The notes under the pieces: model-generated
What the model was told of the DNA's origin: nothing
What the model saw: the letters and a program-made list of their open reading frames with translations, nothing else
Databases searched by the model: none
Translations under genes and position numbers: made by a program
DNA from: Porticoccaceae bacterium
GTDB lineage: Bacteria > Pseudomonadota > Gammaproteobacteria > Pseudomonadales > Porticoccaceae
DNA length: 64,000 nt
Assembly: GCA_018663035.1 (NCBI GenBank)
Contig: JABJEX010000014.1
Location: forward strand, 122,099-186,098
Reading direction: 5' to 3'
Part shown: positions 1 through 64,000 of the stretch, piece after piece
Position numbering within the stretch: the stretch's first letter is position 1
How the letters are laid out: every line of letters begins with the position of its first letter

Positions 1-1284
1 AGATCCCCGGCCATGACAGGTGGGGCATCCATCACAGAGTAACTGCTCTAAACTTTCGCTGGTGCGTTTTCGGGTTACTTGCACCAGCCCAAGCTCAGTC
101 ACGCCAGATAGCTTGGTTTTTGCCGGATCACGGTCCAACGCTTTTCCCAGCGTGCGCAGCACCTGACGGCGATGCTCAAGATTTTGCATATCAATAAAGT
201 CGACGATAATAATTCCACCTAGGTTGCGCATACGGATCTGTCGCGCTGTGGTGGCCGCCGCTTCTAGATTGGTTTTATAAATTGTTTCTTCAAGGTTGCG
301 GTGCCCCACAAAGGCCCCAGTATTAACATCTACAGTGGTCATAGCCTCGGTGGGATCAATCACTAGGTGCCCACCAGACTTGAGGGGTACAGATCGCTGC
401 AGCGCTTTAGCTATTTCATCTTCGATACCATGCAGGTAGAACAGCGGCCTCTCGCCCGGATAATGCTCTATCAATCGCGCGATCTCCGGGCTAAATTTAT
501 TGCCAAAGTGTACCAGCTCAGCAAGTATCTCCCTGGAATCAACCAGAATCTTCTCGACCTGGGTACAGGCCATGTCTCGCAGTACCCGCTTGTAGAGTGG
601 CAGCTCTTCATAGATGCAGCTAGGTACCGAGGCCTCTGCCTGACTCTGCTCGATGTGTCGCCAAAGCCGCTGCAAAAAACGCATGTCCGAGTGCAATTCG
701 GTAGCCGTCACAGCCTCAGCTGCTGTGCGTACAATATAGCCGCCGCTGCTGTCTTCTGGGTCTTGAGTTTCATCAATCACGGCTGCAATAACATCGCGCA
801 GGCGTTCGCGCTCCTGCTCGTCTTCAATGCGCTGGGACACACCTATATGGGTGCTCTTGTCCATATAAACCAGATAGCGCGCAGCCACCGAGAGCTGCGC
901 CGTTAACCTTGCACCCTTGCTGTTAATTGGATCTTTGATGACCTGAACCAGTATCTTTTGACCCTCGCGAAGCAGTGTTCTTATATCCGGGCTTTTGTTA
1001 TCCGAACTTTTGGTATCCAGAGCAGCTGCATCTTTATCCTGATTCTGACTTTTTGTATCCGCATGAAGGTCATCGACATGGAGAAAGGCGGTGCGCTCGA
1101 CGCCAATATCGACAAATGCCGCCTGCATACCAGGCAATACACGTACGACCTTACCAAGATAAATATTACCTACAAGGCCGCGCTTCTGATTGCGTTCGAT
1201 AGAAATTTCTTGCGGCACACCATTTTCTACCAAGGCTACGCGAGTTTCCATCGGCGTAATATTGATAAGAATTTCTCTGCTCAT
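1..1284 (-). CDS. rng: Ribonuclease G (Rng/CafA), C-terminus truncated by window edge
   Basis: Reverse-strand reading from ATG at 1284 gives MSREILINITPMETRVALVENGVPQEISIERNQKRGLVGNIYLGKVVRVLPGMQAAFVDIG..., with S1 and RNase E/G catalytic-domain motifs (VDVNTGAFVG, GGIIIVDFIDM). Next to maf-mreDCB, as in many gammaproteobacteria. Confidence 0.93.
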   Translation of the reverse strand, partial: MSREILINITPMETRVALVENGVPQEISIERNQKRGLVGNIYLGKVVRVLPGMQAAFVDIGVERTAFLHVDDLHADTKSQNQDKDAAALDTKSSDNKSPDIRTLLREGQKILVQVIKDPINSKGARLTAQLSVAARYLVYMDKSTHIGVSQRIEDEQERERLRDVIAAVIDETQDPEDSSGGYIVRTAAEAVTATELHSDMRFLQRLWRHIEQSQAEASVPSCIYEELPLYKRVLRDMACTQVEKILVDSREILAELVHFGNKFSPEIARLIEHYPGERPLFYLHGIEDEIAKALQRSVPLKSGGHLVIDPTEAMTTVDVNTGAFVGHRNLEETIYKTNLEAAATTARQIRMRNLGGIIIVDFIDMQNLEHRRQVLRTLGKALDRDPAKTKLSGVTELGLVQVTRKRTSESLEQLLCDGCPTCHGRGS

Positions 1285-1390
1285 AATGTTTTCCGCAAAA
1301 GATAAATAATGTAGCGACTACAGCATTGTAACCACTAAAATATAACGTCCTATAACCTAGTAGGGCGCAGCCAAAATCAATGGGATGCTA

Positions 1391-1984
1391 CTAGGGTGAT
1401 ACTGTTTGCCACAGGGGCACTGCAAAGTGCTTTAATAGTTGTTCGGTCTCCGCCAAAGGCAGCCCCACTACCCCACTATAACTGCCTTCGAGGTGTGTCA
1501 CAAAGAGTGCTGCCTTACCCTGAATGGCATAGGCGCCTGCCTTTCCGAGAGGCTCCTGAGTCTGCCAGTAGTTAAGACACTCCTGTTGAGAGATTGTGCG
1601 AAATGTCACTGCAGTTGTTGATAGCCTGACCTTAGTATCCACTCCTGTAGTCATGGCAACAGCGGAAAGTACTTGATGAGTTCTTCCCGAAAGTTGGTCG
1701 AGCATATACAGAGCATTATCTTTGCAGCTTGGCTTACCAAAAATCTGCTCTCCGCAAACAACTGCAGTATCAGCTCCCATAAAGGGCAAATCGCTAGCCT
1801 GCCGGCTGTAACCAGCTGTAGCTTTCTTGACCGCCATGCGAACAACATAGTCTGCTGGTGATTCACCCAACTGCTGACTTTCGTCTATATTGGCCGGAGC
1901 CACCACAAAACGCACACCGATTTGCCGCAGTAGCTCGGCACGGCGCGGGGAGGCAGAGGCAAGGATCATATTAGGTTGCGTCAA
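1391..1984 (-). CDS. maf: Maf family nucleotide pyrophosphatase
   Basis: ILASASPRRAELLRQIG N-terminal motif and DTAVVCGEQIFGKP; genomic context. Confidence 0.93.
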   Translation of the reverse strand: MTQPNMILASASPRRAELLRQIGVRFVVAPANIDESQQLGESPADYVVRMAVKKATAGYSRQASDLPFMGADTAVVCGEQIFGKPSCKDNALYMLDQLSGRTHQVLSAVAMTTGVDTKVRLSTTAVTFRTISQQECLNYWQTQEPLGKAGAYAIQGKAALFVTHLEGSYSGVVGLPLAETEQLLKHFAVPLWQTVSP

Positions 1985-2015
1985 TATAACTCCAAGGGAA
2001 AATAGACAGGCGGGT

Positions 2016-2492
2016 TTAACGCTGACGCTGGCATATTCTGGCCACTAATTTATCTACAAACAACCAGACTATCGCCGAAGTCAGACCCAAAGCCGGTAGA
2101 TGGCCCAAATTCATAGATACATCCCAAATTGTATACAGAGCCGCCTCAAGTAACTCGGCCAACACCACCAGACCCACCACCATAAATGCGCGATGCAGCG
2201 GCGAAAAGTAGGCCAGCCAACGACTCAGGATGTAGGCAATGCCTCCACAGAGCGCAAAGACCAACATATAATGGCCGAGGTTGGTTCTAAACAGTGTATC
2301 AGCCAAAAGACCTACTGCCGCAGCAAAGCCGACTCCGAACCGGTTGGGCAAGTACAGAATCCAGGCCAACACCACCAGCATTAAAAAATTTGGTTTCCAG
2401 AGAATCCAGTCACCGGAGACCGGTATCAGTTGAAAAATAATCGCCAGCAGCAGCGAGGTGATTACTGGGCTGATATAACTGACTGGCTTCAA
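2016..2492 (-). CDS. mreD: Rod shape-determining protein MreD
   Basis: Polytopic 158 aa membrane protein, 4-bp overlap with mreC, mreBCD order. Confidence 0.9.
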   Translation of the reverse strand: MKPVSYISPVITSLLLAIIFQLIPVSGDWILWKPNFLMLVVLAWILYLPNRFGVGFAAAVGLLADTLFRTNLGHYMLVFALCGGIAYILSRWLAYFSPLHRAFMVVGLVVLAELLEAALYTIWDVSMNLGHLPALGLTSAIVWLFVDKLVARICQRQR

Positions 2493-3337
2493 CGCCCTCT
2501 CCTGACCTGCCGATTGTCACCCGTATTAAATACCAACAGCAGGTGCCGGCTGCGGTCAAGCTGCGCGCTGGGGTCTACCTCAACATCGAGAAACAATGCG
2601 CCGGGCTGCTGGTCAATACTGATAACAGTCCCCACTGGATAGCCCACCGGAAAGCGACCGCCCAAACCGGAGCTGACTAGCTCATCGCCCTGTTTAATAT
2701 CAGCGGTAGGAGAAACAAACCTGAGACTCAAGCGATTGTAATCTGCAGTACCCTCAGCAATTGAGCGCACGCCATTGCGCAGAACCTGGACAGGCAGAGC
2801 ATGGCCGCTATCGGTAATCAATAGAGCGATACTGTGGTTTTCATAGACCGCAATGATCTGGCCCATTAATCCATCAGCGTCAAGGATAGGTTGACCTACA
2901 TAGACGCCATCGCTAGTGCCGCGATCTATGGTTACCTTGTGACTCTGGGGATTGGGCGAAACCCCGATCACCTCAGTCACCAACACGCTGTCCATCAATA
3001 ACTCGGTGGCATTAAGTAACTGTCTCAGACGCATATTTTCAGCGGTCAACTCAGCCATACGCTGGAGCTGTGCGCGGTGAATTAGTGTTTCTTGTTTAAG
3101 TCTTGCGTTGTCTCGCTCGAGGTCTTTGCGCGAGGCTCCATTGACTTCGCCCCACTCCTGAACACGCGCTGGAATATTGGTCAGCCAATAGACTGGACGC
3201 ACGGCATTATCAATAAAGTTGGTTACTGGCGACAGCCAGGTAGTTGCAGAATCCATAGCCATCAGACCAAATGCAACTAGCCCGATAATAAGGATTTTCC
3301 GCAGTGCAGAAGACGACCTGGAAAAAATTCTACTAAT
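2489..3337 (-). CDS. mreC: Rod shape-determining protein MreC; proposed non-canonical ATT start at 3337 (ATG-only call starts at 3262)
   Basis: MreC core (QVLRNGVRSIAEG, VSSGLGGRFPVGYPVG). In-frame upstream extension (I/M)SRIFSRSSSALRKILIIGLVAFGL resembles canonical MreC N-termini; AGGAG lies 7 nt before ATT. Confidence 0.88.
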   Translation of the reverse strand: MSRIFSRSSSALRKILIIGLVAFGLMAMDSATTWLSPVTNFIDNAVRPVYWLTNIPARVQEWGEVNGASRKDLERDNARLKQETLIHRAQLQRMAELTAENMRLRQLLNATELLMDSVLVTEVIGVSPNPQSHKVTIDRGTSDGVYVGQPILDADGLMGQIIAVYENHSIALLITDSGHALPVQVLRNGVRSIAEGTADYNRLSLRFVSPTADIKQGDELVSSGLGGRFPVGYPVGTVISIDQQPGALFLDVEVDPSAQLDRSRHLLLVFNTGDNRQVRRGR

Positions 3338-3394
3338 GAACCTGCTCCTGAAAACTCACTAACCTACAAAAGTGTTAGCTTAGCCTGACTCAAC

Positions 3395-4432
<1,038 letters not shown>

Positions 4433-4752
4433 CTAATTTTATTCCTCAGTAGCGGCCAGTCGGAAATTAGCACAGGCGGCCCACAATTAAGCCTAAAAAT
4501 GTAACAGTGCAGAAAGCCCAGAGCAAGCGATGCACAGCTGTTTTTTTGTTATTGACAGAGATTCTAGCTGATCTTTAACAAAAGTGCTTATATCTCTGTT
4601 AATTCAAGAAAAAAACCATTAAAAATACCGACAAATAGGGATATTTCCAAAGCCACCCCCCTAACCTAATGGCCTCATTTGTTGTACCATTTGCCATGAG
4701 TTACACGACCTTAAATTTTCGCCCAATATTCTGCTAAACCACGGACAACATC

Positions 4753-5040
4753 ATGAACATAGAGCGGTCTGAAATTGAAAAGCTAGCCACCCTAGCCCGC
4801 ATTGCGATTAACGATGAAACTATCAGCGAAGTCACTGCCCGTCTGAGTAGCGTTTTGGAGTTGGTTGACCAGTTAAGTGCTGCGGATACCAGCGCGATAG
4901 AGAATGTCGCTAACCCTCTGCAAGCCACCCAGCGCTTGAGAGAAGATGAGGTCGCCGAAATCAACCAGCGCGAAGCCCTTCAGGCTATAGCACCGGACAC
5001 CGAAGCAGGGCTGTTTTTAGTGCCCAAAGTCATTGAATAG
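4753..5040 (+). CDS. gatC: Asp/Glu-tRNA amidotransferase subunit GatC
   Basis: 95 aa GatC-type protein immediately upstream of gatA and gatB. Confidence 0.93.
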   Translation: MNIERSEIEKLATLARIAINDETISEVTARLSSVLELVDQLSAADTSAIENVANPLQATQRLREDEVAEINQREALQAIAPDTEAGLFLVPKVIE

Positions 5041-5062
5041 CCGCCACTGAGTAGAACAGCAG

Positions 5063-6517
5063 ATGCATAACCTAACTATCGCAGAGCTTGTAAAAGGGCT
5101 GCAGAGTAAAGAATTTTCCAGTGTTGAGCTCACTGAGCACTTTTTAGCCCGAATCGCCGAGTTCAACCCAGGCTACAACGCAGTTATCACTATCACTGCA
5201 GACCAGGCTTTAAAAGCCGCCGCCGCTGCAGACGCTAGACTAGCCGAAGGCAACGCGCCCGCTCTGTGCGGCGTGCCTCTTCTTCATAAAGATATTTTCT
5301 GTACCGAGGGTGTGCGCACCAGCTGCGGCTCTAGGATGCTTGATAACTTTATACCACCCTACAGTGCAACGGTCGTCGAGAACTTCGAAAAAGCGGGCGC
5401 AGTAATGCTTGGCAAGACCAATATGGATGAGTTTGCTATGGGCTCCTCCAATGAAACCAGCTTTTATGGCCCCGTAAAAAACCCTTGGGCAATTGACTCT
5501 GTACCCGGGGGCTCATCTGGCGGCTCTGCTGCTGCCGTAGCAGCGCGGCTGGCCCCAGCTGCCACAGCCACGGATACGGGCGGCTCGATTCGCCAGCCTG
5601 CTGCGCTCTGCGGTATCACTGGGTTAAAGCCAACCTATGGGCGAGTATCCCGCTGGGGCATGATTGCTTTTGCCTCGAGCTTAGACCAGGCAGGGCCCAT
5701 GGCCCGCACCGCCGAGGACTGTGCACTCTTGCTGGGCTGTATGGCCAGCGTTGACGATAAAGACTCCACATCTATCGATCATCCGGTAGCAGATTACACT
5801 GCCTCGCTAAACGACTCGATGCAAGGTTTGAAAATTGGCGTACCCAAAGAGTACTTCTCAGAGGGCCTGAACCCAGGCACCGAAAAAGCCGTGCGCCAGG
5901 CACTGGCCGATCTAGAAGCTCAGGGTGCTCAGCTAATTGATATTAGCCTGCCCAATTCAGGGCTGTCAGTGCCGGCGTACTATGTTATTGCGCCCGCTGA
6001 AGCCTCAGCCAACCTCTCGCGCTTTGATGGTGTTAGGTATGGCTACCGCTGTGAGGATCCCAAGGACCTCCAAGATCTGTACACCCGCACCAGAGCTGAG
6101 GGTTTTGGCGAAGAAGTTCAGCGCCGCATACTTATAGGCACTTATTGCCTCTCAGCCGGCTATTACGATGCCTACTATGGCAAAGCTCAGCAAGTGCGAC
6201 AGTTAATCCGTAAAGACTTTGCCGAGGCATTTAAGCAGGTGGATGTGATTTTAGGGCCTACCTGCCCATCACCTGCGTTCAAGTTTGGGGCTAAAGGTGA
6301 TGACCCTGTCGCTATGTATTTAGAAGATATCTATACCATTGCCACCAATCTGGCCGGCCTGCCCGGCATGTCAGTGCCCTGCGGTATGGTTGAGGGAAAA
6401 CCGGTCGGGCTTCAGATCATTGGTAACTATTTCGACGAAGCGTTAATGCTTAATGTTGCCCATCAGTATCAGCAGGTGACCGACTGGCACAGACAGGCAC
6501 CGGAGGGCATCGCATGA
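5063..6517 (+). CDS. gatA: Asp/Glu-tRNA amidotransferase subunit GatA
   Basis: Amidase signature [36 protein letters not shown]. Confidence 0.97.
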
Positions 6518-7971
6518 GTTGGGATACCGTCATCGGGCTAGAGGTGCATGTGCAGCTAGCCACCAAAACCAAAATATTTTCTGGTGCTAGCACCGCTTTC
6601 GGTGCAGAGCCTAATACTCAGGCCTGCGCTATAGATCTAGCTATGCCAGGCACTCTACCTGTGCTCAATAAACAAGCTGTGCATTACGCGGTAATGTTTG
6701 GGCTGGCCATAGATGCAGAGATTGGCAAAGAGTCGGCCTTTGAGCGCAAAAACTATTTCTACCCAGACCTGCCGAAAGGCTATCAGACCACACAGCTAGA
6801 AAAGCCAATTGTTGGTCGCGGCAATGTTGAGATTCAGCTCGCAGATGGCAGCACCAAGACTATTCGTATTCACCATGCTCACCTAGAAGAAGACGCCGGC
6901 AAATCTCTACATGAAGGCGATTTCCGCCACGGTGTCTCTGGTATCGATTTAAATCGTGCCGGTACACCATTGATCGAGATCGTCTCTGAACCTGATATGA
7001 GCAGTGCGGAAGAGGCGGTTGCCTTTGCTAAAAAATTGCACAGTATTGTGACCTCTATTGGCATCTGCGATGGTGAGATGTCTCAGGGCAGTATGCGCTT
7101 TGACGTCAACGTATCAGTTAAACCCAGAGGCAGTGATATTCTGGGCACCAGAACAGAAACTAAAAACCTCAACTCCTTTAAGTTTATGGAAGAGGCTATT
7201 GCCAGAGAGGTAGAGCGTCAGATTGATCTGATTGAAGATGGCGGCACAGTGGTACAAGAAACTCGCCTCTACAATGGTGAAACTAAAACTGCGCGCTCCA
7301 TGCGTAGTAAAGAAGAAGCCAACGACTATCGCTACTTTCCCTGTCCAGATCTCCTGCCGGTGGTGGTGAGCGATGAAACCATTGAAGAGTTGCGTCGTGC
7401 CATGCCGGAACTTCCAGATGCACGACAGACCCGTTTTGTAGAGCAGTATGCTCTTTCTGAATATGATGCCGGCGTGCTGGGCGCTGATGCCTCTATGGCA
7501 AGCTACTTCGAGACGGCTGCCGCGGCATCCAACAATCCAAAACTGGCGGCAAATTGGACGACCGGGGAGCTGGCAGCGCGACTGAATAACGAAGATCTCA
7601 GTATTGCCAAAAGCCCTGTTAGCGCCGAGCAGCTGGCCGGCCTTATAGTGCGCATTGCGGACAATAGTATAAGTGGGAAAATGGCCAAAGAAGTCTTCGA
7701 TGGAATCTGGTCCGGAGAGGGCAGCGCCGACGAGATTATTGAGAAACGCGGACTCAAACAGGTCTCCGACAGCGGTGCACTGGAACAGATGGTGGCAGAG
7801 GTGTTGACCGCCAATCCGGCCATGGTAGACGACTACATTAATAGCGACGAGGCCAAGCGTAAGAAAAAACTTGGCGGCTTTATGGGTCAGATCATGAAAG
7901 CCTCTAAAGGTCAGGCTAATCCACAGCAGGTCAACCAGATTCTCGCTAAAAAACTTAACGAACTACTGTGA
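6514..7971 (+). CDS. gatB: Asp/Glu-tRNA amidotransferase subunit GatB
   Basis: [27 protein letters not shown]-terminal YqeY-like domain; overlaps gatA by 4 bp. Confidence 0.97.
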
Positions 7972-7985
7972 AATTAGGGAAGAGC

Positions 7986-8285
7986 ATGTCAGTCAAGAAA
8001 GACAAACAAAAAGTCCTCGGCGAAGTCTTCGACGATGAGCGAGTTAAAAGCTTTTTGGACTACCAGCCACCGGCTGGGGTAGAGCGAGATTTTCATCTAC
8101 TAGAAAAAGCCTATCGCGGTATGAATCTGGAAAACTTTGTTACCTTTTTAGGGTTTTTTACTCAGGCCGGGCACAATATAAACGCTGTCAATCCAGAGGG
8201 TATGTCTCTTATTCAGATAGTCAGCCAGCACGGTCATGGGGCAGACTATGTAGAGGCTCTCAAGGCTGCTGGAGCCAACAACTGA
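7986..8285 (+). CDS. PA4642-family small protein
   Basis: MSVKKDKQKVLGEVFDDERVKSFLDYQPPAGVERDFHLLEKAYRGM... matches remembered PA4642-type proteins; ATG at 7986 preferred to GTG at 7968. Confidence 0.7.
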   Translation: MSVKKDKQKVLGEVFDDERVKSFLDYQPPAGVERDFHLLEKAYRGMNLENFVTFLGFFTQAGHNINAVNPEGMSLIQIVSQHGHGADYVEALKAAGANN

Positions 8286-8794
8286 GCGTCAGAACCTTAA
8301 AAACCACGCTGGGCTATCTACTGACCCTAGTCGATAAATACAGTCCAGCAAGGTTCACAGGCTCAGCGCTGCCAAGCGTATTTAATTATCTGCCCATCAA
8401 CCAACAGCTTGTCACCTCAGGCCAGCCCACCGAAAAGCAGTTTTCCAGCATCTCCGCTGCCGGATTTGAGGTGGTTATTAATCTGGCACCCCATAATGCC
8501 GAGAACGCCCTAGATAATGAGCCTGCCCTGATAAAAGCGCTGGGTATGCAATATATTCATATTCCGGTGAATTTTTTAAATCCGTCGGAATCAGACTTTA
8601 CGCTTTTTATTGCCGCCATGCAGTCCCATGAAAGCAAGCGTATCTGGCTCCACTGTGCCGCCAATATGCGCGCCTCAGCATTTTTGTTTCGCTATCGCCG
8701 CGACGTTCTTAAAGAAAACCAATTCACAGCCAAAATAGACTTAGAAAAAATTTGGCAGCCCCTAGGTGCCTGGAAAACCTTTATCGATAAGTAA
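8282..8794 (+). CDS. Protein tyrosine/dual-specificity phosphatase-like protein; full domain lacks ATG/GTG/TTG start (candidate CTG 8282 or CTG 8369; ORF track starts at GTG 8471)
   Basis: Open frame 8282-8470 reads ...FNYLPINQQLVTSGQPTEKQFSSISAAGFEVVINL continuing into the annotated ORF with HCAANMRAS phosphatase-like loop. Confidence 0.6.
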   Translation: MSVRTLKTTLGYLLTLVDKYSPARFTGSALPSVFNYLPINQQLVTSGQPTEKQFSSISAAGFEVVINLAPHNAENALDNEPALIKALGMQYIHIPVNFLNPSESDFTLFIAAMQSHESKRIWLHCAANMRASAFLFRYRRDVLKENQFTAKIDLEKIWQPLGAWKTFIDK

Positions 8795-8875
8795 TGACAG
8801 ACTGCTAGCTTAGCTGTTATAAAATATTTCTTGCTGTTTCCAACAAACTTCAAACTAACAAAAAAGGGGTATGTG

Positions 8876-9256
8876 ATGAAATTTTTAGACAATTTATTGG
8901 ATGGCCGTGAAGAGCAAGCTTATGCTGTATTAAGAATCGTAACAGGATTTTTATTTATCTGGCATGGCACTCAAAAACTTTTTAATTTTCCTAAGGAATT
9001 CACCTACGGCCTAAATCCACTGATGTACACAGCTGGCACCATCGAGTTAGTTGGCGGGTTACTGGTAATGATCGGCCTATTTACACGCCCAGCTGCCTTT
9101 ATCTGCAGTGGCACCATGGCTGTAGCCTATTGGATGGCACATGGTATGAATGGTTTTTTCCCGCTAGTAAATGGCGGTGTTGCAGCTACTCTCTACTGCT
9201 TTGCATTTCTTTATATTGCGGTTCGCGGTTCAGGAATCTGGAGCCTAGACAAGTAA
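8876..9256 (+). CDS. DoxX family membrane protein
   Basis: AYAVLRIVTGFLFIWHGTQKLF...ELVGGLLVMIGLFTRPAAFICSGTMAVAYWMAH; ATG at 8876 behind aaaggggt. Confidence 0.85.
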   Translation: MKFLDNLLDGREEQAYAVLRIVTGFLFIWHGTQKLFNFPKEFTYGLNPLMYTAGTIELVGGLLVMIGLFTRPAAFICSGTMAVAYWMAHGMNGFFPLVNGGVAATLYCFAFLYIAVRGSGIWSLDK

Positions 9257-9303
9257 TAATAGGGTTAGGCAGACGCCATAACTCGCCTAGTAGACTGCGG
9301 TAT

Positions 9304-9344
9304 CAAAACCCCTGGCCTGTAAAACAGCAGTCTCAGGGGTTTTG
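9304..9344. terminator. Inverted repeat caaaacccct...aggggttttg, probable terminator downstream of DoxX
   Basis: 10-bp arms with 21-nt interior. Confidence 0.5.
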
Positions 9345-9456
9345 CTTATTTAGGGCGGCGCTCTGGCTACTTAAACCTTTATAGATGCAAGTCAAAGAAC
9401 CTGAAGATCTGGACAGCTAAAGTGTCTCCCTTACTAATAAAGGAGATAAATAAGCC

Positions 9457-9558
9457 ATGGGAAAGCCTAACCGTCAGTTAATTATATTTGCGGCCGGGTT
9501 GCTCTCTATCCCTCTAATCCTCAGTTTTATAATCATTGTCATACTCTCTTTAGTCTAA
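9457..9558 (+). CDS. 33-aa single-TM microprotein (not in ORF track)
   Basis: ATG at 9457 after AAGGAGA (9440-9446): MGKPNRQLIIFAAGLLSIPLILSFIIIVILSLV*. Confidence 0.5.
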   Translation: MGKPNRQLIIFAAGLLSIPLILSFIIIVILSLV

Positions 9559-9644
9559 GCCATGTACCCTCCGGTAAATGGAGATGACAGCTAGTCCGTA
9601 AAGTGCTCCAATAGAGGCCGAACAAATAATAATTAGAGGCCACC

Positions 9645-10472
9645 ATGCAAATTTCCAGTTTTGGCAATTGCGGCGCTTTGGTAAGCGATTTGCAACTAGC
9701 CTCCTTGAGCGACAAAGAACTCAGCGAACTGCGCGGAGCCTTCGCCGAGTACGGGCTGTTATTTTTTCGGGATCAGGTATTGCCACCAGAGGAGCATCTA
9801 CGATTTGCTCGTCGCTTCGGTAAGATTGTGGTCAATAAGTTTTTTAAAACCACTGAAGAATATCCAGAGATCGCTGAGGTGCGCAAAGAGAAAACCCAGC
9901 AAACTAATATTGGGGGCGGCTGGCATACTGATCATTCCTACGACGATGAACCTGCCCTCGGCAGTATTCTGGTTGCTAGGACGCTGCCTACCAGTGGTGG
10001 TAATACACAGTTTACCAACCTAGCCGTCGCCTATGATGCACTGCCTGACCATCTTAAAAAACGTATTGAGGGTTTGCGTGCTGTACATTCCAACACGCAC
10101 CTTTATGGAGAGAATGGCCTCTACAGGATGACTGATTTAGCCGAGCAGCTCGGCGGAATGGACAGAGTGGGCGACGCCACGCACCCGGTCGTAATTCGCC
10201 ACCCAGAGAGCGGCCGCAAAGTGCTCTATGTCAACCCTGGCCACACCATTCAGTTTGAAGGCTGGGACTTTGCCGAGAGCCGTGAACTATTGGATGAGCT
10301 CTATGCCCATGTGCAGCAGCCACAGTTTACCTCGAGTTTCGACTGGCAGCCCGGCTCTGTAACCTTTTGGGACAATCGCTGCACCTGGCATATGGCAAAT
10401 AATGACTATCAGGGGCAGATGCGCTTAATGCACAGAGTCACTCTAGCTGGAAGCTCTCTGGCTGCCGCCTAA
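9645..10472 (+). CDS. TauD/TfdA family Fe(II)/2-oxoglutarate dioxygenase
   Basis: GGGWHTDHSYDDEPALGSIL (HxD) and WDNRCTWHMANNDY (distal His), RLMHRVT. Confidence 0.88.
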   Translation: MQISSFGNCGALVSDLQLASLSDKELSELRGAFAEYGLLFFRDQVLPPEEHLRFARRFGKIVVNKFFKTTEEYPEIAEVRKEKTQQTNIGGGWHTDHSYDDEPALGSILVARTLPTSGGNTQFTNLAVAYDALPDHLKKRIEGLRAVHSNTHLYGENGLYRMTDLAEQLGGMDRVGDATHPVVIRHPESGRKVLYVNPGHTIQFEGWDFAESRELLDELYAHVQQPQFTSSFDWQPGSVTFWDNRCTWHMANNDYQGQMRLMHRVTLAGSSLAAA

Positions 10473-10492
10473 CTGGTAGCCATAATCCGGCC

Positions 10493-10642
10493 ATGCCTAC
10501 CATGCGTAAAAAATCAGACCTGCCCACCAAGATCTGTCCGATTTGTCAGCGACCATTTAGCTGGCGAAAAAAATGGGAGAGAGTCTGGGACGAGGTACGC
10601 TACTGTTCGGTGCGCTGCAAAACAGACGCACGCAAACGCTAA
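10493..10642 (+). CDS. DUF2256-like 49-aa Cys-rich protein (not in ORF track)
   Basis: MPTMRKKSDLPTKICPICQRPFSWRKKWERVWDEVRYCSVRCKTDARKR: CxxC...CxxxC zinc-ribbon-like layout typical of DUF2256. Confidence 0.75.
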   Translation: MPTMRKKSDLPTKICPICQRPFSWRKKWERVWDEVRYCSVRCKTDARKR

Positions 10643-10662
10643 TTGAATAAAGATCATCAATT

Positions 10663-11643
10663 ATGTCCACCATCACAACCGATTATTTAATTATTGGTGC
10701 CGGCCTTGCTGGTCTCAGTGCAGCCAAGGATCTTCAGCAGGCTGGCTGTCAGGTTCTCCTGATCGATAAAGGTCGTGGTCTGGGTGGAAGGCTCGCTGGG
10801 CGGCGCATTGGAGACGCTACCTTTGATCACGGCGCGCAGTTTATGACCGCCAGAGAAGCAAGATTTAAGGCTACTGTTGCCGACTGGATTGACGCTGGTG
10901 TAGCCCAGCAATGGTATAGCAGTTATCCGGGGCAGCCCAATGGTCACCCCAGATATAGAGGCGTACCTACCATGACGGCCATCGCCAAGCATCTTGCTAT
11001 TGGCCTGAATATTATGCTCTGCACCAGGGTGCAGACTATTGCTCAGGAACAGCACGGCTGGTTGGCCAGTCTGGATAATGGCGATACAGTGTATGCAAGT
11101 AAACTACTGATCACCTCTCCAGTTCCGCAGACCCTAGAGCTTACTAAGAGTATCGAAATCCCGGCCGACATGCGGGCTCGCCTTGAGCGCATTCAATACG
11201 AGAGCTGTATTGCTGTGATGGCTGTTCTAGATGGTCCGACCGCTATACAGGCTCCCGGTGCCATTGCACTAGAACAGGGTCCGATTGCTTGGATAAGCGA
11301 CAATCAACAAAAAGGGGTATCCAAGATACCTGCAGTAACCATTCACGGCAGTGGTGAATTTAGCGCCGCCAATATTGATCGCGACCGCCTACAGGTCGGT
11401 CAGCAATTGATCGATTTAGCGGCGCCCTACCTTGGCGATGCACGAGTCGCAGACTATCAGGTGCATGGATGGCGCTATAGCAAACCCTCGATAGTGGACC
11501 CAGACCCCGGCCTGTTATTAAGCTCAGATACAGAGATGCCGCCTCTAGCCGTTGCTGGTGATGCATTTGCCGGGCCGCGCTTTGAGGGAGCCGTGCAGTC
11601 GGGCTGGGCAGCAGCCAAAATGCTGATAAACGCCAAGAACTGA
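10663..11643 (+). CDS. FAD-dependent amine oxidase/renalase-like oxidoreductase
   Basis: DYLIIGAGLAGLSAAKDLQQAGCQVLLIDKGRGLGGRLAGRRI; C-terminal AGDAFAGPRFEGAVQSGWAAA. Confidence 0.85.
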   Translation: MSTITTDYLIIGAGLAGLSAAKDLQQAGCQVLLIDKGRGLGGRLAGRRIGDATFDHGAQFMTAREARFKATVADWIDAGVAQQWYSSYPGQPNGHPRYRGVPTMTAIAKHLAIGLNIMLCTRVQTIAQEQHGWLASLDNGDTVYASKLLITSPVPQTLELTKSIEIPADMRARLERIQYESCIAVMAVLDGPTAIQAPGAIALEQGPIAWISDNQQKGVSKIPAVTIHGSGEFSAANIDRDRLQVGQQLIDLAAPYLGDARVADYQVHGWRYSKPSIVDPDPGLLLSSDTEMPPLAVAGDAFAGPRFEGAVQSGWAAAKMLINAKN

Positions 11644-11691
11644 AGCATCGCTATAATAGCTGGACCTAAATTCGTAAAAGAAGCACAGCCA

Positions 11692-12258
11692 ATGTCCGAT
11701 CTTTTCAGTCGCAGCGGCTCCGCCTGCGAACTCTGCACCAAAAACAGTAATCTGGCAGTTTATGCCATTCCACCATATAGCGATGATAGCACCGAGCAGT
11801 CATTATTAATTTGTGACATCTGCACTGATCAAATTAATAATCCTCAGAGGGTCGAGCCCAATCATTGGCGGTGCCTAAACGACAGTATGTGGTCTCAGGT
11901 GCCGGCTGTGCAGGTAGTGGTTTGGCGCATGCTAACTAGGCTTACTGCTGAAGGCTGGCCTCGGGAATTACTAGATAGGCTATATCTGGATGATGAAACA
12001 CTGGCTTGGGCCAATGCAGAGATCGCTGCTGAAAAAGATTTCTTGGCTCATAAAGACAGTAATGGCAGTCCGCTGGCAGCTGGTGATACAGTAACTTTAA
12101 TCAAGGATCTGGATGTTAAAGGCACCAGCTTTGTGGCCAAACGGGGCACATCGGTGCGCAATATCTCATTGGTCAAAAATAATGAGCAACAGATAGAAGG
12201 CCGGGTAAACGGCACGCAGATTGTAATACTGACAAAATTTGTTAAGAGGGCAAACTAA
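11692..12258 (+). CDS. PhnA-domain zinc-ribbon protein
   Basis: CELCTKN...CDICTDQI; C-terminal GDTVTLIKDLDVKGTSFVAKRGTSVRNISLV is PhnA/YjdM-like. Confidence 0.8.
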   Translation: MSDLFSRSGSACELCTKNSNLAVYAIPPYSDDSTEQSLLICDICTDQINNPQRVEPNHWRCLNDSMWSQVPAVQVVVWRMLTRLTAEGWPRELLDRLYLDDETLAWANAEIAAEKDFLAHKDSNGSPLAAGDTVTLIKDLDVKGTSFVAKRGTSVRNISLVKNNEQQIEGRVNGTQIVILTKFVKRAN

Positions 12259-12992
12259 TGGCACAGACAGAACGAGAATTACGAGTACAACTGGCGGCTT
12301 GCTATAGAATCTTCGATTATATGGGTTGGAGCGAGATGATCTACAACCATATCACCGTCAAAGTACCAGGCGACCAGAACCACTTTTTGATCAATCCTTA
12401 TGGTCTACACTACAAAGAAGTCACAGCCTCCAATCTGGTAAAAGTGGATATCGAAGGCAATATAGTTGAAGACACTGATTACGCAGTAAACCCCGCAGGT
12501 ATAATTATTCACACTGCCATTCATGCCGCTCGCCCCGACGTGCACTGCATTGCACACACACACACCAATGCCGGCATGGCAGTTGCCTGCACTCAAGAAG
12601 GGCTGCGCGCCGATAATTTTTACTCAGCACTGCTGCACAATCGTATTGCCTATCATGACTTTGAAGGCATTACGGTAAAGGATGACGAGAAACCAAGACT
12701 CATTGCTAATCTTGGTGACAAAAGCCTCATGATATTGCGCAACCATGGCCTGTTAGCCGGCGGACGTACCATTCCTGAGGCCTTTCAGAATCTTTGGGCC
12801 ATGGAGCGAGCCTGCGAAGTACAGGTGGCAACAGATTCAACTGGCCGACCCAGTATTCCAGTGGGCCACGAAATTCTCGCCAAATCCGAGGAGTTGATGG
12901 CTATGCAGGCGATGGGGGGCCCCACAGGTGAGCTGGAATTTAAGGCATTTACTCGACTTATCGAAAGAATTGATCCCTCTTACAAGGATTAA
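12258..12992 (+). CDS. Class II aldolase/adducin family protein
   Basis: YNHITVKVPG...FLINPYG; HTHTNAGMAVACT metal-binding motif; LRNHGLLAGG. Confidence 0.88.
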   Translation: MAQTERELRVQLAACYRIFDYMGWSEMIYNHITVKVPGDQNHFLINPYGLHYKEVTASNLVKVDIEGNIVEDTDYAVNPAGIIIHTAIHAARPDVHCIAHTHTNAGMAVACTQEGLRADNFYSALLHNRIAYHDFEGITVKDDEKPRLIANLGDKSLMILRNHGLLAGGRTIPEAFQNLWAMERACEVQVATDSTGRPSIPVGHEILAKSEELMAMQAMGGPTGELEFKAFTRLIERIDPSYKD

Positions 12993-13013
12993 CACAACGC
13001 AACTGACTCAAGG

Positions 13014-13598
13014 ATGAACAGAATGAAGATAAAACCCTACTTACTCATTGGCTGCGCCCTGGCCCTTCTAGTTGGCTGTGACAATGCACCGGTGCCACAG
13101 GAGACTATTGCCGCACAGGCCGGCTTTAGTGATGTGCCTGGGAGTGCACTCGAAGTAGGCTCAGCAGCGCCAGACTTCAAACTGCAATCTCTGAATGGCG
13201 ACTGGATAAGTCTCTCAGAGCTTCAGGGCAACAAAGTTTTAATTATCTTTTTTCGCGGCCACTGGTGTCCGTTCTGTGTGGGCCATCTGCAAGATATTCA
13301 AACTGTGCTTCCAGCGCTGGAAAAGCTCGGTTATCAGATATTAGCGATTAGCCCTGATGACGCTGGAGATATGCAGAAGATGGCCGACCGCATGGATCGT
13401 CCCTACCAGTTCCTATCAGACATCGATCTTAGCGTCACTGATCTGTATGGAATTCGCAATGATAAAGACCTACCCCATCCCGCGATGATATTGCTCGATC
13501 AAAAGGGTCTGGTGCAGTGGTTTTATATTGGCGAGGACTACAAAACCAGACCTAGTGCTGCGCAATTAAAGCAGGTACTGGATCGCCTGAACCCCTAA
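13014..13598 (+). CDS. Peroxiredoxin-like (AhpC/TSA) lipoprotein
   Basis: Lipobox-like LLVGC; FFRGHWCPFCVGHL; thioredoxin fold. Confidence 0.82.
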   Translation: MNRMKIKPYLLIGCALALLVGCDNAPVPQETIAAQAGFSDVPGSALEVGSAAPDFKLQSLNGDWISLSELQGNKVLIIFFRGHWCPFCVGHLQDIQTVLPALEKLGYQILAISPDDAGDMQKMADRMDRPYQFLSDIDLSVTDLYGIRNDKDLPHPAMILLDQKGLVQWFYIGEDYKTRPSAAQLKQVLDRLNP

Positions 13599-13612
13599 AA
13601 CAAGATACAAAA

Positions 13613-13636
13613 AAACGCCCCTGAAACGGGGCGTTT
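13613..13636. terminator. Bidirectional rho-independent terminator between convergent genes
   Basis: AAACGCCCC-tgaaac-GGGGCGTTT with an A-run on its left, giving a U-tract for the minus strand. Confidence 0.8.
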
Positions 13637-13669
13637 GATTCTGTAGTAGCACGGGCTAAAAGAGTGTCT

Positions 13670-14812
13670 TTACTTCATCAGCTCCCGCGAGATAATCAAC
13701 TTCATAATCTCGTTGGTGCCGCCATAAATACGTTGAATCCTTGAGTCTGCAAAGGCTCTACACACCGGATACTCCCACATATAACCCCAGCCACCATGCA
13801 GCTGCAAGCATTCATCTGCGACCTTGCACTGCAGATCAGTGGTCAATAACTTAGCTTTAGATGCAGTTACAGTGTCGAGCTTATCCTCCAACAGCAACTC
13901 GGTGCAGCGGTCCGTATAGACCTCTGCGCAATCAATCTCTGCTGACAGCTCGGCGAGCTTAAACTGAGTATTTTGGAATGATGCCACGGCAGTGCCAAAC
14001 GCTTTACGGCCCTTTGTGTAGTCAATGGTTGCCTCAAGAATAGCCTTGGCATTAGCCACTGCACCCACGGCAATCGACAGACGCTCCTGAGGAAGATCCT
14101 GCATCAGATAGATAAAACCACGGCCCTCTTCACCCAACAAATTCTCTTTGGGAACTCGCACATCCTGAAAGAACAGCTCCGAGGTGTCCTGAGCCTTCAG
14201 ACCTAGCTTGCTAAGATTTTTACCTTTGCTAAACCCGGGCAGATCCGCTTCCACCAAAAATAAGCTAATCCCTTTTGAGCCCGCCGAGGTGTCTGTTTTG
14301 GCAACCACAATCACCAGACCAGCTTTCTGGCCATTAGTAATAAAGGTTTTCGAGCCATTGAGAATATAGTGATCGCCATCTAGCACTGCAGTGGTGTTAG
14401 TCCCCTGCAAGTCAGAACCGGCACCAGGCTCGGTCATAGCAATAGCTGTAATCAGCTCGCCAGTAATACAGCGAGGCAAATACTTCTGCTTTTGCTCTTC
14501 GCTGCCATAGCGCACTATATAGGGCACAGTAATATCATTGTGCAACGTCCAGCCGAGCCCAGTACATCCGGAGCGTCCAATCTCTTCATTAACAATACAG
14601 TTGTAACGAAAATCTGTACCCACACCACCGTACTCTTCCGGAATCATCGGACATAAAAATCCCTGCTCACCGGCCTTCCGCCAGATTTCGTCGCTAACCA
14701 TGCCATCTTTTTCCCACTGCTCGTGGTGGGGCATAGCCTCAGCTTCAAGAAACTTGCGCAGGCTTTCGCGGAACATGTCGTGATCTGAATCGTATAAGGT
14801 TCTTGGAATCAT
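13670..14812 (-). CDS. Acyl-CoA dehydrogenase
   Basis: AIAMTEPGAGSDLQGT, RIYGGTNEIMKLIISREL. Confidence 0.95.
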   Translation of the reverse strand: MIPRTLYDSDHDMFRESLRKFLEAEAMPHHEQWEKDGMVSDEIWRKAGEQGFLCPMIPEEYGGVGTDFRYNCIVNEEIGRSGCTGLGWTLHNDITVPYIVRYGSEEQKQKYLPRCITGELITAIAMTEPGAGSDLQGTNTTAVLDGDHYILNGSKTFITNGQKAGLVIVVAKTDTSAGSKGISLFLVEADLPGFSKGKNLSKLGLKAQDTSELFFQDVRVPKENLLGEEGRGFIYLMQDLPQERLSIAVGAVANAKAILEATIDYTKGRKAFGTAVASFQNTQFKLAELSAEIDCAEVYTDRCTELLLEDKLDTVTASKAKLLTTDLQCKVADECLQLHGGWGYMWEYPVCRAFADSRIQRIYGGTNEIMKLIISRELMK

Positions 14813-14920
14813 AATATCGATCTCTTTTTAAACTTTCGTGATAATAACAATGGCGCTGCACAGACGCAGCCATTAGGGCGGTATCCAGGATGTTTTTGGT
14901 GACCCATGCGTTCCAGCGAT

Positions 14921-15235
14921 TTAGCTAAAACCATAGCTTGCCAGCAGAAAAGTCAGCATGCCCAGACCGATTGTCCAATAGACATTCGCTGTTTTATGGG
15001 CTGCTATGACAGCTACAGCTCCTCCCCAAAGGTAGACATTATTGACGGCGATATCCAATCTCTGATCATGTACAAACAAAATGGGTACTGCGATTGCCGA
15101 GAGGACGGCCGGCCCACTGAAACTGAGTAGCCGTTTTAAATTTGGGCCGAGACGAACAGGCAGCTGGCCCTCAAGAAAAAGATAGCGCGTGCCAAACGTC
15201 ACACAGGCTAGTAGAAATATGGTTAGCATGGTCAC
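14921..15235 (-). CDS. azlD: AzlD-family branched-chain amino acid transport subunit
   Basis: Approximately 100 aa membrane protein overlapping azlC by 4 bp; FGTRYLFLEGQLPVRLGPNLKRLLSFSGPAVLSAIAVPI. Confidence 0.85.
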   Translation of the reverse strand: MTMLTIFLLACVTFGTRYLFLEGQLPVRLGPNLKRLLSFSGPAVLSAIAVPILFVHDQRLDIAVNNVYLWGGAVAVIAAHKTANVYWTIGLGMLTFLLASYGFS

Positions 15236-15948
15236 AGTGATGGCCCCCGCCGATAGCTCATTTTGTCAGTGACATAGCCTGCAAGCATGGCAACAACTGC
15301 CGCCATAACCAGGCCCATCTCAAAATGCCAGACACTAAATAATACGCCGCACAGGCCTGCGGTTAGAACGGACACCAGCGTGGCTAGAGACTTTATCTCG
15401 GGCACAACTAGCGCAATAAAGGTCGCCGCAATGGCAAAGTCCAAGCCCAGCTCAGTGAGGTCTGGCAGCGAAGTGCCAGCCACGATGCCAACAAAGGTCC
15501 AGAGGTTCCAAGCCAGATAAAAACTGCCGCCAGCACCCAGAGCATAATAGAGCCGGAACCTGCTTCTATAGGCTCGTCGATCTCCAGATAGGGCAAATAA
15601 CTCGTCTGTGAGTAAAAAACCCAACCCAAGCCGCCAGCGCAAAGGTCTCGGGCTTATCAGCTCACGTAGAGTTAATCCATAGAGAAAGTGCCTGGAGCTA
15701 ATAACAAATGCACTGAATAACACCGTAAATAGCGGTGCATTGTCTGCGATCAGTTCCACTGTAACGATCTGCACAGCACCGCCAAAAATGACTCCAGAAA
15801 AAAGCTGCGCCTCTAGCCAACTAAAACCACGCTGTACTGCCAGTGAGCCAAATAATAGCCCCCAGGGCAATACTGCCAAACTGAGTGGCAGCATATCCAG
15901 AGCGCCCTTTCGGGCAGCAGCAACCAGACCGCGTGAGTTTAGAGTCAT
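15232..15948 (-). CDS. azlC: AzlC-family ABC-type branched-chain amino acid export permease
   Basis: LPLSLAVLPWGLLFGSLAVQRGFSWLEAQLFSGVIFGGAVQIV. Confidence 0.87.
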   Translation of the reverse strand: MTLNSRGLVAAARKGALDMLPLSLAVLPWGLLFGSLAVQRGFSWLEAQLFSGVIFGGAVQIVTVELIADNAPLFTVLFSAFVISSRHFLYGLTLRELISPRPLRWRLGLGFLLTDELFALSGDRRAYRSRFRLYYALGAGGSFYLAWNLWTFVGIVAGTSLPDLTELGLDFAIAATFIALVVPEIKSLATLVSVLTAGLCGVLFSVWHFEMGLVMAAVVAMLAGYVTDKMSYRRGPSL

Positions 15949-16074
15949 AGGATATTTTCCAGTAAATAAATAAAGGGGTTATGGGCCAAAATAAAATTAA
16001 TGATAGCCTATCGAGCTTCTGTGAGCCTCTAGGTAACCCACAGATCTACCATCAACCCCAGATGCTCAGTCGGG

Positions 16075-16791
16075 CTACATAAATTTGCGGATCAGCCAAT
16101 TTGGCATAATATCCAACAATAGAGCCACCCAGCGCCAGCGTTTGGTGATAAAAATATGGCCCTTTTTATCCATCAGACCTTTCACCATCTGAGCAACACT
16201 TTTGCCTATGGGAGCCAGCCACATAGGCTTACCCTCCACCATGGGCGTCTCTACAAAACCTGGCTCTATGGTCGTCACTGTAATCGGCAACTTAGAATGG
16301 GCGGCACGCGAGCGCAGACCATTGAGGTAGTTTGAGGCAAACGCTTTGGTTGCATTGTAGGTAGGCGTAATGCCGGCGGAAAAGTGCGCAGCACAGGATG
16401 AAACACCAGCTAGGTGTCCAGCTTTACGCTCGATAAAATAGTTCATGGCAGTTAGCGACATTGCCGCAAAACCACGAACATTGACGTCAATCATCTCCCG
16501 CTCGACCTGCCAATCTAAAAGTCGCTCCTTAGTACCCACGCCGGAGTTAACAACGATCAGTTCGACATCACCCATCAATTTAATCAACGACGTCAATTCC
16601 TCTTGAGCCTGCTCTGCCACGCATAGGTCTGTGGTTTGGATAAAATGCTCACCTGGTAATTGTGCTACCAGATCATCCAAGCAATGCCTGCGCCGCGCCA
16701 TTAACCCAAGCTGGTAACCTTTGGCAGCGAGCTGAACAGCCAACTCCCAGCCTATGCCAGAACTGGCACCAATAATAATTGCTTGCTTCAT
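16075..16791 (-). CDS. Classical short-chain dehydrogenase/reductase
   Basis: IIIGASSGIGWELA; catalytic YNATK. Confidence 0.9.
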   Translation of the reverse strand: MKQAIIIGASSGIGWELAVQLAAKGYQLGLMARRRHCLDDLVAQLPGEHFIQTTDLCVAEQAQEELTSLIKLMGDVELIVVNSGVGTKERLLDWQVEREMIDVNVRGFAAMSLTAMNYFIERKAGHLAGVSSCAAHFSAGITPTYNATKAFASNYLNGLRSRAAHSKLPITVTTIEPGFVETPMVEGKPMWLAPIGKSVAQMVKGLMDKKGHIFITKRWRWVALLLDIMPNWLIRKFM

Positions 16792-16860
16792 TTTGGAACC
16801 CCGTAGATTTGTTATAGGAGATAGTTTATCGGTGCCGGCAGAGCCTGAGAAGGCTGCGAT

Positions 16861-17499
16861 CTAAAAAAATTGTGCCGAGCTAGGGTTGGGATTTCTGTTC
16901 TCGAAGAGCAGATACTCGATACGGCCATCCTGCATTAGGCGGCTTTTATCGATTTCAAAATAGTCCAACAGGCTGGAAAGATCTCTCAGCGAATGAGGGT
17001 ATACCAGAGGCTGAACGCCGCAACGATCAGTCTGGGTGAGGCTGGTGAGGTTGTCGATCCCGTATTGATAGAAGGGCAGCCCATTGCGACTACTCAGAAC
17101 GCCGAGACAATGACCCCTGGTACTATTATCAACATGGGGCTCTAAGGCTTCATTGAAGGCTGTTAGCGCGGCTGGCTGCAAATAATTGAACAGGTCCCAA
17201 AACAGAATAATGTCGATTTTAGTGCCAGCATTGAGGTCCAGCAGGCTTCGAAAGTAATCAACCATCTCCTGATGGCTGGCATTCTCATCAAGCGCAAAAT
17301 CATCACCGCAGAGATCGAGGAACTTGAGTTTACATCGAAATTGATTAAACAGTCTTACAGTGGCGCCAGAGGCTGGACCCATGTCCAAAACCAGCAGCTG
17401 CTTATCAACCCGCAAGCGCTCAAACAGCAACGCCATTAGGTTGGTCTGCAACCGGGCCGGCGGTACAGGCTTAAGATCTTGCGCGTAGGACCTTCTCAT
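16861..17499 (-). CDS. SAM-dependent methyltransferase-like Rossmann protein
   Basis: LLVLDMGPASGATVRLFNQFRCKLKFLDLCGDDF resembles motif I of class I methyltransferases, though degenerate. Confidence 0.5.
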   Translation of the reverse strand: MRRSYAQDLKPVPPARLQTNLMALLFERLRVDKQLLVLDMGPASGATVRLFNQFRCKLKFLDLCGDDFALDENASHQEMVDYFRSLLDLNAGTKIDIILFWDLFNYLQPAALTAFNEALEPHVDNSTRGHCLGVLSSRNGLPFYQYGIDNLTSLTQTDRCGVQPLVYPHSLRDLSSLLDYFEIDKSRLMQDGRIEYLLFENRNPNPSSAQFF

Positions 17500-17583
17500 C
17501 TGTGGGATCTCATAAACTACCTTGGCTGCCGACCTAACGGCGAACTGTTCGACCTAACGAGTGTTAGGCAGTTAACCGCCTCT

Positions 17584-18108
17584 CTAGGATGCCTTGGCAC
17601 CAGCTTTATCGGTATCAGAGCCTGCTAATCTAGTACTGGACGGCGAGTTGAGTGGTAGCTCGGCAACCACTTGCTCGCCAGGATCCATTTCGATGCTGCC
17701 CTTAAACTTAGCGCCATCTTCTAGAGTCACTCTGGGAGACTGAATATTACCCAAAACATTGCCCGTCTTTGAGATCACCACATTATCGCCACCACAGATA
17801 TCGCCCTTGACCGTACCATCGATCTTTACCACCTTGGCGTTAATATTGGCGTTTAGCACACCAGACTTTCCTACGATAACTTCGTGAGATTTGGCAGTTA
17901 TGCCACCATCAACCTTGCCTTCGATGACTAGTTTTTCGTCACTGGTAATCTGACCTTTGATTTTTACGCCTGGACCAATCATTGCACTAGCTCCCGAAAC
18001 TGATTCTGAGGTGACAGGGTTTTGTCTGTCGGCTCCAGCTAATGTGGCTGGAGAGCCAAAACTATCTTTCTTGGAATTTTTATTTCTATCAAACATTTTA
18101 ATAACCAC
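17584..18108 (-). CDS. Bactofilin (polymer-forming cytoskeletal protein)
   Basis: Central repeated beta-solenoid: MIGPGVKIKGQITSDEKLVIEGKVDGGITAKSHEVIVGKSGVLNANINAKVVKIDGTVKGDI. Confidence 0.9.
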   Translation of the reverse strand: MVIKMFDRNKNSKKDSFGSPATLAGADRQNPVTSESVSGASAMIGPGVKIKGQITSDEKLVIEGKVDGGITAKSHEVIVGKSGVLNANINAKVVKIDGTVKGDICGGDNVVISKTGNVLGNIQSPRVTLEDGAKFKGSIEMDPGEQVVAELPLNSPSSTRLAGSDTDKAGAKAS

Positions 18109-18133
18109 TTACTGTTTTCATTAAAATTTCGCA

Positions 18134-18154
18134 GCCTCGCGCCTCGCGCCTCGC
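18134..18154. repeat. Three tandem copies of 7-bp gcctcgc
   Basis: gcctcgcgcctcgcgcctcgc read directly, 26 bp upstream of the bactofilin start. Confidence 0.9.
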
Positions 18155-18216
18155 GCAGCGGCATAGCTTACTACATGTAACATATTAAACTATTCATAAC
18201 TGCATAATGGTGGTAT

Positions 18217-20103
18217 CTATTGATATTTCTCTAGCGCCTCAAGAGCCTCTAACCAAGCTTCTTCTTCAGCGCTCAGTAACTTTTTAGCAGCTGCTTGATC
18301 TGCCATTACTACTTTTAAATTATCTCTATTAGCAGAATCATAAATCGTCGTATCGGAAAGTATCTCTTCAATTTCAGATAACTGTTTTTGAAATTTCTCT
18401 ATTTTTGTTTCTATATTTTTTATTTGTTTATTTAACGGAGCTATTTTATTTCTATCGTCAGCTGATTTTTGGCGCGCGATTTTTTTATCTGAATTTATTT
18501 TATTATCAATTTTTTTATTTTTATCTTCTTGCCGAGAAAATTGCCTCAACCAATTTTGATAATCATTGAGATCACCATCAAATTCATCTGCGCGATTATC
18601 GGCGATCAAATAAAATTCATCTACAGTATTGCGTAAGAGATGGCGGTCATGCGAAATAACCACAAGGGCACCCTCATAGTCTTGAAGCGCCATAGTCAAG
18701 GCCTGACGCATTTCGAGATCAAGGTGATTGGTCGGCTCGTCGAGCAGCAGTAGATTAGGCTTTTGCCAGACAATCAGAGCCAGTGCTACGCGGGCTTTCT
18801 CGCCCCCGGAGAAATCAACAACAGGCTCCAGTGCCTTGTCATCATGAAAATCAAAACCTCCAAGGAAATTCCTTAGCTGCTGCTCTGTTGCCTCGGGGCT
18901 AAGACGCTGTAAATGCAACAATGGGCTAGCTTTTAAATCTAAAACTTCGAGTTGATGTTGAGCAAAATAGCCTATCTTTAAATTCTCGCCATACACTCGA
19001 ATACCTTTTAGTAATTCAAGATCGCCAGTCAAGCTGTTTATCAGCGTTGACTTTCCTGCACCATTGGGGCCCAGCAATCCAATTCTTGTACCCGGCTGTA
19101 AATCAAAATTAACATTCTCTAATATAATTTTATTGCCGTAGCCTAAACTGGCCTGACTAATATTTACCAATGCACTATAAGCTTTTTTTGCTTTTGGAAA
19201 ATTAAATTGAAACGGTGAGTCAATATGCGCCGGAGCGATACTCTCCATTCGCTCTAATTCTTTAATTCGACTCTGCGCCTGTTTTGCTTTTGATGCTTTA
19301 TAGCGAAACCTCGCCACGAATTCTTCAACATCTTTTTTGCGTTTTTGTTGTTTTTCAAAACTTGCTTGCTGCAACGCAAGCCTTTCGCTACGCAGTCGCT
19401 CGAATGCTGAATAATTTCCTTTATAAGAAATCGACTTTTTGTTTTCTACATGTACGATTCGGTCAACCACATTATCGATAAAATCTCGATCATGGGAAAT
19501 GATTAGCAGAGTGCCTGCATAGACTTTAAGCCACTGCTCCAGCCATAGGGTGGCATCTAAATCCAAGTGGTTGGTAGGCTCATCCAGCAACAGAAGATCT
19601 GAGGGGCTCATTAGTGCTTGCGCCAAATTTAGCCTAATGCGCCAGCCCCCAGAAAAGCTATTTACCGACCCAGCAATATCAGACTGTTTAAAGCCGAGGC
19701 CGTGAAGTAACTGCTCTGCACGATAGCGCGCATCGAAGCCACCTATCTCATCCATGGTTTCATACTCAGCGGCGAGACGGTCGTTATCTTCATCTAATAG
19801 CGCCTGTTCGATAGCAGCCTCCGCTCTGCGCAACTGTGGGTCACCGTCCAAAACAAAATCAATTGCGCTGCGCTCTGAGGAAGCTAGCTCCTGAGCCATA
19901 TGGGCGATACGCCAGTGGCTGGGAATAGACAGGTCTCCCGCATCTGGGGATATCTGACCTAACAGAAGTTTGAAGAGGCTAGTTTTGCCACAGCCGTTAG
20001 CGCCAATGATACCTATGTGCTGGCCCGGGTGAATGACCAATTCGGCATCTTGCAAAAGCACCTTAATGCCGCGACGCAACTCAATATTAGTTAAAGAAAT
20101 CAT
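18217..20103 (-). CDS. ABC-F family ATP-binding protein (YheS-like)
   Basis: Two ABC cassettes (GANGCGKTSLFKL, GPNGAGKSTLINS), two LLLDEPTNHLDL, linker between domains, Lys-rich C-terminal coiled coil. Confidence 0.92.
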   Translation of the reverse strand: MISLTNIELRRGIKVLLQDAELVIHPGQHIGIIGANGCGKTSLFKLLLGQISPDAGDLSIPSHWRIAHMAQELASSERSAIDFVLDGDPQLRRAEAAIEQALLDEDNDRLAAEYETMDEIGGFDARYRAEQLLHGLGFKQSDIAGSVNSFSGGWRIRLNLAQALMSPSDLLLLDEPTNHLDLDATLWLEQWLKVYAGTLLIISHDRDFIDNVVDRIVHVENKKSISYKGNYSAFERLRSERLALQQASFEKQQKRKKDVEEFVARFRYKASKAKQAQSRIKELERMESIAPAHIDSPFQFNFPKAKKAYSALVNISQASLGYGNKIILENVNFDLQPGTRIGLLGPNGAGKSTLINSLTGDLELLKGIRVYGENLKIGYFAQHQLEVLDLKASPLLHLQRLSPEATEQQLRNFLGGFDFHDDKALEPVVDFSGGEKARVALALIVWQKPNLLLLDEPTNHLDLEMRQALTMALQDYEGALVVISHDRHLLRNTVDEFYLIADNRADEFDGDLNDYQNWLRQFSRQEDKNKKIDNKINSDKKIARQKSADDRNKIAPLNKQIKNIETKIEKFQKQLSEIEEILSDTTIYDSANRDNLKVVMADQAAAKKLLSAEEEAWLEALEALEKYQ

Positions 20104-20119
20104 GTTCTAGTCGCAGGCC

Positions 20120-21967
20120 CTATTCGAAGCCCAGAAAGCCGCCAGACTGGTGACTCCAGAGCTGACTGTAGATTCCATTTTTGGCAATCAGCTCCTGATG
20201 AGTACCCTGCTCTATCACCTGACCCCTATCGAACACAATCAGTCTATCCATGGCCGCAATAGTTGATAGTCTGTGGGCAATTGCAATGACCGTTTTTTCT
20301 TTCATTAGCTTATTTAGCCCAGCCTGAATTGTGGCCTCAACCTCAGAGTCTAGCGCCGAAGTTGCCTCATCCAGGATTAGGATGGGCGCATCTTTGAGTA
20401 ACACTCGAGCAATGGCAATGCGCTGACGCTGACCACCAGACAGAGTAACGCCTCGTTCGCCAACATGGGCATCATAGCCGCTGCGGCCAGAGGCATCCTT
20501 TAACTCCAGAATAAAATCATGAGCCTCGGCTTGCTTGGCGGCCTCAACCATCTGTTCTTCGCTGGCATCAGGTCGGCCAAATAAAATATTATCCCTTACC
20601 GATCTGTGTAGCAGCGAGGTATCCTGAGTGACCATTGCGATACTGCTGCGCAGACTGTCCTGGGTAACCTCACGAACATTTTGCCCGTCGATTGCCAGCA
20701 GACCATTCTGAATATCATAAAAACGCATCAGCAAGTTAACGAGAGTCGATTTACCAGCGCCACTGCGCCCCACTATACCTACTCGCTCACCGGCCATAAT
20801 TGACAGATCAAGGCCTTTAAAGACCGGCTCGCCTATCGGCTTGCTATCTGCACCAAGATAACTAAAGTCTACCTGCTGAAAATCAATCTGCCCCTTGGTC
20901 ACTTCAAGTTCAGTTGCCTTTTCATCATCACAGATCGTCTGGGGAATCGATAAGGTGTTGATACCATCCTGAATGGTGCCAATATTCTCGAACAGACTGC
21001 TGATCTCCCACATTATCCAATAGGACATGCCTGTGAGCCGAATAGCGAGACTTATCGCGATAGCAATGGCACCCGGGCTTATCGCAGAATCAATCCACAG
21101 GTAGATGCCCAGTGCCACCGTAGAAAACACTAGGCACATATTGAGGGTTTCTAAACAGATATTTAAAACTGTAGCTAGGCGCATCTGAGGATGCACAGTT
21201 TTGAGAAAATCTTCCATGCCCTGTTTGGCGTACTCTGTCTCTCGGCGACTATGGGAAAACAGCTTTAGAGTACTGATATTTGTATAGCTATCGACGATTC
21301 GCCCGGTCATGGTTGATCGAGCATCGGCCTGTAGCATGGCAATATTTTTCATGCGCGGCACAAAGTAGCGGAGAATTGCCACATAAACCACTAGCCAAGC
21401 GACGAGAGGCAGGCATAGTCTCGGGTCAGCACTGGCTACCAGAACAAGCATAGTAACCATGTAAATAGTGACAAATAGCATAACATCGAGCAGCTTCATA
21501 ACCGCTTCACGTACCGCCAGCGACGTTTGCATCACCTTGGTGGCTATGCGGCCGCTAAATTCATTTTGGAAAAAAGCATAGCTTTGATTAAGCAAATAAC
21601 GATGGGCCTGCCAGCGCACCAGCATAGGAAAATTACCCATCAGCGTTTGATGGACAACTAGCGAATGCAAGCTATTAAGAAGGGGGATTACGAGCAGAAT
21701 AAATAACGACATACCGAGCAGGATAGGCCAGGATTCCTCCATAAAAACCTCGGGGTCACTGGTGGCCAGCCAGTCGACAACCTTGCCTAAAACACCAAAG
21801 AGCAGCGCCTCCGAGATTGCGCCCAGTGCAGTCAGACAGGCCATCAACAGAAGCCAGGGCTCTATACCTCTGGTGTAGTGACGACAGAATTCATAGATAC
21901 CCCGTGGCGGTTGTTGGGGGTTCTCTGGAGGAAAGGGGTTTACTAACCTTTCAAAAAAGCTAAACAT
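20120..21967 (-). CDS. ABC transporter, fused permease/ATPase (MsbA-like exporter)
   Basis: N-terminal 6-TM domain; GRSGAGKSTLVNLLMRFYD, LSGGQRQRIAIARVLLKDAPILILDEATSALD. Confidence 0.94.
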   Translation of the reverse strand: MFSFFERLVNPFPPENPQQPPRGIYEFCRHYTRGIEPWLLLMACLTALGAISEALLFGVLGKVVDWLATSDPEVFMEESWPILLGMSLFILLVIPLLNSLHSLVVHQTLMGNFPMLVRWQAHRYLLNQSYAFFQNEFSGRIATKVMQTSLAVREAVMKLLDVMLFVTIYMVTMLVLVASADPRLCLPLVAWLVVYVAILRYFVPRMKNIAMLQADARSTMTGRIVDSYTNISTLKLFSHSRRETEYAKQGMEDFLKTVHPQMRLATVLNICLETLNMCLVFSTVALGIYLWIDSAISPGAIAIAISLAIRLTGMSYWIMWEISSLFENIGTIQDGINTLSIPQTICDDEKATELEVTKGQIDFQQVDFSYLGADSKPIGEPVFKGLDLSIMAGERVGIVGRSGAGKSTLVNLLMRFYDIQNGLLAIDGQNVREVTQDSLRSSIAMVTQDTSLLHRSVRDNILFGRPDASEEQMVEAAKQAEAHDFILELKDASGRSGYDAHVGERGVTLSGGQRQRIAIARVLLKDAPILILDEATSALDSEVEATIQAGLNKLMKEKTVIAIAHRLSTIAAMDRLIVFDRGQVIEQGTHQELIAKNGIYSQLWSHQSGGFLGFE

Positions 21968-22098
21968 GCTCTACCTTTTGTTGTTTGTAATCTAGGCTCG
22001 GAAGACAATGTGAATCAAGCTAGACTTTGTAGGCGACTAGTCTGATCCTTTGGGCCACAATCATACCAAGCCAAGAGCCTAATCAGTACGCTGAACAC

Positions 22099-22734
22099 CT
22101 ATGCTGGAAAAAATTTTGCCGTATCTCCCGACTGCCAAGGACTGTATCTTTCCATAGAGCCAACAAAAATAGGCGAATTTAAAAAATAGTCCAGCCACTG
22201 CTGAAGCCCAGTGTAGCTGGATTGATCGAACCAGCCTTTATCGACAAAGGCAAACTGGCGTATAAATGGGAATATAGCAATATCGGCAAGTGTCGCACTT
22301 TCAGTAAGCAGAAAAGGTCTGTTCGCCAAAAGGCCCTCTAGCTTTGACAAAAACCTCTCTGCCTGCTGGCGATAATGTTCCTGCGTCTGGGTCGGGTATC
22401 TATCCCAGTATTTGTAATGATCCAAGTGAGTTTTAAAACTACCATCATTTTCGGTGATGAGCGCCAGCATCTCAGCCTCTAACTCCGGGCGCAACCATTG
22501 CTCCCTGTCTGCCTGCCGTAACGCCCAGTACATAATATCAAGGCTCTCATCTAACACCTGCGAGTCAAGCTGCAAAACAGGTACAGTCCCCTTGGCTGAC
22601 AACATCAGCATAGCCTCGGGCTTATTAGCCAGAAAGACTTCCCGAAGCTCAACCGTTATACTCGCGTAACGCAGCGACATCCTAGTTCTTATGGCATAGG
22701 GACAACGTCGAAAAGAATAAAGAATAGGTGTCAT
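22099..22734 (-). CDS. Glutathione S-transferase family protein
   Basis: MTPILYSFRRCPYAIRTRMSL thioredoxin-fold N-terminus with CPYA; ATG at 22734 preferred. Confidence 0.82.
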   Translation of the reverse strand: MTPILYSFRRCPYAIRTRMSLRYASITVELREVFLANKPEAMLMLSAKGTVPVLQLDSQVLDESLDIMYWALRQADREQWLRPELEAEMLALITENDGSFKTHLDHYKYWDRYPTQTQEHYRQQAERFLSKLEGLLANRPFLLTESATLADIAIFPFIRQFAFVDKGWFDQSSYTGLQQWLDYFLNSPIFVGSMERYSPWQSGDTAKFFPA

Positions 22735-22811
22735 TGACCAATAAGCCCGCTCGAACAGATGGCGAATATAATAACCCAACTAAAAATAAGTACCTCAGGA
22801 AAATACCAACA

Positions 22812-24044
22812 ATGGCTATTAAGAAATTTGATCTTGTTATCTTTGGCGCCACAAGCTTTGTAGGGGAAATTCTCACCAATTACCTCTATGAACATATTGG
22901 CCTAACTCGCAAAGTTAAATGGGCCATCGCTGGCCGCTCGGAGACTAAGCTCAACAAACTCCGCGACTCTCTAGGTGAGGGAGCCGCAAAATTGCCAATC
23001 ATCGTTGCTGATTCAAAAGACGAAAAAGCGTTAAGCAGCATGTGTAAAAAGTCACGAGTTATTGTTAGTACCGTTGGTCCTTACGTCCTCTATGGCGAAG
23101 CCCTGGTAAAAGCCTGTGCAGAAAACGGTAACGACTACTGCGACCTTACAGGTGAAGCCTATTGGATTGAGCGCATGATGCTTAAATATGAAGACCTAGC
23201 GAAAACTACTGGAGCCCGCATTGTGAACTGTTGCGGATTTGACTCCATACCCTCAGATCTAGGCACTCATTTTCTGCAACAGCAAGGGAAATCTAAGTTT
23301 GGAGAATTCTTTAACAGCGTAAAACTAAGGGTTAAAACCATGAAAGGTGGCGCGTCTGGTGGCACCATAGCCAGCATGGCAGAAATGGTTATCGCTGCAA
23401 AAGCCGATCCCGCCCTGCGCAAGGCGATGGGCAACCCCTATATTTTATGCCCCCAGCAACATAGCTATAGTCAGCGACAGGTGAGCATTAAAGTACCTGA
23501 ATATGACACTGACTTTGCCAGCTGGGCAGCGCCTTTTATTATGGAGGCAATTAATACTCGGGTGGTATTGCGGTCTAATTGGTTGCTGAATATGGCCTAC
23601 GGCGATGACTTTACCTATGGCGAGGCTATGTTAATGGGTGAGGGTACCAAAGGCCGCCTTAGCGCCTATGGCCTGACCGCGGGCCTAGGTGCGCTTACTG
23701 TTGGTATGGTTATAGATCCCATCCGTAACCTGCTGAATAAGTTCGTTTTTCCAAAGCCTGGTGAAGGTCCAAGCCCGCAAGAGCAGCTTGAAGGTCATTT
23801 TGATATTCGTCTTTTGGGCAAAAATAAAGATAGCCAACAACTTGTGGTAAAGGTTACTGGTGATCGCGACCCAGGCTATGGCTGCACGGCAAAAATGCTA
23901 GCCCAAGCCGGTTTGTGTTTGGCCTTTGATTTAGCCAAAGGAGACAAAGAGGGTGGATTTTTAACCCCGGCAGCGGCAATGGGTGACCTGCTAATAGAGC
24001 GTCTAAATAATCATGCAGGCATGTCGTTTAGCGTCTTAGATTAA
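22812..24044 (+). CDS. Saccharopine dehydrogenase family / trans-acting enoyl reductase-like protein
   Basis: FDLVIFGATSFVGEILTNYL; DYCDLTGEAYWIERMM; NCCGFDSIPSDLG. Confidence 0.87.
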   Translation: MAIKKFDLVIFGATSFVGEILTNYLYEHIGLTRKVKWAIAGRSETKLNKLRDSLGEGAAKLPIIVADSKDEKALSSMCKKSRVIVSTVGPYVLYGEALVKACAENGNDYCDLTGEAYWIERMMLKYEDLAKTTGARIVNCCGFDSIPSDLGTHFLQQQGKSKFGEFFNSVKLRVKTMKGGASGGTIASMAEMVIAAKADPALRKAMGNPYILCPQQHSYSQRQVSIKVPEYDTDFASWAAPFIMEAINTRVVLRSNWLLNMAYGDDFTYGEAMLMGEGTKGRLSAYGLTAGLGALTVGMVIDPIRNLLNKFVFPKPGEGPSPQEQLEGHFDIRLLGKNKDSQQLVVKVTGDRDPGYGCTAKMLAQAGLCLAFDLAKGDKEGGFLTPAAAMGDLLIERLNNHAGMSFSVLD

Positions 24045-24127
24045 ACTATCCGTAAATCAGGGCTCTATTCCCAACAAGATTAGAGCCCTGTCATTCAGCG
24101 TCTGTACTGCAAATAATAGCTCAGAGG

Positions 24128-24553
24128 CTACATTGAACGCATGCCAATGGGCGTTACAGACTCAGACACTAGCCGACCAACAACCAACCCAGCTACGGTT
24201 AACTTAGCAAACATAACCGCGAACCAGGCACCTGCCAGACAGAGGGGAATTGGCATATAAGAGAATGACCCCAGCCCAGTCATTGCGCCTATACCTATGC
24301 CAAGTACCGCGCCAAACTTTACCCCAGTAGCCAACGATTTAGGCGCCACAAAAAAGCTGTAAATCAGTACTACTGCTGCACCAAAAAACAATGTCACAGC
24401 AGACATTAATAATGCGAGCATCTGGTCTTCAGGGCGCCAGAGGTGCATGGTTTCTTGGTAGATTTCTTGCAGCAATATGCCATGAACTAAAAAATCGATT
24501 ATTGACCACAGAATAAACACTGCAGCTGTCGCTGCTATCATTTTCTTGAACAT
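24128..24553 (-). CDS. Hypothetical membrane protein (four predicted hydrophobic segments)
   Basis: ORF of 141 aa with hydrophobic segments by eye. Confidence 0.65.
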   Translation of the reverse strand: MFKKMIAATAAVFILWSIIDFLVHGILLQEIYQETMHLWRPEDQMLALLMSAVTLFFGAAVVLIYSFFVAPKSLATGVKFGAVLGIGIGAMTGLGSFSYMPIPLCLAGAWFAVMFAKLTVAGLVVGRLVSESVTPIGMRSM

Positions 24554-24628
24554 TCTCTGTCTCCTCGTTTATTTAATTGTGATTTAAACATAGAGGGGAA
24601 AATTACTGGGTTCAAGAATCGCAGATAC

Positions 24629-24664
24629 AAAAAAGCTCAGGCGTTTAAACCCGAGCTTTTTTGC
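24629..24664. terminator. Bidirectional terminator hairpin
   Basis: caaaaaagctc ... gagcttttttg inverted repeat with terminal T/A runs. Confidence 0.75.
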
Positions 24665-24793
24665 CTACTAATATCTGTCGCGGCTGGTTTTTCTAGATCA
24701 GTCGTATTTATCAGGGCGGTAGTCTGTAAAAGTCCCGATAAAAATTCCTCTAGACCAGCTCTTATAACAGTATCAGAGTCAATCGCCTTACAG

Positions 24794-25111
24794 CTATTCC
24801 ATTACGCGATCTTTCATTGCATTGAGAATAATGCCCAGAGCCGCAGCATTCATGATGGTACTCATATTCGCCATGATGTCACTTACAGGCCCGCCAATTA
24901 CTGGCAGTGGCCCAGCTGCACCAGAAACTGTCGCCAAGGTAACAGCAAAAACCATCATGTAGGTTCGGTTACTGTTATCGGCCATATCTCCCATCACGCC
25001 CATAACCAAGCCAACGACAGCCATAATTAAAGCAGCTTCAGGAATGGCTACAAATGCCCCAATAACTGCGACTGCCAATGCGATCAAACGTACGATTTTT
25101 AATGCACTCAT
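24794..25111 (-). CDS. Hypothetical small membrane protein
   Basis: 105 aa, multiple hydrophobic segments; own terminator downstream. Confidence 0.65.
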   Translation of the reverse strand: MSALKIVRLIALAVAVIGAFVAIPEAALIMAVVGLVMGVMGDMADNSNRTYMMVFAVTLATVSGAAGPLPVIGGPVSDIMANMSTIMNAAALGIILNAMKDRVME

Positions 25112-25391
25112 GTTGAAACCCCATTTTTTTAATGAATTAAATTTCTTTAACTGTTTCTATTTCACAAGTAAAGCAGGATGACCCTAACATGTTATTTGAG
25201 GGAATAAAACTCTATAACCTTTTGATATCTATATACATTGAGCATATTTTCACTTAGACATAGCGCTGTTTTTTTATCAGAGTTGATTCTTTATGGCCTC
25301 GCTTTCAGCTAGAATGCGCGAAGATTTTATTACTGGTTTCAAAGTCTAGGCTTTAAGCTAAATTCATTGCTTCACAACAGATAATTAACCA

Positions 25392-27056
25392 ATGGCACAA
25401 TACGTATACACAATGAACCGGGTGAGCAAGACTGTTCCTCCGAAGCGAGAAATTCTAAAAGATGTCTCACTGTCGTTTTTTCCCGGCGCAAAGATTGGCG
25501 TACTGGGCCTTAATGGTGCAGGTAAATCAACGCTACTTAAAATTATGGCTGCGCTCGATACCGATATTCAGGGTGAAGCTAGGCCTATGCCTGGGATAAA
25601 AATTGGCTACTTAGCGCAGGAGCCTCAGCTGGATCCGGATAAAGATGTTCGTGGCAATGTTGAAGATGGTATGCGTGAGGCAGTGGATGCATTGCGAGGG
25701 TTAGATCAGGTCTATCTGGACTATGCAGAGCCAGATGCAGATTTCGACGCGCTAGCAAAAAAGCAGGGCGAACTTGAGGCCATTATTGAAGCCTGGGATG
25801 CCCACAACCTTGACCACTCTCTGGACGTGGCAGCTGACGCGTTGCGCTTGCCGCCGTGGGACGCCAATGTAACCTCCCTATCGGGCGGTGAGAAACGTCG
25901 TGTTGCGCTCTGCCGGCTCTTACTTTCACGCCCAGATATGCTTCTGCTCGATGAGCCTACTAACCACCTGGATGCGGAATCGGTGTTCTGGTTAGAGAAA
26001 TTTCTTGAAGAGTTTTCCGGTACAGTTGTAGCCGTCACCCACGACCGATATTTTCTCGACAATGTTGCCGGTTGGATTCTTGAGTTAGACCGCGGCCGCG
26101 GTATCCCCTACGAGGGCAACTACTCGACTTGGCTGGAAGCTAAGGGCAAACGCTTAGAAACCGAGTCCAAGCAAGAGATCTCTCGCCAGAGGGCCATCAA
26201 GCAGGAACTTGAGTGGGTACGACAGAACCCCAAGGGACGACAGGCCAAAAATAAGGCTCGTTTAGCGCGTTTTGATGAATTGAATTCGCAGGAATTCCAG
26301 GCGCGCAATGAAACCAATGAAATCTATATCGCTCCCGGAGAGCGCCTCGGTGACAAGGTAATTGTGCTCGACAAGGTCTGTAAAGGCTTTGGCAACGAAC
26401 TACTGATTGAAAACCTTTCGCTATCTATACCAAAAGGCTCAGTGGTAGGCATCATCGGCGGTAACGGTGCGGGTAAGTCAACACTGTTTCGTATGATCGC
26501 CGGTACCGAGCAGCCTGATAGCGGTACTATTTCACTGGGTGAGACAGTTAAGGTCGCCTATGTTGAGCAGAGCCGTGACTCACTAGATGACAGCCACAGT
26601 GTTTGGGAAGCAATCTCTGGAGGCCATGACATACTCAAGATTGGCAACTACGAAGTTTCATCAAGAGCCTATGCTGGACGCTTTAATTTTAAAGGTAATG
26701 ACCAGCAAAAACGCGTTGGTGAGCTGTCCGGTGGTGAACGTGGTCGCCTGCATCTTGCCAATACCCTTAAGCAGGGCGCCAATGTGCTGCTGCTCGACGA
26801 ACCTTCAAACGACCTAGATATTGAAACCCTGCGCGCGCTAGAGGAAGCAGTCCTTTCGTTTCCCGGTTGCGTATTGGTTATCTCACACGATCGCTGGTTC
26901 CTAGACCGTATCGCCACGCATATTTTGGCTTATGAAGATAACAGCGAAGTGGTATTTTTTGAAGGTAATTACAGCGAGTATCACGAAGACTTTATTGCTC
27001 GCAAAGGAGTGGACGCACAGCCCACTCGTGTAAAACATAAACGTCTTAAAAGCTAA
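25392..27056 (+). CDS. ettA: Energy-dependent translational throttle protein EttA
   Basis: MAQYVYTMNRVSKTVPPKREILKDVSLSFFPGAKIGVLGLNGAGKSTLLKIMA is diagnostic for EttA. Confidence 0.97.
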   Translation: MAQYVYTMNRVSKTVPPKREILKDVSLSFFPGAKIGVLGLNGAGKSTLLKIMAALDTDIQGEARPMPGIKIGYLAQEPQLDPDKDVRGNVEDGMREAVDALRGLDQVYLDYAEPDADFDALAKKQGELEAIIEAWDAHNLDHSLDVAADALRLPPWDANVTSLSGGEKRRVALCRLLLSRPDMLLLDEPTNHLDAESVFWLEKFLEEFSGTVVAVTHDRYFLDNVAGWILELDRGRGIPYEGNYSTWLEAKGKRLETESKQEISRQRAIKQELEWVRQNPKGRQAKNKARLARFDELNSQEFQARNETNEIYIAPGERLGDKVIVLDKVCKGFGNELLIENLSLSIPKGSVVGIIGGNGAGKSTLFRMIAGTEQPDSGTISLGETVKVAYVEQSRDSLDDSHSVWEAISGGHDILKIGNYEVSSRAYAGRFNFKGNDQQKRVGELSGGERGRLHLANTLKQGANVLLLDEPSNDLDIETLRALEEAVLSFPGCVLVISHDRWFLDRIATHILAYEDNSEVVFFEGNYSEYHEDFIARKGVDAQPTRVKHKRLKS

Positions 27057-27066
27057 GGGGCAGACT

Positions 27067-27495
27067 ATGAGCAGTATCTGGCACAACAGGCCCAACCTAG
27101 AAATGATTAATGGCCCAATGAATCAGGGCACGGTCGTTGCGCACCTGGGCATTGAAATCACTGAAGTAGGCGACGATTTTATACGGGGCACCATGCCGGC
27201 GGACAAACGTACGTTTCAACCCTATGGTGTTGTTCACGGTGGTGCCAATGTGGTCTTGGCGGAGACACTTGGCAGCATCGCTGGAGCCCATGTACTGGAT
27301 TTCAACACCCATAAGTGTCTGGGACAAGAAGTCAGCGCCACGCACTTGCGCCCAGTGTCGTCTGGTTTGGTTATAGGCACTGCGCGCCCTATTCATCTGG
27401 GCCGACGCTCCCATGTTTGGGAGATTCGTCTAGAGAATGAACAGGGCAAACTAACCTGTATTTCTAAGTTAATTCTTGCCGTGATCGAAAACTAG
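27067..27495 (+). CDS. Hotdog-fold thioesterase (PaaI/YdiI-like)
   Basis: QPYGVVHGGANVVLAETLGSIAG motif. Confidence 0.9.
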   Translation: MSSIWHNRPNLEMINGPMNQGTVVAHLGIEITEVGDDFIRGTMPADKRTFQPYGVVHGGANVVLAETLGSIAGAHVLDFNTHKCLGQEVSATHLRPVSSGLVIGTARPIHLGRRSHVWEIRLENEQGKLTCISKLILAVIEN

Positions 27496-27503
27496 AGGCT
27501 GAC

Positions 27504-27544
27504 AAAAAGGCAGCTACTGAACCTGGGTTTCAGCCTGCCTTTTT
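27504..27544. terminator. Bidirectional terminator between convergent genes
   Basis: aaaaaggcag ... ctgccttttt inverted repeat. Confidence 0.75.
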
Positions 27545-28353
27545 AGAACATTCATCTCAATAAAGAAAAACGCGACCAGCCACAGGAAGGCATCCCAGAA
27601 ATCTAAGAAGTCTCCCAGCAGCCCCCAATAGACCGCGGCAGCAAACAATATGCTGTACAGGATTAGCTTGGTGATCTTGCTGTAGACTAATATTTGACCC
27701 TCGAGCTTGTCGCGCAACTGTAGCCATACGTCCACCTCCAGCATAATTACCACCGCGATCCAAGCTACAGAATTGATAACATCTACCCATGCCAGCCACT
27801 GAATATCTGTCCACTGCTCAGCGGTACCCAACACAGGTTGGTTGTTGAGTCTGTAGAGCGTCTGCTCTGCCAGAAGCTGACAATTTTGCTGATCTAACAT
27901 AGGGTATTCGTCCAGTGTCAGGATGCCCGCAAAGCCCTGACCGACCAATGCGCAAATATCATCTACAGGAAATACACTGACATCGTAGGTCAGCAGCATT
28001 TTTCCGATATACCCATAGCAGGAGTAGAGAATAAAACCATAGGAGAAAAGCCGTAAACCCGCGAAGGTTAATTGCACCCCCGGCTTGCGGACTGTGCGGT
28101 TATCCAATACCGAGGTCTCGAGCTCGAACATCAACAGCAGAATTACCCAGGCCGCTGTATCTATTGTTGCCGCATAACCCTGAATAATATCGTCCAGATT
28201 GATGCCCTGACTAAATGTTAATGTGGTAGCCAAGGACTCTTCCTGATAAAACAGAAAAATATTCAGTGTTAACAATGCATAGACTGTGTATTTAAAAGCA
28301 TTAAATAGCAGCTGAGATGAAGCTCGTGGTGCGTTGGTCATTGCACTCCCCAA
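27514..28353 (-). CDS. Hypothetical integral membrane protein
   Basis: 279 aa, multiple hydrophobic segments; no family recognised. Confidence 0.65.
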   Translation of the reverse strand: MGSAMTNAPRASSQLLFNAFKYTVYALLTLNIFLFYQEESLATTLTFSQGINLDDIIQGYAATIDTAAWVILLLMFELETSVLDNRTVRKPGVQLTFAGLRLFSYGFILYSCYGYIGKMLLTYDVSVFPVDDICALVGQGFAGILTLDEYPMLDQQNCQLLAEQTLYRLNNQPVLGTAEQWTDIQWLAWVDVINSVAWIAVVIMLEVDVWLQLRDKLEGQILVYSKITKLILYSILFAAAVYWGLLGDFLDFWDAFLWLVAFFFIEMNVLKRQAETQVQ

Positions 28354-28374
28354 TAATTATTCTTATTTTTTAGT

Positions 28375-28854
28375 CTAAAGCTTTTTGATTAGAACTTGCA
28401 TTAGTTGCTCCAGACCCTGCTGATCACTGTGATCAAAACGTGCGGTGAGAGGACTATCTATATCTAGCACTGCGAGCAGTTGACCCTGTTTAATTAGGGG
28501 TACCACAATTTCTGAATTGGATGCTACATCACAGGCAATATGGCCGGGAAACTGATGTACGTCGTCCACTAGCTGAGTTTTTTTTAGCAAGGCTGCGGTG
28601 CCACAGACGCCTTTGCCCATATCAATCCGAGTGCAAGCAGGCTTACCTTGAAAGGGTCCCAGCACAAGGTGAGATTCTTTTAATAGATAGAAACCCACCC
28701 AGTTAATCCTGTCGAGCTCCTGCCATAGCAGAGCAGCACAGTTGGCCATATTAGCAATAGAATCGCTTTCGGAATCAATCAAACCCTCGAGCTGAAGGTT
28801 TAAAAGACTGTAATCTGTGGAAGAACTAACCGGCTTATTGTCGAACTGTAGCAT
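28375..28854 (-). CDS. GAF-domain protein, free methionine-(R)-sulfoxide reductase-like
   Basis: INWVGFYLLKESHLVLGPFQGKPACTRIDMGKGVCGTAA and VPLIKQGQLLAVLDIDSP are fRMsr features. Confidence 0.85.
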   Translation of the reverse strand: MLQFDNKPVSSSTDYSLLNLQLEGLIDSESDSIANMANCAALLWQELDRINWVGFYLLKESHLVLGPFQGKPACTRIDMGKGVCGTAALLKKTQLVDDVHQFPGHIACDVASNSEIVVPLIKQGQLLAVLDIDSPLTARFDHSDQQGLEQLMQVLIKKL

Positions 28855-29374
28855 TAGTAACTGACTCCATTGAGCGCACCCAATAATTAATAGTTAAGGT
28901 CTGCGCAGCCACCTCTGCAGCGTCACGGCTGGGGTACTGACCCCATAAAATAACGGCTAAGGTACTGCCATTTACAATTATTTCACGCACCTGTATGTCA
29001 CCGTTTAAATCAAGGCCTGCCGCCACCTTATAAGCTTTTTCTAGGCTCCGGTAGGCACCTAGCTGCAAGCTGTAGCCACTGCTCATAGAGCCCTTAGCAA
29101 CCGAGGCTTTAACAATATCCGTCGTCGCCGGTGCGGCTTGCTGCTTGACCGCTGGTGACTTCGAATCCTCTTCGGGCTGAGTCACAACAACTGTCGACTC
29201 TTGATTCTGCGGCCTCTTTCTATCGCAAGACCAAGAGTCCTGATCAACCTGGTCTACTGTACACTGCCAAAGCATAGAATCACTGTCGGCAATCGCCTTT
29301 TCTAATGGGCTCTGAGACTGGCAACCGCTAAGGCTGACCAGCGCCAGTGACATAAAAATGAAGCGTCGCAACAA
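28835..29374 (-). CDS. SPOR-domain lipoprotein-like protein
   Basis: Lipobox-like LSGC; SGYSLQLGAYRSLEKAYKVAAGL...VILWGQYPSRDAAEVAA is SPOR-like. Confidence 0.78.
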   Translation of the reverse strand: MLRRFIFMSLALVSLSGCQSQSPLEKAIADSDSMLWQCTVDQVDQDSWSCDRKRPQNQESTVVVTQPEEDSKSPAVKQQAAPATTDIVKASVAKGSMSSGYSLQLGAYRSLEKAYKVAAGLDLNGDIQVREIIVNGSTLAVILWGQYPSRDAAEVAAQTLTINYWVRSMESVTNATVRQ

Positions 29375-29425
29375 AGCCGTTTACCCAGGTAGATTATTGG
29401 TTTTCAAAGTGCTTAGACGGAGTTA

Positions 29426-29698
29426 TTAAATCCCCATTTTGACTAATATGTCCAGCACTTGACGCACTATGTAGGCAATTTCCGGATGCTCTATTTCATA
29501 GGCGGCGCCCTTCTGCTCTAGAGCAGCGCGAAGATCCTGAGGTGAATGATCTGGCTTATCAGTCTCGGCTTCAGCCTGCCGACTGAGTTCGGTAATTAAA
29601 GTGGTCCACAGGTCCCGATCAGCTGGGTTGATATTGACGGCTTTTTGCAGCCGCTGACGCAATTCCACTAATTTGGCTTTTAAGTCTTGGTTAGCCAT
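29426..29698 (-). CDS. DUF4404-like small protein
   Basis: 90 aa LKAKLVELRQRLQKA...HPEIAYIVRQVLDILVKMGI. Confidence 0.55.
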   Translation of the reverse strand: MANQDLKAKLVELRQRLQKAVNINPADRDLWTTLITELSRQAEAETDKPDHSPQDLRAALEQKGAAYEIEHPEIAYIVRQVLDILVKMGI

Positions 29699-29831
29699 GA
29701 TTGGCTCCTGATTCTAAACCCTTCTCTTCAAGTATAGACAGCGGTTCAGCCACTGTTCTGGTGCAGATCAGTGCACCGATTAAGCTCATAGGTATTAGAA
29801 CGCTTCAGCGTAGTGCGCAATATTAGATTTA

Positions 29832-29847
29832 TGGCATAAGTATTGCA
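29832..29847 (+). promoter_or_regulatory. Sigma54 (-24/-12) promoter upstream of amt
   Basis: TGGCATAAGTATTGCA: GG-N10-GC spacing exact. Confidence 0.75.
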
Positions 29848-29970
29848 GACCTCTTATTACAAATAGGCTTTAAAAGCCTGTATCAGGTATTTTTGATCTA
29901 TCGCGGTGCGTTTTCGGGCGGTCGGTTATTTTAATGCACTATTTTGGTGCCACTTTGCAGAGGGAACATC

Positions 29971-31281
29971 ATGTTAGCTAACAACAAATATCTTAGTCGC
30001 GGCATTTTCGCGATTATTTTGTCCGCTTTATCTACTCAGGCCATTGCCGATGACTTAAATGGCGCCAATACAGCTTGGATTTTGACCTCCACAGCATTGG
30101 TGTTATTTATGACTATTCCCGGCCTGTCGCTTTTCTATGCGGGCTTAGTTCGGTCTAAAAATGTGTTGTCTGTGTTGATGCAGTGTTTTGCGATTACCTG
30201 TATGGCATCTCTGATCTGGCTAGTATTTGGCTACAGCTTAGCCTTTGGCGACGGCGGCTCCATGAATGCTTTGATCGGTAATCTGGACAACTTCCTGATG
30301 GGCAATATTTCAGAAGCCTCCATGGCGGGCGATATTCCCGAGTCTGTCTTTGCAATGTTTCAGATGACCTTTGCAGTTATCACCCCAGCACTGATTGTAG
30401 GTGCCTTTGCAGAGCGTATGCGCTTTAGCTCTATGATGCTGTTCAGCGCACTCTGGCTTATCTTAGTCTATGCACCTATTACCCATTGGGTTTGGGGTGG
30501 CGGCTGGCTTGGCGAAATGGGTCTTTTAGACTTTGCCGGTGGCACCGTAGTACACATCACTGCGGGTGTTGGCGCGCTGGTTGCTGCACTGGTTCTCGGC
30601 AATCGCAAAGGATTCCCTCAACAGGCAATGCCACCACATAATCTGACTATGACCGTAACCGGCGCTGGTATGCTCTGGGTTGGTTGGTTTGGTTTTAATG
30701 CTGGGTCCGCTCTGGCAGCTAATGGTGATGCTGGTATGGCTATGCTGGTTACTCATGTCTCCGCCGCTGCAGGCTCTCTGGCCTGGATGATGATGGAGTG
30801 GGTTAAGTACGGTAAGCCCTCTGTGCTGGGGATTGTGACCGGTATGGTTGCCGGCCTGGGCACTATTACACCAGCCTCTGGTTTTGTGGGCCCTGGTGGC
30901 GCCCTAGTTATAGGTTTCACGGCCGGTATTATTTGCTACTACGCTACTCAGGCTATCAAACAACGGTTCAAAATTGATGATTCCTTAGATGTATTCCCGG
31001 TGCACGGCGTTGGCGGCATTTTGGGTACATTTTATGCCGGTATCTTTGCCTCTGATGCGCTGGGCGTATTTAGCGGCCAGGGCTACAACGAGGGCATGAC
31101 TATGGCCTCTCAGACCTATGTTCAAATTGTGGGTATTACTTCTACGTTCGTCTATACAGGTATAGCGACTTATATACTGTTGAAGATTGTCGATAAGCTG
31201 TTAGTATTAAGGGTCGATGAAGAAGGCGAAACTAGAGGTCTGGATCTCACTGAGCATGATGAGAGGGGGTATGACCTATAA
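29971..31281 (+). CDS. amt: Ammonium transporter (Amt family)
   Basis: Signal-like N-terminus; LSLFYAGLVRSKNVLSVLMQ, AGGTVVHITAGVGALVAAL, DDSLDVFPVHGVGGILGTF. Confidence 0.96.
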   Translation: MLANNKYLSRGIFAIILSALSTQAIADDLNGANTAWILTSTALVLFMTIPGLSLFYAGLVRSKNVLSVLMQCFAITCMASLIWLVFGYSLAFGDGGSMNALIGNLDNFLMGNISEASMAGDIPESVFAMFQMTFAVITPALIVGAFAERMRFSSMMLFSALWLILVYAPITHWVWGGGWLGEMGLLDFAGGTVVHITAGVGALVAALVLGNRKGFPQQAMPPHNLTMTVTGAGMLWVGWFGFNAGSALAANGDAGMAMLVTHVSAAAGSLAWMMMEWVKYGKPSVLGIVTGMVAGLGTITPASGFVGPGGALVIGFTAGIICYYATQAIKQRFKIDDSLDVFPVHGVGGILGTFYAGIFASDALGVFSGQGYNEGMTMASQTYVQIVGITSTFVYTGIATYILLKIVDKLLVLRVDEEGETRGLDLTEHDERGYDL

Positions 31282-31367
31282 TAAGAAGATTAGGGGAATA
31301 AACTAAAAACGTCCGCACGCTATCGCTGTACCTAGATGTAGCGAAGTGAAAAAAAGGGACACTTAAG

Positions 31368-31398
31368 GCCGCTGATATTGTCAGCGGCTTTTTCTTTT
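31368..31398 (+). terminator. Rho-independent terminator of amt
   Basis: gccgctgatattgtcagcggc followed by tttttctttt. Confidence 0.85.
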
Positions 31399-31480
31399 CC
31401 GCTAGTGTTTTCTTTTAAGTTTAGTTTGACTTCACCCCAAGCGCCGCTGGCACCCGCCTATACCCTCAATACAGTCTGAC

Positions 31481-32383
31481 CTAACCAGTAGCCGAGCGCG
31501 CAGCGTCTAGATAATCACACATTATTTCAGCACCTTCGAGAATCCGCACCGAGTGTCGCTGCATAAGATCAGCGGGGATAAGATAAATCTGCTGGTTGAT
31601 AACCGCAGAAATAGTGCTCCATCGCTGCCACCGTTTTTGCCAACGGGGTCGCTCTTCTCGACTGCCGCCAGCAATAATTACCTGAGGATCTGCGGCGACT
31701 ATAGACTCAATATTTACATAGGGCACCAGAGGAACGGCGTCAGCGAAGATATTTATTCCACCACATAGCTCAATCACATTGCTGACCATATGCTGGCCAT
31801 TGAGAGTGATCAATGGTTCGTCCCAGATTTGATAAAAGGTTCGAATCGATGGCTTATCTTGCTGCGCTGAGCGCAGCAGCGCCAGACGTTCGGTGAACTC
31901 CTGAGCTCTGTCCTCTGCTTGCTCAGACTGTCCACTCAGCTGGCCAAGGCGCCGAAAGAGGTTTGGAATAAGGTCGATTTTTTTTGTTTCTATAACAAAA
32001 ACTGGGATCCCCAGCTTGCGCAGAGGTTGAATAATTTTCTCGCCATTACCAGATTGCCAAGCGATGATCAGATCGGGTTTTAACGACAGAATCAGCTCAT
32101 AATTGGCGGCTGCGTAGTTATTTACGCGAGGAATTTTTTTGGCCGCTTCTGGATAGTTGCTGTACTCATCAGCACCTACAATATTTTCTCCCGCACCTAC
32201 ATGAAACAGCACCTCAGTAATATTCGGCGCTAAGCTGATAATCCGCTTAGCTGGAGCTGACAGCCGAATCTCATCGCCATTGTCGTCAACAACCCTCAGC
32301 TCAGCAACGGCAGATGACGAAAAGCTTGCCCAGAGCACCATTGAAGTCCAGAGCCAGCTCCATAGCGAATTACCCCAGCGCAT
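31481..32383 (-). CDS. Periplasmic cobalamin-binding protein (BtuF-like)
   Basis: Signal peptide; RIISLAPNITEVLFHVGAGENIVGADEYSNYP; B12 operon context. Confidence 0.85.
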   Translation of the reverse strand: MRWGNSLWSWLWTSMVLWASFSSSAVAELRVVDDNGDEIRLSAPAKRIISLAPNITEVLFHVGAGENIVGADEYSNYPEAAKKIPRVNNYAAANYELILSLKPDLIIAWQSGNGEKIIQPLRKLGIPVFVIETKKIDLIPNLFRRLGQLSGQSEQAEDRAQEFTERLALLRSAQQDKPSIRTFYQIWDEPLITLNGQHMVSNVIELCGGINIFADAVPLVPYVNIESIVAADPQVIIAGGSREERPRWQKRWQRWSTISAVINQQIYLIPADLMQRHSVRILEGAEIMCDYLDAARSATG

Positions 32384-33156
32384 TAGGTGATCACCAGTGG
32401 TCGCTTGGTGACCGGATGCTGGGCGATAATAGATTTCACACCAAATACCTTATCGATTAACTGCTCGGTAAGAATCTCTTGGGGGCTACCCTGAGCGGCA
32501 ATCACACCGCCATCGAAGACTACAAGATTATCGGCACAGCGCGCCGCTAAGTTGAGATCATGTAACACCATAACGACCCCTACATCTCTGGTAGCCAGTT
32601 GACGGACTATGTCCAGCGTGAGTTTTTGATGGGAAAGATCAAAAGCTGAAGTAGGCTCGTCCAGCACTAAAAACTGATCGCCGAGATGGCTGGGCTGCCA
32701 GATTTGTGCCAATACTCGCGCTAATTGAACCCGTTGTTTCTCGCCACCAGACATCTGGGTGTAAAAGCGCGTTTGTAGATAGTTGGCATCAACTAATTGC
32801 AGCGCTTCAGCAATAATCTGATTGTCCTTTAAAAGCCCTGTTCGATGGGGGATCCGCCCTAGACCAACCACCTCGTCGGCGGTGAAGGGGAAATTAAGCA
32901 AACTGTGCTGTGGTAGCACAGCTAGCAGCTTCGCCCTATCTAACATAGGCCAGCTTTCAAGGGGCCGGCCGTTAAGATAGACATCACCCTGAGAAGCGGG
33001 CAGTTCGCCAGTTAGAACCCTCAGTAGGCTAGACTTTCCAGCGCCGTTTGGGCCAACTATGGCAGTCACCTTACCTGCTTCGATCTCAAGGTTGATATTG
33101 CGCAGTAAATCAAATCCCGAGAGGTGCAGTGACACATTGTCCGCCCGTAAAGTCAT
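32383..33156 (-). CDS. Cobalamin/heme-type ABC transporter ATPase (BtuD-like)
   Basis: GPNGAGKSSLLRVLTGELPASQGDVYLNG; LDEPTSAFDLSHQ. Confidence 0.88.
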   Translation of the reverse strand: MTLRADNVSLHLSGFDLLRNINLEIEAGKVTAIVGPNGAGKSSLLRVLTGELPASQGDVYLNGRPLESWPMLDRAKLLAVLPQHSLLNFPFTADEVVGLGRIPHRTGLLKDNQIIAEALQLVDANYLQTRFYTQMSGGEKQRVQLARVLAQIWQPSHLGDQFLVLDEPTSAFDLSHQKLTLDIVRQLATRDVGVVMVLHDLNLAARCADNLVVFDGGVIAAQGSPQEILTEQLIDKVFGVKSIIAQHPVTKRPLVIT

Positions 33157-33159
33157 GAG

Positions 33160-34179
33160 CTACACCTCCTTGCGTTGCTGAAGCAGCAATGCCACAAAGA
33201 ATGGAGCACCCAACAGAGCAGTCAGAATACCAGTAGGTAGCTCAGCAGGAATCACGACAATGCGCGCCAGACTATCTGCAATCACAAGCAGTGTTGCTCC
33301 CGCTAGGGCAGACGCCGGTACCAGCCAGCGGTGATCTGGACCTATAGCTAGGCGCACTATATGGGGCATTATAAGACCCACAAAGCCCACCAGCCCCGCC
33401 AGCGCAACAGATACACCTACGCCCAGTGCAGTAAGCACAATCAGACGGCGTTTAACCTGCTGTACATCAATACCTAGGTGCCGCGCCTCCGATTCACCCA
33501 ACAACAATGCATTGAGCGCCCTGCTATCTCGAGGGAACAAAAGCATTAGAAGGATGGCCACCGCACCCATAATGCCCACCTTTAACCAGCTGGCACCACT
33601 CAGGTTACCCATTTGCCAGAGGCTGATCTGACGCAGCATATCGTTATCAGAAAAGTAAGTCAGTAGGCTGTTCAGTGCACCGGCTAGAGCACCAATGGCT
33701 ATGCCAGCCAACAACATGGTGGTCACTGAGGTTCCTATGCCTGAGGTCGCCAGCCGATAGACTAGCAGCGTAGCAGCAAAGCCCCCAATAAAGGCTCCCA
33801 CAGCGACTAGGGAGAGTCCTACCAGAGCACCACCCTGAATAAAACCACCGGCTGTGACAATCATTAGACTGGCGCCCACTGAGGCACCACTGGATACACC
33901 GATCAGTGAGGGGTCAGCCAGAGGGTTGCGAAAAAGCCCTTGCATCACTGCACCGGTGCTGGCTAGAACTGCGCCTACAAAGACAGCCAACAGGATGCGT
34001 GGCAGACGAATATCAAAAAGAATGCTCTCAATCTGAAGACTGTTTGATTGTCCCAATGCCGCATTAAATGCATCCAACAGAGAAATATTCACCGTTCCCA
34101 CAGTCATGGAAACCAGCCCGGCTACCGGTAATAGAATTACCAGCACCCAGACGAGACTTAGCGCAGAGAGCTTGCGCAA
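33160..34179 (-). CDS. FecCD-family ABC permease (BtuC-like)
   Basis: LFRNPLADPSLIGVSSGASVGASL; GFVGLIMPHIVRLAIGPDHRWLVPASALAGA. Confidence 0.92.
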   Translation of the reverse strand: MRKLSALSLVWVLVILLPVAGLVSMTVGTVNISLLDAFNAALGQSNSLQIESILFDIRLPRILLAVFVGAVLASTGAVMQGLFRNPLADPSLIGVSSGASVGASLMIVTAGGFIQGGALVGLSLVAVGAFIGGFAATLLVYRLATSGIGTSVTTMLLAGIAIGALAGALNSLLTYFSDNDMLRQISLWQMGNLSGASWLKVGIMGAVAILLMLLFPRDSRALNALLLGESEARHLGIDVQQVKRRLIVLTALGVGVSVALAGLVGFVGLIMPHIVRLAIGPDHRWLVPASALAGATLLVIADSLARIVVIPAELPTGILTALLGAPFFVALLLQQRKEV

Positions 34180-34794
34180 TTAATAGTCCACGCCCTTGCG
34201 GGCCATTACGCCTGAATTGTAGGCGTGCTTAACTTCTTTAATTTCGGAAACTGTGTCTGCCATATCTGCCAGTGCAGAACCGCCGCCACGACCTGTAACC
34301 ACAACAGATTGATTCTCCGGGCGATTTTTCAGCGCGCTGAGAATCATCTCATGGTCCAGATATTTAAAGCTCAGCATATAGGTAAGTTCATCCAAGACAA
34401 CCAGATGGTAGCTGTCGTCTTTAAGCATTTTCTCCGCCACAACCCAGCTTTTTTCTGCCGCGGCAATATCTGCGGAACGATCCTGAGTATCCCAGGTGAA
34501 GCCGGTGCCCATTTGATGAAAGCTGACCTCTGGGCAATGATCGCGAACATAGAGCTCTTCACCGGATAACTGGGCACCTTTAATAAACTGCACCACACCC
34601 ACCCTATAGCCGTAGCCCAGAGCGCGCATTACCATGCCAAATGCGGAGCTGGATTTGCCTTTGCCGTTACCGGTTAGCAAAATAAATACGCCTCGTTCAG
34701 TATCCGCCGCGGCAATTGAAGAATCTACATTCTCTTTAAGTTTCTTCATCTTTGTTTTGTGGCTATCTTCTCGACTCGCCTTATCGTCTGACAT
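34180..34794 (-). CDS. cobO: Cob(I)yrinic acid a,c-diamide adenosyltransferase (CobO/BtuR type)
   Basis: GVFILLTGNGKGKSSSAFGMVMRALGYGYRVGVVQFIKG; VVLDELTYMLSFKYL. Confidence 0.95.
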   Translation of the reverse strand: MSDDKASREDSHKTKMKKLKENVDSSIAAADTERGVFILLTGNGKGKSSSAFGMVMRALGYGYRVGVVQFIKGAQLSGEELYVRDHCPEVSFHQMGTGFTWDTQDRSADIAAAEKSWVVAEKMLKDDSYHLVVLDELTYMLSFKYLDHEMILSALKNRPENQSVVVTGRGGGSALADMADTVSEIKEVKHAYNSGVMARKGVDY

Positions 34795-34805
34795 GTTTTA
34801 CAACC

Positions 34806-35720
34806 TTATACAATAATTTTAATGGCCGCCGGAAATCCCTCGGGCAGTGGGTGAATATCGGGATGCAGGCCGTTGGCCATAATTTCTAATGCGTCAACCA
34901 GTCGCGGTCCGGGGCGGCTAAAGTAGGCGTTGCCATCTACCAAAAACACCTTGGTGGAACACAGTTTCTGTAACCTAATAAAGTTTTCGCTAGCCAAAAA
35001 CTGTTCGACATCCTGCATCGAGCGCTCGACATTAAAACCGCACAGAGCAATAAAGATATAGTCTGGCTTTGCTTCAATAAGCTGATCCCAGCTACGGCGT
35101 TGCGAGGGCTCTTGTTTTGCACCAAAACAGGGCGTGCCGCCTGCTAGGTCAATGATTTCTGGGCTCCAGTGGCCGCCGTCAAAAAGCGGTTCTAACCAGT
35201 CCAAAAGAGCCACTCTGGGTCTGTTGGTAATTGCTTTTGATCGTGCCGATACCAGATTAATCCTATTCTGTAGCTCTGCTCGATACGCCTTACCCTGCTC
35301 AACACAGTCTGCAGCCTGGGCTAAAAGATCTACAGTGTCGAGAACATCCTCCAGACAGATCGGCTCTAAATTCACTACCTTGGGATTACCGGGCAAACTA
35401 CCAATGGCTCTGGCTACATCATTGCCAGACACTGCGCACACATCGCAAAGGGCCTGAGTCACTATAAGGTCCGGCTCTAACGCCACTAGAGGCTCCATAA
35501 TCAGATCATAGAGGGCCTCATCATTTTTTAACTGATCGGTAACCAGTTTATCAATCTCGCCACTGGGCAGGCCCTCGGGGATCCGTGAGCTGGTAACTAT
35601 CGGCAGACCAGCCACGGAGGGTGGATAGTCGCATTCATGGGACAGGCCCACTAACTGGTCTTGCAACCCCAAACCACAGACCAGCTCAGTGGCACTGGGC
35701 AGTAATGAAACTATTTTCAT
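34806..35720 (-). CDS. BtuF-like cobalamin-binding-fold protein without a signal peptide
   Basis: MKIVSLLPSATELVCGLGLQDQLVGLSHECDYP; starts directly with the first strand of the binding-protein fold. Confidence 0.85.
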   Translation of the reverse strand: MKIVSLLPSATELVCGLGLQDQLVGLSHECDYPPSVAGLPIVTSSRIPEGLPSGEIDKLVTDQLKNDEALYDLIMEPLVALEPDLIVTQALCDVCAVSGNDVARAIGSLPGNPKVVNLEPICLEDVLDTVDLLAQAADCVEQGKAYRAELQNRINLVSARSKAITNRPRVALLDWLEPLFDGGHWSPEIIDLAGGTPCFGAKQEPSQRRSWDQLIEAKPDYIFIALCGFNVERSMQDVEQFLASENFIRLQKLCSTKVFLVDGNAYFSRPGPRLVDALEIMANGLHPDIHPLPEGFPAAIKIIV

Positions 35721-36430
35721 GTCGACTCCTTGGGTACCAAGTCAGCATAGACAAACCCATCCCGCTTGACCACCTCTCCAGAGACTACGGCTATGGGGTT
35801 TTGGAACATTGGGCCGTCCCAGGCGAAGGTATGGAATTCACCGTTTTCACCACAGGGATCAACAGAGTCTGGTAGCTGATCTAGGAGCTCAGGACCAAAC
35901 TGCATGCCAGCTAAATGTTCAGGCATCACACGGGGATCAAGGCAGGTAATGGCCGCTTTTAAACCACCATCGATCATTTGCTGCGCTAATACGTCAGTGG
36001 GGATCTTCCACAGGGGGAAGCACAGTGCCAAGCCAGTACCTGCCATCTGCTGCTCTCTGTAACTGCGAATATCTTCCAGAAAGAGATCGCCAAAGGCCAC
36101 TGTGTCCATTATCAGCTGTGCACGCGCAGCACTCAACGCCTCGGCCATAATGGCTTCGTACTGCTCATTGGTGCAGGGCCAAGGCAGTGGAATCTCGATC
36201 AACGGGAGCTGGGCAGCCTGCGCCTGTAGCCGCAATAACTGCTGACGCACGCCATGGATAGCCGAACGATTAAACTGACTGTTGAAAGTGGTGAGCAAGC
36301 CCACCACTTCTAAAGTCGGGTCCTGTTGCAACTGATAGAGAGTCCAGGCTGAGTCCTTGCCGCTGCTCCAAGAAAGCAGTACTCGCTTTGCCTGTTCAAC
36401 CTCAGCTGGCCGCTGAGTCTTAGTCGTCAT
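35717..36430 (-). CDS. DUF71/COG2102 ATP-pyrophosphatase, B12-associated subgroup
   Basis: KRVLLSWSSGKDSAWTLYQLQQ PP-loop; AFGDLFLEDIRSYREQQ; 4-bp overlap with BtuF-like gene. Confidence 0.88.
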   Translation of the reverse strand: MTTKTQRPAEVEQAKRVLLSWSSGKDSAWTLYQLQQDPTLEVVGLLTTFNSQFNRSAIHGVRQQLLRLQAQAAQLPLIEIPLPWPCTNEQYEAIMAEALSAARAQLIMDTVAFGDLFLEDIRSYREQQMAGTGLALCFPLWKIPTDVLAQQMIDGGLKAAITCLDPRVMPEHLAGMQFGPELLDQLPDSVDPCGENGEFHTFAWDGPMFQNPIAVVSGEVVKRDGFVYADLVPKEST

Positions 36431-36455
36431 AGCATGTATAGCCTCAGGAGCAAAA

Positions 36456-38372
36456 CTACAGACTTAAACGCAGACCTAGGCTGGCACCAAACCCTAGGGT
36501 CTGATAACCAAAGACTTCTTCATAATCATCATCTAGCAGGTTATCCAGACGCAGGTAGACGTCTAGCTTGTCTGTTGCGCTGTAGTTAGCACTTACATTC
36601 AATAAAGTGTAGTCAGCTAGCGTTACTGTCTGAGAAGGCGCTGGCCAAGGTGGGAAAAATACATCCGTCTGGCTGCCGCTGTACTGAGCATTGGTATTGA
36701 TATGTAGGCCATCCATAACCTGCCATGACATGTTCAGACTGGCAGTGTGTCGGGCGCGGCGTATTTCGTCCTTATAGCCACCAGCACCATCTGACTCAAC
36801 AGAGTCGGTGTAGGTATAGGCAGCGCTCAGTGCAATAGTATCAGTTAGCGAGCCACTGGCCGTTAATTCAAGACCCTGTCGCTGGCTGATGCCCTCTTTG
36901 TTGCCAGAGGTATAGGCAAAATTCGCTGGATCATAGACAAAGCCATCTATCTCGCTGTCCAGCTCAGAGTCAAAAAGGGTTGCTGAGAGACTTAGGGCAC
37001 CAAACTGCTGGTCTATACCCAGTTCCCAACTAGTTGATTCCTCTGGCTCAAGATTAGCATTGCCAATAAAGTTTGTGTAAAAACCAAAGCGCTCCGAGAA
37101 GGTAGGATTTTTAACCGCAGTCCCGTAGGCACTGCGCAGACGAGCCGTATCGTTTAACTGATAAACCGCTTCTACTCTGTAGGTGTTGGCACTTTCAAAT
37201 TCAGAGTTATCATCGTAGCGACCACTAGCTGCTACTGTCAGGCTATCAGAGATATCTCTGCGATACTCAACCGCCACTGTATCGGTGTCGCGCTCGCGAT
37301 CCTGATTGGGATCCATACCCCAGTTTAGAGGCCCGCGCTGCTGGTAGTCTTCTTCTTCGCGCTCAACTAGGACAGAGACACGCTGCGCCGATCCATCCCA
37401 AAACAATGTGCCTATATACTGATACTGTTCCTTAGTTGAGGCAGTGACATTGCCACGCACGCCATCGGCAAAGGCTTCGTTGTCATTAGTTGACTGAGCT
37501 ACCATTAGCTTGTGCTGCCAGCGCCCATCGAGCGAGGCATAATCAGCCTGCAGACGCATACTGTTATTGCGGAATTCTGACACCCGATCCTGATCTTCAA
37601 CAAAGCCGTCAAAGTCTGTGTCAGCGTCAAATTGGTTCATACCATCGGACTGACGCGCAGCAAACAATAACACTAACTCTTCACTAAATGTGTAACCTGC
37701 CTTCAGATTCACAGTGCTGTTTTCGTAGCCGTCTTTCTCATCACCAACGCGGGAAATATTATCCCCATCAGTTTCTATTTCGCTCAGCCCTAGGCGGATA
37801 TTGAAATCACCTTGCACTGTTCCTACGTTCAGTCCGCTGCGCTTAGTAGAAAAGCTTCCAAACTCTGTGAATAAGTTGCCACTAAATGGATGCTCCGCAC
37901 TGCGGGTCACTATGTTGACCACACCCGCCATGGCATCACTGCCGCGCATAGAACTCTGCGGCCCGCGGATCACTTCGATACGTTCTATATCATCGGCAGA
38001 CAATGTACCCCAGTTGAGCTCATCACTCTGCGACGGGTCATTGGCTTCAACACCGTCAATCAATACTAAAAGATGGTTGGCCTCTGCACCGCGAGCACGG
38101 ATTTGGGTCTGAGAGCCCTGCACACCAGAACGGCTTACCGCCAGACCAGGCACATCGCGTAGTAGATCGCTAACACTCAAGGCTGCCCGGTTTTTAAGTT
38201 GCTCACTGTCAATCACAGTAATAGCGTTGGCTGATTTACTCGCGGCAATTGGGATTAATGAAGCACTGACCAGTACTTCTTGGATTTCAGTTTCATCAGC
38301 GGTAACTGCCGGACTAATAAGGGTTGTTGCTGCCAGCGCTATTGCTGCAGCAAAAGTCGATGATTGGTTCAT
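36456..38372 (-). CDS. btuB: TonB-dependent vitamin B12 receptor BtuB
   Basis: Signal peptide, TonB box-like EIQEVLVSAS, plug VSDLLRDVPGLAVSRSG, IERIEVIRGPQSSMRGSDAMAGVVNIVT, C-terminal aromatic-poor barrel end; riboswitch upstream. Confidence 0.93.
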   Translation of the reverse strand: MNQSSTFAAAIALAATTLISPAVTADETEIQEVLVSASLIPIAASKSANAITVIDSEQLKNRAALSVSDLLRDVPGLAVSRSGVQGSQTQIRARGAEANHLLVLIDGVEANDPSQSDELNWGTLSADDIERIEVIRGPQSSMRGSDAMAGVVNIVTRSAEHPFSGNLFTEFGSFSTKRSGLNVGTVQGDFNIRLGLSEIETDGDNISRVGDEKDGYENSTVNLKAGYTFSEELVLLFAARQSDGMNQFDADTDFDGFVEDQDRVSEFRNNSMRLQADYASLDGRWQHKLMVAQSTNDNEAFADGVRGNVTASTKEQYQYIGTLFWDGSAQRVSVLVEREEEDYQQRGPLNWGMDPNQDRERDTDTVAVEYRRDISDSLTVAASGRYDDNSEFESANTYRVEAVYQLNDTARLRSAYGTAVKNPTFSERFGFYTNFIGNANLEPEESTSWELGIDQQFGALSLSATLFDSELDSEIDGFVYDPANFAYTSGNKEGISQRQGLELTASGSLTDTIALSAAYTYTDSVESDGAGGYKDEIRRARHTASLNMSWQVMDGLHINTNAQYSGSQTDVFFPPWPAPSQTVTLADYTLLNVSANYSATDKLDVYLRLDNLLDDDYEEVFGYQTLGFGASLGLRLSL

Positions 38373-38477
38373 GGTTTCCTCTAACGCTCACACCCGAGCG
38401 AACAATATAAATTAACAGGGGCGTACAGGCAGAGGGACAGAGACTGTCAATCAGCGCAAGACCGCACCCCGCGGTTT

Positions 38478-38670
38478 GTCTGCATAGCGATAGGCCGGTC
38501 TCCGGACTTATAAGTGAGCAATGTTGCCAAAACTCTATTTGACTACCTTCCCATGCCAAAGATGCACAGTGGTCATACAGTCAAACATTCTTAATTTACC
38601 GTTGCGGGGGCAGTACCGGAATTGCAGCTAGAGACAGTCTTTAGCGGAGCGCACCGATTTCCCGTTTCAC
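38478..38670 (-). ncRNA. Cobalamin riboswitch controlling btuB operon
   Basis: Reverse strand: GGGAAATCGGTGCGCTCCGC...ACTGCCCCCGCAACGGTAA...CCACTGTGCATCTTTGGCATGGGAAGG...AAGTCCGGAGACCGGCC (B12 box). Confidence 0.95.
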
Positions 38671-38821
38671 TCAAATCTACTCATATACCTTTTTGAATAA
38701 ATCTAAGAACCTATTGCCGAAGCAAGATGGGGCAATCTACTCCCGCACGGTTTTGATGTCAATCTGGATCATTAATAAACGGTTATTTATCAGGCTGAAA
38801 CTGCATTTTGTCGATTTTTGC

Positions 38822-40195
38822 TCACTGAGTTAGAGCATCCAATGCTTCGGTCACTCGACGAACTGGTATCACAGTCATACCTTTGATCGCCTGCTTAGGT
38901 GCGTTACCAGCCGGCACAATGGCTCGGGTAAAACCATGTTTTGCTGCTTCTCTAAGGCGCTCCTGTCCATTGGCGACTGGACGAATTTCACCGGCCAAAC
39001 CAACCTCTCCGAAAACCACTAGATCCTGAGGTAATGTCCTGTCTCTAAAACTTGAGACCACCGACAAAATAAGCGCCAAGTCGGCACTTGTTTCCATTAC
39101 CTTGACCCCGCCCACTACATTGACGAACACATCCTGATCACCTACGGAAATTCCACCGTGACGGTGCAACACCGCCAGCAGCATAGAGAGACGGTTATGG
39201 TCCAGACCCAAAGTAACTCGACGCGGATTGCCCAGATGGCTGTCATCAACCAGGGCCTGCAACTCAACGAGCAGAGGGCGTGTACCCTCCCAAACCACCA
39301 TTACGACGCTACCTGAGGAGACCTCTTCACCACGCTGCAAAAAAATTGCTGAGGGATTAGCTACTTCTTTTAGACCCTTATCAGTCATAGCAAAGACACC
39401 CAACTCATTAACCGCCCCGAAGCGATTTTTATGGCTGCGCAGGGTGCGGAAGTGACTGTCGCTGGAACCCTCCAACATCAATGAACAGTCAATCATATGT
39501 TCCAATACCTTGGGGCCAGCCAGTGAGCCATCTTTGGTAACATGACCAACCAAAATCAGCACTGTGCCAGTCTGCTTAGCGAAACGCACCAGCATTGAGG
39601 CGCTCTCACGCACCTGAGAGACACTGCCAGGAGCCGAGGCAATCTCCTCCATGTGCATTACCTGAATTGAGTCGACTACCAGTATCTTAGGCCGCTTCTG
39701 CTCTGCGATGGCACAGACTGTCTCGACCGATGTCTCTGCCATAATTTCGAGCTTTTCAGTGGGCAGATCGAGACGGCGAGCGCGCATGGCTACCTGCTGA
39801 GGGGATTCCTCGCCCGTCACGTAAAGTGCTGACTGGGTCCCTGCTAATTTACAAAGCGTCTGCAATAACAGGGTACTCTTTCCTGCACCTGGCTCACCGC
39901 CTACCAAAATTGCAGAGCCTGGCACCAGACCGCCACCAAGCACCAGATCCAGCTCACCAGTACCTGTATTAATTCTGGGAATTTCATCCAGCGCAATTTC
40001 CGCCAGCGTTTTGACCGCCCCGTCCACTGCACCTGCAAACCCCGAGCGCAACACTTTGCCTGTACCTGAGGTTGGCCCTAAACGTACCTCCGATAGAGTA
40101 TTCCACGCTTGACACTCACCGCACTGGCCCTGCCATTTGCGATAGTCGGCGCCGCAGTCGTTGCATACATAGGCTGATTTTGATTTGGTGGCCAA
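38822..40195 (-). CDS. radA: DNA repair protein RadA
   Basis: CNDCGADYRKWQGQCGECQAWNT zinc finger; GGEPGAGKSTLLLQ; KNRFGAVNELGVFAM. Confidence 0.97.
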   Translation of the reverse strand: MATKSKSAYVCNDCGADYRKWQGQCGECQAWNTLSEVRLGPTSGTGKVLRSGFAGAVDGAVKTLAEIALDEIPRINTGTGELDLVLGGGLVPGSAILVGGEPGAGKSTLLLQTLCKLAGTQSALYVTGEESPQQVAMRARRLDLPTEKLEIMAETSVETVCAIAEQKRPKILVVDSIQVMHMEEIASAPGSVSQVRESASMLVRFAKQTGTVLILVGHVTKDGSLAGPKVLEHMIDCSLMLEGSSDSHFRTLRSHKNRFGAVNELGVFAMTDKGLKEVANPSAIFLQRGEEVSSGSVVMVVWEGTRPLLVELQALVDDSHLGNPRRVTLGLDHNRLSMLLAVLHRHGGISVGDQDVFVNVVGGVKVMETSADLALILSVVSSFRDRTLPQDLVVFGEVGLAGEIRPVANGQERLREAAKHGFTRAIVPAGNAPKQAIKGMTVIPVRRVTEALDALTQ

Positions 40196-40318
40196 ACAGT
40201 CTCTCCTAAATCTATGAACTTATTTAAGCTTATTACTGGTATTATGTACAGTAATAAAAAGAAGCCCGTGCCGCTAAGATAGAAGCCGGTTCAATCATCA
40301 ATAATAGTGTACTCAGCT

Positions 40319-40807
40319 ATGCAACTATCTATCCGCAAAGCCAGCGTCAATGATTGCCCGCTGATTCTGTCATTTATAAGAGAGTTAGCAGACTACGAAA
40401 AACTGCTCCATGAAGTGATTGCCGATGTCGCAGGCTTGGAGGAGTCCCTTTTTGGTGATCGCCCATACGCTGAGGTGGTTATAGCAGAGCATGAAACTCA
40501 AGCGGTTGGCTTTGCTCTGTTTTTTCATAATTATTCGACATTTTTGGCGCGGCCCGGCCTCTACCTAGAAGACCTTTATATACAGCCAGCAATGCGTGGC
40601 AAAGGGTTTGGCAAACAACTGCTAGCCTATCTGGCTAAGCTGGCAATAGAGCGAGACTGTGGCAGACTGGAATGGTGGGTACTAGACTGGAACGAACCAG
40701 CCAAAAACTTCTATCAGTCATTGGGTGCCGAGCCCATGGAGGACTGGACTGTCAACCGGATCACTGGCGATGCATTGACTGACCTAGCCAAACAGAGTGT
40801 GATTTAA
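40319..40807 (+). CDS. GNAT family N-acetyltransferase
   Basis: LYLEDLYIQPAMRGKGFGKQLLAYLAKLA. Confidence 0.92.
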   Translation: MQLSIRKASVNDCPLILSFIRELADYEKLLHEVIADVAGLEESLFGDRPYAEVVIAEHETQAVGFALFFHNYSTFLARPGLYLEDLYIQPAMRGKGFGKQLLAYLAKLAIERDCGRLEWWVLDWNEPAKNFYQSLGAEPMEDWTVNRITGDALTDLAKQSVI

Positions 40808-40838
40808 CTATCTGTAAACGACGACTCAAGAGCAACCC

Positions 40839-41519
40839 ATGAATAGCAGTGACCTCACCGGAAAGCGTATCTTTATTACCCAAGCAGACAGTTTTATGGG
40901 TCCCGAGCTATCTAAAGTCTTGGCCGAAAATGGTGCAACAGTCATTAGCGATACTCAGCCGCTAGTTGATCCCAGCCTACCCTCCAAAATCATCGCGGCT
41001 GCGGGGCATATTGATGTGCTGGTAATTAATCTGGCCATACCTGCTCCATTTACCAAGGTTGAATTGGTTGGTGTAGACGAGTGGCGTTCAACCTTCGCCG
41101 CAATTGTCGATCCTATGCCGCAATTAGTGGCCGCAGTGCTGCCACAGATGATTGAGCGCGGCTCAGGCAAAATTCTAGTGATGGGTAGTGCCTCGGCACT
41201 GCGAGGCATGAAGAGAGCCTCTACCTACAGTGCAGCACGGGGCGCGCAATTGGCCTATGTAAAGGCTGCAGGTGTTGAATTAGCACCCCAGGGCATTCAA
41301 ATAAACGCCATAGCGCAGAACTTTGTTGATAACCCTACATACTTCCCCGAGCAAACCAAGGCGAACCCAGCCTTTCAGGAGCGCCTAAGACGCGAGGTAC
41401 CTCTTGGGCGCCTAGTGTCTATGCAAGAAGATGCGCAGTTTGCAGCCTATCTCTGCTCCGATGCAGCGGATTGTTTTGTGGGTCAGGTCTTTCCAGTGAG
41501 TGGAGGCTGGGCAACCTAA
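40839..41519 (+). CDS. SDR-superfamily protein, candidate halohydrin dehalogenase
   Basis: T-QADS-F-M-G (T-X4-F/Y-X-G) at N-terminus instead of GxxxGxG; S-X12-Y-X3-R (SASALRGMKRASTYSAAR). Confidence 0.7.
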   Translation: MNSSDLTGKRIFITQADSFMGPELSKVLAENGATVISDTQPLVDPSLPSKIIAAAGHIDVLVINLAIPAPFTKVELVGVDEWRSTFAAIVDPMPQLVAAVLPQMIERGSGKILVMGSASALRGMKRASTYSAARGAQLAYVKAAGVELAPQGIQINAIAQNFVDNPTYFPEQTKANPAFQERLRREVPLGRLVSMQEDAQFAAYLCSDAADCFVGQVFPVSGGWAT

Positions 41520-41562
41520 GGTTTATCTCGTTCCAAGCTAACCTTTCTGCTACAGTAATCCG

Positions 41563-42672
41563 ATGTCTCTAATACCAGAAAAACCAATCGTTATATCACC
41601 CACGCTAGCCGCCACCCTGGGGCTGGAGGAGACCGTTTTGCTGCAGCTATTGCAAGAGTGCCAGGCCCATGGCAACGCGGTGGAGAGCAGCGGTTTTAAT
41701 TGGGTAACTGTCTCTGGGCAAAGGATCCTCAGTTTGGCGCCGTTTTGGCGCGAAGAGGATATTCGCCGCCTGTCAGCAAGTCTGCATGAAAAAGGCCTGT
41801 TGCTGATTGGGGGCGGTGGCTTTTCTGCGCAACAGGATTTCCGCTTCGCCTTTAATGAGAGCTCTGGCAGTTCGCAGGTGACTCAAAAACCAGCCTATCA
41901 GACAGCGGTTAATCCCACCTCAGCAAAAACCATTGGCGGCAGTTGGCAACCCAGCGATGATGCACTGCGGCAACTAGCCCAACTTGGAGTCACTAGACAA
42001 TTTGCCCAGCAGCAGATACCACAGTTTGTAGCCTATTGGCGTGAGCGCAATGTGCCCCGCCACAGCTGGGAATCAAAATATATTAAAGAGGTCTGGCGGC
42101 AGTGGCAGCAGGCAGAAAGTACTAATCACCGCCGACGCCTCGAGGTCTCTGTTACCGATGAGTGGCGGCCTTCTGTAGATGCCATGGACATTCTGGTAAA
42201 ACAGGGTGGCATCAACAGCAACTTTATCGAAGACGCGATTCCTGAGTTTATTCTCTACTGGCGGGATCGCGGTGATGTCTCTAGTACCTGGGACTCAAAA
42301 TTTATTCAGCATGTGCGCCGTCAATGGCAGTTCTATACTGGCATGATGGATCAAGACACCATGCCGCGCACCATACCTGCGCAGTGGCAACCCAGAGAGA
42401 CTGTCTATGATGTGCTGCAGATGGCGAATATTGACCGCCAGTTTGCTCAACAGATCATTCCTGAGTTCGTTCTTTACTGGCAGGAGAATGGCACCCCCCA
42501 TGCCTCCTGGAGTACCAAGTTTTTGCAGTTCGTAAAGCGCCAGTGGGCGCGACATAATCAACCTCAGTCAACGAGTGGAACCCATGGCAAACAGCACGGA
42601 TCTTATTCAGAAGGTCGCATCAGAGATCGCAGCTTCGTCGAAGACCTCACCGACCGCAGCTGGGCAAGCTAA
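41563..42672 (+). CDS. DnaT-like domain protein with three tandem DnaT-type repeats
   Basis: Three units: WQPSDDALRQLAQLGVTRQFAQQQIPQFVAYWRERN..SWESKYIKEVWRQWQ; WRPSVDAMDILVKQGGINSNFIEDAIPEFILYWRDRG..TWDSKFIQHVRRQWQ; WQPRETVYDVLQMANIDRQFAQQIIPEFVLYWQENG..SWSTKFLQFVKRQWAR. Confidence 0.85.
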   Translation: MSLIPEKPIVISPTLAATLGLEETVLLQLLQECQAHGNAVESSGFNWVTVSGQRILSLAPFWREEDIRRLSASLHEKGLLLIGGGGFSAQQDFRFAFNESSGSSQVTQKPAYQTAVNPTSAKTIGGSWQPSDDALRQLAQLGVTRQFAQQQIPQFVAYWRERNVPRHSWESKYIKEVWRQWQQAESTNHRRRLEVSVTDEWRPSVDAMDILVKQGGINSNFIEDAIPEFILYWRDRGDVSSTWDSKFIQHVRRQWQFYTGMMDQDTMPRTIPAQWQPRETVYDVLQMANIDRQFAQQIIPEFVLYWQENGTPHASWSTKFLQFVKRQWARHNQPQSTSGTHGKQHGSYSEGRIRDRSFVEDLTDRSWAS

Positions 42673-43249
42673 GCCCGAGCCGCCTAACCCAGAACTGATT
42701 GATGCTATCAATCAGATTTTTGGGCTGTTTCGCGCCAACTACCACAATCAATACTACAGCGCCTTTGGCGATAAAAATGAATCCGTTGGCCTAGCGAAAA
42801 AACTATGGCTTGCCAAGCTCAGTGACTTCGCTCCACAGACTATTTTGTCGGCGGCAGAAAAGATAATCGGCGATAGTGAGTACTTGCCGACACTGCACAA
42901 AATGCTTGGCGCCTGCCGCTCTGTCAGCATGCCCGCCGGACTTCCCAATGCCCGCAAAGCCTATCAGGAGGCCTGCAATAAACGCAGCCCCAAAGCTGAG
43001 CAGCAATGGTCTCATGCAGTGGTCTATTTAGCAGGTCGCGACTGTGGCTGGCACCTGCTAGCTAATGAGGTCGAATCCAAAGCTCTGCCAGCATTTACAG
43101 AAATCTACCAACAGTACTGTGATCAGGTGATTAGAGGCGAAGAATTCTCCATAGAGCCTCCCCAGGCACTGCCAGAAACATCTCAGACACTGGCCAGTAA
43201 AACGCATAATCGCGAACAGTTAGATCAGCTTAAGCAGCTTTTAAGCTAG
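42584..43249 (+). CDS. Phage-lambda-P-like replication protein
   Basis: NPELIDAINQIFGLFRANYHNQYYSAFGDKNESVGLAKKLWLAKLSDFAPQTILSAAEKIIGDSEYLPTLHKMLGACRS; ATG at 42584 inside the upstream gene. Confidence 0.75.
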   Translation: MANSTDLIQKVASEIAASSKTSPTAAGQAKPEPPNPELIDAINQIFGLFRANYHNQYYSAFGDKNESVGLAKKLWLAKLSDFAPQTILSAAEKIIGDSEYLPTLHKMLGACRSVSMPAGLPNARKAYQEACNKRSPKAEQQWSHAVVYLAGRDCGWHLLANEVESKALPAFTEIYQQYCDQVIRGEEFSIEPPQALPETSQTLASKTHNREQLDQLKQLLS

Positions 43250-43265
43250 GGCCCAAGAGGCTGAT

Positions 43266-45038
43266 ATGGCAGGACAACTCCTCACCCATAACTCTACAGC
43301 GCGGCGCATGGCCAAGACCATTCTCAATGGTTTTCGCAGTTATTTTGCCGACTATCTAAATAGTACCCTAAGCGCCAAAGCACGCTTTGAAAAAGCCGAC
43401 TGGCACGGTGTGCAGCAGGCTAATGTGGATCGCCTAGAGCTCTATAAAACAAAGGTTGCTCAGACAGTTCAGTATTTAGAGATGGTTACCAACAGAGACA
43501 TTGCCAACCTCGAGCTCTGGAGTGAAGCCAAACAGGCCTATACTCAGCTGGTATTTAACTTTCCAAATTTTGAGATTGCCGAAACCTTCTTCAATTCAGT
43601 ATTCGCCGATATTCATGACCATGACAAAATCAGCGACGACATTATCTATGTTCTTTCCTCTCAACTACTCGAGGCACCAGAGGCTGAATACAGTATCTTT
43701 GTGCGCTATGAGGGCGAAGGGTTTCGCGAGACCTTTAAGCGCATTTTAAAAGAGTCGGAATTTAGCCTACCAGGCGAGGATATCGAGCTGGATCTCGACT
43801 GTATTATGCGGGTCTTTCAACAGGAGGTCGTCCCTCAGCTACAGAGCCCAGCGGACGATATTAAATTTGATATTTTAGAATCCACTTTTTATCGCAGCAA
43901 AGCCGCCTACATGGTTGGTCGTGTAGTGGATGGCGATAATATCTTCCCTATGGCCCTGGTTTTTCTCAATACAGAAGAAGGTAGCCTGTATGTTGATACG
44001 GCACTGTTCAATGATGACGATCTAAGTGTGGTGTTTAGCTTTACCCGCAACCATTTCATGGTGGATGCACCGCTGCCCTACCAGTACGCACATTTTTTGA
44101 AGACGCTGATGCCTCGCAAACTCGACTATGAGATCTATAATTCTCTGGGCTTCCCCAAGCATGCAAAAACCGAGTTTTACCGACAACTAGTGGGCCACTT
44201 AGAGAATAGCGATGATAAGTTCATCGTTGCGCCAGGTATCAAAGGGATGGTGATGACCGTATTTACACTGCCCTCCTACAATATTGTGTTTAAAATAATT
44301 AAAGATAAGTTCGCTCCGCCAAAAGAGGTTACCCATCAGATAGTACGGGAAAAGTATCGCCTAGTTTCACGCCATGACCGTATCGGACGAATGGCTGACA
44401 CCCAGGAATTTGATAATCTGGTCTTTCCTTTAAATCGTTTCTCTGATGCGCTAATTGAGGAACTGCAAAAAGTGGCCAAATCCTCCATTGAAATGCGGGG
44501 AGACAAGTTAGTTATCAAGCACCTTTACACAGAGCGCTACATGACACCGCTCAATATCTTTCTTGAGAGCGCCGATGACGAGCAGATTCGCAGTGCCATG
44601 GAAGAGTATGGCAACTGTATTAAACAGTTGGCGGCAGCGAATATTTTTCCAGGTGACATGCCGCTCAAGAACTTTGGTGTAACCCGACATGGCCGCGTCG
44701 TGTTTTATGATTATGACGAAATCGCGTCGTTGACTGATTGCAACTTTCGGGAAATTCCTCAACCGCGCAATGAACAGGAAGAAATGCAATCAGGTACCTG
44801 GTACACAGTTGGGCCCGACGATATTTTTCCTGAGGAGTTTCGGCTGTTTTTCTCTGGCAACACAAAAGCCCGAAAAATGTTTGAAGAAATGCACGGTGAA
44901 CTCTACGAGGTGGGCTTTTGGACTGACCTGCAGAAGCAGATCCGCAATGGCTATGTGGTGGACGTCTTCCCTTATCGCCGAGCCAAGCGGTTTGATCGCG
45001 GCAAAAATGCAGCGGCTCTCGCAGTGTTTTCTGATTAA
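43266..45038 (+). CDS. aceK: Isocitrate dehydrogenase kinase/phosphatase AceK
   Basis: KGMVMTVFTLPSYNIVFKIIKDKFAPPK; NIFPGDMPLKNFGVTRHGRVVFYDYDEI. Confidence 0.97.
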   Translation: MAGQLLTHNSTARRMAKTILNGFRSYFADYLNSTLSAKARFEKADWHGVQQANVDRLELYKTKVAQTVQYLEMVTNRDIANLELWSEAKQAYTQLVFNFPNFEIAETFFNSVFADIHDHDKISDDIIYVLSSQLLEAPEAEYSIFVRYEGEGFRETFKRILKESEFSLPGEDIELDLDCIMRVFQQEVVPQLQSPADDIKFDILESTFYRSKAAYMVGRVVDGDNIFPMALVFLNTEEGSLYVDTALFNDDDLSVVFSFTRNHFMVDAPLPYQYAHFLKTLMPRKLDYEIYNSLGFPKHAKTEFYRQLVGHLENSDDKFIVAPGIKGMVMTVFTLPSYNIVFKIIKDKFAPPKEVTHQIVREKYRLVSRHDRIGRMADTQEFDNLVFPLNRFSDALIEELQKVAKSSIEMRGDKLVIKHLYTERYMTPLNIFLESADDEQIRSAMEEYGNCIKQLAAANIFPGDMPLKNFGVTRHGRVVFYDYDEIASLTDCNFREIPQPRNEQEEMQSGTWYTVGPDDIFPEEFRLFFSGNTKARKMFEEMHGELYEVGFWTDLQKQIRNGYVVDVFPYRRAKRFDRGKNAAALAVFSD

Positions 45039-45565
45039 CGGTAAGGCAGGGTTTCCAGTCGCTCTCCAGACCTTATCTCAAGTCCCTCTAGCCCTATAGA
45101 TTCAATGACCCAGTTATCGTCAAGGCTATCACCCAGGCGAAAACTCCTATTGCCAGCAAACAGGCGATTGGATGAAGAGCCCTCAGAAATATACATATGA
45201 CCTGAAATAGCTAGATCTGGCAGTGGCACAGACGGGGCCGGCTTGGGGACTATGGGTTCAGGCTCAGACGCCATTTTAGGCTGAACTATAGGGTTAGATA
45301 TCTGATCAAGCTGTGAGATAACTGAGCTAGTGGGCTCATCGACCGCAGTGATTGGCGACTGAATCTTAAAATTTCCAGAGTAGATAACGAGCGCCACTAA
45401 AATCACCAGAGTAACCGCCAGCAACAGCAGATATTTAACGCTGATTGAACTGGATGTTTGTTGGTAGGGGTCCCAGTTAGCGCTGGCAAAGTCATCTAGC
45501 TCCTGAGGGTCCTCACGCAACCTATCTCGCTCAGCTTTTTTAAGGGCATCGAGAATATAAGACAT
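45035..45565 (-). CDS. gspB: General secretion pathway protein GspB
   Basis: MSYILDALKKAERDR N-terminus, one TM, C-terminal GspB domain; directly downstream of gspA. Confidence 0.85.
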   Translation of the reverse strand: MSYILDALKKAERDRLREDPQELDDFASANWDPYQQTSSSISVKYLLLLAVTLVILVALVIYSGNFKIQSPITAVDEPTSSVISQLDQISNPIVQPKMASEPEPIVPKPAPSVPLPDLAISGHMYISEGSSSNRLFAGNRSFRLGDSLDDNWVIESIGLEGLEIRSGERLETLPYR

Positions 45566-47313
45566 TAATTCTGCTCCTGTAACAGCAGTGGCAACTCAGT
45601 ATTGGTGAGCTGATTAATTCTCATCAGGGTCTCACGCCCCACTACTCCGTCGGCTTTAATATTTTGTTGGCGCTGGAAGTTTAACACCTGCTCCACGGTC
45701 GCCTGAGTATAACGACCACCAGTGATAAGAGGCTCTGTGGTCGGGTCAATGGCAAGAAGTTTATCCTGCAACCAGGCTATTGCCTGCGGGTCTCTGTCGC
45801 CCAATTTAAGGGTTTGAACCGACTCGGGAGGTTGCCACAAATAGATGAATCGGCCAGACCAGTATTGAGCAAATTCCTGATGGTTAAGCTGCAATTCCTT
45901 ACCACCCTGAGCCAGAATCAATATCTGGCCGTCGGCCCGAGTTAACAGGTAACTTTTAAGATAGCCAGTTGGCTCTTGCAACCAAAGAATTCCCGGGCGA
46001 TTAATTTTCTCTAAATCTGCAATCTCGGCCCCATCTATAACCTCTGCTCGCAACCCATAAAAAGCGGCTCGACTGACAAATTCCTGCTCCGAAAAAATCT
46101 GACTTTCAGCGACAGACCAAAGCGCAAACAACCCGGCAAATGGATTAACGCTGAACTGAGAGCCCTCAGCAGGTAAAGAGCCCTCAGCAGGTAAAGAGCC
46201 CTCAGCAGGTAAAGAGCCCTCAGCGGATAAAAAGCCCTCAGCGGATAAAGAACCCTCGGCAACCTGAGAGCCCCGACCCAGCCCAGACTTTTCCCCTAAA
46301 GCAAGCGGCATACCTGCCTCAAACTGTTCCCCACCACCCTGAGCCTCTGAGGCTAACTCTGATAGCTGAGTATTTACTGACTGCTTAGTAACTTGAAGCA
46401 TCGACCACTGGATGTTGTAACCCAACCAAATAGCAGCCCCAAGAATAGGTATCGCCAGAAGCCACCATCTACTGATTTTTTGCTCTGTGTTTTGGCTGCC
46501 TAAGATTTCTTTGGCAGCCTGCTTGATAAGTTTAGGCGTCACCCGTTGGGTGCCTGCGGCATAGGCCGCCAGCAAAGAGTGCTGACATACTAGGTTAATC
46601 AGCCTAGGGACACCCCCGGTCAGTCGGAACAGCACCGCCATGCAGTTGCGATCAAACAACGGGCTTTTAGCGCCAGCGCGATGGAGCCGGTGATTGACAT
46701 AATTAGATAGTTCGTCTTTTTCCAGGGGCAGAAGATGAAATCTAGATATTACCCGCTGGTTTAGCTGGCGCAGCCCCTTTTGAGCTAGAGTCTCCAGTAA
46801 TTCCGGCTGACCAACCAGCAGTATATGCAGTAACTTGTGAGTTTGGGTTTCAAGGTTACTCAGTAACCGCAGAGCCTCTAACACCTCGGCGGTAAGGTTC
46901 TGGGCCTCTTCAATCACGATAAGTGTCTTCTTGCCCTCAGCATGAGCCTGCAGAAGATCCTGATTGAGAGAGTCAATACAGATTTTTGAAAATGATAATC
47001 CCGGGGAATCGGGCAAATCTATGCCTAGCTCATGGCAGATACTTGCCAGCACATCACCGATCTCAAGTTTGCTATTGAGCACATAGGCCACGCGCACATG
47101 GGCTGGCAGCCTCTTGAGCATGGTGCGGGTCAATGTGGTTTTACCCGTACCCACTTCGCCGGTGAGCAATATAAAGCCACCCTCGCGATCAAGGCCGTAT
47201 TTGAGATGGGCTACGGCCTGACGATGATGGTTACTGGGATACAGAAACCCAGGGTCTGGAACTATAGAGAAAGGCTCTTTGGTAAGGCCAAAATGCTTGA
47301 GATAAATACTCAT
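45565..47313 (-). CDS. gspA: GspA/ExeA-type AAA ATPase with C-terminal peptidoglycan-binding domain
   Basis: YLKHFGLTKEPFSIVPDPGFLYPS; LLTGEVGTGKTTLTR; C-terminal PG_binding_1-like segment. Confidence 0.92.
   Translation of the reverse strand: MSIYLKHFGLTKEPFSIVPDPGFLYPSNHHRQAVAHLKYGLDREGGFILLTGEVGTGKTTLTRTMLKRLPAHVRVAYVLNSKLEIGDVLASICHELGIDLPDSPGLSFSKICIDSLNQDLLQAHAEGKKTLIVIEEAQNLTAEVLEALRLLSNLETQTHKLLHILLVGQPELLETLAQKGLRQLNQRVISRFHLLPLEKDELSNYVNHRLHRAGAKSPLFDRNCMAVLFRLTGGVPRLINLVCQHSLLAAYAAGTQRVTPKLIKQAAKEILGSQNTEQKISRWWLLAIPILGAAIWLGYNIQWSMLQVTKQSVNTQLSELASEAQGGGEQFEAGMPLALGEKSGLGRGSQVAEGSLSAEGFLSAEGSLPAEGSLPAEGSLPAEGSQFSVNPFAGLFALWSVAESQIFSEQEFVSRAAFYGLRAEVIDGAEIADLEKINRPGILWLQEPTGYLKSYLLTRADGQILILAQGGKELQLNHQEFAQYWSGRFIYLWQPPESVQTLKLGDRDPQAIAWLQDKLLAIDPTTEPLITGGRYTQATVEQVLNFQRQQNIKADGVVGRETLMRINQLTNTELPLLLQEQN
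46161..46268. repeat. 18-bp in-frame tandem repeat (five near-identical units plus one degenerate) in gspA
   Basis: agccctcagcaggtaaag x3 identical, then two agccctcagcggataaa(a/g), then aaccctcggcaacctgag; encodes LPAEGS/LSAEG(S/F). Confidence 0.95.
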
Positions 47314-47322
47314 AGCGCAAGG

Positions 47323-49257
47323 TTACTCTTGGTCCTGCTCCTTTATAAAATCTTCCAGCTGCTCTGCGAGTGCGCCTTCGTTTTTACCGGTTAAATCTCT
47401 GGTAATCAGGTGCTCAAATTTTTCTTTTGATAGCTTTCGCGCATCCTCAGCAGTGCGAATAATTGTTGGTCGGATAAACATCATTAATACCGACTTGCTG
47501 TTCGCTTTATTGGAAGAGCGAAAAAGCTGACCCAGCAGGGGAATATCCCCCAGCAGAGGTACTTTTGACGCCGTATTGTCAGTCTGATCCTCAATCAAAC
47601 CACCCAGAATCAGCAGCTCACCATCTTGGATCATTACATTGGTTTGCATTGTGCTTTTCGAGGTGGTTTGCAGGCCGGGCTCACCACTCTTCACCTTGGA
47701 AGACTCCTGCTCTATCTCGAGACGCACACCGTTGCCCTTGCTAATCTGGGGCTTAACCTTGAGCATCACACCAACTTCTTCGCGGTTGACCGTAGTAAAG
47801 GGGTTGCCGCTAGAGCTATTACTACTGATACTAGAAAAACTTCCTGTTACAAAGGGCACCTCTTCACCAACACTCAACACTGCCTCTTCGTTGTCCAAGG
47901 TCACTACAGAGGGTGTAGAGAGAATATTGGTAGCGCCATCCTTTTTCAGGGCCTGAATCAATACGCCCATGCCTTTGCCAGTATTGGGGTCAAAGTCGCC
48001 AGCAACACCAAGTGCTGATTGCGGCAATGCGCCAATCGCAGAGGTTAGAGTGGCTGCATCTGGTGTGCCATCAATACCCACCCCGAGTAGAGACGCTAGC
48101 AGCTGGTCAAAATTAGTTAGGTAACCACCTCGGCTCTTGCTGGTATAGGCCAGCTCTGTACTTAGAACTTTGGCCTGAGTCTCTGATAATTCTGCAATAA
48201 CAGCCTCTATCAACACCTGTGGCCTTGATAGATCTAGCTTGCTGACCACGTTTTGGATTTCACGAATAACCGCGGAGGGTGCAGCAATAACTAGGGCGTT
48301 ATTTAACTCATCAATTTCAATTTTATAGGCGGTTTTGTTGCTGCTCTTGGCACCAGCCTCTCCAGCGAGACGCAAAAATATATCTGATTGCAACATGCCT
48401 TCTACTATGGGCTTCATCTCTGAGGCTCTTGAGTAGTCGAGATAGATAACCTCGACACTACCCTTCTTCGTTGAGGGTAAATCCAGAGTTTTAAGCATGG
48501 TTTTGAAGGCGGCGCGGGCAATACTTGGGCCGCTGACGATCACGCGATTATTCAGACCATCTTCGACCAGAGAGAGGTCTTGCTTTTGCAACTGTTTAAG
48601 CTGACCAGCAATATGCACGGCTTCCGCTGCAGAGATGTGCTCGAGATTGATCACTTCCACAATGGTCTGATCCGGGTCATCCATTTCGTTAAGCAGGCTT
48701 TTTATCTGTTCAACATTGCTGCGGATATCAGAAATAACCAGATAGTTACTCTGATTAAACGCCTGAAGGCGAGCGCCGTTACTCATCATAGGCTTGAGAA
48801 CAGGGACTAACGTAGCGGCTGGTACATACTTGACTTTTAACAGCTCGGTGGTGAGTTTGTTATCTCCAAGACCACCAGCAAAGCTAAAGGCCTGATTAAA
48901 GGGCACAACGCGAGTGACCGCACCATCCTCTACCGCCTGAAACCCCTGAACCTGAATCGCTGAAAGCACGGCCTGATAAAGCAGTGACGAATCGATTGGC
49001 TCTGGTGCGATAATCGTTACCTTACCCTTAACCCGAGGGTCCAATACAAAGGACTTGCCGGTAATTTCTGCAACACTCTCAATCACGCTGCGGATATCAG
49101 CATCGCGAAAGTTGATGCGCACCTGCTCTTCAGCTGAAGCCTCTGCCAGCAGGGCAAAAGTGACAATTACAGGGCCTAGCAAGCCAAGTAGCCTGCGCAG
49201 TTTACTTTGATGACCAACTGCCATAGTTCTATTTCGCGTTGTTATTGTACTTTTCAT
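47323..49257 (-). CDS. gspD: Type II secretion secretin GspD
   Basis: VRINFRDADIRSVIESVAEITGKSFVLDPRVKGKVTI; secretin VPLLGDIPLLGQLFRS. Confidence 0.96.
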   Translation of the reverse strand: MKSTITTRNRTMAVGHQSKLRRLLGLLGPVIVTFALLAEASAEEQVRINFRDADIRSVIESVAEITGKSFVLDPRVKGKVTIIAPEPIDSSLLYQAVLSAIQVQGFQAVEDGAVTRVVPFNQAFSFAGGLGDNKLTTELLKVKYVPAATLVPVLKPMMSNGARLQAFNQSNYLVISDIRSNVEQIKSLLNEMDDPDQTIVEVINLEHISAAEAVHIAGQLKQLQKQDLSLVEDGLNNRVIVSGPSIARAAFKTMLKTLDLPSTKKGSVEVIYLDYSRASEMKPIVEGMLQSDIFLRLAGEAGAKSSNKTAYKIEIDELNNALVIAAPSAVIREIQNVVSKLDLSRPQVLIEAVIAELSETQAKVLSTELAYTSKSRGGYLTNFDQLLASLLGVGIDGTPDAATLTSAIGALPQSALGVAGDFDPNTGKGMGVLIQALKKDGATNILSTPSVVTLDNEEAVLSVGEEVPFVTGSFSSISSNSSSGNPFTTVNREEVGVMLKVKPQISKGNGVRLEIEQESSKVKSGEPGLQTTSKSTMQTNVMIQDGELLILGGLIEDQTDNTASKVPLLGDIPLLGQLFRSSNKANSKSVLMMFIRPTIIRTAEDARKLSKEKFEHLITRDLTGKNEGALAEQLEDFIKEQDQE

Positions 49258-49258
49258 T

Positions 49259-50086
49259 TTATCTGGTTAATCCAAGGTTCGGTAACATTTTAGCCGACAG
49301 GCTGGCGGCATTGACATAGATCGTCTCTTGCTGGCCCTCACGCATGATGGTAACTGGTAAGCTGGTGTTGGTACTGTAGCTCAGCCATTGAGCTGGGTCA
49401 GCCAGAAGGTCCTGCACTGACATACCATCGACCTCCAAGACCACATCACCATCGCGAATGTCAGCCATGGCACTTATCTCGCTGGACAGGTTATTGAGCT
49501 TTAATCCTGCACCGCCACCTGCACTCACCGGAACGGCACCAAACATGTTGGCTAAGGCAAACCCTTCCTGAGGTTCAGGCTCAGCTTCGGATACAGAGGC
49601 TTCAACCTCTTCAGTCTCAATAATATTGTCCGGTTTTTTCATTAGCACCTGTTTATTGGCGCCATTTTTTTTCACCACAATGCGATAGGGCTCAATATCT
49701 ACCAGCTGATATCCGGCGCCTAGTTCATCTCCTTTGCGGTACACGGCCTCTGGCTTTCCATTAAATTTCAATGTTGCAAAGGCATCTTTTTGCGCAATCA
49801 TGACACCCAGTAAAATACCATTGATATCAGCATCGGCTAGCTCGCCGTGCTTTTCAGGGGAGTTCGCAACCTCCGCCACTGCTGTAGCAGCCACATCTCC
49901 ACGGAACCAGTTCCAATAAATTGCCTTAGCTGGTTGCACCCGAGCTATGTCTCTGGCGCTATTATCTGTAGAGGCAAAAAACTGCGTGCCAATTAGAATC
50001 AACAGATAGATGCAGATTGCCAGCAGTAGGCCTGTTACCCCCAGGCGACCCAGAGCCTGAGGACCGGCATTTAGTTTACTAATCAA
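49259..50086 (-). CDS. gspC: Type II secretion protein GspC
   Basis: Single N-terminal TM, HR domain (LLGVMIAQKDAFATLKFNGKPEAVYRKGDELGAGYQLVDI), C-terminal PDZ-like domain. Confidence 0.88.
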   Translation of the reverse strand: MISKLNAGPQALGRLGVTGLLLAICIYLLILIGTQFFASTDNSARDIARVQPAKAIYWNWFRGDVAATAVAEVANSPEKHGELADADINGILLGVMIAQKDAFATLKFNGKPEAVYRKGDELGAGYQLVDIEPYRIVVKKNGANKQVLMKKPDNIIETEEVEASVSEAEPEPQEGFALANMFGAVPVSAGGGAGLKLNNLSSEISAMADIRDGDVVLEVDGMSVQDLLADPAQWLSYSTNTSLPVTIMREGQQETIYVNAASLSAKMLPNLGLTR

Positions 50087-50567
50087 CTTTCTGCACCTCC
50101 ATGTTGGCCACTAGGGTTCCTGTATCCTCAGTAGGTTTTGAGACCTCTAAATAGCTAACCGCATAGCCCTCACAGGCAATTTGATGGGCCAGTCGAACGA
50201 TTCGATTAGCATCACTTCCACTGAGGCCAACCCTAAAGCCACTGCCAGTTACGCGCAGGCTATCCAAGCGCAATTGATTGCGTCTTACCAAGCGAGTTAA
50301 GACTTCTTGGCCATTGCCCGAGGCAGAGCTAGAAGAGCAGCTATTTACCAGCCGGCTGAGAACTGCACGCTGGTCCTGTAGCCATTGCATATCTGTTTGC
50401 AAGTCGTTTTTCTGCTCGACTAGCTGAGTATGCCTATCCCACTGAGGCAAGATCGCCAGGTAGATAATGCCAGCCAAAATCAGCAGGCCACCACCAAGCA
50501 CAAAGAGCTTTTCGCGCTCCTGCAGGTTAGAAAAAGCGCTTTGCAACCGGTCTAATAGCTGTTTCAT
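50079..50567 (-). CDS. gspM: Type II secretion protein GspM
   Basis: Single N-terminal TM (LFVLGGGLLILAGIIYLAILPQWD), position between L and C. Confidence 0.85.
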   Translation of the reverse strand: MKQLLDRLQSAFSNLQEREKLFVLGGGLLILAGIIYLAILPQWDRHTQLVEQKNDLQTDMQWLQDQRAVLSRLVNSCSSSSASGNGQEVLTRLVRRNQLRLDSLRVTGSGFRVGLSGSDANRIVRLAHQIACEGYAVSYLEVSKPTEDTGTLVANMEVQKVD

Positions 50568-51703
50568 CGGCCGGCACCCCCTCTTGGCACAATGGTCAGC
50601 AAGATCGAGTCTGCTGGTGCATTGGGCAGTTGAGTAATAGAGGTTTGATAACCGGGAATATTCAGCGCTTTGACTTTTAACTTACTAGCCCCATCGATGC
50701 TCAGAGTAATATTATCCTGCTCAGCCTTTAGAGCCACTAGGCTACAACCACAGAGGCTCATAAATTGATCCAGAGCGGTGAGGCCTGCCACGGCACCGGT
50801 CTGCAGGGCTTGTTGCTGGCCAAACAGTATTGCGATCTGCTGCTCGCCCACAGGCCTGACATCAGAAGCCTTGATATTGCCAGCGCCAAATAATTTTGTG
50901 TACCCAGATACAACCTGCTTTTCAAGTAGCTGCACCTGCCCCTGCAACATATTGCTGGAAATTTGGAGGTAGGCAAAGAGCAGCACTATTGCCAGACTGG
51001 CAAGAGCTGCAGCGGGAAGCCAAGCAGACCGAGACGCCTTGCTGGCAATGGGTTTGAATTTTCCGGTCAGCAGATTTAGGGATGCAGGCATCTCAGTAAA
51101 GACCCAATCGACAGCGGCATCATTGATATCAGCCATCTCTCGCAGACTCTCGGGAATCAGGGACTGATCCGGTATGGAAATCGACAGGCGGGGCGCAATC
51201 TCGGATCGCTTTAACAGGCGCCCGATCATGGTCCAAGCAATATCGGGACTGGCGGCAAAACCCTCAGTTGCGCCGCTGCGCACTAGGCACAGGCCCTCGC
51301 GCCAACCTACAGTAATGCGCCCCTCTTCCCATGGCAGCACCATAAAATCAGGAACCATGCACAGGGCGGCGACACCGGCATTATCGGCGATTCTTTGCCA
51401 CTCCTGCATATCCTGCTTACTTACAGCCAGTATATGCAGCTGATTGTCTTGGCTTCGCCCGGCCATAACAAAATGCATATCCGCTACTGGATGCAAAATT
51501 CTATCTTCCAGCATCCAGGGGATAAGTTCGGCCCACTTGCGCTCCGGAGCTGCAGGCACCTCGATCCAGTGAGAACTCACTCGCTCTGAGGGCACCCAAA
51601 GATTCATAGACTGTGCATTGGAACCCGCTGCCGACGCAAAGGCCTCGCCCTCGTTGGTGATACGGCGGTCAATGTGGTGGATATGATCAACCGATAAGGT
51701 CAT
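50564..51703 (-). CDS. gspL: Type II secretion protein GspL
   Basis: Cytoplasmic actin-like domain and single TM; WAELIPWMLEDRI. Confidence 0.9.
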   Translation of the reverse strand: MTLSVDHIHHIDRRITNEGEAFASAAGSNAQSMNLWVPSERVSSHWIEVPAAPERKWAELIPWMLEDRILHPVADMHFVMAGRSQDNQLHILAVSKQDMQEWQRIADNAGVAALCMVPDFMVLPWEEGRITVGWREGLCLVRSGATEGFAASPDIAWTMIGRLLKRSEIAPRLSISIPDQSLIPESLREMADINDAAVDWVFTEMPASLNLLTGKFKPIASKASRSAWLPAAALASLAIVLLFAYLQISSNMLQGQVQLLEKQVVSGYTKLFGAGNIKASDVRPVGEQQIAILFGQQQALQTGAVAGLTALDQFMSLCGCSLVALKAEQDNITLSIDGASKLKVKALNIPGYQTSITQLPNAPADSILLTIVPRGGAGR

Positions 51704-52842
51704 CAGATAATTTCCCCAATCATCATACAGGCTGGTTGCACTTCGCTAGTCTCCATAGACTGATCTTCATCATCGAGTTGCTGTTGCTCGGAACTATCGT
51801 CAAACAACTCCTCTACCGCCGAGCTCTTGGGTTTTGGCAAACTCGCCGGAACCACTGTCACCTGACGGGAAATAACCACCGGCTTAGAGCGACCTTGGCG
51901 ATCCATTATACTTTTTACTTCGATGCGTGCCTCCCCCAATGTAACCTCAAGGTAAAGCTCGAAGTAACTGGAGTTTACCCCAACCAGAGTCAGAGGCCAG
52001 CGGCCTTTGACCGCAGCCAAGTCGAGTTGCAGGCGCTCTGAGACGAACCGGTAAAAATCCTCCGTGGAGACAAAGGGACGCCCTGCAATCACCATATCAC
52101 TAAATTCCAGCCCAAGATCTCCGCCAAGGGCCAACAACAGCTCGGCGGATGCAGTATTGATATTGATTGAGGTTTTGGTTGGCAATGCGCTCATCCAAGG
52201 CATTAAGCGCTGCACCTCAGCCACCTCATAGCCGCGGATAGCAGCCAGCTCTGTGGTATCGCTAATCAGACCGTTGGCGGCTACCCGAGAGGGGCTGTAA
52301 CCATCGTAGTCGGGCTGTTCAGCGCCCCAGCTATTAATAATCTCAGAGTCCAGGTCTAGCCAGTCAATAATGGCCGCGGTGCGAGAGGGGTCAACCTGCA
52401 TATCCAGCCCCCTCAGTAGCGCCAGCCAAACCTTTGCATGGCCTATGACATCAGAACTACTCTCCGTACTGAGGGACTGCTCGTTGTAACCACTAAAGCT
52501 ATTGAGGTTAACTCTCGACTGTAAATCGGCAATACAGCCCGTTAATGTGCCGCCATCGACCGGCAGAAGTGGCATGGCCTGAGCCCAGTCCTCGCTAAAA
52601 TCGTCCACATCAAAATCATCTTGGCCATCAGATAGCAACTGTAGCGCCCAGTTTTCGCCACTCATTGCCAGCAGCATCGCCTGATCGCCATGCAAAGAGC
52701 CTGTAGCCTGGGAGACATCAATCTGATGCCGATAAAAAATGTTACCCAGAGTAATCACTAGAGCCAACATCAAGATCAGCGCTGCCAACAGGGCGACGCC
52801 GGCCTGTTTTTGATGGGTTGGGCGATCTGCTCGCAGACTCAT
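51703..52842 (-). CDS. gspK: Type II secretion minor pseudopilin GspK
   Basis: QAGVALLAALILMLALVITL prepilin-like N-terminus; LQSRVNLNSF; SINITASAELL-like TSININTASAELLLAL. Confidence 0.93.
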   Translation of the reverse strand: MSLRADRPTHQKQAGVALLAALILMLALVITLGNIFYRHQIDVSQATGSLHGDQAMLLAMSGENWALQLLSDGQDDFDVDDFSEDWAQAMPLLPVDGGTLTGCIADLQSRVNLNSFSGYNEQSLSTESSSDVIGHAKVWLALLRGLDMQVDPSRTAAIIDWLDLDSEIINSWGAEQPDYDGYSPSRVAANGLISDTTELAAIRGYEVAEVQRLMPWMSALPTKTSININTASAELLLALGGDLGLEFSDMVIAGRPFVSTEDFYRFVSERLQLDLAAVKGRWPLTLVGVNSSYFELYLEVTLGEARIEVKSIMDRQGRSKPVVISRQVTVVPASLPKPKSSAVEELFDDSSEQQQLDDEDQSMETSEVQPACMMIGEII

Positions 52843-53456
52843 TCGGAAAACACTCCGGGGAACAGTCTAGAGGTTTCTATATCACCATCCAGCACAATGG
52901 TGACACGGATCATTTTTGGCAGGCTTCGCGGGCTGTGTGTTTCATTGATTGGAGGCCAGTCTGGGCTGTAGAAGTAATCTTGGGTCAGGTGTTCAAACAG
53001 TACCTCTTCAACGTTGTTGACCAGAACCTGAGTGCTGCCATCGCTTAGGCGCGGCGACTCCGTGATAGCCCATGATTGGCGCTGCAACTGTCTCTGATCG
53101 TTAATTCTGTACTCAACGCGCCGAACACCACTGGGGTTAGTGCGCACCATAGGGCCGCCACCGCGACTAAAGCGCACGCCAAATTCACTCACATCGGTAA
53201 TATAGGCTGATTCCTGATCGCCAAAGCCATCAGTAAAAAGGCGCGGCCTAAGATGCATAATATCGCGACCAATAATCTGCCAAGCACGCTGCAACATAGC
53301 CTCGTCGGCAAGATCCTGACGGCTGCGTTCGTTGGTGCCCAGCACCACGTCTACCGCTTGATAAGACAACACTGACATCACCGCCAGCAGCATAAGTGAG
53401 ACAACAGTTTCTATGAGGGTAAAGCCGGACTGACTGTTTGCTGAGCCACCTCTCAT
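52839..53456 (-). CDS. gspJ: Type II secretion minor pseudopilin GspJ
   Basis: SGFTLIETVVSLMLLAVMSVLSY prepilin motif; order. Confidence 0.93.
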   Translation of the reverse strand: MRGGSANSQSGFTLIETVVSLMLLAVMSVLSYQAVDVVLGTNERSRQDLADEAMLQRAWQIIGRDIMHLRPRLFTDGFGDQESAYITDVSEFGVRFSRGGGPMVRTNPSGVRRVEYRINDQRQLQRQSWAITESPRLSDGSTQVLVNNVEEVLFEHLTQDYFYSPDWPPINETHSPRSLPKMIRVTIVLDGDIETSRLFPGVFSE

Positions 53457-53848
53457 TGGCCATCCCCCACTAGGTAGATGGCTAGGGTCCCAGTGAACTG
53501 CTCGCCATCGGCGCGACCACTTTTGACCTCATAGCGAAATAGATCCTGCCCCATGGCCGCCTCTGAGGTTAACTGCCAGCGCCAGTTCTGACCGGCCTGT
53601 TTATCAATACCTTTGGAAGTTTTTGCTGTGCGCTCTGACTGTGGCACCCAACCCTGAGCATATTGGTAGCGCTCCAGCAGGCGGTTCCAAGATACCTGGG
53701 TTGCAAAAAATCGCTCGCGTAATTTTAGTCGCTCGTCACTGTATTGATGCACCAAAAAAAGTGCGCTAGACAGTACCCAGCTTAAAATAGCCAGAGCTAC
53801 GGCAACTTCTATCAAAGTAAAACCACGGGCTTTGCGAGTATTTTTCAT
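53453..53848 (-). CDS. gspI: Type II secretion minor pseudopilin GspI
   Basis: RGFTLIEVAVALAILSW; order. Confidence 0.93.
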   Translation of the reverse strand: MKNTRKARGFTLIEVAVALAILSWVLSSALFLVHQYSDERLKLRERFFATQVSWNRLLERYQYAQGWVPQSERTAKTSKGIDKQAGQNWRWQLTSEAAMGQDLFRYEVKSGRADGEQFTGTLAIYLVGDGQ

Positions 53849-54435
53849 TGACGCTTGAGCTCCATAGTTATGCCCGAGCCCTGATCTTCCCAGCGGAAAA
53901 TAAATGTACTGTCAGAGGCGTCAAAACTGAGCTGAATCTGTCCCTGAGGCTCAAGGTAGCCGTCTGGCAAAAAGGCAACCTCGGGAAGAAGAAATTCTTC
54001 CTCATCGATTTTTTCCTGTTCATCCCCTGTGCTTCCAGGATTGGCAATATTTTGCTGCGGCAGCAACTCGTCTTCGCCATAACTGTTTATCAGCCAATCA
54101 ATACTGGCATCCTCGCTGAGCACAAAGGGGGCGGGAGCAGTGACCGCGACCCAGCGCTGTCGGTAGTAAATAACGGCGCGCAGCTGGGTTGGGGTCTGGA
54201 TTTTTACGTCGCCCGGTTCAGTAACCACACCATAGGCGGCACCCTGAAGAGAAGAATTCTCAGCCAGCTGCTGCAACCAGATCAACAGGTTGTCTGCCTC
54301 GCTGGCGTAGCGCCGACCAAACGCCTGATTAATTGCCAAAACACTCATCGCAGAAATAGTTGCCACGATCATGACTACTACAACGATTTCAATCAAAGTA
54401 AAGCCGTTTTGACGCCTTGCCCGGTGCATATTCAA
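53845..54435 (-). CDS. gspH: Type II secretion minor pseudopilin GspH
   Basis: NGFTLIEIVVVVMIVATIS; order. Confidence 0.92.
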   Translation of the reverse strand: MNMHRARRQNGFTLIEIVVVVMIVATISAMSVLAINQAFGRRYASEADNLLIWLQQLAENSSLQGAAYGVVTEPGDVKIQTPTQLRAVIYYRQRWVAVTAPAPFVLSEDASIDWLINSYGEDELLPQQNIANPGSTGDEQEKIDEEEFLLPEVAFLPDGYLEPQGQIQLSFDASDSTFIFRWEDQGSGITMELKRQ

Positions 54436-54466
54436 TCTGCGATTAATAGGTAGTCAAATTGATAAA

Positions 54467-54895
54467 TCACTTGATGTTCCAATTACCCCAATCTTTGTCC
54501 GAGCCTTCGCCACCGGGCTGACCGTCAACTCCCAGCGTGTAAATATCAACGTCTTTGCCACGGCTGCCTGGACTTTGGTACTGGTAGGGGACGCCCCAGG
54601 GGTCATTGGGCATGGCTTCTAAATAGGGTCCATTCCAGTTGCCCGCCGCGTCGCCTGGCGCATTAACCAACGCCTCAAGTCCCTGTGCCTGCGTCGGGTA
54701 TCGGTAATTGTCAAGGCGGTAAAACTTAAGCGCACTCTCAATCACCCTAATATCCTGAGCGACTCTAGTCTCCTGAGCCTGCTGTACCTTACCAAAGAGC
54801 GTCGGGCCAATCATGGCGCCCAGCAGCGCGATTACCACTACTACTACCATCATCTCGATTAGGGTAAAACCTGCCTGCTTACGTGCTGTATTCAT
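54467..54895 (-). CDS. gspG: Type II secretion major pseudopilin GspG
   Basis: AGFTLIEMMVVVVVIALLGAMIGPTLFGKVQQA; DNYRYPTQAQGLEALV. Confidence 0.97.
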   Translation of the reverse strand: MNTARKQAGFTLIEMMVVVVVIALLGAMIGPTLFGKVQQAQETRVAQDIRVIESALKFYRLDNYRYPTQAQGLEALVNAPGDAAGNWNGPYLEAMPNDPWGVPYQYQSPGSRGKDVDIYTLGVDGQPGGEGSDKDWGNWNIK

Positions 54896-54981
54896 TTTAT
54901 TACACCTAAATTAGTTATCTAAAAGTACAACTAGTTTGGCTGCTCGCTCGGCAGTACTAAAAGCTTAGCAAGCCACAAACG

Positions 54982-56193
54982 TTAAACCATGTTGTTCATA
55001 TCCATAATCGGCAGCATGACCGCAGCCACCACCGAGAGAATAATCATTCCCATCAAAATAATCAGTACTGGGTTAATCAGCTTAAGGAACACCTCGATAG
55101 CATTAGCCAAACGCAAAGAATAATAGTCGGCGACCCGAAGTAGCATTTTATCCAGCTCACTGGAGGCTTCACCACTGCCCACCATATGAATCAAGAAACC
55201 ACTGCCTACCTGGTTTTCCTCGAGTGCTTTTTGCAGACTGCTACCACGGCGCATGCTTTCCGTAACCCGCTCCATTTTACGGCGCAGATGGAGATTATTG
55301 ACCACCGAGGAGGAAATCTTTAAGGCGGCTAGCGCCGGCACACCATTGTTGAGCAACACTCCCAGACTTCGCGACCAGTCAGCTATATTGGCCATAATAG
55401 TCCAACGTCCAAGCCCCGGCACCCGTAGCAACATGCTATGCCAGCGCTCTCTGCGCTGCGGATCTTTCATCATTCGAGCAAATAGCATGGCGCCAGCTAC
55501 AATGACCGCCAACAGATACAGACCATAGGCCTGGGTAAACTCACTGAGACCAATCACAATGCGAGTGATAAGTGGCAACTCACGATTTGAGCTGTTAAAA
55601 ATAGCGGTAATCTTGGGGACAACCCAAACCATCATAATGGCCACGACCATAATGGAGGTGCCGATCAATGTTGCGGGGTAAATCAATGCCCGGGTGACGG
55701 TTTTGCGATTTTCAGCGCTGTTTTCAAGGTCTTCAGCCAAGCGGATGAGCACCCTGTCAAGGTGCCCGCTCTCCTCTCCAACACCTATGCCAGCAATGAC
55801 CGCCTCAGGGATTTTATAGGGCGAACGGCGCAGAGCTTCGGAGAAACTGCGACCCTCCACAATTTCGCTGCGCCAGCTTTCAACCATGCGCCGCTGTTTG
55901 TCAGTCTCAGCCTGCTCTATGGTCATCCGCAGAGCATCTTCCAGCGGTAGTCCAGATTGAATCAATATGGCCTGCTGCTGCAGTACTAGGGAAAGATCAA
56001 AGTTATTAACTCGTGCCTCGCGACGTCGGCGACCATTGGTATTGCTAGGGTTTTGACTAACTTCGCTTAATTTTGATGGCAGTAGTCGCTTTTCTTTTAA
56101 TAAACGACGAGCGTGGCGCTCTGAATCAGCCGTAACAACACCGTCGACCAATTTGCCGGCAGCGTCATAGGCACTGTAATCAAAGACTGGCAT
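54982..56193 (-). CDS. gspF: Type II secretion inner-membrane protein GspF
   Basis: FDYSAYDAAGKLVDGVVTADSERHARRLLKEKRLLP; C-terminal MPIMDMNNMV. Confidence 0.96.
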   Translation of the reverse strand: MPVFDYSAYDAAGKLVDGVVTADSERHARRLLKEKRLLPSKLSEVSQNPSNTNGRRRREARVNNFDLSLVLQQQAILIQSGLPLEDALRMTIEQAETDKQRRMVESWRSEIVEGRSFSEALRRSPYKIPEAVIAGIGVGEESGHLDRVLIRLAEDLENSAENRKTVTRALIYPATLIGTSIMVVAIMMVWVVPKITAIFNSSNRELPLITRIVIGLSEFTQAYGLYLLAVIVAGAMLFARMMKDPQRRERWHSMLLRVPGLGRWTIMANIADWSRSLGVLLNNGVPALAALKISSSVVNNLHLRRKMERVTESMRRGSSLQKALEENQVGSGFLIHMVGSGEASSELDKMLLRVADYYSLRLANAIEVFLKLINPVLIILMGMIILSVVAAVMLPIMDMNNMV

Positions 56194-56198
56194 AAAAT

Positions 56199-57683
56199 TT
56201 AAACGCTGGTAACGCGAAGAACTTCTTCGACGGTGGTGATTCCCTGGCGAACCAGCGCGAAGCCGGCTTCACGTATGCTGGGGACACGTTGGCGAATGGA
56301 GCTCTCCAGCTCGATTTCACCTGCGTTTTCGTGAATCAGAGATTGCAGTGGCGCATCCACAGTAACTAACTCAAACAGTGCCTGACGACCTGCAAATCCG
56401 GTGTTGTTACAGTCGGCACAGCCGGCAGACTGAAATATTGTCTGCCCCTGTTGAAGGCTCAATAGGCCGCACTGATACTCATCTGCTTCAACTTCCTGAC
56501 GGCAATGTTTACAGAGTTTGCGCATAAGGCGCTGAGATAGAATGCCGCGAACCGTTGAGGCTAACAAAAAGCTGTCGACGCCGAGATCCTGAAGTCTAGT
56601 AATTGCCCCGGCAGCTGTATTGGTGTGCAACGTAGATAGCACCAGGTGACCAGTTAAACTGGCTTGGGTGGCAATTTCGGCTGTCTCGCCATCGCGGATC
56701 TCACCGATCAAAATAACATCGGGGTCCTGACGCAGAATTGCTCGCAATCCGCGAGCAAAGGTCATTCCAGCACGCAGGTTGATTTGCGTTTGGCTGATCC
56801 CAGGTAAATCGTACTCCACCGGATCTTCCACGGTCATAATATTGCGCTCTTGACGATCCATCTGCTGAAGTGCCGCATAGAGCGTGGTGGTTTTACCCGA
56901 GCCCGTGGGCCCGGTAACCAAAATAATGCCATGTGGCCTTGAAACCAGCTCATTGAGTTCGCGCCGAGACTCCGGTGGCATTCCCAAATCGTCGGTCTGC
57001 AATTTGCCTGCATCTTTGTCCAACAGACGCATTACGACGCGCTCGCCGTGACTGGAAGGCATGGTCGAGATACGCAGATCAATACTTCGTCCACCTAGAC
57101 GCACAGTCATACGGCCATCCTGAGGCAGACGTCGCTCGGCAATATCCAACTTGGACATCACTTTGATACGCGAAATTAATAGCGGTGCAATTTGAATTGA
57201 GGGGCTGAGAACGGTTCTCAGTACACCATCGAGACGAAAGCGCACCAGTGCTTGTTTTTCGTAGGGCTCTATATGGATATCAGAGGCATTTTCTTTTAGA
57301 GATTCAGCCAAAATGGCATTTAACAGCCGCACAATTGGGGCATCATTTTCGGCATCCAGAAGGTCGCCGACCTCTTCCAGCTCTGCGGCAGCTGATTCTA
57401 GGTCGACAAAGTCTTTGATATCTTCCATGACAGACTCAGATGAGCCCTGGCGCCCACTGTAGACCTGACTGAGAAGCGCATCAAATTCTTCCGCAGGCAC
57501 ATGGCTTACCTTGAGATTCCCCCCTGCCGCGCGGCTGACTTCACCTATAGCCCAGTCCGGCGCATTGGGGCCTAGTAAGAGATTTCCGGCATCGCTTTGC
57601 AGCAGCACCTGATTGAGTCGTGCGAATTCGTAGGGCAGCAACTCCACTGTATTCTCTCTCATTGAAAACCTCTGTTTACTCAA
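56199..57683 (-). CDS. gspE: Type II secretion ATPase GspE
   Basis: GPTGSGKTTTLYAAL, IRDGETAEIATQASLTGHLVLSTLHTN, CxxC zinc-binding pairs. Confidence 0.97.
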   Translation of the reverse strand: MSKQRFSMRENTVELLPYEFARLNQVLLQSDAGNLLLGPNAPDWAIGEVSRAAGGNLKVSHVPAEEFDALLSQVYSGRQGSSESVMEDIKDFVDLESAAAELEEVGDLLDAENDAPIVRLLNAILAESLKENASDIHIEPYEKQALVRFRLDGVLRTVLSPSIQIAPLLISRIKVMSKLDIAERRLPQDGRMTVRLGGRSIDLRISTMPSSHGERVVMRLLDKDAGKLQTDDLGMPPESRRELNELVSRPHGIILVTGPTGSGKTTTLYAALQQMDRQERNIMTVEDPVEYDLPGISQTQINLRAGMTFARGLRAILRQDPDVILIGEIRDGETAEIATQASLTGHLVLSTLHTNTAAGAITRLQDLGVDSFLLASTVRGILSQRLMRKLCKHCRQEVEADEYQCGLLSLQQGQTIFQSAGCADCNNTGFAGRQALFELVTVDAPLQSLIHENAGEIELESSIRQRVPSIREAGFALVRQGITTVEEVLRVTSV

Positions 57684-57961
57684 CCCTTACCCGAGCGCCC
57701 GTACAGGGTTTCTTGCCCGAATAAATCTATGTCCAGACTTTACCACAGTCGCAGATTATTCTGACATTATTTCAGTAGCATAAAGGGCTCTGAGGCCTTT
57801 TAAATGGGATAAAACGGATCGAATTGATAGCGGACAAAACTTTGTGCTGCTAGGTTAGCGACGATCGGCAACCTGAGCGATCACAGTGACTCACCGCCCA
57901 GCCACTAAGCTGGGCAGGCAGGTCTGAGAAACTTGTTATTTTGGAATACTGTGGTGGGCGA

Positions 57962-58300
57962 CTAATCTTTAACTGGCTTGCCGCCTGCCATGCTGTGGAA
58001 TGGGAACGGGCTAACATTGCTACCAGAAGGTGCCTCTGTGATTTTACCGGTACCTTCCTTCTCTACCTCGTCGATACGCACAATCGACTGCATAGGGATA
58101 AAACTGCGCTTAATCCCCGAAAATTCAGTTTTAAGTTTTTCTTCAGCGGGATCAACGATCATCTGCGAACGCTCGCCGAAGACAAACTCTTCAACCTCTA
58201 AAAACCCCCAGAGGTCACTCTGAAAAACCTGCTTAGCGTAGATTTCGTAGACCTGTCCCTGATTGAAAAAGGTAATGCGGTATATGGGTTCGCTAGTCAT
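57962..58300 (-). CDS. DUF1820 family protein
   Basis: MTSEPIYRITFFNQGQVYEIYAKQVFQSDLWGFLEVEEFVFGERSQMIVDPAEEKLKTEF; ATG at 58300. Confidence 0.8.
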   Translation of the reverse strand: MTSEPIYRITFFNQGQVYEIYAKQVFQSDLWGFLEVEEFVFGERSQMIVDPAEEKLKTEFSGIKRSFIPMQSIVRIDEVEKEGTGKITEAPSGSNVSPFPFHSMAGGKPVKD

Positions 58301-58376
58301 TAATTTTCTGCAAAATGCGCTGTTGTTTTGGGGCCGGTATAATACCACAACAGACTGCAAGTACACTGCTAAAATG

Positions 58377-58404
58377 TTGCCAATTGGCCCCGCACAGCTA
58401 TAAT
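58377..58404 (+). promoter_or_regulatory. Sigma70 promoter for miaB
   Basis: TTGCCA - 16 bp - TATAAT. Confidence 0.65.
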
Positions 58405-58441
58405 GCTGACCCCTATCTTAGTTCAAAGAATAACCCAATAA

Positions 58442-59785
58442 ATGACAGCAAAACCCGTTAAAAAGCTGCATATCGTAACTCATGGCTGTCAGATGAATGA
58501 GTACGATTCTGCGCGCATGCAAGATCTGTTAGGTGACAGCCACAATATGGTGCCCACCGACAGCGCACAGGATGCGGATGTTATCCTTTTGAATACCTGC
58601 TCGATTCGCGAAAAAGCTCAGGAGAAAGTTTTTCACCAATTGGGGCGCTGGAAGCACCTCAAAGAGGCCAATCCTAATCTTGTGATTGGGGTGGGCGGCT
58701 GCGTTGCCAGCCAAGAGGGTGAAGCCATCGCTAAACGAGCGCCTTTTGTCGACGTGATTTTTGGGCCCCAGACTCTGCATCGCCTGCCAGAAATGATGGA
58801 GTCTCGGCAAACTGATGGCACTGTGGTGGTGGATATTAGCTTCCCTGAAATCGAAAAATTTGACCGTCTGCCAACGCCAGAGGCCGACGGTGCCAGCGCA
58901 TTTGTTTCAATCATGGAAGGCTGCTCTAAATACTGTACGTTTTGTGTAGTGCCCTATACTAGAGGCGAAGAGGTCAGTCGGCCGATGGCCGATGTGCTGA
59001 CCGAAGTTGCTGATCTAGCAGCCCAGGGCGTGCGTGAAGTTAATCTTCTCGGTCAAAACGTCAATGCCTACCGAGGCGATATGCCCGATGGTTCGATTTG
59101 TGACTTTGCCGAGTTGCTGCCCTATGTGGCAGAGATTGAAGGCATAGATCGCATCCGCTATACCACCAGTCACCCGGTAGAATTTTCGGATGCTCTAATT
59201 GATGTATACAGCCGCGTGCCAGAGCTGGTTAGCCATCTGCACCTGCCGGTGCAAAGCGGCTCGGATCGGATTTTAATGGCCATGAAACGTGGCCATACAG
59301 CGATTGAGTACAAATCTAAAATCCGTCGTCTTCGCGCACTGCGTCCGGATATTAGTATTTCATCAGACTTTATTATCGGCTTCCCCGGTGAGACAGAGGA
59401 TGATTTTGCGGCGACCATGAAACTGATCGAAGACGTAGGCTTTGATACTTCCTTTAGTTTTATCTATAGCGCGCGCCCCGGGACTCCCGCAGCAGACCTT
59501 GTGGACAGCACAAGCGAAGAAACTAAAAAAATGCGCCTGAAAATTCTTCAGGACCGCATCAGCCAAAACGCTGCGGCAATTAGTCGTCGCATGGTGGGTA
59601 CTAGAGCTAATTTGCTGGTGACTGGCATCTCCAAAAAGGACCCTGGGCAGCTCCAGGGCCGCACAGAAAACAACCGCGTGGTCAACTTTCGCTGTGACAA
59701 CCACAGTCTGATTGGTGAATTTGCCGACGTAGATATCACTGAAGCACTGCCCAACAGCCTGCGCGGAACACTGGTCGGGTCTTAA
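58442..59785 (+). CDS. miaB: tRNA-2-methylthio-N6-dimethylallyladenosine synthase MiaB
   Basis: [31 protein letters not shown] radical SAM motif, C-terminal TRAM. Confidence 0.97.
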
Positions 59786-59904
59786 ACTGCGGGCTCAAAC
59801 AGAACAGCTTCTGGCCTACCTGTTTGATAAAAAAAGTTTACCCCCCTCCACAGTTCGCGCTATGCTAGAGTTATATCAATTATGGAAAGGCTCTAAAGCA
59901 CCCA

Positions 59905-60912
59905 TTGAAACGATTGGATACTCAGCCATCAGCTTACAGCATCACTCTTGAGCCTAATAACGCTCATCGCCTCGCCTCACTCTGCGGCCAACTTGATGAA
60001 AACCTGCGCCTTATCGAACAGCGGTTAAACGTTGAGATTCGCTCGCGGGACAATTATTTTGCTGTTTATGGAGAAAAACCAGCGTCTGAGGCTGCCGCTG
60101 AGGTTATCTACAACCTGTATCAGGAAACAGCTCACTATTCAGAGCTGTCTGCTGAAGAAGTTCACCTCCACCTCCGTCAATGTGAGACAGAGAAGCCTAT
60201 GACTCAACCTGCCAACAATCTCAACTCTGCCGATAATATTGAAAGCTTTTCGGTAATCCGCACCAAAAAAGGCAATATCAAGCCCCGCGGCCTGAATCAG
60301 CAGCGCTACGTACGCTCCATTCAGACCCATGATATTAACTTCGGAATTGGCCCGGCCGGTACAGGTAAAACATACCTAGCCGTTGCCTGTGCCGTCGAGG
60401 CCTTATTGCGCGATGAAGTGGAACGGATTCTGCTGGTGAGGCCTGCCGTTGAGGCGGGCGAACGACTCGGCTTTTTACCCGGCGACCTGGCTCAGAAAGT
60501 AGACCCCTATTTACGCCCGCTGTATGACGCATTGCATGAGATGCTAGGGTTTGAAACCGTGGCCAAACTGCAGGAGCGAAATGTTATTGAAATTGCCCCT
60601 CTTGCCTACATGCGCGGCCGCACTCTCAACGGCGCTTATATTATTCTCGATGAAAGCCAGAATACCACTCGCGAACAAATGAAAATGTTTCTCACTCGAA
60701 TTGGCTTTGGCTCTACCGCGGTAATCACTGGTGATATGTCGCAGATCGATTTACCACGCGGTGTCAGTTCAGGTTTGGTGCACGCCTGCGAAGTATTGCA
60801 GCATGTTGAGGAAATTAGCTTTACCCACTTTGAGTCACGAGATGTTGTGCGCCACCCTATAGTTCAGAGCATTGTGGATGCCTACGATGACTATGAAAAG
60901 GGCGCGAGCTAG
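59905..60912 (+). CDS. ybeZ: PhoH-like ATPase YbeZ (TTG start)
   Basis: FGIGPAGTGKTYLAVACAVEAL, IILDESQNTTREQMKMFLTRIGFGS. Confidence 0.95.
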   Translation: MKRLDTQPSAYSITLEPNNAHRLASLCGQLDENLRLIEQRLNVEIRSRDNYFAVYGEKPASEAAAEVIYNLYQETAHYSELSAEEVHLHLRQCETEKPMTQPANNLNSADNIESFSVIRTKKGNIKPRGLNQQRYVRSIQTHDINFGIGPAGTGKTYLAVACAVEALLRDEVERILLVRPAVEAGERLGFLPGDLAQKVDPYLRPLYDALHEMLGFETVAKLQERNVIEIAPLAYMRGRTLNGAYIILDESQNTTREQMKMFLTRIGFGSTAVITGDMSQIDLPRGVSSGLVHACEVLQHVEEISFTHFESRDVVRHPIVQSIVDAYDDYEKGAS

Positions 60913-60918
60913 CCAACA

Positions 60919-61389
60919 ATGACTATTTCCATCGATATTCAGATGGCCTGTTCATCTGAAGAGCCGCCCGACGAAGACAGTATGCAACGCTGGGCCAGTG
61001 CAGCTCTCCGTGGCGAGCGAGAGACTGCCGAACTCAGCGTGCGCATTGTAGATATCGACGAGAGTGCTGAACTAAATCAACAGTACCGCGGCAAGAGCGG
61101 CCCCACCAACGTGCTCTCATTCCCCTTTGACGCTGTCACACCAGAGCCGTTGCCTATACTGGGCGATTTGGTAATCTGTGCGCCAGTGGTGGAAGCTGAG
61201 GCAGTGCAACAGAACAAATCTAGCCGGGCTCACTGGGCGCACATGACAGTCCACGGTGTGCTGCACCTACTTGGTTATGATCACATCGATGATAGCGATG
61301 CTGAGTTGATGGAAAGATTAGAAACTGAAATTTTACTGGGCTTGGGTTTTCCTGCGCCTTACGCTGACACTAACTTACAAGAACAATAA
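60919..61389 (+). CDS. ybeY: rRNA maturation endoribonuclease YbeY
   Basis: GKSGPTNVLSFPFD; HMTVHGVLHLLGYDHIDDSDA zinc-binding motif. Confidence 0.96.
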   Translation: MTISIDIQMACSSEEPPDEDSMQRWASAALRGERETAELSVRIVDIDESAELNQQYRGKSGPTNVLSFPFDAVTPEPLPILGDLVICAPVVEAEAVQQNKSSRAHWAHMTVHGVLHLLGYDHIDDSDAELMERLETEILLGLGFPAPYADTNLQEQ

Positions 61390-61408
61390 GAGTACCAACG
61401 AGAAGCAC

Positions 61409-62248
61409 ATGAACGACGAAATCACCAACAACGGCCAAGACGAATCTCTGCTCAAAAAAATAGGTAGGGCTTTCTCAGCCAATCCAACCAGCAGTGATGA
61501 AGTCGCCGACATGCTGCGCAGCGCAGAGAATGAGTCGATTATCGATGCGAGTGCACTACAGATAATGGAAGGAGCGCTTAAGGTTTCCGATCTTCAGGCT
61601 CGCGAAATTATGATCCCCAGATCACAGATGCAGGTGATCGAGGAGGACTGGAGCCTAGAGCAGATATTGGAGCTGGTTATCGAGTCTCAGCACTCGCGCT
61701 TTCCTGTGGTTGGTGAGTCCTCTGACGATGTACTGGGTATACTTCTGGCTAAAGAACTTCTGCCTCTGGTGCTATCTGGCAAAGAGAGTTTCAACCTCAA
61801 GGGTCTATTGCGCCCGGCCACTATTATCCCAGAGAGCAAACGCCTAAATATCCTACTTCAAGAATTCCGCGAACAGCGTTATCACATGGCTATGGTGGTC
61901 GATGAATATGGTGGCGTCTCTGGATTGCTGACCATTGAGGACGTGCTCGAAGAGATAGTCGGCGAGATTGAAGACGAAACCGATGAAACCGAGGCTGAGC
62001 AAATCAGTAAGATTGATGACAACCTCTACAGCGTAGAAGCCATTACCGAAATTGATGATTTTAATGAATATTTTGACCTCGGCTTCTCTGATGACGAGTT
62101 TGATACCGTGGGCGGCCTAGTGGTGCACGCCTTCGGCCATCTGCCTCAGATTGGCGAAAGCACCAGTATTGAGAATTTTGACTTTAAGGTTGTCGATGGC
62201 GACAAACGCAAGATCAATCTTCTGGAAGTTCGCAAGAACGACCTCTGA
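61409..62248 (+). CDS. corC: CorC/YbeX CBS-domain transporter-associated protein
   Basis: ALQIMEGALKVSDLQAREIMIPRSQM; VVDEYGGVSGLLTIEDVLEEIVGEIEDE. Confidence 0.95.
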   Translation: MNDEITNNGQDESLLKKIGRAFSANPTSSDEVADMLRSAENESIIDASALQIMEGALKVSDLQAREIMIPRSQMQVIEEDWSLEQILELVIESQHSRFPVVGESSDDVLGILLAKELLPLVLSGKESFNLKGLLRPATIIPESKRLNILLQEFREQRYHMAMVVDEYGGVSGLLTIEDVLEEIVGEIEDETDETEAEQISKIDDNLYSVEAITEIDDFNEYFDLGFSDDEFDTVGGLVVHAFGHLPQIGESTSIENFDFKVVDGDKRKINLLEVRKNDL

Positions 62249-62261
62249 CACAGCTGCATAG

Positions 62262-63758
62262 ATGAGCCTAGCTAGAGGACAGAAATTTCTGCTGCTGTTT
62301 GCATCCGGTGCAGTCTTTCCTCTGGCACTGGCGCCTTTCTCATTTTGGCCAATGGCCATTATTAGTGCCGCAGCTCTGTTCTGGGCTCTGCGAAAACAAA
62401 CTGCCAAACAGGCCTTTGTCAAAGCTGCCGTGTTTGGCCTAGGTGTTTTCTTTGCAGGAGTCAGCTGGGTCTATGTCAGCATCCACGACCATGGCTACAT
62501 TGCCGCACCGTTTGCACTGCTGGGCACTTTCTTATTCTGTTTGTTTATGGCGTTTTTGTTTGCCGCTCCCTTTACTCTAAGTGCATTTATACCTCAAACC
62601 TCTGTCGCCCAAATATTGGGGCTGCCCGCTATCTGGGTGCTGAGCGAATGGATGCGCGGCTGGATCTTTACCGGTTTTCCCTGGCTCTACGCCGGCTATA
62701 GCCATACAGATACCTGGCTTAACGGTTGGGCGCCACTAGGCGGCGTACTCTGGCTTAGCTTTATCAGCGCATTGATATCCGCTCTTGCGGTACAGTTAGT
62801 TGTCAACAAAGCTTTTAACCGCGACCTTGCAATGGTAACTGTTGTTATTTTTGCTCTGGTTGCTGCTGGCTACGGTCTACAAAAGGCAACCTGGACAGAG
62901 GCAAGTGAGCGCCCCCTATCGGTGGTGCTGGTACAACCCAATATTGAACAGGAAGACCGCTGGGCAGCGGCTGAACAGGGCGGCATTCTCGATCAGTTGC
63001 GGCAACAGACCGAGGCCTATTGGGGAGCAGATCTTATTATCTGGCCAGAGGGTGCCATTCCCGCCCTACCTCGACAGGTGATGGACTACCTAATCGATGT
63101 GGACAGTATCGCCAGAGTGAACCAAACAGCCCTGCTAACTGGTATACCCACACAGGATGCTCGCAATCGGCGCTATTACAATTCTATGCTGGCTCTGGGA
63201 GATTCTCTCGGGCAGTATGATAAGACTAGGCTGGTGCCCTTTGGCGAATACGTGCCCCTCGAGGGCATGCTGCGCGGATTAAACAGCTTTTTTGATCTGC
63301 CGATGTCGTCATTTTCACTGGGTTCTACTGGTCAATCTTTACTGACAGTGAAAGGCCAGCCCATTGCTACGGCCATCTGCTACGAAATAGCCTACCCAGA
63401 TCTGGTAGCTGAGAGTGCAGCCGATGCCAGTATGATCTTGACGGTTAGCAACGATGCTTGGTTTGGGCGCTCCATAGCACCCCAACAGCATATGCAGATG
63501 GCGCGCATGCGAGCACTTGAAAACAGCAAACCAATGCTGCGTGGCACCAATAATGGTATTACTGCCCTGGTGGATTATCGCGGTGTCATTTATCAGCAAC
63601 TGGAGCAGTTTACTGCCGGCGAATTGTCTGGCAGCCTTCAGCCAAGAGTGGGCCAAACCGTATTTTCACGCTGGGGAAGCTGGCCCACTGTGGTATTTTC
63701 AATCTTTATCTGTATCTGTTTAATTGTCAGGCGCAGAAAACAGGACACACAGGCTTAG
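62262..63758 (+). CDS. lnt: Apolipoprotein N-acyltransferase
   Basis: Membrane N-terminus; [42 protein letters not shown]. Confidence 0.96.
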
Positions 63759-63780
63759 ATGCCTAACGAGGAGAATTAAC

Positions 63781-64000
63781 ATGAAGACATTGACTCACAA
63801 CCTGATGATCAGCCTACTGCTGACACTATCTGCAGCCGCATCGGCCCTAGAAGTAGGCGATCAAGCGCCGGCTTTTTCTCTGCAGGCCACTGATGGCAAA
63901 ACCTATAGTCTAGAGCAGTTTCACGACAAGCAGGCAATTGTTATTGCTTGGTACCCAAAGGCTTTCACCAGCGGCTGCACTATCGAGTGTAAGTCGCTGG
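63781..64000 (+). CDS. Exported peroxiredoxin (AhpC/TSA/BCP type), truncated at window end
   Basis: [73 protein letters not shown]. Confidence 0.85.

Follow-up and report, generated by a model that had tools for sequence, protein, structure and literature searches.

The question raised by the reading frame at positions 40839..41519 (+ strand) of the window, the whole stretch of 64,000 nucleotides that was analysed, is whether a protein that looks like an SDR oxidoreductase is instead a halohydrin dehalogenase (HHDH), and what such an enzyme would do in a SAR92-clade (Porticoccaceae) marine bacterium. A sequence-only reading had proposed a candidate HHDH on the basis of two motifs, the length of the protein and its C-terminus.

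Motifs and family assignment

The reading frame was confirmed at exactly these positions, with an ATG start and 226 amino acids, and the features singled out by the sequence-only reading are all present. HHDH motif 1, T-X4-F-X-G, is TQADSFMG at residues 14-21 (T14-QADS-F19-M-G21; 40878..40901, +). It stands in place of the classical SDR cofactor motif T-G/A-X3-G/A-X-G, and the GxxxGxG pattern is absent. Motif 2, S-X12-Y-X3-R, is matched by residues 117-134, SASALRGMKRASTYSAAR (41187..41240, +), with Ser117, Tyr130 and Arg134 as the putative catalytic triad; the classical Y-X3-K is absent, since Y130-SAA-R134 has Arg replacing the SDR Lys. The C-terminus carries GQVFPVSGG. In HHDHs, motif 1 forms the nucleophile pocket and replaces the glycine-rich nucleotide-binding motif of SDRs (PMC11976700), and the residues of motif 2 form the catalytic triad (PMC4989007).

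Both motifs together arose in just 15 of 200,000 shuffles of the window protein. A chance match to both in one protein is unlikely, though at the scale of a proteome finding the two motifs would not by itself prove an HHDH. Both are kept in all 38 fully readable relatives from the genus and the order (38/38). Their fixed positions are invariant in alignment A2, as are those of motif 2 in alignment A1. SDRs encoded elsewhere in this genome mostly have GxxxGxG and Y-x3-K.

In a phmmer search of the PDB, the best matches were 7b73 (394 bits), 8xxb (294 bits) and HheB, 4zd6 (176 bits); the remaining HHDH subtypes scored about 68-107 bits and the best ordinary SDRs 70 bits and below, so these ranges overlap. 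Entry 7b73 is labelled only 'SDR' in the sequence search, and the structure library titles identify it as HheD2 and 8xxb as HheD8. The 7b73 sequence is that of the gene product of marine gammaproteobacterium HTCC2207, a close relative (locus L067; 225/225 residues identical). The literature describes Hhed2 as a gammaproteobacterial halohydrin dehalogenase (PMC5892878) and names HheD through HheD6 as experimentally verified (PMC4989007).

The window protein is identical to 7b73 at 181 of 225 residues (about 80%) and agrees with it in length, motifs, clade and genomic slot (radA / GNAT / hheD / dnaT-like). None of its 44 substitutions relative to HheD2 falls at a fixed position of either motif; residue 18, an X position of motif 1, is S in the window protein and T in HheD2. 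HheD8 (8xxb is a triple mutant with chloride) is a D-type HHDH with both motifs, 61% identical to the window protein, and in our tree it branches outside the SAR92 sequences and the other D-type ones. HheB of Corynebacterium sp. N-1074 (227 aa) reaches 42% identity in a structural alignment but belongs to another subtype, has Tyr in motif 1 and lies on a separate branch. The identities to HheD2 and HheD8, together with the tree grouping, place the window protein in subtype D. Identity between HHDH subtypes is given as below 30% (PMC4989007), a line that is not strict, as HheB shows.

The sequence-only reading had proposed a phylogeny with HHDHs and SDR outgroups as a check. Our maximum-likelihood tree covered 52 proteins, including nine SDRs encoded by the same genome, with HheC and 6a41 entered as fragments and HheA, HheE, HheF and HheG not included. 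The window protein falls inside the same-genus clade, within a 12-member set that also holds HheD2 (99/94; the smallest starred set holding both) and outside the SDRs. All HHDHs in the tree are split from the nine own-genome SDRs (99/99). The deep branching order is unsure, and the position of the long-branched HheC less sure, given the length of several SDR and HheC branches and the fragmentary HheC and 6a41 entries; this leaves the placement beside HheD2 unaffected.

An AlphaFold model (mean pLDDT 83, pTM 0.84) drops below pLDDT 50 at residues 118-123 and 161-166, parts of the active-site loops. Foldseek placed HheD2 (7b73) and HheD8 (8xxb) entries at ranks 1-5, followed by HheB. The full-length rmsd of the superposition is large (6.5 Å), probably owing to the weakly modelled loops, so it is the ranking and the identity that carry weight and not the superposition. 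As for a cofactor site, the glycine motif is absent from the sequence and HheD2 is the best fold match, the model loops being of low confidence.

An ordinary NAD(P)-dependent SDR oxidoreductase that resembles an HHDH in its motifs by chance is an extremely unlikely reading of the gene, and we rejected it on the family-model scores and the tree position: FabG-type SDR reductases do share the overall fold and the Pfam family adh_short_C2, to which the window protein is assigned, and generic SDR models match it weakly, but none of its 25 best NCBIfam SDR matches reaches the cut-off, it has neither the glycine-rich cofactor motif nor the Lys of Y-x3-K found in the FabG-type enzymes (about 24-26% identity), and the tree groups it with HheD2, away from the SDRs.

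Since sequence, phylogeny and predicted structure agree, the candidate HHDH can be upgraded to a D-type HHDH, ortholog of HheD2, an assignment that we hold to be very probably correct, with the activity predicted by orthology. Judged by its sequence, the window gene is not a new subtype but a fresh member of the family of an already crystallised enzyme.

Distribution, constraint and genomic slot

The genome has one such gene, its remaining SDR matches being 21-28% identical. The gene was found in 13 of 35 genomes of the genus, its own included, and the same search gave no relative in a sample of 21 genomes representing the order's other families. Drawn more widely, the order yielded a relative in 36 of 392 genomes, and a named collection held at least 496 confirmed relatives, the best 80 of which come mostly from beta- and gammaproteobacteria. 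The sequence-only reading called these enzymes rare; such counts qualify that for the D type, which is uncommon, yet far from rare.

The window gene is under purifying selection. Its dN/dS relative to same-genus genes is about 0.04-0.07, a rough figure because synonymous sites are near saturation, and its only departures at highly conserved columns are L12F, R95Q and E172Q, none of them in the motifs. Patchy presence within the genus and an end branch of 0.19, the longest of the SAR92 group in the tree, might suggest that an HHDH gene is decaying here, but with an intact reading frame, such a dN/dS, retained catalytic residues and just those three departures, we rejected a pseudogene as very unlikely.

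The gene order at SAR92 loci is radA / GNAT / hheD / dnaT-like / P-like / aceK. In the window, the upstream edge of this slot is a radA-like gene (38822..40195, - strand; named from sequence reading, and found in this position in every genus member checked), and the downstream edge is a DnaT-like gene with three DnaT domains (41563..42672, +; three stretches matching Pfam PF17948). Between the radA-like gene and hheD lies a gene for a GNAT-family acetyltransferase (40307..40807, +; Pfam PF00583), 31 bp upstream of hheD; in several relatives the two genes overlap by 4 bp. Such spacings suggest co-transcription, and GNAT and hheD probably form one transcription unit. The GNAT gene accompanies hheD in 7/7 hheD-bearing genus members checked. 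Where hheD is lacking (12 members read), the order is radA-GNAT-dnaT in four genomes, and radA lies directly beside dnaT in the other eight. The slot is thus constant, its content varying by loss or gain. When loci L172, L174, L177 and L178 are set against L171, L173, L175, L176 and L179-L182, slot content is seen to depend on the species, being GNAT with hheD, GNAT alone or neither.

Beyond the SAR92 clade we found no operon shared between genera: any one neighbour family turned up in at most five of 58 loci, and hheD is without a close same-strand neighbour in 35 of 58 (gene calling for this comparison lost hheD in seven loci). None of the neighbours within the window has a link to halogen metabolism.

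The three-DnaT-domain protein (41563-42672) adjoins a lambda-P-like replication protein (42575-43249) in a chromosomal setting, and a DnaT-like protein was found in 45 of 50 genus genomes searched. The two are possibly a domesticated phage-like helicase-loading pair.

Predicted chemistry and natural role

In the HHDH mechanism, an Arg-activated Tyr abstracts a proton and a Ser positions the substrate, while the halide departs into a pocket that motif 1 lines, and with other anions the reaction can run in reverse (PMC4989007, PMC11976700). The window protein would accordingly combine an SDR (Rossmann-like) fold with a pocket for halide or small anions where the nucleotide-binding glycine motif would be, and because the pocket replaces that motif, no use of NAD(P)H is expected. 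Tyr130, aided by Arg134, would deprotonate a vicinal haloalcohol whose oxygen is held by Ser117. The alkoxide would then attack the adjacent carbon and the halide would leave into the motif-1 pocket, giving an epoxide. In the reverse direction, an epoxide would be opened by halide, azide, cyanide or similar anions. This chemistry is well predicted; like the tetramer and the cofactor independence, it is one that we infer from the family.

Literature searches found nothing on the native role of hheD in SAR92. A plausible guess is that the enzyme removes naturally formed marine halohydrins, that is, detoxification. In its own genome we found no epoxide hydrolase above cut-off among the EHN-type (PF06441) and limonene-type (PF07858) families searched, alpha/beta-family enzymes that lack an EHN domain lying outside this search, and no L-2-haloacid dehalogenase above cut-off, so no degradation pathway backs a dehalogenase role.

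In some beta-proteobacterial genomes hheD lies between methylcrotonyl-CoA carboxylase alpha-like and HMG-CoA lyase-like genes (L102, L122 and L134; names from sequence reading) or has the same two gene families near the match position (L097 and L114), an arrangement that is a possible clue to a native role. At L122:5958-8684, from a Dechloromonas MAG, the carboxylase-like frame continues into hheD to give one 908-aa open reading frame, which could reflect a genuine fusion or an assembly indel.

The natural reaction of this HHDH-type active site could also be something other than dehalogenation, such as the opening, closing or isomerisation of an epoxide or hydroxylated intermediate of metabolism, and halohydrins would then be converted in a side reaction. 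This alternative concerns the natural role and is compatible with a D-type HHDH; we consider it possible, though on the unlikely side. It draws on the lack of an epoxide hydrolase of the two families, of a halogen-related neighbour and of an operon conserved across genera, on the leucine-degradation-like surroundings of hheD in a few beta-proteobacterial loci, and on the published statement that other physiological functions of HHDHs cannot be excluded (PMC4989007). A standalone dehalogenase, however, requires no linked epoxide hydrolase, and an anion-dependent reaction is suggested by motif 1, whose residues line the anion pocket and which every fully readable relative retains. A broader proposal, that D-type HHDHs act chiefly not in pollutant or halide detoxification but in a so far unrecognised metabolic step, central or secondary, and that this step is gained or lost among SAR92 species along with an acetyltransferase gene, strikes us as rather improbable; one lead towards it is the position of hheD amid leucine-degradation-like genes in a few beta-proteobacteria.

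Taken as a D-type HHDH, the window gene appears to be a solid but ordinary addition to the known family. It adds a D-type enzyme that is probably usable and, differing naturally from HheD2 by 44 substitutions, may be of help in protein engineering. With hheD present in some close relatives and absent from others at a conserved slot, the marine role of these enzymes would be open to testing.

Follow-up and report, generated by a model that had tools for sequence, protein, structure and literature searches.

Helicase loading in bacteria without DnaC/DnaI and DciA

For bacteria that carry neither dnaC/dnaI nor dciA, Brézellec et al. 2017 (doi 10.1093/gbe/evx111) reportedly proposed a lambda-derived gene pair that loads the replicative helicase, presumably the pair known as DopC/DopE. 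DopE appears in the literature as the name of a loader family (PMC13326638), and the Cellvibrionales were noted in 2016 as being without both dnaC/I and dciA (PMC5109545). In phage lambda itself, the C-terminal helix of P sits on a site made by the C-terminal domain and the linker helix of DnaB (PMC6391071), the final five residues are indispensable for O activity, and a P-binding domain has been suggested to lie in the C-terminal region of O (PMC6022878).

The window analyzed here is a stretch of 64,000 nucleotides from a Porticoccaceae genome (SAR92/HTCC2207 group, marine bacteria; 2.02 Mb, 104 contigs, scored 100% complete) that falls within the Cellvibrionales group flagged as having neither loader. 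It contains two overlapping genes, ORF1 and ORF2, which resemble DopC/DopE in two respects: the genome has no dciA and no dnaC/dnaI, and the genes form an adjacent, lambda-derived pair that is resident and conserved in its lineage. On these two features, the pair is likely one member of the kind already proposed. We put a probability of roughly 85% on the reading that the pair is a domesticated lambda-O/P-type module that would load DnaB on the chromosome in place of DnaC or DciA. This assessment draws on features that can be read from the genomes themselves, namely the homologies of both proteins, the tail of ORF1, the missing dciA and dnaC genes, conservation of the locus, the exclusion of DciA, and purifying selection.

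ORF2 is related to the lambda P helicase loader

ORF2 (42584–43249, plus strand) encodes a protein of 221 aa from an ATG start. The sequence-only reading had taken it for a lambda-P-type replication protein, and the profile searches bore this out: in a protein scan, ORF2 matched PF06992 (Phage_lambda_P) with an E-value of 7e-8 and 32.8 bits (curated cut-off, 26), and its residues 9–221 matched phrog_109, a “P-like helicase loader”, with an E-value of 4.4e-17. A six-frame PF06992 search of its own genome missed ORF2, even though the protein scan exceeds the cut-off; the survey of relatives used P itself as the query instead of PF06992. Translation probably does not begin at the GTG at 42575; the homologs of ORF2 start at the position matching the ATG at 42584. 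Counted from this ATG, ORF2 overlaps ORF1 by 89 nt in a different frame (42584–42672, plus strand), a length that is found in most relatives and is the commonest for this overlap among them.

A profile built from 19 chromosomal ORF2 relatives was compared to the PDB; lambda P (8v9t) was the only match below an E-value of 0.1 (E 1.4e-4), and the alignment is collinear over positions 30–220. The AlphaFold2 model of ORF2 is of moderate confidence (pLDDT 73.8, pTM 0.46). When this model was used in a Foldseek search, the top five PDB matches were all lambda P chains in DnaB complexes, the first three having a probability of 1.00 and E-values from 5.8e-5 to 9.7e-4, with TM-scores of about 0.5 for a model of that confidence. 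ORF2 thus shares with lambda P (PF06992; 8v9t, 9oa1, and 9oa2) a collinear sequence, a similar predicted fold, and a C-terminal helix; it differs in that the identity is only about 18% in the fold alignment and in that ORF2 is chromosomal and conserved without a phage. The predicted C-terminal helix (residues 206–220; 43199–43243, plus strand) is the putative counterpart of the lambda P helix and, by analogy, may play the same part on the linker-helix site of DnaB.

ORF1 combines a winged helix, three DnaT domains, and a lambda-O-like tail

ORF1 (41563–42672, plus strand) encodes a protein of 369 aa with a winged helix, three DnaT domains, a disordered linker, and an O-like tail. It matched PF17948 (DnaT) in three separate stretches (E 3.6e-66 for the whole protein), consistent with the N-terminal segment and three tandem DnaT-type units described from the letters alone. 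Domain 1 (residues ~124–186; 41932–42120) scored 71 bits, domain 2 (~197–261; 42151–42345) 87.4 bits, and domain 3 (~271–336; 42373–42570) 82.8 bits, all on the plus strand and each within 71–87 bits against a curated cut-off of 25. In a PF17948 search of the whole genome, ORF1 was the sole site, with three matches (E 9.5e-25, 2.6e-23, and 1.3e-19). The N-terminal part matched phrog_6493, a DnaD-like helicase loader (E 3.9e-4), and the predicted structure places a winged-helix domain at residues ~12–98 (41596–41856, plus strand), with a predicted order of H-H-E-E-H-H-E-E and a pLDDT of ~82–92 across most of it. Beyond this confidently predicted winged helix, the model has a helical bundle for each of the three DnaT domains, then a disordered linker and a short terminal segment. 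A fold search with the ORF1 model returned nothing significant; DnaT84-153 with ssDNA and winged-helix proteins were among the weak matches.

The last residues of ORF1 (EDLTDRSWAS; 42640–42669, plus strand) match the tail of lambda O: ORF1 has LTDRSW (LTDRSWA) where lambda O has LTNTDW. The D-x-S-W-A pattern is invariant in the aligned homologs (25/25). Among 126 distinct partner proteins, DxxW occurs within the last 30 residues of 122, and three of the remaining four have NxxW. The C-terminus of lambda O is LTNTDWIYGVDL and that of O from Pseudomonas phage PAJU2 is NDTSWAVGLEQDLF, and in relatives the O proteins of two prophages terminate with DDTSW... and LTDTDW; no such tail was found in E. 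coli DnaT. The two genes for O and P share one base only in PAJU2, so gene overlap does not account for the tail motif. One of these prophages (L316), which lies among repressor, sigma factor, and resolvase-type genes, encodes a protein with a helix-turn-helix, one DnaT domain, and LTDTDW adjoining P, indicating that an architecture of the ORF1 type exists in phage form.

Given a tail that is shared with lambda, PAJU2, and prophage O proteins and absent from E. coli DnaT, the most fitting reading of ORF1 is an O-type P partner that employs DnaT domains. The three DnaT-type units described earlier are confirmed, but the protein as a whole does not look like an ordinary DnaT: ORF1 fell short of the cut-off of the full-length DnaT equivalog NF002770 (12.5 vs. 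201 bits). What ORF1 shares with E. coli DnaT is the ssDNA-binding domain and a gene that adjoins a helicase-loader gene, whereas E. coli DnaT has one domain, no O-like tail, and the AAA+ protein DnaC as its loader partner. With lambda O it shares a gene position directly upstream of P, an N-terminal winged helix of DNA-binding type, and the tail; however, ORF1 has no match to PF04492 (Phage_rep_O), which both lambda O and PAJU2 O match, and it carries three DnaT domains between winged helix and tail where lambda O has none.

The pair is found where DciA is absent

The sequence-only reading had asked whether the full genome carries dciA or dnaC, on the idea that the pair stands in for a missing loader. 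A whole-genome search for DciA (PF05258) found none, and a search for DnaC with the IstB/DnaC profile gave only three weak matches, which are DnaA, ClpB, and PhoH. Across 392 genomes of the order, P was found in 235, DciA in 121, and both in 2; by family, 28 have P, 17 have DciA, and two have neither. In the two genomes with both, the P copies group with phage P and the DnaT partner is absent. DnaT domains occur in 235 genomes, which are nearly the same set as those with P. The searches used found neither P nor DciA in 38 of the 392 genomes, so exclusion does not amount to complete replacement; the likely reasons are limits of detection and incompleteness of genomes. DciA resembles the pair in its presumed role as a DnaB operator, and its distribution and that of P are mutually exclusive, but its sequence is unrelated to ORF1 and ORF2. 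With dciA and dnaC absent, ORF2 homologous to lambda P, and DciA excluded throughout the order, the genomic evidence supports the helicase-loader role first suggested for the pair, and the order-wide exclusion fits the DopC/DopE proposal.

These distributions also bear on the alternative that the pair serves mostly in replication restart, akin to a PriA-DnaT primosome, and that another factor loads DnaB at oriC. DnaT is a restart protein in E. coli, all three ORF1 domains are of DnaT type, and the locus adjoins radA, a recombination helicase gene. However, the loader that partners DnaT in E. coli is DnaC, and here there is neither DnaC nor DciA; the loader excluded across genomes is DciA, which acts at oriC; and ORF1 is far from the DnaT equivalog. 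We regard a role confined mainly to restart as improbable.

The pair occupies a conserved chromosomal locus

In the window, the pair is surrounded by radA, a GNAT gene, an SDR gene, aceK, and T2SS-type genes. No phage genes were found in this neighborhood, where the surrounding genes are housekeeping genes, in agreement with the metabolic setting (SDR, aceK) remarked on at the outset; the upstream radA, the long ORF1/ORF2 overlap, and the lambda-O-like tail were added by the present analysis. A neighborhood comparison identified radA (38822–40195, minus strand) as the conserved upstream neighbor. The gene order in named genomes is radA, pair, aceK in the Porticoccaceae (here aceK is at 43266–45038, plus strand) and radA, pair, dnaB in the Halieaceae, where dnaB takes the place of aceK. 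In almost all named loci the pair is single-copy and adjoins radA, and by listed coordinates the distance between dnaB and P is no more than about 10 kb in some ten families. P was found in 31 of 36 relatives, nearly always as a single copy, with an overlapping DnaT-type gene directly 5′ of it. The median dN/dS is 0.05 for ORF2 and 0.06 for ORF1, indicating strong purifying selection. Further along the window, 45565–47313 encodes an ExeA-like AAA/peptidoglycan-binding protein with near-identical peptide repeats (SAEGSLPAEGSLPAEGS...) around 46035–46262.

The same data speak to whether the pair is a prophage remnant, or a recently captured phage O/P pair, without a host function. Its phage ancestry is clear, and genuine prophage O/P copies exist in some relatives (L316 and L317). 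Against this, the pair is conserved order-wide at a fixed locus, dN/dS is ~0.05, no phage genes lie nearby, and its P forms a clade of its own apart from phage P (support 99/97); moreover, a search of 2.9 million viral contigs with P and ORF1 found no close relatives of the pair, and tblastn of ORF1 against phages gave no match. The chance that it is such a remnant is close to negligible, and we conclude that it is an old, well-kept, resident chromosomal gene pair of phage-lambda-type ancestry. A further possibility is an anti-phage decoy or DnaB-titrating device made from phage O/P genes, since DnaB is sequestered by lambda P, which is toxic to E. coli (PMC4926192). Such a device is very unlikely here: practically all genomes of the lineage have the pair, as a single copy, rather than a patchy subset, and it is present exactly where the normal loaders are absent. 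Two genomes of 6–7 Mb from family f36 (G057 and G094) have 3–5 P-type copies, of which one group is resident and the others lie in prophages (L316 and L317). In Marinomonas phage P12026 (L152:1938-4027), P is followed directly by the phage's own DnaB-like helicase gene.

The triple repeat and the origins of P

The triple DnaT repeat had been singled out as the part to compare; it is indeed present, but it is not peculiar to this genome, being usual in most families of the lineage. Families f2, f6, f8, f27, f36, and f39 have one unit, barring occasional extra matches. Family f42, which belongs to the three-unit group, includes a partner with a single DnaT domain (L157, genome G244), apparently by loss, that retains the tail. 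On the P tree, one chromosomal clade holds the three-unit families together with f2, f8, and f36 (support 99/97), a second holds f6, f27, and f39 (support 100/98), and the phage sequences fall between the two. Two separate domestications of P, one in the three-unit lineage and one in f6/f27/f39, look likely on this tree; however, a single origin was not rejected (AU p 0.30).

The DnaB docking helix differs between P and DciA genomes

The docking helix of DnaB is a shared loader-binding site (PMC9912922). At position W+2 of this helix, Arg is found in all 33 DciA genomes and Lys in 48 of 61 P genomes; at W+5, Ser is found in 32 of 33 DciA genomes vs. 21 of 61 P genomes. The DnaB of the source genome retains both Arg (W+2) and Ser (W+5). 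The counts show a striking covariation of helix and loader type, which is not significant when ancestry is taken into account: the difference is confounded with ancestry, as the tree offers only one well-supported independent contrast. The difference hints at co-adaptation of DnaB and its loader, a reading that is suggestive only.

The dnaB gene of the source genome is at G000:C64:12586-14031 (L212/L214). In the source genus, DnaB has an insertion of ~26 residues near residues 319–344, after the helix RNRIKQFTRE, which is also present in several Porticoccaceae genera and missing from others. We set this insertion aside as a loader-linked feature because its position is past the docking helix and related genera that carry P do not have it. 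Elsewhere, the DnaB match is interrupted near residue 230 in two dnaB frames of 956–965 aa (G097:C12:61762-64611 and G402:C5:275351-278194), the pattern that an intein would give, and a dnaB adjoining P (G100:C14:98662-101247) lies in an 884-aa frame with the match split near residue 393, likely also an intein.

Proposed role of the pair

If the pair is a domesticated lambda-O/P-type loading module, ORF2 would, like lambda P, bind the DnaB hexamer, open its ring, and carry DnaB. ORF1 would be held on DNA by the winged helix and the three ssDNA-binding DnaT domains and would recruit the ORF2-DnaB complex by docking of its O-like C-terminal tail on P. The module would act at oriC, possibly also at restart, and the pair would be expected to be essential. 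More tentatively, ORF1 could be a functional chimera in which an O-type, P-recruiting tail is set on three DnaT ssDNA-binding modules, giving DnaB a place to land at oriC, once melted by DnaA, as well as at collapsed forks. Such a protein would merge the roles of E. coli DnaT in restart and lambda O in initiation; on this speculative account, the module would have arrived beside dnaB/radA and supplanted dciA throughout the order, and the DnaB docking helix would have been remodeled by it.

In the literature consulted here, we found no earlier description of four features: the lambda-O-like tail of ORF1, the siting of the pair at radA-dnaB, the split between one and three DnaT units, and the docking-helix difference. 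For bacteria that lack DnaC/DnaI and DciA, a proposal is so far the only answer to the question of DnaB loading. The exclusion of DciA in one order, the fixed radA-dnaB locus, and the tail shared with lambda O strengthen that proposal, and the tail of ORF1 (DRSW) is a small part that offers a simple and direct test of the mechanism.
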